Source: Sorghum bicolor (lineage: Eukaryota; Streptophyta; Magnoliopsida; Poales; Poaceae). From it: a DNA stretch of 64,000 nucleotides. Within the stretch, counting starts at the first letter, position 1. Every line of letters begins with the position of its first letter. Under the pieces are notes generated by a model. That model saw nothing but the letters and a program-made list of their open reading frames with translations, searched no databases and had not been told where the DNA came from. Both the position numbers and the translations under genes were made by a program. This document shows positions 1-64,000 of this stretch, in pieces. Where the stretch lies: the NCBI RefSeq assembly GCF_000003195.3, contig NC_012871.2:43256434-43320433 (forward strand), written 5' to 3'.

Positions 1-2519
1 ACTACTGGGCCAAATGACCCCAAATTCAAACTACAGCTAGTTCATAAAGTTTACAACATATTTGATTTAGACAAGTCTTCAAGATAACCAAGTTATCATC
101 AAGCAAGGATTGAATTACTCCCTTGCTGTCCAGAACAGCTTTTAATCCTTTCATTAATTATTTAATGATATAGCCAAAACATAATCGGTATCAACCACAT
201 GACTTATGAGCACAAACATACTATAGGATTACTAGAACAACATATGTTAACTCCAAAACACTTAATAATAAGTCATTTATTAATTTAATTCTATAAAGGA
301 GCATAATTACAAGATACTAGCAAAAGTGCTCAGAAAAATCTATAAACATTACAGAAGCACAAGCATAGCATTTTGACATCACCATAAAAATTTCAGAGCA
401 ATTGCACATGCCAAACTTAGGATAAGCATTTAACATGTGACAAGGTGTTTATTTCATAAATTCAGAAACATGGCTTATATGGTGTCAAACAACAGATTTC
501 AGATTATTTACATACTACTATTATCATAAAGAAGTGTGACACCAAAGTAGAGCACCAGCATAAGCATCAATTATTTCCTATGATTTTAATAAGAAAACAA
601 GCCATATCTCAGTCATAAATTACATATCACAGAGGCATTACTCCAAAAATCATGAAATATTTATTGTAGCATTCTAATACCACACAGAGACTACCATAAA
701 AATTTCATAGCAAAAGGAGCATTAAAACAAAAGATATGAATTTACTCATGAATAACAAGATTAAATCCTAATAATTATTTTTCCCCGAAAACATGGTTCA
801 TTTTATATTTTTACAAAACAATAGCCATCTCAAAGAATCTCACAAAATTGGTTTCACAATTTTTGGATCTTAGAAACAGAAGATATGGTTTTCGCAAAAA
901 GCCAAAAACCTGGATTTGAATAAAAGAAAAGGAGGGAAGCGAGGTGACACTGACAGCGGGTCCTGCATGTCAGGGTCATCTTCCCCACAGTCGAGGCGAC
1001 TCTCGCCGGCGATTTCTCTGCGACGGCGAGGTCTCTGGCCAAACCTAGGGTACCAACATGACCGCCAGACCCTTGCGACTCGATTAACCCCCTTTTCCCC
1101 ACGGCGGAGCCACCGGAAATGGCTCGCCGTCGATCATGGCGGCTCGGCGGAGGTGCTCGGTGTTACGCCGGAGCTCTCAGGCCGGTAGAGCGCGACCTAG
1201 GGTTTCCTACAGCACCAGCGGACTACGGCGAAGCTTCCTAGGTAGGCGACTTGGCTTGAGACGGGGTGGAAGGAGGTGGCCACGAGAGAGCCCAACTCCG
1301 GCGGAAACACGGCGGCGCTGCGCGTCGTGTCCGGCGACGGTGAGCGCGGTAGAGCGTCCACCAAGTGGCGCAAACGCTTGCTAAGGACCTAAGCTACCTC
1401 TAGGACCTAACCAGAGAAGACGAGAGGATCCGAGGAGCTCAGCATTGAGTTCGTCGGAGAAGAAGGTCACGGTGACCTGATTTGGGGGAAGTTGGGAATG
1501 TCGGCTCACCTGAGGATTTCACGGCGAGTTAGCGAGTGGAGAGTGGAGAGCGGTTCATGGCGGAGCTGTGAGCGAAGTTTGGTGGACAGCAACGCAGCAA
1601 GGAGCGCGTACGAGCTCGCCGGATTGAGCTCGCTGCGGTCGCGTTTCTGGTGAGAGAGGGCGAGGCAGAAGGGAATGGACGCGTCCACTTCGCCCGGGGT
1701 GTCGCCGTGGAGGTCATGCGCGCGCTGGGAGCTGACGAGCGGGGCCAGGAGCGACGTACGGGTGCCAAATGTCGACGGAGCTCTGTCGCCGGTCGGCCAC
1801 GTCGACGAGCTCGGTTCTCATTTGGACAAAACGATGACCGACTGACAGAGCTACTTTGACAACAATTAACTCCCAAACCAGAGCGAGTGAGGAGATGATA
1901 TAATTGACAAAGTTGGAGTACTAACTGAGTTCTACAACATTGTCAACAGGAGCAAGAGCTATATCGGCTTGGTTTAAAAGATATGAAGCTTTCAAAATCG
2001 ATCGAGCAAACTGTTAATGCTAGGACTTAGCCAAATTTGGTTAAGTACCAAAACAGCACCCAAATCTGCCTTGAATGCACTTTTTGAGCAAGATGTGTCA
2101 TTTTCATGAGATGGCCATAAAACAAATTTTGTTCCTTACAAAATTTGCTACAACTTTGCTGTAGAAAGTTTTGACATGCAAACATTTTATGAAACACTTT
2201 TTAAAAGCCTAAGCAAAAGAGGTTTCTAGGGCCTATTTGTGTAAGTATGACTTAAGTGATTATTTTGGAGAAGTGATCAACATGAACATTGTTCCTAATG
2301 TTGAGTTAAGCATAGATAAAGTAATTACCAAGGCATAGAGCACAAACACAAGCATGGTACACACCAACACAAGCCTAGGAAGCCTATTTAGACACTTAAA
2401 TCATATTTTTGCATAGAATGACATGACTCAAGGTAGATGATGATCATGATATGCTTGAGTAAATGATGATGCTCATGTTATGCATGTGATTTATGCAACC
2501 ATAAGACTAGGGTATTACA
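1..2519 (-). repeat. LTR of a Tekay/Del-like gypsy element, cut by window edge
   Basis: The right edge ends ..GGGTATTACA. Read on the minus strand it begins TGTAATACCCTAG, the usual start of long Tekay/Del-type LTRs and close to the TGTAACACCC start of the larger element to the right. The composition also matches: AT-rich flanks with a GC-rich island at about 930-1830, like the island at about 7140-7990 in the neighbouring LTR. No purine tract lies outside the right edge, so this edge is probably the outer U3 end of a 5' LTR (element running leftwards out of the window) or of a solo LTR. Small ORFs in the GC-rich island show no domain and are not called as genes. Family assignment is by ends and layout only. 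Confidence 0.6.
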
Positions 2520-3404
2520 GCAAGGGCAAAAGCGATGGCAGGATGCGGAAGGGACTACAGCCGGGCGGAGCCCCGATATTTATAAGTGTCCTGTATCGGG
2601 CGGATCCAATAATCACGGTAACCTCCTCAATGAATGCACCGCCCAACGGTCCAATTCTTCTCTAACAGGATGTTACAGATTCCACCAACGGAACAACACC
2701 GCAACGGTAACCTCATAAAAAGGTGCGCCCAACGGGTAGGAAAATGAATCGCCGCGGCCCTTCCTTCCATCGCAAGGTAAGTTTGGCACGTGCCACCACA
2801 GGAATATCGAAGGAGCGTAAACTGGCCCATCGACTGGGTTCGACAGTCGCCCTCGAGTGCTCGAGTCAGGGACACCCGGTGGGAGGTCAAAATGAGGCAC
2901 CCCTCGAGAACTCACAGGGAGTATCCAAGGCAAAGGCAAGTAGGTCGAAAGGAATCCCCACGAGGGGAGGCGTCAAGCCACTGGACACTATCGAACGAGA
3001 TCAGTATCCTCGACCATGCTAGCCTAGCTTTAATGAGAATGCCTTCGGGCTGCAGCCAACCCCATCGAACGGGGCATGGGTTCACGCTTGGATTACCCGA
3101 TAATAGCTCACCCAAGACAATGGTGCTCACTCCGTCAGGAGTACATCATACACCTAGCCCCAGATGGGAAAAACCGGCAAACGAGGGTCGGAAGCCCCCT
3201 CCCAGACGAATACCCCTCGACGAAAAGGAAAGTTGGGAACGACCAGATCTGAAATTGTGATATAGACCTCAAAAGGAGTCCAAGACTCCTTCAAGGGCTC
3301 AGGGGCTACCCCCGCGAGGGTCGCTCGTGCGACCCCCACGGAAACTCGACCATCAGAAGAACCCTTGTTCGAACCCAAATGCTCAAACAGGTGCTCGGGG
3401 CTAC
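2520..3404 (+). other. 3' internal noncoding end of a Tat-like gypsy element
   Basis: This is GC-rich sequence without a credible coding frame between two LTRs. Its last bases (about 3390-3404, GGTGCTCGGGGCTAC) directly precede an LTR starting TGTTGAGG, the arrangement seen at the polypurine tract of grass Tat-type elements. I read it as the 3' untranslated part of a truncated Tat-like element. The left limit of the fragment is not resolved; the sequence from 2520 to about 2800 could belong to something else. Short ORFs here lack protein motifs. Confidence 0.5.
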
Positions 3405-4496
3405 TGTTGAGGATGTCAATAGGGGGTACCCCAGCAAACACTCACAATGTGAAGATCCACAAATGATTCGAGACTCAAGCTCGATAATCCAGTATAAATA
3501 TAGGATCATCAAAGCCGCGGTTCGATCCAGGGCGCGATATCGACCATGGCCTCAAATATAGAAGTAAGGTCGAGCAAATGGACAAGGGCTCGATAGCCAG
3601 TGGCCGTCAATTACGAAGAGAGCCTCGAGCGAATCGGTGAGCCTCGAGCACAAAAGCGTTCCCCGCCGCCTGTCGCGGGTATAGGAGCCAGAGCATTTAA
3701 TGCGACTGCGATGCTCCCACCTAACCCGACAGTCACGAGAAGCTTGATAGGGGATCAAGCACCCGTCAAAAATCCACTTTTTCCAGCTTTATCCTCAAGA
3801 TTGGAGAAAGGTACAACCCGGCACAGTGCGGCAGGCATAATATCCCTTCACGACACCCCTCGAGATGTTCAAGGTCAGTGCTCCTGCATCACGAAGTTGC
3901 CCGTGCCACCTGACCCTCGAGCAGGCACACTCCTTCCCAGGGAAGGATCGAGCGATGGAAGTCAGTGCTTCAACCACTCCAGACATGACTACTGCCACAA
4001 CGTACAAGCATGCTCGCGCCCAAACCAATACCATACGATATACTAGAGTTGAATTCAAGGAACGCACGCGTCATCATCACCAAAGCACCCTGTAACAACA
4101 TGGCTCGAGGCCACGCCGGTACGGAGGCCTCGAGTAGGTCAGCGCCATACCCCTATCGAGGCCTACTCAAACACCTACACCCTGTAACCTAGGTCTCCCC
4201 TTGGAACTATAAAAGGGGACGCCGAGGACGATATCAAACAAGACATCTAGAATACATGATTCACTCACCACCACAACCAGCTGGGACTTAGATCCCTCAG
4301 CTACATTCACTTGTATTCACCCCTGTACAAGCACTTAGGTGCAAGATAATACACACTCTCCCCCCCACTGGACATAGGGCCTTCTTTTGCCCGAACCAGG
4401 ATTAATCCTTGTGTCACTCTTGCATAACCATCCAAAAAGGGAGCACGCATACAAATTCACTCGTTGGTGTTACCCCCCAGGGTCAAAACACCAACA
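3405..4496 (+). repeat. 1.09-kb LTR of a Tat-like gypsy element
   Basis: It starts TGTTGAGG and ends ACACCAACA, so the ends form the short inverted repeat TGTTG/CAACA typical of LTRs. It is preceded by a polypurine-like tract, has a TATA box about 290 bp from its right end, and no coding frame. No second copy is in the window, so it is the surviving 3' LTR of a truncated element. The 83 bp that follow (4497-4579) are AT-rich flank before the next element. Confidence 0.7.
4208..4215 (+). promoter_or_regulatory. TATA box of the Tat-like LTR
   Basis: TATAAAAG in a GC-rich setting within the LTR, placed where the U3/R boundary is expected. It would drive rightward transcription. Confidence 0.6.
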
Positions 4497-4579
4497 AGAA
4501 AATAATTAAATAGGGTCACGAAATTAAAAAGTTTCAAATCGTTAACCCAAGTTTACTAACACGTAGATCTCATGATTAC

Positions 4580-7500
4580 TGTAACAGAACCGTCCAAATT
4601 ATAAGAGATTAAGCCTAATAGTGACCATTTGCACAGTCAAACCATCGAGCTTAAGCCCATATAATCCCGGTAGTCCATGAAATCTAGAAGGATTTGAAAC
4701 CACAACTCATACATACAGCCAAGATCGTAATAAGTTCAGCGGTCACTATTCACAATTACATCTAGTGCACAACATTAAACAATTACATCAGAGTACTTAA
4801 AATTATTACAAACTAAGTTCTCAAATAGTGGAAGCTTCATAGTTTGAAAGTAACACACACACAAATTCAGTTTGATACAGTGCCATAGTTTGGTCATTCC
4901 CACAAAAGCAAAAGAGAAGATAGAGTGACCATCGCCCTTGGTCTAGTCATCGCCTATTGCTGGGTACAAGCAGAGGATGCAATAATCATAGTGCATTTGA
5001 CCATCTGCAAACCAACATGGGAATAGAACCCTGAGTACGAGAAAGTACTCAGCTAGACTTACCCGTCATAAACCAAAAATAAAGACTCTTCAAGGATCAT
5101 GAAGGCTGTATGGTGGGGTAGCTGAGACTTTTTTGCATAAAAGCATTATTCCTCTAAACATAGTTTAGAGACCATTCTTCTTTTAATTAGCTCAAGTTTG
5201 ATAATATCATTACCTATTATCTAGGTTTGCACCTGTACTATTACAAGCAAGTGTAGTAATATGATGGTACCTCATCATAGCATTCATAAATCATTTATCA
5301 TCATAACCCAAGTGTTCCATAATCCTTACTACGAGGACAAAGCTCATGTCAAGTGCTCACTATCCAAGAGCGATGGCGATTCGAATCGATTTCTGACCAG
5401 CTGGTGAGTTATTCCACACACAAATCACACTCACTGATCAAGTGAGCTACAGATCACCGTGTTGCACTATCTAGGACCAAATCGCGGGTTCGGCAGGCAC
5501 CGCCAGTACCCGTGGACCGTTCCGGCGACCGAGGTATCCAAGGTATACCAAGGTTGCACGCCGCGCCCTCGTCGTTCTCCTCAACCATCACCAATAGAGC
5601 ACATGGCGGCTCGACTCCCGGCCCGGATAGTGTTCAGGCTTCGCGGTCGGAATGACTTATCCTTCCAGCTAAGTGTGGGGCATGCGTTCAACATGACAAG
5701 AGGGCTGTCAACGATCGGTCCTTAATCGACACAGGCAGGGGCACTATGATCAACCCACCACAAGACCCTGCCCGGTCTCAAATTCCTTTCCACACTTGGT
5801 TATTCTTCCCCATAGCAATTACAACTAATCAAACAGGTGTCCACCTATATCTCACAGGTGACAGGAAATCACCCGACTTCTACCGGACTAAGCAAACTAA
5901 GCATGGACTCCGTGCCTATCTACATAGGACAAGGTAGATAAACAAATGGTGATATCAAGGAGTACTTATGCATCAACGGTATCAAGCAATTCCTATCACT
6001 TAAATGCAACATAGTAGAACAAGCATAATATATCATTTAAGTTAGCGAGAATAGGGAGACTTAGAATGCTCCGGGGCTTGCCTTTCTCAAACTGCTCGGT
6101 TTGTGGTCCGGGCACTCCTGTAGCTCTTGTCCGAGCTCCGGTCCTCCTAGAGGTTCCTGCTCCTCGTGTCCCACCTCGTTCTCCTGCGAGCCTGTATGAT
6201 GCATGTGTGCCCATGAGTGGAGTGCGAGATGCCCAGGGTGCAATGCTTATACAAGTGGATACCAGATGACCATGACATGATGCATAGATGATATAAGTGG
6301 TCACTTTTACAAGGTAGTCAACATCATCCAAGAACATGAAATCAAACTAAATATTTATTACATTCTCTTCTACAAGTTGCCTTCAAGGTTAACCAGCAAG
6401 CTCACATGATGCTTCAAAGATACACCAAACATCCTCTTACTTTATTTAATCTATGTATAACAATTCATAATTTATCTATCCACTTTTAGGACTACAACAG
6501 TAGCATATATGTCTGTTTATCAATAAATTCCACAAAAATTACAGGAGACTACTAATCAATCATAAAGTCTACCATAAATTTCTCATAATATTTGGATATT
6601 TATTTTGAGCTACAAAAATCACAAGATTAATCTATATAAGCAAGTATAAATACCCTACTGTGGTATAAGTGTCAAACAGCAGATTTCATATTTTTATAAT
6701 TAACTTGTTAACATAAGAAATACCCACAAAAATTTCGAGATCAATTGCATGATCCAATTATTTATTAAAAATCATAAACCACTGCCATGCAAGAATTTAA
6801 ATCACCATAAAATAATTCATACAGCAAATAGTGTGTAACATATTTTTAATCATCCATGCAGAGCCACCAAAACAAGTTTCATATTTTTCTGAGCTATATT
6901 TTAATTACTATGCATTTTCCAATTTTCAGCCAAAAATATGGATTAAATATATTTGTACAGAAAAATTATTCAAACATGACATGCAACCACACCAAACTAT
7001 AGATCTAAGATTATAGAACATATCAAAATTTATTTCTTCCGTTTTGGAGCTATATATCTCAAGATATGGATTTTATATCATTTAAACTATTTTCTGGAAA
7101 TTATTTTCTGAAAACCAAATCGAAATCAGGATGAAAAACATTAAAGACACCCGGATCTCTACCCATCTCGGTCCCTCCTGCGACTGACAGTGGGTCCCCG
7201 CCCCCACTGGTCAGCGTGACCGAGAGGGAGGGCACCTCCGACGAGCGGATCTCATCAGCGGTGAGGTCCCCGGCCACGGGGCGAGCACCATCGTGCTCCC
7301 CGCAGCGAGGCGCACCCAAGGGTGCTCTTGGATCGGCCGGAAGACACCCAGAGCACCCTCGCGAGCATGCATGGCGGCACGGCGGCGCGGCTCGCCGTAG
7401 CCAGGCCGCTCCGGTGCGGTAGAGCGCGCGCGGGGTTCCGTCGAGGCTTCCCCGTCGAGCTACGGACCTAACGCGCCCAAAAGCAAGCGAAACGAGGCAG

Positions 7501-8471
7501 AAACGAGCGAGGTTCGACGCGGCGGAGCACTCCGACGAGGTCGGGGAAACTCCGGCGAGCGATTGACGGCATGCGGCGGTCTCTCACCTCGGTAGAGCGT
7601 GCGCAGAAGCTTTCCGCGGCGAAGACGAGTGCAGTGGTGGTTTTGGCGCCGAGGATAGGTCACTGGTGTGGTCGGTGGTGAGCGGTGGAGCTCTCTGGCG
7701 ATGGCGCTGCGGCGGAGCGGCTACGGCTGCGGCGCTCGCGAGTAGAGGAAAGAGAGCAGAGCGGGGAGGGGCAGAATGGAGTGGCCTGGGGGCGCAGGGC
7801 GGCGTTCCGACCAAGTTAAGGCCGGTCGGCCGCGGCGCGTCCACGACGCCGACATACGGCCGCCACGTGGCCGGCGTCGGGTGGACGAAGGCGGGCGTCC
7901 GTGCGCTGGAGAGAGAGGGAGGGGAAACCAGGCCGCGCTGTTTGGCTTGGCCGAAAGGGAGGCGGGTCAGCCCAGCAGCGCCTGCCCCCTTTTCTTTTTT
8001 TTTTGAAATTATTTTCCCAAAAGCTTAAATGAGGCTTTTTGAAGCTTTTACAGATCTTTTTAGGGGTTGGAGTAAAAAGAAGAATTGTTCCCCAAAAAAT
8101 TCCCTACAACTTTATCTTAATAAGCAAAGCCAAATTCCAAATAGAATTTGAATCATAAATTAAAACTAGTTCTAGGTTTTTAATAAATTCATTTTAGGGA
8201 TTTTTGTATAAATTCCATTTCTCAATTCTTATAGCTCCAAAAATTTCACAAAATTCCTTTTAAATTTTCTAACAAATATTTCAACCTAATTTCGGCATTT
8301 CAAGAAATTTAGAAGTAAGCATAATATTTTTACCATATTTAATTCTCATAAAACAAAGCACATAAAATCACAATTGAAAGAAGAACATGTTCATGCAATG
8401 CTATGCTTGATGATAATGCTTATGGATGAGTTTATGAGACTAAGTGCATGCTTAACACCTAGGGTGTTACA
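4580..8471 (-). repeat. 3' LTR of the Tekay-like element (3.9 kb)
   Basis: Starts TGTAACAGAACCG and ends GGGTGTTACA on the plus strand; on the minus strand this is TGTAACACCC..CTGTTACA. It is nearly identical to 61278-64000 wherever both are visible, including the patches around 5459-5937 and 62157-62650. It has a GC-rich island near 7140-7990 and otherwise AT-rich sequence. One visible difference is an 18-bp extra stretch near 62868 in the 5' LTR, absent near 6155. ORFs inside it are short, lack domains and are not genes. Confidence 0.9.
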
Positions 8472-8487
8472 GCCCTTCCCCCCTTAG
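8472..8487 (-). promoter_or_regulatory. Polypurine tract of the Tekay-like element
   Basis: On the minus strand the sequence reads TAAGGGGGGAAGGGC immediately before the LTR start TGTAACACCC. This is the plus-strand priming site and fixes the orientation of the element. Confidence 0.9.
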
Positions 8488-8507
8488 GGAAATCTCGTCC
8501 TGAGATT

Positions 8508-8792
8508 TTAGGTTACTAACCATTTCTTATGAAATTTTGGATAAACTGTTTTTAGGTAATCCTCGGTTTCCCAGGTTGCATCTCTATTGTCGTGATGACT
8601 CCACACCACCTTGTAAGTCTTGACAACTCTATTCCGGGTTACTCGCTCCTTGGTATCTATGATACCCACTGGTTGTTCCTTGTATTCTAAATCTGCCTTT
8701 ATCTTGGTTCCTCGGGGTTCAATCCTTTGCTCGGGTACTTTCAAACATTTCCGTAGCTGCGACACATGGAAGACTGGGAAGATTGAACTCAA
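8508..8792 (-). pseudogene. Integrase C-terminus with chromodomain, Tekay-like element
   Basis: This segment is the end of pol. It begins with the integrase tail motif FPVFHVSQLRKC, followed by a chromodomain running from about PVGIIDTKERV through YKVVWSHHDNRDATWETED to YPKFHKKW. In chromoviruses this domain follows the integrase and reads histone marks, commonly methylated H3K9, to guide insertion; that is family knowledge, not shown here. The aromatic residues W of VVWSHH and W of ATWE are present. This reading frame is open to its stop, but upstream integrase parts are in other frames or behind stops. The same element also carries an ORF with an H3-like tail at 59412-60455. Confidence 0.85.
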
Positions 8793-9639
8793 CTCTTCAG
8801 GTAACTGAATCTTGTAGGCTACAGGGCCTTTTCTTTCTAGTATCTAATACGGTCCCACATATCTGGGTGCAAGCTTGCTTCGAACTCGGAAATGCTGAAC
8901 TTTCTTCATTGGCGTAACCTTGAGGTAAACATAGTCACCTATATTGAATTCGAGCGGCCTTCTTCTCTTATCAGCATAACTCTTTTGTCGCGATTGTGCC
9001 GCCTTCATATGCTGCTGTATGATTTGCACCTTTTTCTCAGCCTCGTTCATGAAGTCGATACCATAGTATCTCCTTTCACCAGGTTCGACCCAGTTTAACA
9101 AAGTTCAACACTTACGACCATATAACGCTTCGAACGGAGCCATCTTGATACTCTCTTGATAGCTATTATTGTATGAGAACTTAGCCAAAGGCAACCATGA
9201 TTTCCATGATCCCTAGGACGATAACACACAAGCGCTCAGCATATCTTCTAGCACTTGATTGAGTCTTTCCGTTTGACCCGAGGTTTGGGGATGGTACGCT
9301 GTGCTTCTTATCAGACTAGTCCCCAAACTCTTATGCATTCGCTCCCAGAAATGAGCGGTGAAGTGCGGTCCCCTATCTGATATGATGGTCTTAGGAATAC
9401 CATGTAGCTTGACGATCTCGGCCATGGGAGGTCTGTACGTGTTCTTAACTGGAATGAAATGAGCTGACTTGGTCAATCGATCTATGATTACCCAAATCGA
9501 GTCATTCCCCTTTCGTGTTGTCGGTAAAACCGTGATAAAGTCTATACTGACCTCTTCCCATTTCCACTCTGGAACTGACAATGGTTGCAACAGACCTGCA
9601 GGTTTCATATGTATAGCCTTGACTCTGTAACACGTGTCA
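8793..9639 (-). pseudogene. Integrase core, Tekay-like element (broken)
   Basis: Minus-strand fragments of the integrase catalytic core. SIDFITVLP carries the first Asp, IISDRGPHF the second, and HPQTSGQTERLNQ the Glu. The piece continues through [12 protein letters not shown] and GERRYYGIDF towards the chromodomain. Breaks: a TAG near 9213, a TGA near 9105 that looks like a former Arg codon, and a probable small in-frame loss around NTYRPPMAEIVKLHG, where homologues have several more residues. The upstream zinc-finger half lies at 34525-34700; a CRM-like concatemer sits between, so the frame reads directly into foreign LTR sequence at 9644. Confidence 0.85.
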
Positions 9640-9644
9640 CAACA
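9640..9644. repeat. Left target-site duplication CAACA of the CRM-like block
   Basis: CAACA directly precedes the LTR start TGATGAGG and is repeated at 34520-34524 directly after the inverted LTR end CCTCATCA. Removing the block with one CAACA restores continuity of the integrase zinc-finger region. Confidence 0.85.
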
Positions 9645-10816
9645 TGATGAGGACATCCCAACCAAGCATGCTCCATCTAATTCCACGCCAACCTCTACAC
9701 CGACTACGCCGGCACCAGCCCAAGCCATTGATGGAGCAATTACACGTAGCCGAGCCAAGAAGCTACAACAAGAGGTGAACGCGCTACTTTGTGAGAGTTC
9801 TATTAATGTTAATGAGAATATTATACTACCTAAGTGTTCTACTTTGGTTATGCTTAGGTATACACATGAGGAGGGAGGTGACCTGGATCGCAAGGATTGG
9901 AACAACACGGTGCAGAACGGACCAGTTGAAAGAAGGGCAGATCGGACCAGTGCGGTGCAGAACGGACCAGTTGAAAGAAAAGATCATAACTTTCAGTTTC
10001 GAGATGCTATGAAGGCCCATGAGCACTTGTTGGAAAGCTCTTCGAGTTTACTTTCCAATGAATCAAGTAGCGACCAGTTTGGATACCCCATATTACCTGC
10101 AGACCAGAATTAGTACAGACTGCTCAGAAGGTCAACAGTCTGTCGTGACAGAATGTTGGTACAACTTGCCAAGTAAAACTGTACCAATCTACAGCGTTTC
10201 GTGGTGCATGGAATATATTGATGGAAATCTCTCGGAGTCTAGTTTCACACCCAAGAAACGGATCATCATTTGGACTTCCCAATAAAAAGTTATGGTCAGT
10301 TTATTAGAAACTGCTCTGGAGGCCAACAGTCACACGAAGTCACTTCGGGAATCCATTTCGAGGGGACCTTTCACATTGTCTTCCCTCAGAAACTCTATTT
10401 CGTTTTCATACCTATCTAGCAGGGCTGTTGCTAGTATAAATACCCCCTAAGACTCATTGTAATCCAAGACTTATGATATTGAGAATACAAACCACTTTGT
10501 TCAGCTGTGTGCTAACAAATTCAGAGAGAGATCTCTACCCCTTTGCTCTTGTGTTTTCCTTCGCGGAGATTACAGAAGCGGCCGCGTCATCGGCACCCAA
10601 TCCGTGCTCCTGATCCTCGAGTTCAGGTTGCGTAGGTTGGTTCTTTGAGAGTGTGGTTGGGCGAATCCTTGGTTCAGGCTGCCGTATAGAGACGGTGGTT
10701 GGCTCCTTGTGCGTGTCGTCAGGTTGCACTAGTTATCCTCGCTGCTTGCAGCAAGTTATCGGCTGATCTTCAGCTAGTTATCCCACGTCGTGAAGATCGG
10801 GACAACGACCTCACCA
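9645..10816 (+). repeat. 5' LTR of CRM-like copy 1 (1172 bp)
   Basis: Starts TGATGAGG and ends CCTCACCA, nearly perfect inverted ends. Homologous to 33348-34519 and 26800-27968 on the minus strand. The first 260 bp or so also encode, in the 3' LTR context, the last residues of the polyprotein (motifs [13 protein letters not shown] and [15 protein letters not shown]). A 27-bp unit is repeated perfectly at 9908-9934 and 9953-9979. The U5 side holds a GCGGCCGC site present in all copies. Confidence 0.9.
10435..10442 (+). promoter_or_regulatory. TATA box in LTR of CRM-like copy 1
   Basis: TATAAATA about 790 bp into the LTR, followed by the conserved R-U5 region. Equivalent sites occur in the minus-strand LTRs near 27172-27179 and 33723-33730. 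Confidence 0.65.
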
Positions 10817-10872
10817 TCTGACGACACGCATAGTTTGGATATCTTGCCCTAAGTCAAATCTGGTATCAAAGC
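10817..10872 (+). promoter_or_regulatory. Primer binding site region of copy 1 with 42-nt extra segment
   Basis: The tRNA-iMet-type primer site TGGTATCAAAGC is at 10861-10872. In copies 2 and 4 it follows the LTR after two bases. Here 42 additional bases (about 10819-10860) separate LTR end and primer site, bounded by ATCTG on both sides, so it is an insertion here or a deletion between repeats in the others. Confidence 0.8.
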
Positions 10873-11794
10873 TCAAGTTTCCACGGTAGGATTTTCACCC
10901 TTAGCTACATATATATATCTTGTTCGTCCTATCCACCAAAAAGCCATAAAAAAATTGCATTAGCCCTTTGTTTCAATCTGTTTTTCTTGTGAGTTTGGTT
11001 AAGTTTCAGTCCATTAGAGTTTTGTTTAGTTGCTGATCATCATATCCTTTGTGTGTCCTTTGTGCCTCTTTTATATTTACAAATCCCTAAAGAAAATCTG
11101 AAAACGGTATCATCCTTCGCGTAAACTTTGAGCCTATCAAGTTAGAACGCTGACGGTTGTGTCTTGTTTCAAAAAAAAAGTGTGTGCAAGTGTTATATCT
11201 GCTCTTGTTCTTAGTTATAAAAAAAAGGTATCAAAAAAAAGGAAAGTGAAAAAAAAGAGAGTTGAGGAAGAAAAGTTGTGAAGAAAGAGTAGAAAATTCA
11301 CTCTGTTTATGTGCTCAAGTTCTGAATTTTATATCAAGTCACACAATCAGTCATTATCCATCTTTGGTGCAAAATTTTGCTTGGGTTTGATTGCAACACT
11401 TGCATCCTAGGCATACTCCTTGTTTGCATCAAATCTGAATTATCTTTGCACGTGTGTTTGATCTATTTACATCACTCATATCTTGTGGTCAGCACTAGGC
11501 ATTGAACTTCTAGTTTGGATTGTGGTTTAACTTTACAATATCAAGAATTCAGACTGCATTCCTTGTGAAATATATCCCCACCAAGCTCCACAAATAACCC
11601 ACCGTCATAGGAAAATACTGATCTTGGATTCTCCCAACCATCATTCTCGGTTACCACCTCGCATTGGCCGTTGTAATCTGCGGGGAACTCACATGAGCTT
11701 CGGTTGGTAAGAGAGGTGAGATTGTGAGATTCCACATATAATTCCCTATTCTATATATATTGTTGCTTTGCCTTCACTAATTTTTTACAGCAAG
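10873..11794 (+). other. Untranslated leader of CRM-like copy 1
   Basis: About 920 bp between primer site and gag ATG with no convincing ORF. It contains A-rich runs (about 11170-11260), probably the packaging and leader region. Immediately before gag lies a pyrimidine stretch followed by ACAG (about 11781-11790), which resembles a splice acceptor. The same leader is present on the minus strand in copies 2 and 4. Confidence 0.6.
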
Positions 11795-13018
11795 ATGGCT
11801 GAACATCCGGAGATTGATGATTGTGTCACCGTGGCACAATTCGATGAGATGAAACAAAGCATGGAGACGCTAACAAACAATGTTCAAGCACTCATGAACC
11901 GGTTGCAAATTTATCCTCATGATAATGCAAATGGCAGTCACCATGAAGATGAAGTTGAAGAAAGTGAAGGAGAAGCTGCTCGTCGTGCAAGGGAACGGCG
12001 TAGAGAGCGAGCTGCTGCCAATGCAAGAAGACCTCCTTTTCCACGACGTGATCATGGTGGTAGAGGTGCTGGTCATGGACATGGGAGAGGTATTGGATTG
12101 GAAGAAAGTGAAACTGAGGAAGAGGATGAAGAAGAAGAGGATGAACAGCCCCATTATGATGATCGTCGTCACCGAAGAAATCGTAGGCGTAATCAGCACA
12201 ATGAAGAGAGGTTTGGCAAGTTAAAATTCACCATGCCCCAGTTTGAAGGAGGATCTGATCCTGAAGCATATCTTACATGGGAGTTGAAGGTGGATAAAGT
12301 TTTTCGTGTGCATAATTATTCTGAGAGAAAGAAGGTTGCCATGGCTGCTCTTGAGTTCGATGGGTATGCTCTAATCTGGTGGGAGCAAATGTTGAATGAA
12401 AGAGAAGAAGCTGGTCAAGGTGATGTTCGTTCATGGGCTGAAATGAAGAGAGAATTGAGAGCAAGATTTGTCCCCAAACATTATCGCCGTGATTTATTTG
12501 ACAAGCTACAGAATCTGAAGCAAGGAAGCCTCAGTGTTGATGAGTATTATAAAGAGATGGAGAAGGCGATGATTAGAGCCAATGTAATTGAAGATGAAGA
12601 GCAAACAGTTGCAAGATTTATGTCAGGGCTGCATCGGAATATTCAGCGCATTGTTGAATTTCAGCAATATCGTAATCTTGTTGAATTGGTGCATCAAGCT
12701 AGCAAAGTTGAGCGGCAATTGCAGCAGGATATGAAGTCCACTAGAGGAGTATCTTTCAGCACAAAGAGTGCAGCAAGTGGAAGTAAATTTGCACCCAAAG
12801 GAAGTGGAAGTAAAGGTACATTTTCCAGCTCAAACGGTGGTGCACGATCTAGCAACCTTGGTTCTTCTAGTAGCAAAGAGTTGGCTGCTCAAAATGAGAA
12901 ATTCAAATCAGCAAACTCAGTGGGTTCTTCAGCAAGAGTAGTAGAATTCAGTGCTTCAAGTGTGGTGGTCGTGGTCATGTTGCAAGAGAGTGTCCAAACG
13001 CTAGAACCATCATTGTGA
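11795..13018 (+). pseudogene. gag: gag of CRM-like copy 1
   Basis: Encodes the capsid protein that forms the virus-like particle. The ATG at 11795 gives MAEHPEIDDCVT; open frame upstream of it lacks a better ATG. Next come a charged region (Glu-rich, then Arg/His/Gly-rich, then a second acidic run), the capsid core ([40 protein letters not shown]) and a Ser-rich linker. A one-base deletion near 12927, relative to copy 3, shifts the frame just before the CCHC zinc knuckle, so the knuckle is read out of frame and the ORF ends at 13018. Copies 2-4 retain the knuckle [15 protein letters not shown]. Confidence 0.85.
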
Positions 13019-14771
13019 ATGATCAAGGGGAGTATGAATCTGCTAGTGAGGAAGAACAAGAAGATAGTGGAAGTGAGAGTAATCTTGAGAAGGACATCTC
13101 TGAATTTGAATCTGGTGCTGCTCTTGTTGTAACTCAGATTTTGAGTGTACAAATGAGTGATGCTGAAAATGGACAGCGGCACAATCTTTTTCAGACTAGA
13201 GCTAAAGTGCAAAATAAGGTTGTCAAAGTGATCATTGATGGTGGCAGTTGCCACAATCTTGCAAGCAAAGAAATGGTTGAAAAGCTTGGGTTGAAGCTGC
13301 TGAAACATCCCCATCCATATCATGTGCAATGGCTTAATAATTCAGGTACTATTAAGATTGCACAAAGAGTGAAAGTTCCATTCAAGATTGGTGAATATAT
13401 TGACACTATAGAGTGTGATGTGGCGCCTATGACAGTGTGCCACATGCTGTTGGGAAGACCATGGCAATATGATCGATCGTCTCTACATTGTGGTAGAACC
13501 AATCAATACACCATCAAGTGGAAGAACAAGGAGTTGATTCTTAAACCCATGACACCGCAGCAAATCCTAGCTGAGCACTTGCAAAAGAGCTCCGAAGTGA
13601 GGAATGAGAGTGCAAAAGAAAGAGAGAAAAATAATTTGAGTGCCCTCCACAAATCAGTGAGTGAGAGCCACAAGCCAAACATGAGAGATGACAGAAAAAG
13701 AGAGGGAGAGAACTTCGTGATGATAGCCACCAAATCTGAAATGAGAGATGTGAGGAAAAACCCAGATCAAGTACTATTTGTACTTGTGTGCAAGGACACA
13801 TTGCTTTCAGCTAATGACTTAACATCTGTCCCTAGTGTTGTTGCACATGTTTTGCAGGACTATGATGATGTTTTCCAAAGGAAACACCTGCTGGACTTCC
13901 TCCTTTGCGCGGTATCGAACATCAAATTGATCTCATCCCTGGAGCTGCACTTCCAAACCGTCCGGCGTACCGCACCAATCCGGAAGAAACCAAGGAGATT
14001 CAAAGGCAAGTACAAGAACTTTTAGATAAAGGATATGTGCGAGAAAGTTTAAGTCCTTGTGCTGTTCCTGTGATTTTGGTGCCAAAGAAAGATGGTTCTT
14101 GGAGGATGTGTGTAGATTGTATTGCCATAAACAACATCACCGTTCGTTATCGTCATCCTATTCCTAGGCTAGATGATATGCTTGATGAATTGAGTGGTTC
14201 TATGATGTTTTCTAAAATTGATTTGAGAAGTGGTTACCATCAAATTAGAATGAAGATTGGAGATGAATGGAAAACTGCTTTTAAAACAAAGTTTGGGTTG
14301 TATGAATGGTTAGTTATGCCTTTTGGTTTGACCAATACCCCTAGTACGTTCATGAGATTGATGAACCATGTCTTGCGAGCATTCATTGGAAAGTTTGTTG
14401 TTGTTTACTTTGATGATATTCTAATTTACAGCAAGACATTGGAGGAACATGTTGATCATATTAAGCAAGTTTTGGATGTGCTAAGAAAAGAAAAATTATT
14501 TGCTAACCTTGAGCAGTGCACATTTTGTACAGATCAGGTTGTGTTTCTTGGTTTTGTTGTTTCAGGTTCAGGAATTCAGGTTGATGAATCAAAGGTGAAA
14601 GCAATCAAGGATTGGCCAACTCCTGAAAATGTGAGTCAGCTGAGAAGTTTTCATGGACTTGCTGGTTTTTACAGGAGATTTGTGAGAGATTTCAGCACTG
14701 CTCCGTTGAATGAGTTAACAAAGAAAGGTGTTGTCTTCCAATGGGGTGAACCACAAGAGAGAGCATTCTAA
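13015..14771 (+). pseudogene. pol: Protease and reverse transcriptase of CRM-like copy 1
   Basis: Downstream of the gag frameshift the frame reopens: acidic linker, retropepsin with [13 protein letters not shown] (D-G-G in place of the commoner D-S/T-G) and [12 protein letters not shown], then a linker. A second one-base deletion near 13876 shifts the frame again before RT. RT shows [39 protein letters not shown] and YFDDILIYS (about 14408-14434). Six bases are missing near 14699 relative to copies 2-4. The segment ends at a TAA (14769) where copies 2-4 have CAA. A non-functional polyprotein in at least three frames. Confidence 0.85.
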
Positions 14772-14774
14772 GAA

Positions 14775-16176
14775 TTGAAGAAGAGGCTATCCGAAGCCCC
14801 CTTGTTGGTGTTACCGGATTTCACTAAAACCTTTGAGGTTGAATGTGATGCAAGTGGGATCGGAATCGGTGGTGTCCTAATGCAAAATGGACAGCCGGTT
14901 GCATACTTCAGTGAAAAGTTAGGAGGTGCGCAACTGAACTACTCGGTGTATGACAAAGAATTGTATGCTTTGGTAAGAGCTCTTGAGACTTGGCAACATT
15001 ATTTATGGCCAAAAGAATTTGTTATTCATTCAGATCATGAGGCTTTGAAATATTTAAAGGGGCAAGCAAAACTGAATCGTAGACATGCCAAATGGGTTGA
15101 ATTCATTGAAACTTTTCCATATGTTGTGGAATATAAGAAAGGTAAAGAAAACATTGTTGCTGATGCTTTGTCACGTAAAAATGTTTTGTTGAATCAACTA
15201 GATGTCAAGGTGCCAGGACTTGAAAGCATAAAAGAATTGTACCCTACTGATCATGAATTTTCAAAACCATTTGCAAACTGTACAACTGGAAAAGGGTGGG
15301 AAAAATATCATATACATGATGGATTTTTGTTTCGAGCTAACAAATTGTGTGTACCCCACTGCTCTGTTAGGATTTTGTTGCTACAAGAAACACATGCAGG
15401 TGGATTGATGGGTCACTTTGGATGGAGAAAGACATATGAGATGCTAGCTGATCACTTCTACTGGCCAAAGATGAGAAGAGATGTCCAACGACTTGTTCAA
15501 AGATGCATCACATGTCACAAAGCTAAGTCAAAACTGAACCCTCATGGATTATATACTCCCTTGCCTGTTCCTAGTACCCCTTGGGAAGATATTAGCATGG
15601 ATTTTGTTTTGGGTTTACCTAGGACAAAGAGGGGAATGGATTCAATTTTTGTTGTTGTTGATCGGTTCTCTAAAATGACACATTTTATACCTTGTCATAA
15701 AAGCGATGATGCTTCCCACATAGCCTCTCTATTTTTCAGGGATATTGTAAGATTACACGGCGTGCCCAAAACGATTGTTTCAGACCGTGACACCAAGTTC
15801 TTGAGCTACTTTTGGAAGACATTGTGGGCAATGCTTGGAACAAGGCTGCTGTTTTCCACCACTTGTCATCCTCAAACGGATGGACAAACTGAAGTTGTGA
15901 ATAGAACACTTTCTATGCTGCTATGAGCCTTGATAAAGAAGAACCTGAAGGAGTGGGAAGAGTGCTTGCCACGTGTGGAATTCGCTTACAACAGGGCAGT
16001 ACATTCTACAACTAATATGTGTCCTTTTGAAGTTGTGTATGGATTCAAACCCCTTGCTCCGATCGATTTGTTGCCTCTACCATTGCAGGAAAGGATTAAC
16101 ATGGAAGCTTCCAAGCATGCATCATATGTCAAGAAGATTCAGAGTCGAGGTCGACTCCTTTTCAAGAGGGGGAGGA
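14775..16176 (+). pseudogene. pol: RNase H and integrase of CRM-like copy 1
   Basis: RNase H begins [16 protein letters not shown] and includes DKELYALV and [10 protein letters not shown]. Integrase follows: zinc finger with [19 protein letters not shown] and CITCHKAKS, then the D,D,E core ([33 protein letters not shown]). A TGA at 15925 replaces the CGA of copies 2-4. After KHASYVKKI the integrase C-terminal region is lost by a deletion of about 290 bp, and the frame resumes at the RSTPFQ-type CR motif just before the polypurine tract. The ORF continues into antisense copy 2 sequence to 16337, which is meaningless. Confidence 0.85.
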
Positions 16177-16202
16177 TGATGAGGCCATCCCAACCAAGCA
16201 TG

Positions 16203-18542
16203 ATCTTCAGGAAGCTCAATCTTGTAGGCATTATCATTGATCCTGGACAGCACTCTGAATGGACCATCTCCCCGTGGCATCAACTTGGATTTACGCTTCT
16301 CAGGAAAACGGTCTTTGCGAAGATGTACCCACACTAAATCTCCGGGCTCAAATATCACCTTCTTGCGATGTTTGTTTGCCCAATCAGCATAGTACTTGGA
16401 CCTTCTTTCGATTGCTTCTTTGGTCTTCTCATGAATCTTCTTGACATATGATGCACGCTTGGAAGCTTCTATGTTAATCCTTTGCTGCAATGGTAGAGGC
16501 AACAAATCGATCGGAGCAAGGGGTTTGAATCCATACACAACTTCAAAAGGACACATATTAGTTGTAGAATGTACTGCCGTGTTGTAAGCGAATTCCACAT
16601 GTGGCAAGCACTCTTCCCACTCCTTCAGGTTCTTCTTTATCAAGGCTCGTAGCAGCATAGAAAGTGTTCTATTCACAACTTCAGTTTGTCCATCCGTTTG
16701 AGGATGACAAGTGGTGGAAAACAGCAGCCTTGTTCCAAGCTTTGCCCACAATGTCTTCCAAAAGTAGCTCAAGAACTTGGTGTCACGGTCTGAAACAATC
16801 GTTTTGGGCACGCCGTGTAATCTTACAATATCCCTGAAAAATAGAGAGGCTATGTGGGAAGCATCATCGCTTTTATGACAAGGTATAAAATGTGCCATTT
16901 TAGAGAACCGATCAACAACAACAAAAATTGAATCCATTCCCCTCTTTGTCCTAGGTAAACCCAAAACAAAATCCATGCTAATATCTTCCCAAGGGGTACC
17001 AGGAACAGGCAAGGGAGTATATAATCCATGAGGGTTCAGTTTTGACTTAGCTTTGTAACATGTGATGCATATTTGAACAAGTCGTTGGACATCTCTTCTC
17101 ATCTTTGGCCAGTAGAAGTGATCAGCTAGCATCTCATATGTCTTTCTCCATCCAAAGTGACCCATCAATCCACCTGCATGTGTTTCCTGTAGCAACAAAA
17201 TCCTAACAGAGCAGTGGGGTACACACAATTTGTTAGCTCGAAACAAAAATCCATCATGTATATGATATTTTTCCCACCCTTTTCCAGTTGTACAGTTTGC
17301 AAATGGTTCTGAAAATTCATGATCAGTAGGGTACAATTCTTTTATGCTTTCAAGTCCTGGAACCTTGACATCTAGTTGATTCAACAAAACATTTTTACGT
17401 GACAAAGCATCAGCAACAATGTTTTCTTTACCTTTCTTATATTTCACAACATATGGAAAAGTTTCAATGAATTCAACCCATTTGGCATGTCTACGATTCA
17501 GTTTTGCTTGCCCCTTTAAATATTTCAAAGCCTCATGATCTGAATGAATAACAAATTCTTTTGGCCATAAATAATGTTGCCAAGTCTCAAGAGCTCTTAC
17601 CAAAGCATACAATTCTTTGTCATACACCGAGTAGTTCAGTTGCGCACCTCCTAACTTTTCACTGACGTATGCAACCGGCTGTCCATTTTGCATTAGGACA
17701 CCACCGATTCCGATCCCACTTGCATCACATTCAACCTCAAAGGTTTTAGTGAAATCCGGTAACACCAACAAGGGGGCTTCGGATAGCTTCTTCTTCAATT
17801 CTTGGAATGCTCTCTCTTGTGGTTCACCCCATTGGAAGGCAACACCTTTCTTTGTTAACTCATTCAACGGAGCAGCTATGGTGCTGAAATCTCTCACAAA
17901 TCTCCTGTAAAAACCAGCAAGTCCATGAAAACTTCTCACCTGACTCACATTTTTAGTAGTTGGCCAATCCTTGAATGCTTTCACCTTTGATTCATCAACC
18001 TGAATTCCTGAACCTGAAACAACAAAACCAAGAAACACAACCTGATCTGTACAAAATGTGCACTGCTCAAGGTTAGCAAATAATTTTTCTTTTCTTAGCA
18101 CATCCAAAACTTGCTTAATATGATCAACATGTTTCTCCAATGTCTTGCTGTAAATTAGAATATCATCAAAGTAAACAACAACAAACTTTCCAATGAATGC
18201 TCGCAAGACATGGTTCATCAATCTCATGAACGTACTAGGGGCATTGGTCAAACCAAAAGGCATAACTAACCATTGATACAGCCCAAACTTTGTTTTAAAA
18301 GCAGTTTTCCATTCATCTCCAATCTTCATTCTAATTTGATGGTAACCACTTCTCAAATCAATTTTAGAAAACATCATAGAACCACTCAATTCATCAAGCA
18401 TATCATCTAGCCTAGGAATAGGATGACGATAACGAACGGTGATGTTGTTTATGGCTCTACAATCTACACACATCCTCCAAGAACCATCTTTCTTTGGCAC
18501 CAAAATCACAGGAACAGCACAAGGACTTAAACTTTCTCGCAC
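16203..18542 (-). pseudogene. pol: RT, RNase H and integrase of CRM-like copy 2
   Basis: The longest uninterrupted RT-RNase H-integrase block among copies 1-3. Reading leftwards: RT ([35 protein letters not shown] near 18160-18190), RNase H ([12 protein letters not shown]), integrase zinc finger ([20 protein letters not shown]), core ([28 protein letters not shown]) and most of the C-terminal domain ([33 protein letters not shown]). The frame then crosses the copy 1/copy 2 join and ends in antisense copy 1 at 16122, so the last 27 residues or so are not element protein. The zinc finger has Tyr (ITCYK) where other copies have His. Confidence 0.85.
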
Positions 18543-18553
18543 ATATCCTTTAT

Positions 18554-20785
18554 CTAAAAGTTCTTGTACTTGCCTTTGAATCTCCTGGTTTCTTCCGGAT
18601 TGGTGCGGTACGCCGGACGGTTTGGAAGTGCAGCTCCAGGGATGGGATCAATTTGATGTTCGATACCGCGCAAAGGAGGAAGTCCAGCAGGTGTTTCCTT
18701 TGGAAAAACATCATCATAGTCCTGCAAAACATGTGCAACAACACTAGGGACAGATGTTAAGTCATTAGCTGAAAGCAATGTGTCCTTGGACACAAGTACA
18801 AATAGTACTTTATCTGGGTTTTTCCTCACATCTCTCATTTCAGATTTGGTGGCTATCATCACGAAGTTCTCTCCCTCTCTTTTTCTGTCATCTCTCATGT
18901 TTGGCTTGTGGCTCTCACTCACTGATTTGTGGAGGGCACTCAAATTATTTTTCTCTCTTTCTTTTGCACTCTCATTCCTCACTTCGGAGCTCTTTTGCAA
19001 GTGCTCAGCTAGGATTTGCTGCGGTGTCATGGGTTTAAGAATCAACTCCTTGTTCTTCCACTTGATGGTGTATTGATTGGTTCTACCACAATGTAGAGAC
19101 GATCGATCATATTGCCATGGTCTTCCCAACAGCATGTGGCACACTGTCATAGGCGCCACATCACACTCTACAGTGTCAATATATTCACCAATCTTGAATG
19201 GAACTTTCACTCTTTGTGCAATCTTAATAGAACCTGAATTATTAAGCCATTGCACATGATATGGATGGGGATGTTTCAGAAGCTTCAACCCAAGCTTTTC
19301 AACCATTTCTTTGCTTGCAAGATTGTGGCAACTGCCACCATCAATGATCACTTTGACAACCTTATCTTGCACTTTAGCTCTAGTCTGAAAAAGATTGTGC
19401 CGCTGTCCGTTTTCAGCATCACTCATTTGTACACTCAAAATCTGAGTTACAACAAGAGCAGCACCAGATTCAAATTCACAGATGTCCTTCTCAAGATTAC
19501 TCTCACTTCCACTATCTTCTTGTTCTTCCTCACTAGCAGATTCATACTCCCCTTGATCATTCACAATGATGGTTCTAGCGTTTGGACACTCTCTTGCAAC
19601 ATGACCACGACCACCACACTTGAAGCACTGAATTCCACTACTCTTGCTGGAAGAACCCACTGAGATTGCTGATTTGAATTTCTCATTTTGAGCAGCCAAC
19701 TCTTTGCTACTAGAAGAACCAAGGTTGCGAGATCGTGCACCACCGTTTGAGCTGGAAAATATACCTTTACTTCCACTTCCTTTGGGTGCAAATTTACTTC
19801 CACTTGCTGTACTTTTTGTGCTGAAAGATACTCCTCTAGTGGACTTCATATCCTGCTGCAATTGCCGCTTAGCTTTGCTAGCTTGATGCACCAATTCAAC
19901 AAGATTACGATATTGCTGAAATTCAACAATGCGCTGAATATTCCGATGCAGCCCTGACATAAATCTTGCAATTGTTTGCTCTTCATCTTCAATTACATTG
20001 GCTCTAATCATCGCCTTCTCCATCTCTTTATAATACTCATCAACACTGAGGCTTCCTTGCTTCAGATTCTGTATCTTGTCAAATAAATCACGGCGATAAT
20101 GTTTGGGGACAAATCTTGCTCTCAATTCTCTCTTCATTTCAGCCCATGAACGAACATCACCTTGACCAGCTTCTTCTCTTTCATTCAACATTTGCTCCCA
20201 CCAGATTAGAGCATACCCATCGAACTCAAGAGCAGCCATGGCAACCTTCTTTCTCTTAGAATAATTATGCACACGAAAAACTTTATCCACCTTCAACTCC
20301 CATGTAAGATATGCTTCAGGATCAGATCCTCCTTCAAACTGGGGCATGGTGAATTTTAACTTGCCAAACCTCTCTTCATTGTGCTGATTACGCCTACGAT
20401 TTCTTCGGTGACGACGATCATCATAATTGGGCTGTTCATCCTCTTCTTCTTCATCCTCTTCCTCAGTTTCACTTTCTTCCAATCCAATACCTCTCCCATG
20501 TCCATGACCAGCACCTCTACCACCATGATCACGTCGTGGAAAAGGAGGTCTTCTTGCATTGGCAGCAGCTCACTCTCTACGCCGTTCCCTTGCACGACGA
20601 GCAGCTTCTCCTTCACTTTCTTCAACTTCATCTTCATGGTGACTGCCATTTGCATTATCATGAGGATAAATTTGCAACCAGTTCATGAGTGCTTGAACAT
20701 TGTTTGTTAGCGTCTCCATGCTTTGTTTCATCTCATCGAATTGTGCCATGGTGACACAATCATCAATCTCCGGATGTTCATCCAT
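18554..20785 (-). pseudogene. gag-pol: gag and protease of CRM-like copy 2
   Basis: ATG at 20785 (MDEHPEIDDCVT). A TGA at about 20570 replaces the Arg codon CGA of copy 1 (RERRRE|R). The frame then runs open for about 640 codons through the capsid core, CCHC knuckle ([15 protein letters not shown] near 19600), retropepsin ([13 protein letters not shown]) and linker. A one-base deletion near 18588, shared with copy 3, shifts the frame before RT and ends the ORF in [10 protein letters not shown]. Confidence 0.85.
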
Positions 20786-21706
20786 CTTGCTGTAAAAAAT
20801 TAGTGAAGGCAAAGCAACAATATATATAGAATAGGAAATTATATGTGGAATCTCACAATCTCACCTCTCTTACCAACCGAAGCTCATGTGAGTTCCCTGC
20901 AGATTACAACGGCCAATGCGAGGTGGTAACCAAGAATGATGGTTGGGAGAATCCAAGATTAGTATTTTCCTATGACGGTGGGTTATTTGTGGAGCTTGGT
21001 GGGGATATATTTCACAAGGAATGCAGTCTGAATTCTTGATATTGTAAAGTTAAACCACAATCCAAACTAGAAGTTCAATGCCTAGTGCTGACCACAAGAT
21101 ATGAGTGATGTAAATAGATCAAACACACGCGCAAAGATAATTCAGATTTGATGCAAACAAGGAGTATGCCTAGGATGCAAGTGTTGCAATCAAACCAAAG
21201 CAAAATTTTGCACCAAAGATGGATAATGACTGATTGTGTGTCTTGATATAAAATTCAGAACTTGAGCACATAAATAGAGTGAACTTTCTACTCTTTCTTC
21301 ACAACTTTTCTTCCTCAACTCTCTTTTTTTTCACTTTCCTTTTTTTTGATACCTTTTTTTTATAACTAAGAACAAGAGCAGATATAACACTTACACACAC
21401 TTTTTTTTTGAAACAAGACACAACCGTCAGCGTTCTAACTTGATAGGCTCAAAGTTTACGCGAAGGATGATACCGGTTTCAGATTTTCTTTAGGGATTTG
21501 TAAATATAAAAGAGGCACAAAGGACACACAAAGGATATGATGATCAGCAACTAAACAAAACTCTAATGGACTGAAACTTAACCAAACTCACAAGAAAAAC
21601 AGATTGAAACAAAGGGCTAATGCAATTTTTTATGGCTTTTTGGTGGATAGGACGAACAAGATATATATATGTAGCTAAGGGTAAAAATCCTACCGTGGAA
21701 ACTTGA
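20786..21706 (-). other. Untranslated leader of CRM-like copy 2
   Basis: Noncoding, homologous to 10873-11794 in reverse. It has T-rich runs on the plus strand (about 21320-21410). No genes seen. Confidence 0.7.
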
Positions 21707-21718
21707 GCTTTGATACCA
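21707..21718 (-). promoter_or_regulatory. Primer binding site of CRM-like copy 2
   Basis: TGGTATCAAAGC on the minus strand, two bases inside the LTR end CCTCACCA at 21721. It matches the 3' end of initiator Met tRNA with one change from the usual TGGTATCAGAGC. Confidence 0.8.
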
Positions 21719-21720
21719 GA

Positions 21721-22038
21721 TGGTGAGGTCGTTGTCCCGATCTTCACGACTTAGGATAACTAGCTGAAGATCAGCCGATAACTTGCTGCAAGCAGCGAGG
21801 ATAACTAGTGCAACCTGACGACACGCACAAGGAGCCAACCACCGTCTCTATACGGCAGCCTGAACCAAGGATTCGCCCAACCACACTCTCAAAGAACCAA
21901 CCTACGCAACCTGAACTCGAGGATCAGGAGCACGGATTGGGTGCCGATGACGCGGCCGCTTCTGTAATCTCCACGAAGGAAAACACAAGAGCAAAGGGGT
22001 AGAGATCTCTCTCTGAATTTGTTAGCACACAGCTGAAC
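21721..22038 (-). repeat. Partial 5' LTR of CRM-like copy 2
   Basis: U5-side 318 bp of the LTR only; the U3 and promoter are missing. It stops at the GCTGAAC shared with the gag start of copy 3. Confidence 0.85.
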
Positions 22039-23294
22039 ATCCGGAGATTGATGATTGTGTCACCATGGCACAATTCGATGAGATGAAACAAAGCATGGAG
22101 ACGCTAACAAACAATGTTCAAGCACTCATGAACCGGTTGCAAATTTATCCTCATGATAATGCAAATGGCAGTCACCATGAAGATGAAGTTGAAGAAAGTG
22201 AAGGAGAAGCTGCTCGTCGTGCAAGGGAACGGCGTAGAGAGGGAGCTGCTGCCAATGCAAGAAGACCTCCTTTTCCACGACGTGATCATGGTGGTAGAGG
22301 TGCTGGTCATGGACATGGGAGAGGTATTGGATTGGAAGAAAGTGAAACTGAGGAAGAGGATGAAGAAGAAGAGGATGAACAGCCCCATTATGATGATCGT
22401 CGTCACCGAAGAAATCGTAGGCGTAATCAGCACAATGAAGAGAGGTTTGGCAAGTTAAAATTCACCATGCCCCAGTTTGAAGGAGGATCTGATCCTGAAG
22501 CATATCTTACATGGGAGTTGAAGGTGGATAAAGTTTTTCGTGTGCATAATTATTCTGAGAGAAAGAAGGTTGCCATGGCTGCTCTTGAGTTCGATGGGTA
22601 TGCTCTAATCTGGTGGGAGCAAATGTTGAATGAAAGAGAAGAAGCTGGTCAAGGTGATGTTCGTTCATGGGCTGAAATGAAGAGAGAATTGAGAGCAAGA
22701 TTTGTCCCCAAACATTATCGCCGTGATTTATTTGACAAGCTACAGAATCTAAAGCAAGGAAGCCTTAGTGTTGATGAGTATTATAAAGAGATGGAGAAGG
22801 CGATGATTAGAGCCAATGTAATTGAAGATGAAGAGCAAACAATTGCAAGATTTATGTCAGGGCTGCATCGGAATATTCAGCGCATTGTTGAATTTCAGCA
22901 ATATCGTAATCTTGTTGAATTGGTGCATCAAGCTAGCAAAGCTGAGCGGCAATTGCAGCAGGATATGAAGTCCACTAGAGGAGTATCTTTCAGCACAAAA
23001 AGTACAGCAAGTGGAAGTAAATTTGCACCCAAAGGAAGTGGAAGTAAAGGTACATTTTCCAGCTCAAACGGTGGTGCACGATCTAGCAACCTTGGTTCTT
23101 CTAGTAGCAAAGAGTTGGCTGCTCAAAATGAGAAATTCAAATCAGCAAACTCAGTGGGTTCTTCCAGCAAGAGTAGTGGAATTCAGTGCTTCAAGTGTGG
23201 TGGTCGTGGTCATGTTGCAAGAGAGTGTCCAAACACTAGAACCATCATTGTGAATGATCAAGGGGAGTATGAATCTGCTAGTGAGGAAGAATAA
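22035..23294 (+). pseudogene. gag: gag of CRM-like copy 3, start codon lost
   Basis: Begins in frame at AEHPEIDDCVT without the ATG; the first Met is MAQFDEM at 22065. Complete capsid core and CCHC knuckle [15 protein letters not shown] (about 23190-23235) follow. Stops at TAA (23292-23294) inside the acidic SASEEE stretch, where copy 1 has CAA. This is the best view of the gag-to-knuckle region in the plus-strand copies. Confidence 0.85.
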
Positions 23295-24260
23295 GAAGAT
23301 AGTGGAAGTGAGAGTAATCTTGAGAAGGACATCTGTGAATTTGAATCTGGTGCTGCTCTTGTTGTAACTCAGATTTTGAGTGTACAAATGAGTGATGCTG
23401 AAAATGGACAGCGGCACAATCTTTTTTAGACTAGAGCTAAAGTGCAAGATAAGGTTGTCAAAGTGATCATTGATGGTGGCAGTTGCCACAATCTTGCAAG
23501 CAAAGAAATGGTTGAAAAGCTTGGGTTGAAGCTGCTGAAACATCCCCATCCATATCATGTGCAATGGCTTAATAATTCAGGTTCTATTAAGATTGCACAA
23601 AGAGTGAAAGTTCCATTCAAGATTGGTGAATATATTGACACTGTAGAGTGTGATATGGCGCCTATGACAGTGTGCCACATGCTGTTGGGAAGACCATGGC
23701 AATAGGATCGATCGTCTCTACATTGTGGTAGAACCAATCAATACACCATCAAGTGGAAGAACAAGGAGTTGATTCTTAAACCCATGACACCGTAGCAAAT
23801 CCTAGCTGAGCACTTGCAAAAGAGCTCCGAAGTGAGGAATGAGAGTGCAAAAGAAAGAGAGAAAAATAATTTGAGTGCCCTCCACAAATCAGTGAGTGAG
23901 AGCCACAAGCCAAACATGAGAGATGACAGAAAAAGAGAGGGAGAGAACTTCGTGATGATAGCCACCAAATCTGAAATGAGAGATGTGAGGAAAAACCCAG
24001 ATCAAGTACTATTTGTACTTGTGTCCAAGGACACATTGCTTTCAGCTAATGACTTAACATCTGTCCCTAGTGTTGTTGCACATGTTTTGCAGGACTATGA
24101 TGATGTTTTTCCAAAGGAAACACCTGCTGGACTTCCTCCTTTGCGCGGTATCGAACATCAAATTGATCCCATCCCTGGAGCTGCACTTCCAAACCGTCCG
24201 GCGTACCGCACCAATCCGGAAGAAACCAGGAGATTCAAAGGCAAGTACAAGAACTTTTAG
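23295..24260 (+). pseudogene. pol: Protease region of CRM-like copy 3
   Basis: Retropepsin with [13 protein letters not shown] and [10 protein letters not shown]. Three in-frame stops: TAG near 23428 (CAG in copy 1), TAG at 23703-23705 (TAT in copy 1) and TAG near 23794 (CAG in copy 1). The linker to RT ends at 24260 because of the one-base deletion shared with copy 2 (near 24228). Confidence 0.85.
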
Positions 24261-24271
24261 ATAAAGGATAT

Positions 24272-25333
24272 GTGCGAGAAAGTTTAAGTCCTTGTGCTGT
24301 TCCTGTGATTTTGGTGCCAAAGAAAGATGGTTCTTGGAGGATGTGTGTAGATTGTAGAGCCATAAACAACATCACCGTTCGTTATCGTCATCCTATTCCT
24401 AGGCTAGATGATATGCTTGATGAATTGATTGGTTCTATGATGTTTTCTAAAATTGATTTGAGAAGTGGTTACCATCAAATTAGAATGAAGATTGGAGATG
24501 AATGGAAAACTGCTTTTAAAACAAAGTTTGGGCTGTATGAATGGTTAGTTATGCCTTTTGGTTTGACCAATGCCCCTAGTACGTTCATGAGATTGATGAA
24601 CCATGTCTTGCGAGCATTCATTGGAAAGTTTGTTGTTGTTTACTTTGATGATATTCTAATTTACAGCAAGACATTGGAGGAACATGTTGATCATATTAAG
24701 CAAGTTTTGAATGTGCTAAGAAAAGAAAAATTATTTGCTAACCTTGAGAGGTGCACATTTTGTACAAATCAGGTTGTGTTTCTTGGTTTTGTTGTTTCAG
24801 GTTCAGGAATTCAGGTTGATGAATCAAAGGTGAAAGCAATCAAAGATTGGCCAACTCCTGAAAATGTGAGTCAGCTGCGAAGTTTTCATGGACTTGCTGG
24901 TTTTTACAGGAGATTTGTGAGAGATTTCAGCACCATAGCTGCTCCGTTGAATGAGTTAACAAAGAAAGGTGTTGCCTTCCAATGGGGTGAACCACAAGAG
25001 AGAGCATTCCAAGAATTGAAGAAGAGGCTATCCGAAGCCCCCTTCTTGGTGTTACCGGATTTCACTAAAACCTTTGAGGTTGAATGTGATGCAAGTGGGA
25101 TCGGAATCGGTGGTGTCCTAATGCAAAATGGACAGCCGGTTGCATACTTCAGTGAAAAGTTAGGAGGTGCGCAACTGAACTACTCGGTGTATGACAAAGA
25201 ATTGTGTGCTTTGGTAAGAGCTCTTGAGACTTGGCAACATTATTTATGGCCAAAAGAATTTGTTATTCATTCAGATCATGAGGTTGACATGCCAAATGGG
25301 TTGAATTCATTGAAACTTTTCCATATGTTGTGA
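24272..25333 (+). pseudogene. pol: Reverse transcriptase and RNase H of CRM-like copy 3
   Basis: RT is intact in frame ([46 protein letters not shown] near 24640-24668), followed by the connection domain and RNase H ([22 protein letters not shown]). Near 25282 about 40 bp are missing relative to copy 1, after HSDHE, which removes the segment containing [10 protein letters not shown] and shifts the frame to a TGA at 25331. Confidence 0.85.
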
Positions 25334-26804
25334 AATATAAGAAAGGTAAAGAAAACATTGTTGCTGGTGCTTTGTCACATAAAAATGTTTTGTTGAATCA
25401 ACTAGATGTCAACGTGCCAGGACTTGAAAGCATAAAAGAATTGTACCCTACTGATCATGAATTTTCAGAACCATTTGCAAACTGTACAACTGGAAAAGGG
25501 TGGGAAAAATATCATATACATGATGGATTTTTGTTTCGAGCTAACAAATTGTGTGTACCCCACTGCTCTGTTAGGATTTTGTTGCTACAGGAAACACATG
25601 CAGGTGGATTGATGGGTCACTTTGGATGGAGAAAGACATATGAGATGCTAGCTGATCACTTCTACTGGCCAAAGATGAGAAGAGATGTCCAACGACTTGT
25701 TCAAAGATGCATCACATGTCACAAAGCTAAGTCAAAACTGAACCCTCATGGATTATATACTCCCTTGCCTGTTCCTAGTACCCCTTGGGAAGATATTAGC
25801 ATGGATTTTGTTTTGGGTTTACCTAGGACAAAGAGGGGAATGGATTCAATTTTTGTTGTTGTTGATCGGTTCTCTAAAATGGCACATTTTATACCTTGTC
25901 ATAAAAGCGATGATGCTTCCCACATAGCCTCTCTATTTTTCAGGGATATTGTAAGATTACACGGCGTGCCCAAAACGATTGTTTCAGACCGTGACACCAA
26001 GTTCTTGAGCTACTTTTGGAAGACATTGTGGGCAAAGCTTGGAACAAGGCTGCTGTTTTCCACCACTTGTCATCCTCAAACGGATGGACAAACTGAAATT
26101 GTGAATAGAACACTTTCTATGCTGCTACGAGCCTTGATAAAGAAGAACCTGAAGGAGTGGGAAGAGTGCTTGCCACATGTGGAATTCGCTTACAACAGGG
26201 CAGTACATTCTACAACTAATATGTGTCCTTTTGAAGTTGTGTATGGATTCAAACCCCTTGCTCCGATCGATTTGTTGCCTCTGCCATTGCAGGAAAGGAT
26301 TAACATGGAAGCTTCCAAGCGTTCATCATATGTCAAGAAGATTCATGAGAAGACCAAAGAAGCAAACGAAAGAAGGTCCAAGTACTATGCTGATTGGGCA
26401 AACAAGCATCGCAAGAAGGTGATATTTGAGCCCAGAGATTTAGTGTGGGTACATCTTCGCAAAGACCGTTTTCCTGAGAAGCGTAAATCCAAGTTGATGC
26501 CACGGGGAGATGGTCCATTCAGAGTGCTGTCCAGGATCAATGATAATGCCTACAAGATTGAGCTTCGTGAAGATTATGGTGTTAGCACAACCTTCAACGT
26601 TGCTGACTTGACACCGTTCTTCGGATTAGAAGAATCAGAGTCGAGGTCGACTCCTTTTCAAGAGGGGGAGGATGATGAGGCCATCCCAACCAAGCATGCT
26701 CCCTCTAATTCCATGCCAACCTCTACACCGACTACGCCGGCACCAGCCCAAGCCATTGATGGAGCAATTACACGTAGCCGAGCCAAGAAGCTACAACAAG
26801 AGGT
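25330..26804 (+). pseudogene. pol: Integrase with CR motif of CRM-like copy 3, reading into 3' LTR
   Basis: Long open frame: RNase H end ([13 protein letters not shown]), zinc finger ([28 protein letters not shown]), catalytic core ([30 protein letters not shown]), C-terminal domain ([46 protein letters not shown]) and the CR-type tail [12 protein letters not shown]. The coding sequence crosses the polypurine tract into the 3' LTR ([16 protein letters not shown]). In CRM elements such a tail is linked to centromeric targeting; that is family knowledge. At 26804 the frame enters antisense copy 4 LTR and ends at 26829. Confidence 0.85.
26660..26672 (+). promoter_or_regulatory. Polypurine tract of CRM-like copy 3
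   Basis: AAGAGGGGGAGGA directly before LTR start TGATGAGG. It is simultaneously codons of the polyprotein (QEGED). Confidence 0.85.
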
Positions 26805-27968
26805 CGTTGTCCCGATCTTCACGACGTAGGATAACTAGCTGAAGATCAGCCGATAACTTGCTGCAAGCAGCGAGGATAACTAGTGCAACCTGACGACACG
26901 CACAAGGAGCCAACCACCGTCTCTATACGGCAGCCTGAACCAAGGATTCGCCCAAGCACACTCTCAAAGAACCAACCTACGCAACCTGAACTCGAGCATC
27001 AGGAGCACGGATTGGGTGCCGATGACGCGGCCGCTTCTGTAATCTCCGCGAAGGAAAACACAAGAGCAAAGGGGTAGAGATCTCTCTCTGAATTTGTTAG
27101 CACACAGCTGAACAAAGTGGTTTGTATTCTCAATATCATAAGTCTTGCGATTACAATGAGTCTTAGGGGGTATTTATACTAGCAACAGCCCTACTAGATA
27201 GGTATGAAAACGAAATAGAGTTTCTGAGGGAAGGCAATGTGAAAGGTCCCCTCGAAATGGATTACCGAAGTGACTTCGCGTGACTGTTGGCCTCCAGAGC
27301 AGTTTCCAATAAACTGACCATAACATTTTATTGGGAAGTCCAAATGATGAACCGTTTCTTAGGTGTGAAACTAGACTCCAAGAGCTTTCCATCAATGTAT
27401 TTCATGCACCACGAAACGCAGTAGATTGGTACAGTTTCACTTGGCAAGTTGTACCAACATTCTGTCATGACAGACTGTTGACCTTCTGAGCAGTTTGTAC
27501 TAATTCTGGTCTGTAGGTAATATGGGGTATCCAAACTGGTCGCCACTTGATTCATTGGAAAGTAGACTCGACGAGCTTTCCAACAAGTGCTCATGGGCCT
27601 TCATAGCATCTCGAAACTGAACGTTATGATCTTTTCTTTCAACTGGTCCGTTCTGCACAGCACTGGTCCGATCTGCCCTTCTTTCAACTGGTCCGTTCTA
27701 CACCGTGTTGTTCCAATCCTTGCGATCCATGTCACCTCCCTCCTCATGTGTATACCTAAGCATAACCAAAGTAGAACACTTAGGTAGTATAATATTCTCA
27801 TTAACATTAATAGAACTCTCACAAAGTAGCGCGTTCACCTCTTGTTGTAGCTTCTTGGCTCGGCTACGTGTAATTGCTCCATCAATGGCTTGGGCTGGTG
27901 CCGGCGTAGTCGGTGTAGAGGTTGGCGTGGAATTAGATGGAGCATGCTTAGTTGGGATGTCCTCATCA
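26800..27968 (-). repeat. 3' LTR of CRM-like copy 4
   Basis: Minus-strand LTR from CCTCATCA (27961-27968) down to GAGGTCG at 26800. Closely similar to 33348-34519 with scattered substitutions. The 3' coding tail of the polyprotein lies in its U3 part. Confidence 0.9.
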
Positions 27969-28222
27969 TCCTCCCCCTCTTGAAAAGGAGTCGACCTCGA
28001 CTCTGATTCTTCTAATCCGAAGAACGGTGTCAAGTCAGCAACGTTGAAGGTTGTGCTAACACCATAATCTTCAGGAAGCTCAATCTTGTAGGCATTATCA
28101 TTGATCCTGGACAGCACTCTGAATGGACCATCTCCCCGTGGCATCAACTTGGATTTACGCTTCTCAGGAAAACGGTCTTTGCGAAGATGTACCCACACTA
28201 AATCTCCGGGCTCAAATATCAC
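27698..28222 (-). pseudogene. pol: Integrase C-terminus, CR motif and LTR-encoded tail of copy 4
   Basis: Continues pol downstream of the stop at 28280: [61 protein letters not shown], then about 90 codons inside the 3' LTR ([32 protein letters not shown]) ending at 27698. The overlap of coding sequence, polypurine tract and U3 is intact here and identifies the CRM-like group. The only break to the upstream integrase is a 30-bp deletion at about 28280 that creates a TAA. Confidence 0.8.
27969..27982 (-). promoter_or_regulatory. Polypurine tract of CRM-like copy 4
   Basis: CAAGAGGGGGAGGA on the minus strand, immediately before TGATGAGG. Confidence 0.85.
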
Positions 28223-28279
28223 CTTCTTGCGATGCTTGTTTGCCCAATCAGCATAGTACTTGGACCTTCTTTCAATTGC

Positions 28280-31200
28280 TTATGATGCACGCTTGGAAGC
28301 TTCCATGTTAATCCTTTCCTGCAATGGTAGAGGCAACAAATCGATCGGAGCAAGGGGTTTGAATCCATACACAACTTCAAAAGGACACATATTAGTTGTA
28401 GAATGTACTGCCCTGTTGTAAGCGAATTCCACATGTGGCAAGCACTCTTCCCACTCCTTCAGGTTCTTCTTTATCAAGGCTCGTAGCAGCATAGAAAGTG
28501 TTCTATTCACAACTTCAGTTTGTCCATCCGTTTGAGGATGACAAGTGGTGGAAAACAGTAGCCTTGTTCCAAGCTTTGCCCACAATGTCTTCCAAAAGTA
28601 GCTCAAGAACTTGGTGTCACGGTCTGAAACAATCGTTTTGGGCACGCCGTGTAATCTTACAATATCCCTGAAAAATAGAGAGGCTATGTGCGAAGCATCA
28701 TCGCTTTTATGACAATGTATAAAATGTGCCATTTTAGAGAACCGATCAACAACAACAAAAATGGAATCCATTCCCCTCTTTGTCCTAGGTAAGCCCAAAA
28801 CAAAATCCATGCTAATATCTTCCCAAGGGGTACTAGGAACAGGCAAGGGAGTATATAATCCATGAGGGTTCAGTTTTGACTTAGCTTTGTGACATGTGAT
28901 GCATCTTTGCACAAGTCGTTGGACGTCTCTTCTCAACTTTGGCCAGTAGAAGTGATCAGCTAGCATCTCATATGTCTTTCTCCATCCAAAGTGACCCATA
29001 AATCTTCCTGCATGTCTTTCCTGTAGCAACAAAAGCCTAACAGAGCAGTGGGGTACACACAATTTGTTAGCTCGAAACAAAAATCCATCATGTATATGAT
29101 ATTTTTCCCACCCTTTTCCAGTTGTACAGTTTGCAAATGGTTCTGAAAATTCATGATCAGTAGGGTACAATTCTTTTATGCTTTCAAGTCCTGGAACCTT
29201 GACATCTAGTTGATTCAACAAAACATTTTTACGTGACAAAGCATCAGCAACAATGTTTTCTTTACCTTTCTTATATTTCACAACATATGGAAAAGTTTCA
29301 ATGAATTCAACCCATTTGGCATGTCTACGATTCAGTTTTGCTTGCCCCTTTAAATATTTCAAAGCCTCATGATCTGAATTAATAACAAATTCTTTTGGCC
29401 ATAAATAATGTTGCCAAGTCTCAAGAGCTCTTACCAAAGCATACAATTCTTTGTCATACACCGAGTAGTTCAGTTGCGCACCTCCTAACTTTTCACTGAA
29501 GTATGCAACCGGCTGTCCATTTTGCATTAGGACACCACCGATTCCGATCCCACTTGCATCACATTCAACCTCAAAGGTTTTAGTGAAATCCGGTAACACC
29601 AACAAGGGGGCTTCGGATAGCCTCTTCTTCAATTCTTGGAATGCTCTCTCTTGTGGTTCACCCCATTGGAAGGCAACACCTTTCTTTGTTAACTCATTCA
29701 ACGGAGCAACTATGGTGCTGAAATCTCTCACAAATCTCCTGTAAAAACCAGCAAGTCCATGAAAACTTCTCACCTGACTCACATTTTCAGGAGTTGGCCA
29801 ATCCTTGATTGCTTTCACCTTTGATTCATCAACCTGAATTCCTGAACCTGAAACAACAAAACCAAGAAACACAACCTGATCTGTACAAAATGTGCACTTC
29901 TCAAGGTTAGCAAATAATTTTTCTTTTCTTAGCACATCCAAAACTTGCTTAATATGATCAACATGTTCCTCCAATGTCTTGCTGTAAATTAGAATATCAT
30001 CAAAGTAAACAACAACAAACTTTCCAATGAATGCTCGCAAGACATGGTTCATCAATCTCATGAACGTACTAGGGGCATTGGTCAAACCAAAAGGCATAAC
30101 TAACCATTCATACAGCCCAAACTTTGTTTTAAAAGCAGTTTTCCATTCATCTCCAATCTTCATTCTAATTTGATGGTAACCACTTCTCAAATCAATTTTA
30201 GAAAACATCATAGAACCACTCAATTCATCAAGCATATCATCTAGCCTAGAAATAGGATGACGATAACGAACGGTGATGTTGTTTATGGCTCTACAATCTA
30301 CACACATCCTCCAAGAACCATCTTTCTTTGGCACCAAAATCACAGGAACAGCACAAGGACTTAAACTTTCTCGCACATATCCTTTATCTAAAAGTTCTTG
30401 TACTTGCCTTTGAATCTCCTTGGTTTGTTCCGGATTGGTGCGGTACGCCGGACGGTTTGGAAGTGCAGCTCTAGGGATGAGATCAATTTGATGTTCGATA
30501 CCGCGCAAAGGAGGAAGTCCAGCAGGTGTTTCCTTTGGAAAAACATCATCATAGTCCTGCAAAACACGTGCAACAACACTAGGGACAGATGTTAAGTCAT
30601 TAGCTGAAAGCAATGTGTCCTTGCACACAAGTACAAATAGTACTTGATCTGGGTTTTTCCTCACATCTCTCATTTCAGATTTGGTGGCTATCATCACGAA
30701 GTTCTCTCCCTCTCTTTTTCTGTCATCTCTCATGTTTGGCCTGTGGCTCTCACTCACTGATTTGTGGAGGGCACTCAAATTATTTTTCTCTCTTTCTTTT
30801 GCACTCTCATTCCTCACTTCGGAGCTCTCTTGCAAGTGCTCAGCTAGGATTTGCTGCGGTGTCATGGGTTTAAGAATCAACTCCTTGTTCTTCCACTTGA
30901 TGGTGTATTGATTGGTTCTACCACAATGTAGAGACGATCGATCATATTGCCATGGTCTTCCCAACAGCATGTGGCACACTGTCATAGGCGCCACATCACA
31001 CTCTACAGTGTCAATATATTCACCAATCTTGAATGGAACTTTCACTCTTTGTGCAATCTTAATAGAACCTGAATTATTAAGCCATTGCACATGATATGGA
31101 TGGGGATGTTTCAGCAGCTTCAACCCAAGCTTTTCAACCATTTCTTTGCTTGCAAGATTGTGGCAACTGCCACCGTCAATGATCACTTTGACAACCTTAT

Positions 31201-32131
31201 CTTGCACTTTAGCTCTAGTCTGAAAAAGATTGTGCCGCTGTCCATTTTCAGCATCACTCATTTGTACACTCAAAATCTGAGTTACAACAAGAGCAGCACC
31301 AGATTCAAATTCACAGATGTCCTTCTCAAGATTACTCTCACTTCCACTATCTTCTTGTTCTTCCTCACTAGCAGATTCATACTCCCATTGATCATTCACA
31401 ATGATGGTTCTAGCGTTTGGACACTCTCTTGCAACATGACCACGACCACCACACTTGAAGCACTGAATTCCACTACTCTTGCTGGAAGAACCCACTGAGT
31501 TTGCTGATTTGAATTTCTCATTTTGAGCAGCCAACTCTTTGCTACTAGAAGAACCAAGGTTGCTAGATCGTGCACCACCGTTTGAGCTGGAAAATGTACC
31601 TTTACTTCCACTTCCTTTGGGTGCAAATTTACTTCCACTTGCTGCACTCTTTGTGCTGAAAGATACTCCTCTAGTGGACTTCATATCCTGCTGCAATTGC
31701 CGCTCAGCTTTGCTAGCTTGATGCACCAATTCAACAAGATTACGATATTGCTGAAATTCAACAATGCGCTGAATATTCCGATGCAGCCCTGACATAAATG
31801 TTGCAATTGTTTGCTCTTCATCTTCAATTACATTGGCTCTCATCATCGCCTTCGCCATCTCTTTATAATACTCATCAACACTGAGGCTTCCTTGCTTCAG
31901 ATTCTGTAGCTTGTCAAATAAATCACGGCGATAATGTTTGGGGACAAATCTTGCTCTCAATTCTCTCTTCATTTTAGCCCATGAACGAACATCACCTTGA
32001 CCAGCTTCTTCTCTTTCATTCAACATTTGCTCCCACCAGATTAGAGCATACCCATCGAACTCAAGAGCAGCCATGGCAACCTTCTTTCTCTCAGAATAAT
32101 TATGCACACGAAAAACTTTATCCACCTTCAA
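28280..32131 (-). pseudogene. gag-pol: gag-pol polyprotein of CRM-like copy 4 (1283 codons open)
   Basis: The longest open frame in the window. Domains from the N-terminal side: capsid core ([26 protein letters not shown]), Ser-rich linker, CCHC knuckle (near 31440), acidic linker, retropepsin ([12 protein letters not shown] near 31170), RT ([21 protein letters not shown] near 30000), RNase H ([12 protein letters not shown]) and integrase ([56 protein letters not shown]). It ends at KRAS because a 30-bp deletion brings in a TAA. Upstream, TGA at 32132-32134 replaces the Trp codon of YLTWELK in the other copies. All catalytic motifs are visible, so this copy died late or only by few changes. 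Confidence 0.9.
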
Positions 32132-32134
32132 CTC

Positions 32135-32410
32135 TCATGTAAGATATGCTTCAGGATCAGATCCTCCTTCAAACTGGGGCATGGTGAATTTTAACTTGCC
32201 AAACCTCTCTTCATTGTGCTGATTACGCCTACGATTTCTTCGGTGACGACGAGCATCATAATGGTGACTGTCATTTGCATTATCATGAGGATGAATTTGC
32301 AACCGGTTCATGAGTGCTTGAACATTGTTTGTTACCGTCTCCATGCTTTGTTTCATCTCATCGAATTGTGCCATGGTGACACAATCATCAATCTCCGGAT
32401 GCTCAGACAT
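32135..32410 (-). pseudogene. gag: gag N-terminus of CRM-like copy 4 with internal deletion
   Basis: ATG at 32410 (MSEHPEIDDCVT). After HPHDNANDSHH the frame jumps to YDARRHRRNRRR, so the acidic and Arg/Gly-rich stretch present in copies 1-3 (about 70 residues) has been deleted in frame. Ends at the TGA mentioned for the downstream segment. Confidence 0.85.
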
Positions 32411-33333
32411 GTTGCTGTAAAAAATTAGTGAAGGCAAAGCAACAATATATGTAGAATAGGGAATTATATGTGGAATCTCACAATCTCACCTCTCTTACCA
32501 ACCGAAGCTCATGTGACTTCCCTGCAGATTACAACGGCCAATGCGAGGTGGTAACCAAGAATGATGGTTGGGAGAATCCAAGATCAGTATTTTGCTATGA
32601 CGGTGGGTTATTTGTGGAGCTTGGTGGGGATATATTTCACAAGGAATGCAGTCTGAATTCTTGATATTGTAAAGTTAAACCACAATCCAAACTAGAAGTT
32701 CAATGCCTAGTGCTGACCACAAGATATGAGTGATGTAAATAGATCAAACACACGCGCAAAGATAATTCAGATTTGATGCAAACAAGGAGTATGCCTAGGA
32801 TGCAAGTGTTGCAATCAAACCCAAGCAAAATTTTGCACCAAAGATGGATAATGACTGATTGTGTGTCTTGATATAAAATTCAGAACTTGAGCACATAAAC
32901 AGAGTGAACTTTCTACTCTTTCTTCACAACTTTTCTTCCTCAACTCTCTTTTTTTCACTTTCCTTTTTTTTGATACTTTATTTTTTTTATAACTAAGAAC
33001 AAGAACAGATATAACACTTACACACACTTTTTTTTGAAACAAGACACAAGCGTCAGCGTTCTAACTTGATAGGCTCAAAGTTTACGCGAAGGATGATACC
33101 GGTTTCAGATTTTCATTAGGGATTTGTATATATAAAAGAGGCACAAAGGACACACAAAGGATATGATGATCAGCAACTAAACAAAACTCTAATGGACTGA
33201 AACTTAACCAAACTCACAAGAAAAACAGATTGAAACAAAGGGCTAATGCAATTTTTTTATGGCTTTTTGGTGGATAGGACGAACAAGATATAGATATGTA
33301 GCTAAGGGTAAAAATCCTACCGTGGAAACTTGA
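32411..33333 (-). other. Untranslated leader of CRM-like copy 4
   Basis: Homologous to the leaders of copies 1 and 2. No coding features; T-rich runs near 32950-33040 on the plus strand. Confidence 0.7.
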
Positions 33334-33345
33334 GCTTTGATACCA
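33334..33345 (-). promoter_or_regulatory. Primer binding site of CRM-like copy 4
   Basis: TGGTATCAAAGC on the minus strand, two bases from the LTR end at 33348; initiator Met tRNA type. Confidence 0.85.
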
Positions 33346-33347
33346 GA

Positions 33348-34519
33348 TGGTGAGGTCGTTGTCCCGATCTTCACGACGTAGGATAACTAGCTGAAGATCA
33401 GCCGATAACTTGCTGCAAGCAGCGAGGATAACTAGTGCAACCTGACGACACGCACAAGGAGCCAACCACCGTCTCTATACGGCAGCCTGAACCAAGGATT
33501 CGCCCAACCACACTCTCAAAGAACCAACCTACGCAACCTGAACTCGAGGATCAGGAGCACGGATTGGGTGCCGATGACGCGGCCGCTTCTGTAATCTCCG
33601 CGAAGGAAAACACAAGAGCAAAGGGGTAGAGATCTCTCTCTGAATTTGTTAGCACACAGCTGAACAAAGTGGTTTGTATTCTCAATATCATAAGTCTTGG
33701 ATTACAATGAGTCTTAGGGGGTATTTATACTAGCAATAGCCCTGCTAGATAGGTATGAAAACGAAATAGAGTTTCTGAGGGAAGGCAATGTGAAAGGTCC
33801 CCTCGAAATGGATTCCCGAAGTGACTTCGCGTGACTGTTGGCCTCCAGAGCAGTTTCCAATAAACTGACCATAGCTTTTTATTGGGAAGTCCAAATGATG
33901 ATCCGTTTCTTGGGTGTGAAACTAGACTCCGAGAGCTTTCCATCAATATATTCCATGCACCACGAAACACTGTAGATTGGTACAGTTTTACTTGGCAAGT
34001 TGTACCAACATTCTGTCACGACAGACTGTTGACCTTCTGAGCAGTATGTACTAATTCTGGTCTGCAGGTAATATGGGGTATCCAAACTGGTCGCCACTTG
34101 ATTTATTGGAATGTAGACTCGAAGAGCTTTCCAACAAGTGCTCATGGGCCTTCATAGCATCTCGAAACTGAAAGTTATAATCTTTTCTTTCAACTAGTCC
34201 GTTCTGCACCGCACTGGTCCGATCTGCCCTTCTTTCAACTGGTCCGTTCTGCACCGTGTTGTTCCAATCCTTGCGATCCAGGTCACCTCCCTCCTCATGT
34301 GTATACCTAAGCATAACCAAAGTAGAACACTTAGGTAGTATAATATTCTCATTAACATTAATAGAACTCTCACAAAGTAGCGCGTTCACCTCTTGTTGTA
34401 GCTTCTTGGCTCGGCTATGTGTAATTGCTCCATCAATGGCTTGGGCTGGTGCCGACGTAGTCGGTGTAGAGGTTGGCGTGGAATTAGATGGAGCATGCTT
34501 GGTTGGGATGTCCTCATCA
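33348..34519 (-). repeat. 5' LTR of CRM-like copy 4 (1172 bp)
   Basis: Begins TGATGAGG at 34519 on the minus strand and ends CCTCACCA at 33348. Same length as the copy 1 LTR. It forms the right outer end of the concatemer, next to CAACA. Confidence 0.9.
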
Positions 34520-34524
34520 CAACA
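34520..34524. repeat. Right target-site duplication CAACA of the CRM-like block
   Basis: Second copy of CAACA; the Tekay-like integrase zinc-finger sequence resumes here. Confidence 0.85.
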
Positions 34525-35953
34525 GGTCACATATGCTGCTATTTCCTTCTTCATTTTGGTCCACCAAAAGTGAGATCTTAGATCTTGATACATCTTACTA
34601 CTGCCAGGATGAATAGAAAGCTTGGAAAGACGTGCTTCATCCATGATGCAGTTCTTTAATTCTCGATTCTTCGGGACCACCAGCCGGTGCTGAAACCATA
34701 ATACCCCTTTTTCATCAACTCGGAACTGAGTCTCTAGGTCATTTTTGATCTTTTCTTTGATGTGGAAAATACCCTTGTCTATTCTCTGACCTTTGATGAC
34801 TTGACTTTCAAGTGAATAACTGAGATTTATGTGACATAAGACTTCAGGATGCATGAGATTGAAACCATCCTCAAACAACGGTTGAACCACTTGATAGTGC
34901 AGTTTGTGACTCAAAGCGTCTGCTACCACATTAGCCTTGCCCGGATGATAACGGACTTCCAGATCGTAATCCTTGATCAGCTCTAACCATCTTCGTTGCC
35001 TCTATATTTAGCTCAGACTGAGTGAAGATGTATTTCAGACTTTTATGATCTGTGTAGATATGACACTTGTTTCCCAGCAAATAGTGTCTCCAGATCTTCA
35101 GAGCGTGCACCACTGCTGCTAACTCGAGGTCGTGAGTTGGGTAGTTGACTTCGTGCTTTCTCAACTGTCATGAAGCGTAAGCTATTACTCTGCCATCTTG
35201 CATCAGCACACATCCTAAGCCACTTTTCGATGTGTCGCAAAACACATCAAAAGGCTTCTCGATATTGGGTTGCGCTAAAACAGGAGCGGTGGTTAGCAAC
35301 TTTTGCAAGGTGCGGAAGGCTAGTTCACACCCTTCCGTCCAGACAAACTTATGATCCTTTTGTAGCAAACTGGTCATTGGCTTAGCAATCTTGGAAAAGT
35401 TGGGTATGAAACGACGGTAATACCCGGCTAGGCCAAGAAAGCTTTGAAGTTCCGAGATAGAAGTTGGTGCCTTCCAGTCCATGACTTCCTGTACCTTTGA
35501 TGGATCCACAACAATCCCTTCTTCAGACAGAATATGCCCTAGGAAAGGATCTTTCTTCAGCCAGAACTCACACTTGCTGAACTTTGCATATAAGTGATGC
35601 TCTCGCAGTCGTGTTAGCATGACTCTTAGATGCTCGGCGTGATCTTGCTCATTCTCTGAATAAACCAGAATGTCATCGATGAACACCACCACAAACTTGT
35701 CTAGCTCTGGCATAAAGACGGAGTTCATCAGATACATAAAGTATGTAGGAGCATTTGTCAACCCAAAGGACATGACAAGATACTCATACAATCCATATCT
35801 GGTGGAAAAAGCAGTCTTCGGGATATCTTGCGGATGGATCTTGATTTGGTGATACCCGGACCTTAAATCTATCTTGGAAAACACTCTGGCTTTGGACAGC
35901 TGATCAAACAGGATATCAATCCTTGGCAATGGATACTTATTTTTGATTGTCAC
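34525..35953 (-). pseudogene. pol: RT, RNase H and integrase zinc finger of the Tekay-like element
   Basis: Minus-strand pol centre. [50 protein letters not shown] and [14 protein letters not shown] (FIDD catalytic motif near 35675-35715). Connection: [21 protein letters not shown]. RNase [17 protein letters not shown], then [20 protein letters not shown] at about 35165 interrupts AYAS|QLRKHE, and a frameshift follows near 35010. The last part (VVADALSHKL to HFWWTKMKKEIAAYVTC) reaches the integrase zinc finger, which continues at 9639 beyond the CRM-like block. The RT start lies at 57226 and beyond, separated by the Athila array. Confidence 0.88.
35901..35953. repeat. 53-bp direct repeat flanking the Athila array (left copy)
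   Basis: The Tekay RT segment from TGATCAAACAGG to TTGATTGTCAC occurs here and again at 57173-57225. It is far longer than the 5-bp duplication expected at an LTR element insertion. Confidence 0.9.
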
Positions 35954-37176
35954 TGTTGACGGTTCTTAAGTATCAATTTTAATTATCAAATAAACAAGAG
36001 AAAGGACCAATATGCAAACAACACCTAGAATTACGGTTTGATCTGACAGAATTCCACGAGTTTTGTTGTTTATCTGTTTCTGCAGGGGGTTATCTGGAAA
36101 TAAGGAAGAAAGACCCACATGTCGGAATTACATAGAGATATCAATGCTCCGCGCAATTTTCTACCATCTAGAAGACTCCAGAAGCCACGGGAAGAAAGCG
36201 GAGACCGAAAGGGGCCGGGCCCAGGGCGCTCGCCCTGAGGACCAGGGTGCCCGCCCTCAGTTGGATGCCAATCAGGACTCTTTTCGCACACGATGTTCCA
36301 CTGACCTAAAGGATCAAGGATAACCGTCCAATCAATGTCGGTTTGATCCAATGGCTCACGTTCACTTGAGGGGACTATAAAACCAGACCCCCCTGGCCCC
36401 TGGAGGAGACAAGTTTATCGTAGAGTTGAGGGGAGCCCTCGAAGGAAAACCTCTTCTCTAAATAAAATTTCTTTTTAGGCTTAGCATCCAATGTGAGTAG
36501 AAATAGATCCTCTAGTTTCTACTAGATTGAGAGAGATAGAGTGGAGGTGTAGATTGGAGGAAGCCCGGCCTGTCGGTGTCTACTCCGAGCTTGTACCTAC
36601 GAGATCAAGTTCTCCTAACCCGAGGCTTGCTCCTAGGATTCTTCAGTATTTCGACTTCTAAATTCTTGTTTTATTGTTCTTTTGGTTTATGAGTTTACTT
36701 TAATCTCTTCGCGTAGAGTTTAGAGTAATCATCTCTAGCGTAGACGTGGTGTTTAAGCTAGGATACTCATAGATATTCCCTGACTAGCTAGACCATGCTA
36801 GTAGTGAGGAACATGACAATTCCGAGTTACCTTTGCAGACCATATCTCGTTAGCAGGAAGGATAGGGTTTATAGGTGCGGGTTGAACATCCTTTGTGGTG
36901 TCTAGATTCCTTTAGCCTCCCCAATAGAACAGTAGATCATCCTTACCAAGGTTAGAAGAAGATTACGGTTGTAGTCTTCTCTATTTATCACTCACATCGA
37001 GAAACATTCTTTGTTGCCTAAAGGGTTAGTAGTAATAGACCGGGTTAGTCAGATGCACTCTTTCTCCTAGTGGTAAAAAAATAAATACGATACTCTAGAT
37101 AACCTCCCGGGTGAAGTGCTCACTGATATCCGTGCGCTTACGGATCAATTCCTTATTGCGTTCCCAAATATCAACA
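35954..37176 (+). repeat. Athila LTR1 (1223 bp)
   Basis: TGTTGACGG..ATATCAACA. Nearly identical to LTR2 and LTR3. It contains GC-rich inverted motifs (about 36223-36256) upstream of a TATA box. Confidence 0.9.
36375..36382 (+). promoter_or_regulatory. TATA box of Athila LTR1
   Basis: CTATAAAA about 420 bp into the LTR. It lies about 120 bp downstream of GC-rich motifs of the GGGCGCCCGCCC type; the equivalent in LTR2 is TATATAA at about 44397. Confidence 0.65.
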
Positions 37177-37184
37177 AGCATTTC

Positions 37185-37201
37185 TGGTGCCGTTGCCGGG
37201 G
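37185..37201 (+). promoter_or_regulatory. Primer binding site, Athila copy I
   Basis: TGGTGCCGTTGCCGGGG, eight bases after LTR1. It matches the 3' end of tRNA-Asp with one mismatch, the usual Athila primer. Copy II has the perfect form at 47146. Confidence 0.85.
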
Positions 37202-37310
37202 AGAAAGACGGTTTGCTGAGGTAACCTTGAGTCTTACTACTAGCTTATATCTATACTTTTATATTTTCTTATCTTTTATATTCTGTATTTATTTTCTTTA
37301 CTCTTACCTT

Positions 37311-37929
37311 ATGGAAAACCAAGATTCTAAATCAATCTACCAATTTGCAACACCTTCGGAAACTCACCTTTTACCATAGGAATCATCACAGCCTATCCAA
37401 ACATCCCAGTATTGGTTAGGTTCTAGGTCGATTGCCATGATTCAAAACCTATCTTTTTCGAGAAAGGAAGATGAAAACCCTTACCTTAATATTAGAGATT
37501 TTGAGCAAACATGTGATTGTCTTCGCATTGAAGGCATTTCTGATAAAACTTTACGTTGGAAGCTTTTTCCTTTTTCCTTAAGGGGAGAAGCTAGACAATG
37601 GTACAGTCAGAAGGTAAGTCAACAACGAGGTGAATTGGGAGTTTTACGAGCCAACTTTTGTCTAGATTCTTATTCCCTCGACCGTATTGGCGACCTTAGA
37701 CTCGAAGTCCTATCTTTTAAACAAAAAGATAATCAAACTTTGGGAAAATCCTGGAAACATTGTTCTGATCTTTTAGAATCTGGTCCAAACCTTAATCTTG
37801 AATACCCTGTTCTTTTATTTCACTTCTTTCGAGGTCTTCAGAAAAATCATAAACAAATGCTACACACAATGTCTAGAGGTTCTTTCTTTCGCATCCCTAC
37901 TGATGAAGCTAGAGTGATCCTAGATGGAT
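37311..37929 (+). pseudogene. gag: gag of Athila copy I
   Basis: ATG at 37311 (MENQDSKSIYQFATP). A TAG at 37377 replaces the Trp codon seen in copy II. The capsid region follows: DFEQTCDCLRIEGISDKTLRW, LFPFSLRGEARQWYS, FFRGLQKNHKQMLHTMS, in the style of the Athila Retrotrans_gag domain. Near 37925 a 19-bp deletion relative to copy II shifts the frame (ILDG then stop). Non-functional. Confidence 0.8.
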
Positions 37930-39021
37930 AATACCCTTCATGATGAAACCTACGAAGACGAAGTAGACACTCTACCAAATTCTTCATCTACTTTAGCTAT
38001 CCCAGGTTCTGAGCCACAAGAGGAAGAAATTCCACCATCGGACTTCATGCTGGATATAGAATCCGATCTTTTTGCCGATTTTGGAAACATTTCAAACTAC
38101 CATTCTATTGACAAACCCCAAAACAGCCAGTTTAGCATTTATTTGCCAAGTGAATATCAATTGAGAGAGCTTATCTCAGTCATGAGTAGCGAGTGGTTGG
38201 AGGAATCAGAGCTTTCTTCTAATGTGATCCGTTTGGACACACCCTCTATAACTATACGATGTGCTTATAATTTTGATCGATTTAATGCTCTCAATAATCC
38301 TGTTGTAGGGATCAACATCATGTCTGAATCTTTTGTGCTTAAACAATTTAAAAATCTTGTCTTAACCCCCACAACAAAGGTCATAAAGGAATCTTCGGGA
38401 CGATTAGTCCCCAGTCTTGGAATTATTAATGTCCTACCTCTTACGGTAGAAGGCTCCATGGTTCATTTGAACTTCTATATCTTTGATACATGAGACTTCG
38501 ACCTGTTGATAGGACAACCTTTTAGAAGACTCCTTTATGAAGGTCATACTGGAAAGCTACACATTTCTTTTGGAAAAGCTTTTAAAATCCCAATAACAAT
38601 TTCACACTCCTTAAATAATAAGGCCAAGTCATATCTTTTGCCTGATCCTATGGAGGAGGTAAATGTTGCATCTCTTGAGCTTTTAGAAGAATCAGACTTA
38701 GAAGACGAAACTCCTTTCTTCACAGAAGAAGAAGCCGAACCTTCTAAACCTAAACCCTTAGATGAGTTTGAAGAAACACCTAGACCCCCCATAGACCTTA
38801 AAACTTTACCACCCGGTCTTATCTATGCTTTCCTAAACAATAATCCAGAGTTTCCTGTGATCATCAGCGATAAACTCACTCAGGATCAAACTCTGCGATT
38901 GATGACCATTCTTGAGAAACATCACTCAGTGTTCGGCTACTCACTCCAAGATCTTACAGGAATCAGTCCTATGATTTGTACCCATCGTATTCCAACAGAT
39001 CCTTCTGTTTCACCTTCTTGA
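37924..39021 (+). pseudogene. pol: Protease-like region and linker of Athila copy I
   Basis: Encodes an acidic linker, then a retropepsin-like fold segment: NALNNPVVGINIMSESF, a middle part GIINVLPLTVEGSMVHL and DFDLLIGQPFRRLL at the usual place of LGRPF. The expected catalytic D-T/S-G is not visible; NPVVGINIMS occupies its place, and copy II has the same. TGA at 38491 replaces the Trp codon of copy II. The linker to RT (ISDKLTQDQTLRLMTILEKHH, GISPMICTHRI) ends with a TGA at 39021 where copy II has an Arg codon. Confidence 0.75.
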
Positions 39022-39048
39022 GAACCCCAACGTAGACTTAATAACACT

Positions 39049-40313
39049 ATGAGAGAGGTAGTTAAAAAGGAAGTTATAAAGTTGCTGCATGCAGGGATTA
39101 TATATCCTGTGCTGCAAAGTGAGTGGGTAAGCCCAGTACAAGTTGTGCCTAAAAAGGGAGGCATGACTGTTATTATGAATGAAAAGAACGAGCTAATTCC
39201 GCAACGCACTGTCACAGGATGGCGGATGTGCATAGACTATAGAAAACTAAACAAAGCTACGAGAAAGGATCACTTTCCTTTACCTTTCATAGATGAGATG
39301 CTAGAGCGATTAGCGAACCATTCGTTCTTCTGTTTCCTAGATGGATATTCAGGGTATCATCAAATCCCGATCCATCCCGATGATCAAAGCAAAACCACTT
39401 TTACATGCCCATACGGAACTTATGCTTATCGTAGAATGTCTTTTGGGTTATGTAATGCACCAGCTTCTTTTCAAAGATGCATGATGTCTATATTTTCTGA
39501 TATGATTGAAGAGATTATGGAAGTTTTCATGGATGATTGCTCTGTTTATGGGAAAACTTTTGATAGTTGTCTTGAAAACTTAGACAAGGTTTTGCAAAGA
39601 TGTGAAGAAAAGCACTTAGTCCTTAATTGGGAAAAGTGTCATTTCATGGTTAGGGAAGGAATAGTGTTGGGACACTTAGTGTCTGCAAGAGGTATTGAGG
39701 TAGACAAAGCTAAAATTGAAGTAATTGAACAACTACCTCCACCTGTGAATATAAAAGGAATTCGAAGGTTTCTTGGCCATGCTGTTTTTTATCGTAGATT
39801 CATAAAAGATTTTTCATTCATTGCTAGACCACTTACTCTTTTGCTAGCCAAGGATGCTCCTTTCGAATTTGATGATGCATGTTTAACATCTTTCAATTTA
39901 TTAAAGAAAGCACTCATCTCTGCACCAATCATTCAACCCCCTGATTGGTCGTTGCCTTTTGAAATTATGTGTGATGCCAGTGATTATGCTGTGGGGGCAG
40001 CTTTAGGACAAACTAAAAATAAGAAGAATCATGCAATTGCTTATGCCAGTAAAACTTTGACAGGAGCTCAACTTAATTATGCAACCACTGAAAAGAGCTT
40101 CTGGCTGTTGTCTTTGCCATTGATAAATTTAGATCTTATTTAGTTGGAGCTAAAATAATTGTTTACACTAATCATGCTGCACTAAAATATTTGCTCACTA
40201 AAAAAGATGCTAAACCTCTCCTGATTAGATGGATCTTATTACTCCAATAATTTGACTTAGAAATAAAAGATAAAAAGGGAGTAGAAAAATCTGTTGCTGA
40301 TCACTTGTCTAGA
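39049..40313 (+). pseudogene. pol: Reverse transcriptase and RNase H of Athila copy I
   Basis: [81 protein letters not shown] and VFMDDCSVYGKT (FMDD active site near 39530). Connection: GIRRFLGHAVFYRRFIKDFS. RNase [40 protein letters not shown]. One A is missing near 40092, shifting the frame at the ELLAVV motif; the continuation to 40313 ([18 protein letters not shown]) is in another frame with a TAA near 40250. Confidence 0.88.
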
Positions 40314-41655
40314 ATGTATTTTAAGAGTCCACAGGAAACCCCCATCAATGATTCACTCCGGGACGACATGCTCTACGGGATTAATAGGTCTGACCTCTGG
40401 TATGCAGATATTGTTAATTTTATGGTTTCAGGGTTTGTACCACCAGGAGCAAACAAGAAGAAGCTTATTCAAGAAAGTCGTTCACATATATGGGATGAGC
40501 CATACCTCTTCCGAGTATGCTCTGATGGCTTACTCAGGAGATGTGTGACAACTGAGGAAGGATGGAAGATCATCGACAGATGTCATTCATCACCATATGG
40601 AGGTCACTATGGAGCATTCCGTACACATTCAAAGATCTGGCAGTGTGGATTCTACTGGCCTACAATGTATGAAGACACGAAGCAATATATCAGAAGATGG
40701 GGCCATGTCAAAGGCACGGGAACATAAATACAAGGGATGCAATGCCACTCACCAACAACCTTCAGATTGAGCTCTTTGATGTCTGGGGAATAGACTACAT
40801 GGGTCCATTTCCTCCATCAAAGAAGTGTGAGTACATGTTGGTGGCAGTTGACTATGTCTCCAAGTGGGTAGAGGCATTACCTTGCAAGCATGCCGACAAC
40901 GTCAGTTCAAAGAGAATGTTTGAAGAAATTATATTTCCAAGATTTGGAGTCCCCAGAGTAGTGATAAGTGATGGAGGAGCACACTTCATCGACAAACGCT
41001 TCAAGCAATATCTATCAAAACATGGAATCCGTCACAACGTCGCTACCCCCTAAAATCCTCAGACAAGTGGCCAAGCAGAGACTTCCAACAAACAAATCAA
41101 GAATATTCTTCAGAAGACAGTAAATGAAATGGGAACGGAGTGGAAAGACAAGTTACCCGATGCACTCTGGGCATACCGGACAGCATACAAGACCCCAATT
41201 GGAATGTCTCCATACTACCTATTGAACTAGAGTTCAAAGCACACTGGGCCATAAAGAGATGGAATATGGACCTAGATGTTGCTAGAGATTATAGAAGAAT
41301 GCAACTATCAGAATTGGAAGAATGGCGAGAGAAGGCATATCACAATTCAAAGATCTACAAAGAAAGAGTCAAAAGGTGGCATGACAAGAGAATCAAGAAG
41401 AAGGAGTTCACACCCGGAGATAAGGTATTACTTTTTAATTCTAGGGTGAAGTTTTTTGGGCATGGAAAACTCTGGAGCAAATGGGAAGGACCATTCAAGG
41501 TAATTAATTCATCATCCCACGGAGCTATCATACTTCAAAATGATGAAGGTACGTTATTCAAGGTAAATGGTCAACGTCTTAAATTATTTTTAGAGCCCAA
41601 TAAAGAATTTGAAGAAATAGACGTAGTCCATTTTTACCTTCCCATGGAGAATTAG
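40305..41655 (+). pseudogene. pol: Integrase of Athila copy I
   Basis: Zinc finger: [35 protein letters not shown], then the Cys pair, disrupted by loss of one base near 40699. Core: [14 protein letters not shown] (first Asp), [17 protein letters not shown] (second Asp), then NPQTSGQAE after a TAA at about 41051. About 20 bp or more are missing near 41220 (SPYYL to [11 protein letters not shown]). The C-terminal domain is intact in frame: IKRWNMDLDVA, KRWHDKRIKKKEFTPGDKVLLFNSR, LWSKWEGPFKV, ending at 41655. Broken in at least three places. Confidence 0.85.
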
Positions 41656-42032
41656 AGCCCGACCTTTTTACTCTGATGTTTTTGGGTTATATATATATTT
41701 TTCTAAATAATTTCGCATCTAGAAACACGCTCGAGAAAGTAGGCCCACAGACGGGCCAGAGAGAGGGCGGGCGCCCAGATCAGGTGGGCGGGCGCCCAGC
41801 TCCTGTTCCCCCTCGGTCCCGATTTTCTCTGTTATGGAAAATGCACTTATGGTAATCCGAATAATCCCTCGGATGGAAAGTTTCGCACGCACATCGACGG
41901 GAGCCACCCGAACAACCCATAGAGGCACTTTTTGACCCCTATATAAACAGACCCCTGACCTCAGTTTTCAAACACCAAGCCACCAAGCCTTCTCTCCTTC
42001 AATTAGAGCTTGATTAGTTCCTTGCTGCTCCA
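41656..42032 (+). other. Spacer with candidate internal promoter, Athila copy I
   Basis: Noncoding. Two GGCGGGCGCCC motifs at 41766-41776 and about 41786-41796 resemble the GC-rich pairs of the LTR promoters. A TATA box follows 145-165 bp downstream, then a CT-rich 5' leader and the ATG of the next ORF. Confidence 0.6.
41940..41948 (+). promoter_or_regulatory. TATA box before the extra Athila ORF
   Basis: TATATAAAC, 85-93 bp upstream of the ATG at 42033. Placement is that of a plant Pol II promoter. No transcript data are available. Confidence 0.6.
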
Positions 42033-42662
42033 ATGGCCGAGAAGTACCACGATGATTGGGAAGTCGTCCCCTTCAACCTCAACATGGAGCCTATGGAAGA
42101 CCCCGATGCCTGTGCTCTCGTCCCGGCCAACACAGAGCGACAGCTAGAAGCCATGCCATTACGCCAACGCAGCTCCGCCCAATCTTACCATGCTCAACCA
42201 GTTCTCACCGCACTACCACAACCCCTACTTCTCAAGGGATCATTATCCAAGACAAAGACCACCATCAAGGTGCCAATCGGCACAAGGATCCTTCCACCTA
42301 GACCCAATGAGAGGGTCGTTGGAGTCAAGACCAACCGGAGCGGCGAGGTCAGCAGTATTCGCTACACTACGGAGGAGGAAAGGTCTTACTTTGAAGGGAT
42401 TAGAGCAGCCAAAGTCCGTTTCATCCCTCCAAAGGCAGCCCCAAAGCACGCTCTCAATGCTTTTGAGACACCTCCCAAGCGTCGCAAGACTATAATGGAT
42501 ATTGATGAGGATGTTCGCAGACTACACAGAGTTATCATAGACCTCCAGTCCTTGATTAATTCCCTCACTAGGCAGCTCTCTAACCATAACACCATTATAC
42601 TAGGCCTTGGGCAGGATCTTGCTAGTGCCAACAAAAAGATTAAGGAATTAGAGCGCCGCTAA
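42033..42662 (+). CDS. Extra ORF downstream of Athila pol (209 aa)
   Basis: An uninterrupted ORF in the position of the env-like region of Athila elements. The ATG (MAEKYHDDWEVV) has a favourable context (CCAATGG). The N-terminal half is Pro/Gln-rich; the middle has basic and proline-rich stretches (IPPKAAPKH) and a nuclear-localisation-like PPKRRKT at about residues 148-154; the C-terminal 50 residues form a likely coiled coil (VRRLHRVIIDLQSLINSL, LASANKKIKELERR). No signal peptide or membrane segment is visible, so it does not look like an envelope protein. It stands out as intact while the neighbouring pol is broken. I do not recognise the product. It could be a native accessory ORF or captured plant sequence. 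Confidence 0.65.
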   Translation: MAEKYHDDWEVVPFNLNMEPMEDPDACALVPANTERQLEAMPLRQRSSAQSYHAQPVLTALPQPLLLKGSLSKTKTTIKVPIGTRILPPRPNERVVGVKTNRSGEVSSIRYTTEEERSYFEGIRAAKVRFIPPKAAPKHALNAFETPPKRRKTIMDIDEDVRRLHRVIIDLQSLINSLTRQLSNHNTIILGLGQDLASANKKIKELERR

Positions 42663-42866
42663 GTTATCTAGATTAGACCTTGTTTCAATCCATCTTAGTC
42701 ACCAATCTTTAAATTCGGTTTAGGTTTGCTATTATTATCAGTTTGCTACTATCATCAGTTTGCTACTAGTCTTTTGTAATAAATGCCTCAAGATTAATAA
42801 AGAGTATTATTATTATTATTATGTCTTGTGTGTCTCTACTTTATTTTTGTGCAAGAAAGCAGAAAA

Positions 42867-42880
42867 TAAGTATGGGGGAG
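42867..42880 (+). promoter_or_regulatory. Internal polypurine-like tract
   Basis: TAAGTATGGGGGAG, nearly the same as the true tract TAAGTATGGGGGTATT before LTR2, but 1.1 kb upstream. Confidence 0.5.
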
Positions 42881-43961
42881 ATCCCTCGACATGCTAAACA
42901 CACTCCGACTACACCACTCCATGATTCAGGTACACACTCTGCACACTTTACTTTAACGTACATATATCTGGGTTATGCAGATTACTGTTTCTGATATGAT
43001 AAATTAAAAAGATTAAAATATTTCTAATCATGATTAATCTCAATCTGTAATATTTCCTGAAAACTTGCAACTATTATAAAATCATTTTAAAAACCCTATG
43101 TTACTTAAGTCAAATGGAATATGTGATGGTAGAATATGAGTTTCTTATTCTTGATATCATTGCTACTTGGAGAATTTATTTCAAAATATTCAAAATTCTA
43201 GCTACCATCCTCAGTGTTTTATATGCCTGATAAAACTGAAAATATTAATGATTATAAAAGCTATCTACTCTGTATTGAGTTTGTTCAAAATGAGTTAGAC
43301 CCTTGTTGAGAGATTTATCATGCTCCTAAGATCAAGACATTTGCTCAGAAAGATTGACTCTTCCGAAGTATTATTGCATTAGAGGCATGGGCTATGCAAA
43401 AATAGAGATATTTCGAGGAAATAAAAAAGGAGCAAGTGCTCGACAACCTCGCAGAAAAATGGACAAGTGTCCGGCAGTAGAATTAAGGGTACCTCGGTAT
43501 CCACTTAAAAAAAAGAGAGAAAAGAAGAAAATGATAGCCCATGGTCCCTCTAATAAGCAATATGCCAGCAAGAGTTGACAAAGATTTTAATTTCCAAAGT
43601 CTTTGATCTAAGAGTATGACATTCCCCTCCTCGGATCCCGTTTTGATCAGGCAATAAATGCAAAGTAAGTATGCTTGAGAATTTTTGCAAATTAAAACAA
43701 CCTCTGTGAGATATATAAAATATAATGAGTGATCTGAGAAGAACCTATGAGGATAAAAAGGTATGCTAACTTTCTTTCAAAAATATACAAAAACTCCAAG
43801 TGACAGGATTGAGAAGAAAGGATCTTTACTCTTAACCATAAACTTCCCTGACTATGGTACACAGTGGAATTTTAACACCCTACAGTTATAAAGAGAATGT
43901 TTTAAATGTTTACCCCAGATATTTTTCTTAACCATCCTTTTCTCGAGGACGAGTAAAAGCC

Positions 43962-43977
43962 TAAGTATGGGGGTATT
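43962..43977 (+). promoter_or_regulatory. Polypurine tract before Athila LTR2
   Basis: TAAGTATGGGGGTATT directly followed by LTR start TGTTGACGG. The same site, with one G fewer, precedes LTR3 at about 45891-45905. Confidence 0.75.
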
Positions 43978-45210
43978 TGTTGACGGTTCATAAGTATCAA
44001 TTTTAATTATCAAATAAACAAGAGAAAGGACCAATATGCAACAAACACCTAGAATTAGGGTTTGATCTGACAGAATTCCACGAGTTTTGTTGTTTATCTA
44101 TTTCTGCAGGGGGTTATCCAGAAATAAGGAAGAAAGGTCCACATGTCAGGATTACATAGAGATATCAACGCACCGCACGATTTTCTACCATCTAGAAGAC
44201 TCCAGAAGCCACGGGAAGAAGGCAGAGGCCGAAAGGGGCCAGGCCCAGGGCGCCCGCCCTGGTGACCTGGGCGCCCGCCCCCTGTTGGATGCCAATCAGG
44301 ACTCTCTTCGCACGGGATGTTCCACCGACCTATTGGATCAAGGAAAACATAGTACCACCTCGCATACCGACCCAAAAACGCATAGAGGAGGAGGACTATA
44401 TAAGGAGACCCCCCTGGCCCCTGGAGTAGACAATAAATTATCATAGAGATTGAGGGGTGCCCTCGAACGAAAACCTCTTCTCTAATTAATATTTCTTTTT
44501 AGGCTTAGCAACCAATGTAAAGTAGAAATAGATCTTCTAGTTTCTACTAGACTGAGAGAGATAGAGTGGAGGTGTAGATTGGAGGAAGGCCGGCCTGTCG
44601 GTGTCTACTCGAAGCTTGTACCTGCGGGATCAAGTTCTCCTAACCCGAAGCTTGCTCCTAGGATTCTTCAGTATTTTGACTTCTAAATTCTAGTAAGTTC
44701 TTGTTTTATTATTCTTATAGTTTATGAGTTTACTTTAATCTCTTCGTGTAGAGTTTAGAGTAATCATTGCTGGCATAAACGTGGTGTTTAGGCTGGGGTA
44801 CTCATAGATATTCCCTGACTAGCTGGACCGTGGTAGTAGTGAGGAACGTGACAATTCCGAGTTACCTTTGCAGACCATATCTCGTTAGCAGGAAGGATAG
44901 GGTTTATAGGTGCGGGTTGAACATCCTTTGTGGTGTCTAGATTCCGTTAGACTCCCCACTAGAACAATAGATCATCCTTACCAAGGTTAGAAGGAGACTA
45001 CGGTTGCAGTCTTCTTTATTTATCACTCACATCGAGAGACATTCTTTGTTGCCTAAAGGGTTAGTAGTAATAGACCGGTTAGTCAGATGCACTCTTTCTC
45101 CTAGTGGTAAAAAAATAAATACGATACTCTGGATAACCTCCCGGGTGAAGTGCTCACCGATATCCGTGCGCTTGCGGATCAATTCCTTATTGCGTTCCCA
45201 AATATCAACA
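43978..45210 (+). repeat. Athila LTR2 (1233 bp)
   Basis: TGTTGACGG..ATATCAACA. It serves as the 3' LTR of copy I and, by position, as the 5' LTR of a middle copy that is almost wholly deleted. It carries GGGCGCCCGCCC-type motifs at about 44246-44280 and TATATAA at about 44397. Confidence 0.9.
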
Positions 45211-45905
45211 AGTTAGACCCTTGTTGAGAGATTTATCATGCCCCTAAGATCAAGACATTTATTCAGAAAGATTCACTCTTCTGAAGTATCATTGCATTAG
45301 AGGCATGGGCTATGCAAAAATAAAGATATTTCGAGGAAATAAAAAGGAGCAAGTGCTAGATAACCTCGTAGAAAAAAATGGACAAGTGTCCGACAGTAGA
45401 ATTAGGGATACCTCGGTATCCACTTAAAAAAAAGAAGAGAGAAGAAAAAGAAATGATAGCCCATGGTCCCTCTAATAAGCAATATGCCAGCAAGAGTTGA
45501 CAAAGATTTTAATTTCCAAAGTCTTTGATCTAAGAGTATGACATTCCCCTCCTCGGATCCCGTTTTGATCAGGCAATAAATGCAAAGTAAGTATGCTTGA
45601 GAATTTTTTTTTTGAAAATTAAAACAGCCTCAGTGAGATATATAAAAGATAATGAGTGATCTGAGAAAACCTATGAGGATAAAAGGTATGCTGGCTTTCT
45701 TTCAAAAATATACAAAAAAAACTCCAAGTGACAGGATTGAGAAGAAAGGATCGCTACTCTTAACCATACACTTCCCTGACTACAGTACACAGTGGATTTT
45801 AACACCCTGCAGTTATGAAAAGAATGTTTTAAAATGTTTTGCCCCAGATATCGTTCTTAACCATCCTATTCTCGAGGACGAGTAAAAGCCTAAGTATGGG
45901 GTATT
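45211..45905 (+). repeat. Remnant of a deleted middle Athila copy (3' UTR only)
   Basis: Begins AGTTAGACCC exactly after the LTR2 end and matches about 43288-43977 to the polypurine tract. Primer site, gag and pol of this middle copy are missing; the break shares AG on both sides. Confidence 0.85.
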
Positions 45906-47137
45906 TGTTGACGGTTCTTAAGTATCAATTTTAATTAACAAATAAACAAGAGAAAGGACCAATATGCAAACAACACCTAGAATTAGGGTTTGATCTGACA
46001 GAATTCCACGAGTTTTGTTGTTTATCTGTTTCTGCAGGGGGTTATCAGGAAATAAGGAAGAAAGGCCCACATGTCGGAATTACATAGAGATATCAACGCA
46101 TCGCGCAATTTTCTACCATCTAGAAGACTCCAGAAGCCACGGGAAGAAAGCAGAGGCCGAAAGGGGCCAGGCCCAGGGCACCCGCCCTGAGGACCTAGGC
46201 GCCTGCCCTCTGTTGGATGCCAATCAGGACTCTTTTCGCACACGACGTTCCACTAACCTAAAGGATCAAGGATAACCGTCCAATCAATGTCGGTTTGATC
46301 CAATGGCTCACGTTCACTTGAGGGGACTATAAAACCAGAGCCCCTGGCCCTTGGAGGAGACAAGTTTATCATAGAGTTGAGGGGAGCCCTCGAAGGAAAA
46401 CCTCTTCTCTAAATAAAATTTCTTTTTAGGCTTAGCAACCAATGTGAGTAGAAATAGATCCTCTAGTTTCTACTAGATTGAGAGAGATAGAGTGGAGGTG
46501 TAGATTGGAGGAAGCCCGGCCTGTCGTTGTCTACTCCGAGCTTGTACCTGCGGGATCAAGTTCTCCTAACCCGAGGCTTGCTCCTAGTATTCTTCAGTAT
46601 TTCGACTTCTAAATTCTAGTAAGTTCTTGTTTTATTGTTCATTTGGTTTATGAGTTTACTTTAATCTCTTCGCGTAGAGTTTAGAGTAATCATCTCTAGC
46701 GTAGATGTGGTGTTTAAGCTAGGATACTCATAGATATTCCCTGACTAGCTAGACCGTGGTAGTAGTGAGGAACGTGACAATTCCGAGTTACCTTTGCAGA
46801 CCATATCTCGTTAGCAGGAAGGATAAGGTGTATAGGTGCGGGTTGAACATCCTTTGTGGTGTCTAGATTCCGTTAGCCTCCCCGATAGAACAGTAGATCA
46901 TCCTTACCAAGGTTAGAAGAAGATTATGGTTGTAGTCTTCTCTATTTATCACTCACATCGAGAAACATTATTTGTTGCCTAAAGGGTTAGTAGTAATAGA
47001 CCGGGTTAGTCAGATGCACTCTTTCTCCTAGTGGTAAAAAAATAAATACGATACTCTAGATAACCTCCCGGGTGAAGTGCTCACTGATATCTGTGCGCTT
47101 GCGGATCAATTCCTTATGGCGTTCCCAAATATCAACA
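45906..47137 (+). repeat. Athila LTR3 (1232 bp)
   Basis: TGTTGACGG..ATATCAACA, 5' LTR of Athila copy II, followed by its primer site. Confidence 0.9.
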
Positions 47138-47145
47138 AGCATTTC

Positions 47146-47162
47146 TGGCGCCGTTGCCGGGG
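47146..47162 (+). promoter_or_regulatory. Primer binding site, Athila copy II
   Basis: TGGCGCCGTTGCCGGGG, a perfect complement to the tRNA-Asp 3' end as known for Athila. Confidence 0.88.
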
Positions 47163-47271
47163 AGACAGACGGTTTGCTGAGATAACCTTGAGTCTTACTA
47201 CTAGCTTGTATCTATACTTTTATATTTTTTTATCTTTTATATTCTGTATTTATTTTCTTTACTCTTACCTT

Positions 47272-48038
47272 ATGGAAAACCAAGATTCTAACTCAATCTA
47301 CCAATTTGCAACACCTTCGGAAACTGACCTTTTACCATGGGAATCATCACAACCTATCCAAACATCCCAGTATAGGTTAGGTTCTAGGTTGATTGCCATG
47401 ATTCAAAACCTATCTTTTTCGAGAAAGGAAGATGAGAACCCTTACCTTCATATTAGAGATTTTGAGCAAACATGTGATTGTCTTCGCATTGAAGGCATTT
47501 CTGATAAAACTTTATGTTGGAAGCTTTTTCCTTTTTCCTTAAGGGGAGAAGCTAGACAATGGTACAGTCAGAAGGCAAGTCAACAATGAGGTGAATGGGG
47601 AGTTTTACGAGCCAACTTTTGTCTAGATTTTTATTCCCGCGACCGTATCGGCGACCTTAGACTCGAAGTCCTATCTTTTAAACAAAAAGATAATGAAACT
47701 TTGGGAAAATCCTGGAAACGTTTTTCTGATCTTTTAGAATCTGGTCCAAACCTTAATCTTGAAGACCCTGTTCCTTTATTTCACTTTTTTCGAGGTCTTC
47801 AGAAAAATCATAAACAAATGCTACACACAATGTCTAGAGGTTCTTTCTTTCGCATCCCTACTAATGAAGCTAGAGTGATCCTAGATAGAATCCTAGAAGC
47901 TGAGATGGATAATACCCTTCATGATGAAACCTACGAAGACAAAGTAGACACTCTGCCAAATTCTTCATCTACTTTAGCTATCCTAGGTTCTGAGCCACAA
48001 GAGGAAGAAATTCCACCACCGGACTTCATGCTGGATAT
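47272..48038 (+). pseudogene. gag: gag of Athila copy II, split by insertion
   Basis: ATG at 47272 (MENQDSNSIYQFATP). Capsid motifs as in copy I (LFPFSLRGEARQWYS, FFRGLQKNHKQMLHTMS). TGA at 47587 replaces CGA of copy I. It retains the ILDRILEAEMDNT segment lost from copy I. The reading frame is cut at 48038 (FMLDI) by the minus-strand element and resumes at 55745. Confidence 0.82.
48034..48038. repeat. Target-site duplication GATAT (left)
   Basis: GATAT before TGTTGG and again at 55745-55749 after GTCAACA. In copy I the same site (about 38046) is uninterrupted. Confidence 0.9.
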
Positions 48039-49320
48039 TGTTGGATATTTTAAACGCAAACAGAAAAATCCACAAGCGCACGGATACCGATGTAGCTTTC
48101 ACCCGGGAGTATTCTAGAGTATCGATTTTCCACAAGGAACGTGAGTGTACTAATTAAGATTCAAGATCGCCCAAGGATAACTATATAATTATTTTTGGTG
48201 GGAAGAGAGGAAGTTTCCTGAGAGTTCTCTAGTTGATCTAAGAATCAAGAATTACTTCAAAGATTATCTATTTCGGGACATCAGAACACTAACCACAGAA
48301 AGAGATGAGAAGGGGGCTAGGAAGCTCTGACTACGGTCCTACAAACACCGATCCGAACGAGGTAGAATACATCGATCGTTAGGGCTGTCACTACCCTAGG
48401 GCTACCACAACAATCCGCAGGATTGGGTGCAATTCCAGGTAATTGCAAGACTAAACACCACGTCTAATCTATTAATTACTACTCTAATGTTGCAAAGATT
48501 AGAGCACTTGATGCAAGCGGGAATCCAATAAATAACTTGAATGTAAATAAAAGTAATTAAAGAACTTAGGATTATGAATTGAAGAACCTGGAGAACGATG
48601 AAGAATGAACCAGTTGCTGCAAAAGTACAATGTTGAGGAAGATCCGACAGATCCGGCTCCTCCTCCTCCGCTCTCCTCTTCTCTCTCCCTATTTTCTAGA
48701 TTACAACTAGAACTAACTAGAACTATAACTAGAGGAACTAGAACTAGAACTAGATGAACTAGAACTAGATCTAGATGAACTAGAGGTAGAACTAGAAGAA
48801 CTAGAGGGATCCTCTCTACTTGGATGAAGAATTGAAACCCTAACTTTGATTCTGTAGAAGAGGTATGATCTCCAGGGGCCAGGGGGTCTGGTTATATAGT
48901 CTTTTCAGATGAATCTGGGCCGTCGGATCAAACCGACATTGATCGCACGGTTTTCCTTGATCCTTTAGGTCGGTGGAGCGTTGTCCGCGAAACGTGTCCG
49001 AATTGGTCTCTGGAAGTGGGCGGGCGCCCAAGGGACTAGGGCGGGCGCCCTGTGCCTGAGCCCTCTCGGCCTCCGCTTCCGTCCTGTGGCTTCTGGAGTA
49101 TTCTAGATGATAGAAAATTGCACGGCACGTTAATATCTCTATGTAAACCCGACGTGTGGGCCTTTCTTCCATATTTCCTGATAACCCCCTGCAGAAATAG
49201 ACAAACAACAAAACTTGTGGAATTCTGTCAGATAAAACCCTAAGTCTAGGTGTTGGTTGCATTTGGATCCTTTTCCATGATTAGTTGATGGTTAAATGTG
49301 AGCATTAAGGACTGTCAACA
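48039..49320 (-). repeat. 3' LTR of the non-autonomous Athila relative (1282 bp)
   Basis: Plus strand TGTTGGATATT..CTGTCAACA. TATA box on the minus strand around 48891-48898, next to GGGCGCCC-type motifs at about 49018-49050. ACTAGA-type short repeats at about 48705-48800. Confidence 0.9.
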
Positions 49321-49335
49321 AGCTCCTCCAAGCTT
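49321..49335 (-). promoter_or_regulatory. Polypurine tract of the non-autonomous Athila relative
   Basis: Minus strand AAGCTTGGAGGAGCT directly before TGTTGACAG. The upstream GGGACGAGCAAATG block parallels GAGGACGAGTAAAAG before Athila LTR2. Confidence 0.75.
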
Positions 49336-51479
49336 AACATTTGCTCGTCCCTGAGCAAAGATGGACTCAAGAGTTTCTGCAGTGGTTTCATGACTTAAAG
49401 ATACACATGCGTTCAAATAAGATCTCATCTCTGGGTTAGGGTAAACTGTTAAGATTTAGACTTACTCATTGTACCTTCCACCATGGGGCTTGCAACCGTC
49501 ACTTGTGTCTTGAGTAGTTAAAAGATAGAACGGTCTAGTCAAGCGCCATGTCTCTTGTTCTTCGATTAACTATAGCTCTGGAGTTTTTGCAGATTTTCAA
49601 ATAAAACTCAGAGATTCCTTGTATGACTCTCTCTAGTCTCTCTTTTGTGGTATTTGTGGATCCTTACCAAGGCAGTGATGGTGCATGCCTTCTCTCAAAG
49701 TATGTGGTATTTTTGGTATGAGGCATAGTGACATTGCCTTCTCTCTCACCCTACTCTAATAAGGTTTTGATATCTGGAGCTCATAGGTGGGAGACAACTA
49801 ATACATACTTACAAGACATTTATTGCATAGTCAAACCATGGATCCAGAAGAACAAGTCAATAAGTCAAATCAAGATGTGCATGTGTGGCGAATGAATGGT
49901 GCATGGTAATGATGGTGATAACAATGGTGAAAGTCTAATTCTACTTGTGCTCTTTTGAGGGGATACATACCTTTCTCGCTCTTTTGAAACTTTTTGAGGA
50001 GAATGAGATGCTCTATATTTTCTTTTTCTTTTCTCTCAGGTGGGTAACTTGTACCCATAATTCTACTGTCGGACACTTGTCCATTTTTACCTCTCGTCTC
50101 ACTTTTTCTTTTCTTTCGAGGTTCCGGGCACTTGCCCTTTTTATTTCCTCGTATCTCCTTTTTTTTCTTTTTTTTAGAGCACTCATCTCCTGAAATAATA
50201 TAGCAAATGGTAGTAACAAGATAACTTGAGCATTTATTTCACAGGGAAAAACAGAAATGTTTTTGGCTATTCTCTCCCGGATTAGGAGTAGAATATTTTT
50301 AGGTGATTCTGGAGATGGAAATGGGTGGATATATGTAGTAGCATGTATGAGTGAACGTGCAAGTGATTCTTGATTTAACCACATGACAAGCTCCTAAGGG
50401 TCTACACAGCTTGACCCCACTCAATGCTCATAAGCAGTAAAAAGTAAATGTGTGGCTCAAAGTCTAGCAAGCATGTATATATGGCTGTGGTAGGAATTTA
50501 AACTCTCATCATATAGGAACTCGTCATGTGATATTTTAAAGATTTTTTTTTCAAAGATAAAATTCTCTAGAATTCTAGCATCTCTAGGAACAGATAAACA
50601 GCAGCTCAACCTTCCCATATCATATCCGTTAACGACTTAGACTTTAGATCAAGTACTCTCCCCACAAGTTTAGATTTAGAGCAAATCTTAATTAATAACA
50701 GTCATGCCTAAACTTGAGAGAGATTTCAATTTTGAGAACTAGTCATGGTAGAGCAACTATTCATCATTTCCATGTGAGAGCTTATCATGAGGGTTCATAG
50801 CGAACTTTATTTATTTATTTATTTAGCAAACTAAGCACAGATATATATAAGCACAAAATCTTTATTTGGGTTTTTATGATCATGCATCTTTTTATTATTT
50901 GAGTAAAATATAAACATGAGTAGAGCACTTAGCTAGATAAATGAGGTTGCTCTCCCCCAAGCTGGGTTTTGACGTAATTCCTTCTAATGTAGCTAGCAGG
51001 TGGTGGAGGTGTATTGGAATGTCAGCAGCACCCTGACAGCAATTACTATGTCCTCCGTCTACTAATCTTCTTTGATCCTTGAATTCTGTGGAGCTCAAAT
51101 AGACAACAACGCTTTGTGGAACTAGTTAACTATTAGCATAAATATTTAGCCTTTATCATGTTGAGCTTCCTCTAATAAATTTTACTCTCTTTGGTAGGAT
51201 CATAAATCTATTTTTATAATTTTATTTTTATAGGACAGGAATATATTTATTTTATTTTTATGCCACCACAGTGAATGTACTTATGGGTTTTATGCCATGA
51301 GCATACTCACATGGGGCTTACTTAACATTTTTATTTTCTTTTCAAGATGATCTGAACCTGATTAACTAACCAAACTATTTTAAATAATTGAAAGGAAAAG
51401 GATAACTACCAAGTTTACCTCTTGGCAAGGCGTTCGGTGTTTTTAAGTCCTCCGAACGGGACTCTCCATTTTTTCAGTT
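49336..51479 (-). other. Noncoding 3' region of the non-autonomous element
   Basis: No coding frame with a domain. A block at about 50035-50170 resembles the Athila 3' UTR (minus-strand GGACAAGTGTCCGACAGTAG), and a polypurine-like site lies at 50951-50965. Small ORFs at 49870-50384 are in this UTR-like sequence and are not called. Confidence 0.65.
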
Positions 51480-51482
51480 GTC

Positions 51483-52136
51483 CTAGAATTTGCTGGATGG
51501 CGTAGTCGGTGGTTTCGGCGGTGCTTCCTCTTCGTGTATAACTATCTTCTCTCTCCACACCTGACTCGGTGCTACGGTCTCCTCAGGACAGTTCTGTTCA
51601 AGTTGTATGTCTTCCGACATTACCACTTCTCCTTCGTAGTCTGCCCATCTGTCCTTGATGATTTGCCTCCTCTGGTTGTGGTTGCGTCGTCGTCTTCTTG
51701 TCCTGACCTGCTTAGAGTCTTCAACTACATAGTTGGGGTCAGTAAAACAGTGGCGTACCTTCTCAGAGGGGAAGTGCATGTAGACTTCTCCGGTTCCAAT
51801 GTAGATGATTGCTTTAACGGTGCTGAGGAACGGTCTTCCAAGAATGATGGGTGGATCGTACTCGTCTTCTCCCATGTCAATAACCTTCAACCTTTCAGAA
51901 TGTCTGATCTGCATCTGGAGCTGAATGTATGTCGGTTTTAGGGGCATGGTTCCGAATAGGAGCTCATATGTGACTGCAGCCATTATGTTGACGTCAGATC
52001 CGGTGTCGTAGAGTGTCTTGTGAAAAGAATATCCGTTGATTGTGCACTCGATGCTTGGAACACCAGGGTCGTCCTTCTTGATCAAGAAAGGCGACTTGAG
52101 TTGACGATCTTGACCTCCTTGAGCCGCAGTGACCAT
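51483..52136 (-). pseudogene. Retropepsin-like domain, second of two
   Basis: A 217-codon open frame. SPFLIKKDDPGVPSIEC leads to the active site LYDTGSDVNIMAAVTYELLF, then YDPPIILGRPFLSTVKAII (flap and hydrophobic motif), an Arg-rich stretch (VRTRRRRRNHNQRR) and an acidic/Pro-rich tail ending PKPPTTPSSKF. This is an Athila-type aspartic protease with an intact D-T-G. No RT follows; the frame ends about 2.1 kb before the polypurine tract. The open frame is maintained while the rest is degraded. Confidence 0.75.
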
Positions 52137-52179
52137 CTTAGCTGACTCAGTCTACATTTGCTTGTTCCTGTTTCTCGTG

Positions 52180-52658
52180 TTGGTCCTCTTCCTTGGTTTA
52201 TGTCGAGATTGCTCTGAGATTTATGTAGTCTTGTTCTTGAAGGAAAACATCTCCTTCCTCCCCTTGATGTAGAAACTGATCTTGGTAGCACTAGCGTAGA
52301 TGATAGCTCCCGAAGTGTTTAGGAATGGCCTCCCTAGAATGATGGGTGCCCTCTCATCTGTACCAGTATCTATCACCACGAAGTCTGCTGGGGCTTACAA
52401 GGTACCAACTCGGACGCAGAGGTTTTTCAATTTTCCCTTTGGGAAACTTAGCGTACGATCTGCAAGCTGCAAACACATGGCTGTTTCTAATAAAGGATGT
52501 GTAAAGAATTTTTCATAGAGTACCCTGGGCATAATGTTGACGCTAGAGCCAAAGTCGCAGAGTGCTTCTAGGAAGTCCACCATGCCGATGGAGATCGGGA
52601 TAACGAGGCAACCTCGATTGCCTCTCTTGACCGGCAGAAGGTCAGTAATTACTTCCAC
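52180..52658 (-). pseudogene. Retropepsin-like domain, first of two
   Basis: Upstream on the minus strand: IPISIGMVDFLEALCDFGSSVNIMPRVLYEKFF (shown in part), where D-F-G replaces D-T/S-G, then LQLADRTLSFPKGKLKN. A TAA near 52395 interrupts; after it APADFVVIDTGTDERAPIILG and GRPFLNTSGAIIYASATK complete the domain. It is arranged in tandem with the second domain, about 50 codons apart. It resembles the usual Athila protease, so the pair looks like a duplication. Confidence 0.7.
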
Positions 52659-54453
52659 AATGGGGTTACTCCAGTAGTTACGTCCTCAAGCATCTCAGGG
52701 CAGTGATTGCCTGAGTGTCCAGTATCTCTAGTGTGTTTGTGCTCGTAGATCTAGGTTCTTCACTTGGTGGAGTCTGGGAGTTGTAAAAGTCCTTCATATT
52801 TTGCTCGAAGTGTATCTGCTCATAGAGACAAGGCAGAGATCAAGTGCATGGGCCCTGTTGGTGGAAAACACCAACAGAACCAAAAGTGTATTTGTTCTCT
52901 CTAACCTTAAGCATAGTGAGCAAGACAAAGTTGATGGATAATAAGATCATGAGTGTAGCATTTAAAACATTTGTCAGATCAGATCGCTCAACCTAATGGA
53001 AAGATAATCTATCTATATTTATGTTGTTTTTTATAAAATATATCTTCCAAAGATTGAGTGTGCAACATTTTAGCTCATATGATTAGGAGTGTGGGATCAC
53101 AAAGGTAGAAGGACTAAACATATTGGATCGATTGGGTTGGTTATCTAGAGTTGTAAAGCATACATGTTTGTCTCTTTTATCCATGTGAATGCCAGAACCA
53201 AGGAGAAGCTTATAAAAGTGATAGTCAAGTACCTTGAGATGTTACCTTACTTGAAGAGTGATGGTACAGTATCACCTTGTGGAAGCTTTCCTTTCTTAGC
53301 GGTTGTGCATCGTGTTTGTGGCACCCTCCATGGATCATCTCTTATGAGCTATGCCTTCCTTGTGTAAATTGTTAAACTTCATGTGTCTCTCTCTTTGTCT
53401 CCAATGTGAGTTTGTCTCAGGACTTCTCAGGTCGATATTGAAAGTTTTCCTGCAGGGGTTAGTCCAACAGAATATCCAATATCTACTATAGCATAATATC
53501 GGCTCAAAAATCAACCTAGACACCATGTCTAATTTGATTTAGGAGGGCATTTTAACCTAAGCATTATGCTTAATTTAAAATCCCTTGGAAATAAGATCAT
53601 CATTCCTAAACTAAGCACCATGCTTAATTAAGAGATAAATGAAACTACTCCAAACCTAGACATATACTAAAGCAAATAAAGGTAGCATGGGAGCATTTAT
53701 AGAAGTCTACTAAAGTGGAGATGAAGAAGTGTGATTAGTATTTAACAAATTAAGCATGTCTCAAAGGTAGGGACAACCAACATAGCAACATGGCAAAGGA
53801 TGTTTTTATGTAAAGTACTCCCCCAAGCTTGAATTTTGCAAAATTCAAGTTTGGATGAATTTAATTCAATGTTGTATGATGATTGGTTGGACATACCTTG
53901 TGCTTGTCATTCATCCGATCTTCTTGCTCCAATCCTAGAAAGGTTAGTGACAAGAATACCCGAAGGAAATTTTTTTTACAATTATCCTTATATGCTCAAA
54001 ACACAAGATAATGTTGCAAATAATTAAAAGCTCATGTTACGATCTGATGAGTGCTTATTTTAGGACACTAAGCTTGTCCTTGGGAAACCATTAATTTATG
54101 TCAGCGAAGTGGTTTCCCCTCCAACGCTGACCTATATCAAGATCAACTCAACGAGATCTGCAAAATTTATTATAGACATATGCATCGACAACCACCCTTT
54201 TAAAGTTTTTATAAATAGAAAGGAAGTGGGGTTCGAGATCTCGAATGTGGTGATGTTGGAGAGACCAATGGATTGTGAAGATGTTGCATATGAGCATGGA
54301 GTAAATGAAGTGGCTATGAAATAAATTCCATGGTCATTAATGCTTAGAGTGAAATCCATGTGGTATGGTGAAAATGATAAGGTGAGTGTGGTAAAAAAGG
54401 AAAAGAAAAAGGATACACAGATGACTTGGTTCGAAACTAGCACAGCTACCATT
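52659..54453 (-). other. 5' internal region of the non-autonomous element
   Basis: Mostly degraded. A short gag-tail-like stretch (YEQIHFEQNMKDFYNSQTPP) reads on the minus strand at about 52780-52840. A 22-bp perfect palindrome lies at 53828-53849, beside a polypurine-like site (53816-53830, minus). Plus-strand ORFs near 53836-54324 have no recognised domain. Confidence 0.55.
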
Positions 54454-54470
54454 CCCTGGCAACGGCGCCA
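54454..54470 (-). promoter_or_regulatory. Primer binding site of the non-autonomous element
   Basis: Minus strand TGGCGCCGTTGCCAGGG, tRNA-Asp type with one mismatch, seven bases from the LTR edge at 54478. Confidence 0.85.
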
Positions 54471-54477
54471 GAAAGCT

Positions 54478-55744
54478 TGTTGGATATTTTAAACGCAAAC
54501 AGAAAAATCCACAAGCGCACGGATACCGATGTAGCTTTCACCCGGGAGTATTCCAGAGTATCGATTTTCCACAGGGAACGTGAGTGTACTAATTAAGATT
54601 CAAGATCGCCCAAGGATAACTATATAATTATTTTTGGTGGGAAGAGAGGAAGTTTCCTGAGAGTTCTCAAATTGATCTAAGAATCAAGAATTACTTCAAA
54701 GATTATCTATTTTGGGACATCAGAACACTAACCACAGAAAGAGATGAGAAGGGGGCTAGGAAGCTCTGACTACGGTCCTACAAACACCGATCCGAACGAG
54801 GTGGAATACGTCGACCGTTAGGGCTGTCACTACCCTAGGGCTATCACAACAATCCGCAGGATTGGGTGCAATTCCAGGTAATTGCAAGACTAAACAACAC
54901 GTCTAATCTATTAATTACTACTCTAATGTTGCAAAGATTAGAGCACTTGATGCAAGCGGGAATCCAATAAATAACTTGAATGTAAATAAAAGTAATTAAA
55001 GAACTCAGGATTATGATTTGAAGAACCTAGAGAACGACGAAGAACGAACCAGTTGCTGCAAAAGTACAATGTTGAGGAAGATCCGACAGATCCGGCTCCT
55101 CCTCCTCCGCTCTCCTCTTCTCTCACCCTATTTTCTAGATTACAACTAGAACTAACTAGAACTAGAACTAGAGGAACTAGAACTAGAACTAGATCTAGAT
55201 GAACTAGAGGTAGAACTAGAAGAACTAGAGGGATCCTCTCTACTTGGATGAAGAATTGAAGCCCTAACTTTGATTCTGTAGAAGAGGTATGATCTCTAGG
55301 GGCCAGGGGGTCTGGTTATGTAGTATTTTTAGATGAATCTGGGTTGTCGGATCAAACCGACATTGATCGCACGGTTTTCCTTGATCCTTTAGGTCGGCGG
55401 AGCGTTGTCCGCGAAACGTGTCCGAATTGGTCTTTGGAAGTGGGCGGGCGCCCAAGGGACTAGGGCGGGCGCCCTGTGCCTAAGCCCTCTCGGCCTCCGC
55501 TTCGGTCCCGTGGCTTCTGGAGTCTTCTAGATGATAGAAAATTGCACGGCACGTTAATATCTCTATGTAAACCCGACGTGTGGGCCTTTCTTCCATATTT
55601 CCTGATAACCCCCTGCAGAAATAGACAAACACCAAAACTTGTGGAATTCTGTCAGATAAAACCCTAAGTCTAGGTGTTGGTTGCATTTGGATCCTTTTCC
55701 ATGATTAGTTGATGGTTAAATGTGAGCATTAAGGACTGTCAACA
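54478..55744 (-). repeat. 5' LTR of the non-autonomous Athila relative (1267 bp)
   Basis: Same as 48039-49320 with few substitutions and a shorter ACTAGA repeat tract (about 55142-55232). Few differences between the LTRs point to a younger insertion than its host element. Confidence 0.9.
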
Positions 55745-57172
55745 GATATAGAATCTGATCTTTTTGCCGATTTTGGAAACATTTCAAACTACCATTCTAT
55801 TGACAAACCCCAAAACAGCCAGTTTAGCATTTATTTGCCAAGTGAATATCAATTGAGAGAGCTTATCTCAGTCATGTGTAGTGAGTGGTTGGAGGAATCG
55901 GAGCTTTCCTCTGATGTGATCCGTTTGGACACACCCTCTATAACTATACGCTGTGCTTATAATTCTGATCGATTTAATGCTCTCTATAATCCTGTTGTGG
56001 GGATCAACATCATGTCTGAATCTTTTGCACTTAAACTATTTAAAAATCTTGTCTTAACCCCCACAACAAAGGTCATAAAGGAATCTTCGGGACGATTAGT
56101 CCCCAGTCTTGGAATTATTAATGTCCTACCTCTTACGGTAGAAGGCTCCATGGTTCATTTGAACTTCTATATCTTTGATACATGGGACTTCGACCTATTG
56201 ATAGGACAACCTTTTAGAAGACTCCTTTATGAAGGTCATACTGGAAAGCTACACATTTCTTTTGGAAGAGCTTTTAAAATCCCAATAACAATTTCACACT
56301 CCTTAAATAATAAGGCCGAGTCATATCTTTTGCCTGATCCTATGGAGGAGGTAAAGGCTGCATCTCTTGAGCTTTTAGAAGAATTAGACGTAGAAGACGA
56401 AACTCCTTTCTTCATAGAAGAAGAAGCCGAACCTTCTGAACCTGAACCCTTAGATGAGTTTGCAGAAACACCTAGACCCCCACAGAGCTTAAAACTTTAC
56501 CACCTGGTCTTATCTATGCTTTCCTAAACAATAATCCAGAGTTTCCTGTGATCATTAGCGATAAACTCACTCAGGAGCAAACTCTACGATTAATGACCAT
56601 TCTTGAGAAACATCACTCAGTTTTCGGCTACTCACTCCAAGATCTTACAGGAATCAGTCCTATGATTTGTACCCATCGTATTCCAACAGATCCTTATGTT
56701 TCACCTTCTCGTGAACCCCAACGTAGACTTAACAACACTATGAGAGAGGTAGTTAAAAAGGAAGTTATAAAGTTGCTGCATGCAGGGATTATATATCCTG
56801 TGCCGCACAGTGAGTGGGTGAGCCCAGTTCAAGTTGTGCCTAATAAGGGAGGCATGACTGTTATTATGAATGAAAAGAATGAGCTAATTCCGCAACGCAC
56901 CGTCACAGGATGGCGGATGTGCATAGATTATAGAAAACTAAACAAAGCCACGAGAAAGGATCACTTTCATTTACCTTTCATAGATGAGATGCTAGAGCGG
57001 TTAGCAAACCATTCATTCTTCTGTTTCTTAGATGGATATTCAGGGTATCATCAGATCCCGATCCATCCTGATGATCAAAGCAAAACCACTTTTACATGCC
57101 CATATTGAACTTATGCTTACCGTAGAATGTCTTTTGGGTTATGTAATGCACCAGCCTCTTTTCAAAGATGCA
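55745..57172 (+). pseudogene. pol: Protease-like region and RT start of Athila copy II
   Basis: Resumes after the GATAT duplication: linker, protease-like region with NALYNPVVGINIMSESF and DFDLLIGQPFRRLL, linker (LTQEQTLRLMTILEKHH), RT ([62 protein letters not shown]). A frameshift lies near 56490 and a TGA near 57106 (copy I has GGA). It ends at 57172, before the catalytic FMDD, and joins Tekay sequence at TGAT, which occurs in both partners. Confidence 0.85.
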
Positions 57173-57225
57173 TGATCAAACAGGATATCAATCCTTGGCA
57201 ATGGATACTTATTTTTGATTGTCAC
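57173..57225. repeat. 53-bp direct repeat flanking the Athila array (right copy)
   Basis: Second copy of Tekay RT bases 35901-35953. Tekay sequence then continues without a gap from 57226. Confidence 0.9.
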
Positions 57226-57498
57226 CGCATTGAGTGGACGATAGTCCACGCACATGCGCAACAATTGATCCTTCTTTTACACAAACAACGCTGGACAACC
57301 CCACTCCGACGAACTTGGCCGGATGAACCCTTTATCCAGTAACTCTTTTAGTTGATTCTTCAACTCAGCGAGTTCATTTGGCGGCATTTGGTACGGTCTT
57401 CTAGATATCAGTGCTGTACTTGTTATCAACTCTATTGCAAACTCTACTTCCCTATCTGGGGGAAGTCCTGGTAATTCCTCAGGAAAACATCAGGGAAC
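57226..57498 (-). pseudogene. pol: Start of reverse transcriptase, Tekay-like element
   Basis: Minus-strand reading gives [19 protein letters not shown], then SSSEWGC and [11 protein letters not shown], with small frame disruptions (near 57285 and 57345). This is the N-terminal RT region that leads directly into [12 protein letters not shown] at 35953. Confidence 0.8.
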
Positions 57499-58392
57499 TC
57501 ACAGACTACTGGGATCTGTGGCAGAGGAACCACGTGCGTAGCGCCAAGAGATGCTAGCAAAGTCAAAGCGATGGGGCAGAGGTACTTGAAAAGATCCACT
57601 GCCCTGAGGTTCTCTGAGAGATAACACCCTCTTCCCAGTATCTATGATAGCATCCCACTCTTTCATCCAGTTCATGCCCATGATAACATCCAAAACTAAC
57701 CCAGGCATGACTACTAGATTTACTCAAAACACCCGGTTACTTATATCCAAGGTTGCCCCTCGGACCACTCTATTTGTCAACACATCTGCCCCTGCTGAGC
57801 TGATGCGATAGCCATAACCCAGATCCGTAATTGTTTGGTTATGCTTTTGTGCAAATGCTTGGCTCATGAATGAATGCGATGATCCAGATTCAAATAAAAC
57901 AACTACAAGATGTTGGTTGACAGGGAACATACCAGCTGTTACTGATTCACCTTCAGGAATCTCCTCTATCAAGGTATGGTGCACTCGAGCTGGGTAGGTC
58001 GTCTGCTGCCTTTTGGGGTAGGGACATTCCTTAGCAAAGTGCCCCATCTTGTGGCAGTTGTAGCACGGTCCCTTGGTCGTATTGTTGACGGCAGGTGCTG
58101 TAGCTTGAATTGCCTTTGGCTTGGCGGGAGCTATCGCCACCTTGTATGGCTTTTGCTGCGTTGGATGCCCGTTGTTCCTTCTCTGCGGCGATCGGGACCT
58201 AGCACCTGGGGCAGGAGGATGATACTGCTGTCGCCCCGCCACTGGTGCCCTAGACTGAGATGACCCGGCTTCAAAAGCCCTCTTACGAGACATGGATGCA
58301 CTGTAGTTGTTGTTATTGTTTTCCTGGGTCAGACAGTCACTGATGTAAGCATTGAAGGTAGCCCGGGCTCCCATACCCATGGTCTTCAACAT
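57499..58392 (-). pseudogene. gag-pol: gag C-terminus with CCHC knuckle and protease, Tekay-like element
   Basis: MLKTMGMGARATFNAYISDC starts the visible part, then an Arg/Ser/Pro-rich nucleocapsid region and the zinc knuckle CYNCHKMGHFAKECP (about 58020-58065). The protease has VVLFESGSSHSFMS: Glu stands where the catalytic Asp is expected, so this protease would be inactive. A TGA at about 57721-57723 breaks the frame after DISNRVF; downstream MPGLVLDVIMGMNWMKEWDA is the conserved Tekay protease end (GMNWL-type motif), to 57499. Confidence 0.85.
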
Positions 58393-58410
58393 CTTTGGGC
58401 TCAGGCCTCT

Positions 58411-59088
58411 CTAGAAACTAGCGATCTTCTTGGCTTCTGTGTTCACATACTCGGGGGCGTAACGAGCAAGATTGTTAAAAGCGTGTAGATACTCCTTCAC
58501 AAACTTCGTTCCCTGGGACAGCCTCATGAACTCCCCAACCTTCATTTCCACCACACCCGGAGGAATGTAATTTCCCCTAAAAGCGGTGGTGAAGCGGTTC
58601 GAGGTGATTGGGGTCCCCTCTGGGTAGGTGGTACGATGATGGGACCACCAAATCCCCGCAGGTCCCTGCAACTGATGCGCTGCATACTCAGCCTTAAGTT
58701 CATCAGTCATCCGAAGAAGACGGAACTTTTGCTCTATGGTATTGATCCACTCATCTGCCTCAAGCGATTCTAAGGCCTCCTTGAAGACTGGTGGTTTGGT
58801 ATCCATGAAGTCCTTGAAAGAACTGTACTGATTGGCTTCACGGCCGCCCTGGTTATCCCCACGACGGGTATTGTCAGCGATATTGCGCAGGTCTTCTTCC
58901 ATGTTGCGTTGCATCTGCTCCATGTTGCGTTGGCTCCCTAGAAACTGTCCGAAAAACATGTCTGCAGTGTACGGAGGAGACGGTGGTGGTGGTGATGGTG
59001 CTCTTTCCTCATTCCGTTGAGCCCCACCTTCGGAAGTACCTGCTCCAAGTCCGGAGTTGTTGTTACCCCTGCCACGTGTTTGCACCAT
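58411..59088 (-). pseudogene. gag: gag capsid region, Tekay-like element
   Basis: ATG at 59088 gives MVQTRGRGNNNSG; the codons before it are a GTG and a CAG, and TGCAG directly precedes the ATG like a splice acceptor. Features: Pro-rich SPPPPSPPYTADMFFGQFL, charged helix NMEQMQRNMEEDLRNI, and the Retrotrans_gag core (FMDTKPPVFKEALESLEADEW, IEQKFRLLRMTDELKAEYAA, GPAGIWWSHHR, FMRLSQGTKFVKEYLHAFNN). It stops with TAG at 58408-58410, a likely former CAG, before the RGLSPKM segment. Confidence 0.85.
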
Positions 59089-59411
59089 CTGCACGCGTCA
59101 ATGATAAGCAATCATTTGGAGTTGCCATCAATGGTAGACGTATGTAGAATTATGCCATATTGAATTTACTGAGGAAAATAAATTCGCACAATAAATAGAG
59201 GCACAACAATTCATCATCCACACAACATCACTAACGAATTACTCAACATTCAAGCAACAAGGTTCGCATACATCCAAAATTGCCAACATACATACAATGG
59301 ACTTTCAGCGTCATCCCATAAAGTTTTACACAGCCTAGTTCCACAGATTACAAGACATGTCATGCAACAACAACAACAAAAGAAAAAGCACTAGCTCTAG
59401 AGCTCTAGCAT
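59089..59411 (-). other. Spacer between extra ORF and gag
   Basis: About 320 bp, AT-rich, no ORF. Its gag-proximal end reads GCGTGCAG next to the gag ATG. Confidence 0.7.
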
Positions 59412-60455
59412 CTACTCGGTATGGTCATTGTCCATGTCGGAGCCCTCCTCGTCCTCAGCTCCACTAGCAGCTGCCTCTATCTCTGGATCCTCATCCATCT
59501 CATCCTCAGAGTCTAACTCAGCTGCTCCAGGCAGGTGGTGAGGGCGGAGCTGGTTGTGTAGCTGGAGGATCTCCTCATGCAGGTTCTCATTGTACTCCTC
59601 AGCATTAGCTAGCTGCTGCTCCAGCTCTAGCTGTCGGGCCCTCAGGGTGTCCTCCTCATGCCAGGCTTTATTCCTCTGACCAAGCACATGAACTAGCATG
59701 CGCTCGCAGTTCCTGTGAGCAGTAGTCACCCTGTCCCTCTGCTCTCTCACTGCAAGCAGGTCCTGACTCAGCTCACTGTTCTTCTGGACCGCCTGATCCC
59801 TCTCTCGGGTCATGCGTACCAACTTTGCCTGCAGCCTCTCAACCTCAGTGTCAAACTCACGCTGCAGCTGGCGCTTCTCATCCTGAACTGTGAGAAGGGA
59901 CCCAGACAAGCGTCCCAAACAACGCTCCAGACCCCCATAGGTCTTCGTCAAGGCGAACATAGCACTCATAGCTGCACTGTCACTGTGCTGGTCCTCGTAT
60001 GCACTCCTCTCTAGAGCATTCACCTCGGACTGATCCCGCACCGAAGTGTAGGGGTCAACCCGAGGAAACACCCCAGCGAAGGCATGGGCCAGCTCATATG
60101 GAAACCTCTCCATGAGGTCCCTCAGAACTGCAAAAGCTGCTCTGCTGCCACCGTGGAAAGGCGTGGTACCTCGGGACTCGTACACCCAGACGCCCCAGGC
60201 AGGGTCACCTCCACTGGTAGGGACTACTGCCTCGATCCCCACCAGGGTCCCGTCACCAAGCTGCTCCTTGTTCCAATAGTAACAAGGTTCCCTTCCTTCG
60301 GGATACCCCATCGAACTAAGCACCCTCCAAAGCAAGGTGGGCATCCCAAACTCCTCTAGGAACTTGCTCTTATGACGCGAGGTCCTGGCTGCCAACTGAT
60401 GGCGAGGGGCCTGCCCACCAGTGGACTTGCGAGCGGTAAGCCTAGTGCGTGCCAT
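59412..60455 (-). CDS. Extra ORF upstream of Tekay gag with histone H3-like N-terminal tail (347 aa)
   Basis: ATG at 60455. The protein starts MARTRLTARKSTGGQAPR, then HQLAARTSRHKSK. Compared with the H3 tail, residues A1 R2 T3 T6 A7 R8 K9 S10 T11 G12 G13 A15 P16 R17 Q19 L20 A21 R26 are the same; K4 is R, K14 is Q, K18 is H, K23 is R, K27 is H. Residues 32-175 form an unrecognised, probably globular region (EEFGMPTLLWRVLSSMGY, CYYWNKEQL, AWGVWVYESR). Residues 176-303 are a long coiled coil (VQDEKRQLQREFDTEVERL, LRARQLELEQQLANAEEY). Residues 310-347 are strongly acidic (DSEDEMDEDPEIEAAASGAE). No histone fold follows, so it is not an H3 gene. The frame is intact, unlike the gag and pol beside it. 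It sits between 5' LTR leader and gag, and the bases before the ATG (TTCTCTTTGCAGCAG) resemble a splice acceptor. Function unknown; imitation of the H3 tail is an inference. Confidence 0.85.
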   Translation of the reverse strand: MARTRLTARKSTGGQAPRHQLAARTSRHKSKFLEEFGMPTLLWRVLSSMGYPEGREPCYYWNKEQLGDGTLVGIEAVVPTSGGDPAWGVWVYESRGTTPFHGGSRAAFAVLRDLMERFPYELAHAFAGVFPRVDPYTSVRDQSEVNALERSAYEDQHSDSAAMSAMFALTKTYGGLERCLGRLSGSLLTVQDEKRQLQREFDTEVERLQAKLVRMTRERDQAVQKNSELSQDLLAVREQRDRVTTAHRNCERMLVHVLGQRNKAWHEEDTLRARQLELEQQLANAEEYNENLHEEILQLHNQLRPHHLPGAAELDSEDEMDEDPEIEAAASGAEDEEGSDMDNDHTE

Positions 60456-61263
60456 CTGCTGCAAAGAGAATACCTTAGGTAAGATTGAGGTTTATCTTTT
60501 ATTATCTGATTTGGAATTGGGACAGATTAAATTCAGGGGAGGAAGTAAGCAATGATATGAAATGAACATGACGCATGCACGAACTTACGATCTCACAAAC
60601 TTAGAAACAAAAGTTAACACTAATCGGTATATGCGGTGGCACACAACGTTCTCTCATAACGTAACTAGCGTTCTAGGCGGGAACGTGGTTAGTGTACCTA
60701 CAGAAAACTCATTTTAGCCCAACCACAGTATGATCATGCAAAACAAGAAGTTAAAGCTATACACCCCACACACATAGACACCCCGTCCATGCATATGACC
60801 TGTTACTACCCCCATCATCGCCCTAGTGACGGCATCGCCTCTCAGGATGGAATCTCCCAACATGCGGTACTGTTCCCAGGCACACCAAGATGTGTGCATG
60901 ACACAACACCTAACAACACTTCCCTAGATCGACAGTGTATCCGATCATGCTCTCACAGCTCCCACTTACCGAGGCGTAGAGGAAGAATTGATCCATACAT
61001 TACCACTCAAATGAATGGTACCCATACTACTGCACGCCATATGAGCGACGAAAAGAGAAATATGATGCATTAACCCCCAAGTCAGTACTTAACTAGCCAC
61101 CTTAGAGTCCTTAACTGGGCATAAAGGATGACCATGGCACACTAAATAGTTTTCCAAAAACTTAGTTAACACCTTGATTACCATTTGATTAACAATAATC
61201 TTTTGTTAAATCGGTTTAAGTTTAGTTTGGAACATACTTATAAACAGTAACTCGCTAAACCTT
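60456..61263 (-). other. Untranslated leader of the Tekay-like element
   Basis: About 800 bp from primer site to the extra ORF, without a coding frame. Pyrimidine-rich just before the ATG. No other features seen. Confidence 0.7.
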
Positions 61264-61275
61264 GCTCCGATGCCA
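61264..61275 (-). promoter_or_regulatory. Primer binding site of the Tekay-like element
   Basis: Minus strand TGGCATCGGAGC, two bases inside the LTR. It differs at two positions from the initiator-Met tRNA primer site TGGTATCAGAGC; both look like mutations of the normal site. Confidence 0.8.
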
Positions 61276-61277
61276 GC

Positions 61278-64000
61278 TGTAACAGAACCGTCCAAATTAT
61301 ATGAGATTAAGCCTAATAGTGACCATTTGCACAGTCAAACTATTGAGCTTAAGCCCATATAATCCCGGTAGTCCGTGAAATCTCGAAGGATTTCAAACCA
61401 CAACTTGTACCTACAGCCAAGATCGTAATAAGATCAGCGGTCACCATTCACAATTACATCCAGTGCACAACATTCAACAATTACATCGGAGTACTTAAAA
61501 TTATTACAAACCAAGTTCTCAAGTAGCGGAAGCTTCATAGTTTGAAAGTAACACACACACAAATTCAGTTTGATACAGTGCCATAGTTTGGTCATTCCCA
61601 CAAAAGCAAAAGAGAAGATAGAGTGACCATCGCCCTTGGTCTAGTCATCGCCCATTGCTGGGTACAAGCAGAGGATGCAATAACCATAGTACATTTGACA
61701 ATCTGCAAAACAACATGGGAATAGAACCCTGAGTACGAGAAAGTACTCAGCTAGACTTACCCGTCATAAACCAAAAATAAAAACTCTTCAGGGATCATGA
61801 AGGCTGTATGGTGGGGTAGCTGAGACTTTTTTGCATAAAAGCATTATTCCCCTAAACATAGTTTAGAGACCATTCTTCTTTTAATTAGCTCAAGTTTGAT
61901 AATATCATTACCTATTATCTAGGTTTGCACCTGTACTATTACAAGCAAGTGTAGTAATATGATGGTACCTCATCATAGCATTCATAAATCATTTATCATC
62001 ATAACCCAAGTTTTCCATAATCCTTACTACGAGGACGAAGCTCATGTCAAGTGCTCACTATCCAGGAGCGATGGCGATTCGAATCGATTTCTGACCACCT
62101 GGCGAGTTATTCCCCACACAAATCACACTCACTGATCAAGTGAGCTATAGATCACCATGTTGCACTATCCAGGACCAAATCGCGGGTTCGGCAGGCACCG
62201 CCAGTACGCGAGGACCGTTCTGGCGACCGAGGTATCTAAGGTATACCAAGATTGCGCGCCGCGGCCTCGTTGTTCTCCTCAACCATCACCAATAGAGCGC
62301 ATGACGGCTCGACTCCTGGCCCGGATAGTGTTCAGGCTTCACGATCGGAACGACTTATCCTTCCAGCTAAGTGTGGGGCATGCGTTTAACATGACAAGAG
62401 GGCCGTCAACGATCGGTCCTTAATCGACACAGGCAGGGGCACTATGATCAACCCACCACAATACCCTGCCCGGTCTCAAATTCCTTTCCACACATGGTTA
62501 TTCTTCCCCATAGCAATTACAACTAATCAAACAGGTGTCCACCTATATCTCGCAGGTGACAGGAAATCACCCAACTTCTACCGGACTAAGCAAACTAAGC
62601 ATGGACTCCGTGCCTATCTACATAGGACAAGGAAGATAAACAAGTGGTGATATCAAGAAGTACTTATGCATCAACGGTATCAAGCAATTCCTGTCACTTA
62701 AATGCAACATAGAAGAACAAGCATAATATATCATTTAAGTTAGCAAGAATAGGGAGACTTAGAATGCACCGGGGCTTGCCTTTCTCAAACGTGCTCGGTT
62801 TGTGGTCCGGGCACTCCTATAGCTCTTGTCCGAGCTCCGGTCCTCCCAAAGGTTCCTGCTCCTGGAGCTCCTCCTGCTCCTCGTGTCCCACCTTGTTCTC
62901 CTACGAGCCTGTATGATGCATGTGTGCCCATGAGTGCAGTGCGAGATGCCCGGGGTGCAATGCTTATACAAGTGGATACCAGATGACCATGACATGATGC
63001 ATAGATGATATAAGTGGTCAATTTTACAAGGTACTCAACATCATCCAATAACATGAAATTGAACCAAACATTTATTACATTCTCTTCTACAAGTTGCCTT
63101 CAAGGTTAACCAGCAAGCTCACATGATGCTTCAAAGATACACCAAACATCCTCTTACTTTATTTAATCTATGTATAACAATTCATAATTTATCTATCCAC
63201 TTTTAGGCCTACAACAGTAGCATATATGTCTGTTTATCAATAAATATCACAAAAATTACAGGAGACTACTAATCAATCATAAAGTCTACCATAAATTTCT
63301 CATAATATTTGGACATTTATTTTGAGCTACAAAAATCACAAAATTAGTCTATATAAGCAAGTATAAATACCCTACTGTGGTATATGTGTCAAACAGCAGA
63401 TTTCTTATTTTTATAATTAACTTGTTAACATAAGAAATACCCACAAAATTTTCCAGATCAATTGCATGATCCAATTATTTATTAAAAATCATAAACCACT
63501 GCCATGCAAGCATTTAAATCACCATAAATTAATTCATACAGCAAATAGTGTGTAACATATTTTTCCCAGAGCCTAATCATCCATGCAAAGCCACCAAAAC
63601 AAGTTTCATATTTTTCTGAGCTATATTTTAATTACTATGCATTTTCCAATTTTCAGCCAAAAACATGGATTAAATATATTTGCACAGAAAAGTTGTTCAA
63701 ACATGACATGCAACCACACCAAACTATAGATCTGAGATTATAGAACACATCAAAATTTATTTCATCCATTTTGGAGCTATATATCTCAAGATATGGATTT
63801 TATATCATTTAAACTATTTTCTATAAATTATTTTCTGAAAACCAATTCGAAATCGGGATGAAAAACACTAAAGAAACCCGGATCTCTACCCATCTCGGTC
63901 CCTCCTGCGACTGACAGTGGGTCCCCGACCCCACTAGTCAGCGTGACCGAGAGGGAGGGCACCTCCGACGAGCGGATCTCGTCGGCGGTGAGGTCCTCGG
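61278..64000 (-). repeat. 5' LTR of the Tekay-like element, cut by window end
   Basis: Starts TGTAACAGAACCG like 4580 and follows it closely for 2.7 kb, with scattered substitutions and short indels. The remaining roughly 1.2 kb, including the U3 start, lie beyond the window. Confidence 0.9.

Follow-up and report, generated by a model that had tools for sequence, protein, structure and literature searches.

Histone mimics, in which viral or host proteins carry short motifs resembling H3, are exemplified by influenza NS1 and G9a, and plants silence retrotransposons through H3K9 methylation. As covered in the available part of PMC10611923, histone mimics resemble the protein described here in bearing H3 tail sequence with an RK core outside a histone, and ARKS-type motifs of non-histone proteins are methylated by EHMT1/2. 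In plants, the geminivirus protein TrAP binds and inhibits KYP (PMC4606454, in the part available); like the role proposed below, this is a plant genetic parasite aimed at an H3K9 methyltransferase, but TrAP binds the catalytic domain, and that part of the paper mentions no imitation of the H3 tail. Further, several grass elements (Retrosat2, RIRE3, RIRE8, FRetro3 and Sorsat2) are known to carry an additional open reading frame, ORF0, which diverges faster than gag-pol (PMC3485330, as far as available). Element-borne accessory genes of other kinds, to which ORF0 may be likened, are the additional ORFs of plant LTR retrotransposons (PMC7264820) and the orchid m6A demethylase ORF (PMC9289625 and PMC12786077), each as described in the accessible portions; the accessible portion of the PMC7264820 review contains none of the words histone, Tekay, Retrosat2 and ORF0.

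We analyzed a window of 64,000 nucleotides from Sorghum bicolor (contig NC_012871.2, positions 43,256,434 to 43,320,433), which contains an ORF0 of this kind. It agrees with the available description in PMC3485330 in being an extra sense-strand ORF upstream of gag(-pol) in a grass element with long LTRs, sorghum being among the published hosts. We infer that it belongs to the published grass ORF0 type, a comparison made by description with identity at the sequence level presumed; no Retrosat2-type ORF0 name appeared among the relatives listed in our protein searches. Unlike the function considered here, PMC3485330 predicts, where available, enzymes of several kinds for ORF0 from homology models, and its main text uses none of the terms histone, chromatin, chromodomain and mimic. 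The initial annotation had noted that its author knew of no description of an H3 tail in a retrotransposon protein, and this agrees with the PMC papers listed on ORF0 and histone tails, in whose available parts no mention was found, preprints and most subscription papers lying outside that literature. The ORF0 of grass elements is therefore already known, while its H3 tail is apparently undescribed in the PMC literature listed.

ORF0 encodes 347 amino acids on the minus strand (59412..60455), with its ATG at 60455-60453 and its stop codon ending at 59412. From the N- to the C-terminus, and all on the minus strand, it consists of an H3-like tail (residues 2-22, corresponding to H3 1-21; 60390..60452), a middle domain (residues 38-120; 60096..60344), a coiled-coil region (residues about 185-300; 59556..59903) and an acidic C-terminal tail recognized from the sequence (residues 301-347; 59415..59555). 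After the initiator methionine the protein begins with ARTRLTARKSTGGQAPRHQLAARTSR, the tail starting directly behind the ATG, and H3 residues 1-26 align with it in register and without gaps at 18 of 26 identical positions. The alignment includes an ARKSTGG core (H3 7-13; 60414..60434, minus strand) whose K9 codon lies at 60426-60428. These results bear out the initial annotation, whose coordinates for an ORF upstream of gag that opens as an H3 tail were exact.

Several searches converge on the same tail. In particular, a phmmer search of ORF0 against PDB chains returned histone H3 as its top match (E = 1.4e-4, residues 1-24), and a tblastn search of the window with H3 found the start of ORF0 at E = 1.9e-7, the sole other match having E = 0.86. 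When ORF0's own 26 residues were shuffled one million times, at most 13 matches to H3 were obtained, compared to the 18 observed; a degenerate DNA pattern written for the tail has a single match in the window and none in 100 shuffles. On these phmmer, tblastn, shuffle and DNA-pattern results, a chance origin of the H3 likeness is rejected. The rest of the protein is non-histone, as had also been claimed: H3 matches stop between residues 24 and 31, no histone fold is present in ORF0 and Pfam yields no histone match. ORF0 is thus not a histone, though it bears an H3 N-terminal tail, and the terminal position of the motif suggests that it is exposed. Beyond the tail, Pfam gives weak matches below its cut-offs, and the coiled-coil region has weak coiled-coil matches in Pfam and the PDB that fall below or near threshold. 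By eye, the middle domain (window 60096-60344) looks like a dsRNA-binding domain in its last strand and helix. An hhalign comparison with manually entered dsRBD rows gave a probability of 5.8% and a score of 18.4, where 60 column shuffles reached at most 17.0; the likeness is weak and a dsRNA-binding domain is not established.

The tail is not confined to the window. Across the sorghum genome (709 Mb in 846 contigs), 117 of 3235 first-look candidates for ORF0 were scored, and all 117, including the window copy, have at least 90% identity over at least residues 1-346; 96 of the 117 contain no internal stop. The element is very abundant: its near-full ORF0 copies number 117 or more. Forty-eight of these were fetched (L001-L048, L001 being the window copy) by rank of likeness to the window copy, which biases the sample, and the ATG and the tail are present in all 48, the window copy among them. 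A second set of loci was found via the related protein P0022 (150 scored of 3256), a query that includes the tail although its matches, except one, lie in the coiled coil. Here, 14 of the 15 fetched loci have the tail, the exception being L062, whose match does not begin until residue 140. L065 and L019 are one and the same copy, and L067 owes its selection to the presence of the tail in its match; without L065 and L067 the count becomes 12 of 13. R8-K9-S10 is kept in all 14 tail-bearing loci, and one of them (L063) has lost its ATG. Locus L067 holds, at 1238-1756, an internally deleted ORF0 that matches residues 1-65 and 237-347 and still has the H3 tail at its start. The presence of the tail in 48 of 48 copies and 14 of 15 P0022 loci speaks against the outcome that the initial annotation had named as fatal, namely a tail lacking from other copies or found only here, and a one-copy artefact or chance fusion is rejected.

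Moreover, ORF0 is under purifying selection. On a tree of the 48 copies, 173 amino-acid changes and 328 synonymous changes were counted, corresponding to a dN/dS-like ratio of 0.15 (mean pairwise ratio of 0.11); because 7 of the amino-acid changes are to stops, some copies are dead. Within ARKSTGG, the same tree has 0 amino-acid changes and 1 synonymous change, and the core is identical in all 48 copies. Over the whole tail (positions 2-22), the ratio is 0.53 (pairwise 0.48), above the rest of ORF0, a value raised by positions 18 (H/R) and 19 (P/Q/L), which differ among lineages. The proposed check of selection on the tail, with absence of constraint as the refuting result, comes out against refutation, the core being invariant, with the reservation that the whole tail has a higher ratio (0.53) than the rest of ORF0.

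The H3 lysines have been replaced selectively. Across the 48 copies, position 4 is R in 48, position 9 is K in 48, position 14 is R in 46 (with Q in the window copy and W in one other), position 18 is H in 28 and R in 20, position 23 is R in 48 and position 27 is H in 48. In the window's family, K9 is hence the sole survivor among H3 lysines 4, 9, 14, 18, 23 and 27, and ORF0 has additional lysines at 28 and 30, where H3 has none.

The codons of H3 positions 7-17 (60402..60434, minus strand) are also the slowest synonymous stretch of ORF0, with 0.19 versus 1.41 synonymous changes per site, the lowest of 337 windows of 11 codons. Since these synonymous sites are slow too, the invariance possibly reflects, in part, a constraint on the DNA or RNA. 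The low synonymous rate is what would be expected if the stretch owed its conservation chiefly to a role as a DNA or RNA element, such as a splicing enhancer or a packaging or priming signal, and its likeness to H3 were secondary. ORF0, however, matches the amino acids of H3 to a degree far above chance, and the match persists between two branches of the protein, making this explanation very unlikely.

The second of these branches emerged from a search of 5.8 billion proteins, which yielded 31 relatives of P0001 and 233 relatives of P0022 residues 25-150, 120 of the 233 being listed. Requiring at least 8 of 21 matches to H3, the tail stands directly after the methionine in 47 of the 136 relatives examined, comprising 46 second-branch proteins and P0013; the remaining 89 start inside the protein by their printed starts, or are a fusion (P0033), and count neither way. 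The second branch consists of metagenome proteins that are shorter, are missing the middle domain and share the coiled-coil region; within sorghum's own genome, that region is 54-62% identical to P0022. The 46 second-branch tails have K9 in 45, K4 in 45, R14 in 46 and H18 in 43, and at position 8 they have R in 35 cases and H or C in the other 11, a pattern that may stem from CpG decay. Retention of K4 in 45 of 46 tails means that having K9 as the only H3 lysine is not general. The tail of P0013 is worn (ARRRLTAHKSTGG). A search with P0001 residues 1-48 (candidates of 191-607 aa) gave three candidates, of which P0005 alone was returned, and no further tail bearers; in IMG/VR, neither a relative of P0001 nor a match to the tail DNA pattern was found.

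Between the branches, identity is 75% in the tails and 56% in the coiled coils (576 pairs for either region, from the 48 copies and 12 author-chosen proteins of the 46), and both branches are about equally close to H3 (15.9/21 for the 48 copies versus 15.25/21 for the second branch). This difference in identity between tail and coiled coil counts in favor of mimicry. Together with the purifying selection that acts on ORF0 and on its core, the likeness kept across two diverged branches disfavors a relic, that is, a piece of an H3 gene captured long ago and carried without function. A splice-site-like sequence directly before the ATG would fit capture at the start of an exon, and we nevertheless consider a relic highly improbable. 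A different function is conceivable as well. The H3 tail is recognized by importins, and the ORF0 tail could be a nuclear import or chaperone signal by which the element brings ORF0, together with its cargo, into the nucleus; K9 methylation would then have no role. Most of the replaced lysines have become R or H, leaving the tail basic, and the likeness to H3 covers residues 1-17 and 20-21, beyond K9 alone, both of which would suit such a signal. However, a generic import signal needs neither an ungapped ARKSTGG core, unchanged in 48 copies, nor a tail held at 75% while the coiled coil diverged to 56%; we regard it as unlikely.

The surrounding element shows how ORF0 might be expressed. Downstream of ORF0 lies a Ty3-type gag ORF (58411..59088, minus strand; Pfam Retrotrans_gag, E = 9.3e-16), followed by the zinc knuckle and protease portion in a separate open frame (57724..58410, minus strand), the window copy being broken. 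A putative primer binding site at 61264..61275 (minus strand) resembles the initiator Met tRNA, whose primer-site motif we take it to be, and is 820 nt before the ORF0 ATG, which sets the leader at 820 nt; the 5' LTR starts just past this site and runs off the window. Elsewhere in the window, 44000-47139 and 48038-55458 contain direct repeats of other repeats, with spacings of about 1.93 kb and 6.43 kb. In copy L008, 23 ATGs separate the primer site from ORF0, so that plain scanning would hardly reach it. A candidate 3' splice site, TTTGCAG-CAG, is directly before the ORF0 ATG (60456..60465, minus strand), TTTGCAG being present in 47 of 48 copies, and a candidate 5' splice site, GGTAAGTGG, is found in the leader (60962..60970, minus strand) in 9 of 9 copies examined, about 510-515 nt upstream of the ORF0 ATG in each. 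Of the 47 copies where the start pattern was found, 46 have GCAG in front of the gag ATG. In the window, the gag and ORF0 ATGs are both directly behind splice-acceptor-like CAG sequences (59086-59092 and 60453-60465). The leader may be alternatively spliced to ORF0 or to gag, and the FLLQ-M lead of the second-branch proteins, a branch known from proteins alone, suggests a like 3' splice site there.

The element has the features of a Tekay-like chromovirus, assigned by its domains: a Ty3 gag, an RNase H and an integrase with a C-terminal group II chromodomain. Eight pieces of other copies were read, and in 7 of them the integrase frame is open to its end. It ends in a weak C-terminal chromodomain, for which the two tested copies have Pfam Chromo scores of 15.1 and 21.4 bits (cut-off of 25.1); the Pfam search of a longer piece did not list a chromodomain, and the rve match is below its cut-off too (28.9 versus 32.6). 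The chromodomain aligns with Clr4 at E = 0.025, keeping the central Trp of the cage, while the other two aromatics are Gln and His. In the available parts of the literature, group II chromodomains, Tekay included, have lost the first and usually the third cage aromatic (PMC3350952, PMC3605345 and PMC6317226), and Retrosat-2 is placed under Tekay/Del (PMC6317226). The initial annotation had suggested that the tail could bind the element's own or host chromodomains; binding to its own would join ORF0 to the integration complex. The two proteins do come from one element, and copies with an open integrase frame do encode a C-terminal chromodomain; but cage aromatics are absent at two of three places, the Chromo match is under the Pfam cut-off and unlisted in the longer piece, and PMC3350952 and PMC6317226, as far as available, state that it is unknown what group II chromodomains bind. 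Such self-binding is less likely, and we rate it as improbable.

Overall, we favor, with a probability of roughly 55%, the reading that a Tekay-like Ty3/gypsy element encodes in ORF0 a conserved accessory protein that carries a copy of the H3 tail and acts as a histone mimic engaging the host's H3K9 machinery. Mimicry is favored because of the extreme N-terminal place of the tail, its invariant ARKSTGG, the loss of the other H3 lysines, the existence of two branches, the above-chance identity of the tail, its presence throughout the family and the ratio of 0.15 for ORF0; TrAP and the ARKS-type motifs methylated by EHMT1/2 serve as precedents. Counted against it are the K4 retained by the second branch, the lysines at 28 and 30, the worn tail of P0013, the variable positions 18 and 19 with the higher ratio of the whole tail, the seven changes to stops, and the slow synonymous sites of positions 7-17; likeness to H3 past the K9 context, up to residue 21, could be explained by other H3-tail functions. 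What stands of the mimic originally proposed is a tail that is real, family-wide and kept, and whose sequence is best read as a histone mimic, with the element's own chromodomain as a less likely target.

The proposed mechanism would begin with leader splicing, giving access to ORF0. Removal of the initiator methionine, as expected before Ala, would leave an N-terminus reading ARTR..TARKSTGG.APR, as in H3, and oligomerization through the coiled coil would make the K9-centered tail multivalent. Host proteins would then bind or methylate the tail, the probable partners being SUVH/KYP-type methyltransferases, CMT3-type enzymes or H3K9me readers. ORF0 could in this way serve either as a decoy, weakening silencing, or as a tether taking the element's complexes to chromatin. 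As a decoy, the multivalent, methylatable H3K9 tail would titrate or trap the plant loop of H3K9 and CMT3-type DNA methylation, enabling the element to escape heterochromatic silencing, and replacement of the other lysines would give specificity for the K9 pathway; we advance this more specific version tentatively.

Compared to known short mimics, the ORF0 tail is about 21 residues long, occupies the very N-terminus of a retrotransposon protein, is under selection and, in the window's family, has the other H3 lysines replaced, providing a natural H3 tail in which K9 stands among substituted positions. The element may imitate the target of the machinery by which the plant silences it. If a selected copy of the H3K9 tail holds, this family would be, as far as is known, the first among transposable elements with a histone tail mimic, and mimicry would supply a testable function for the unexplained ORF0 of grass elements.
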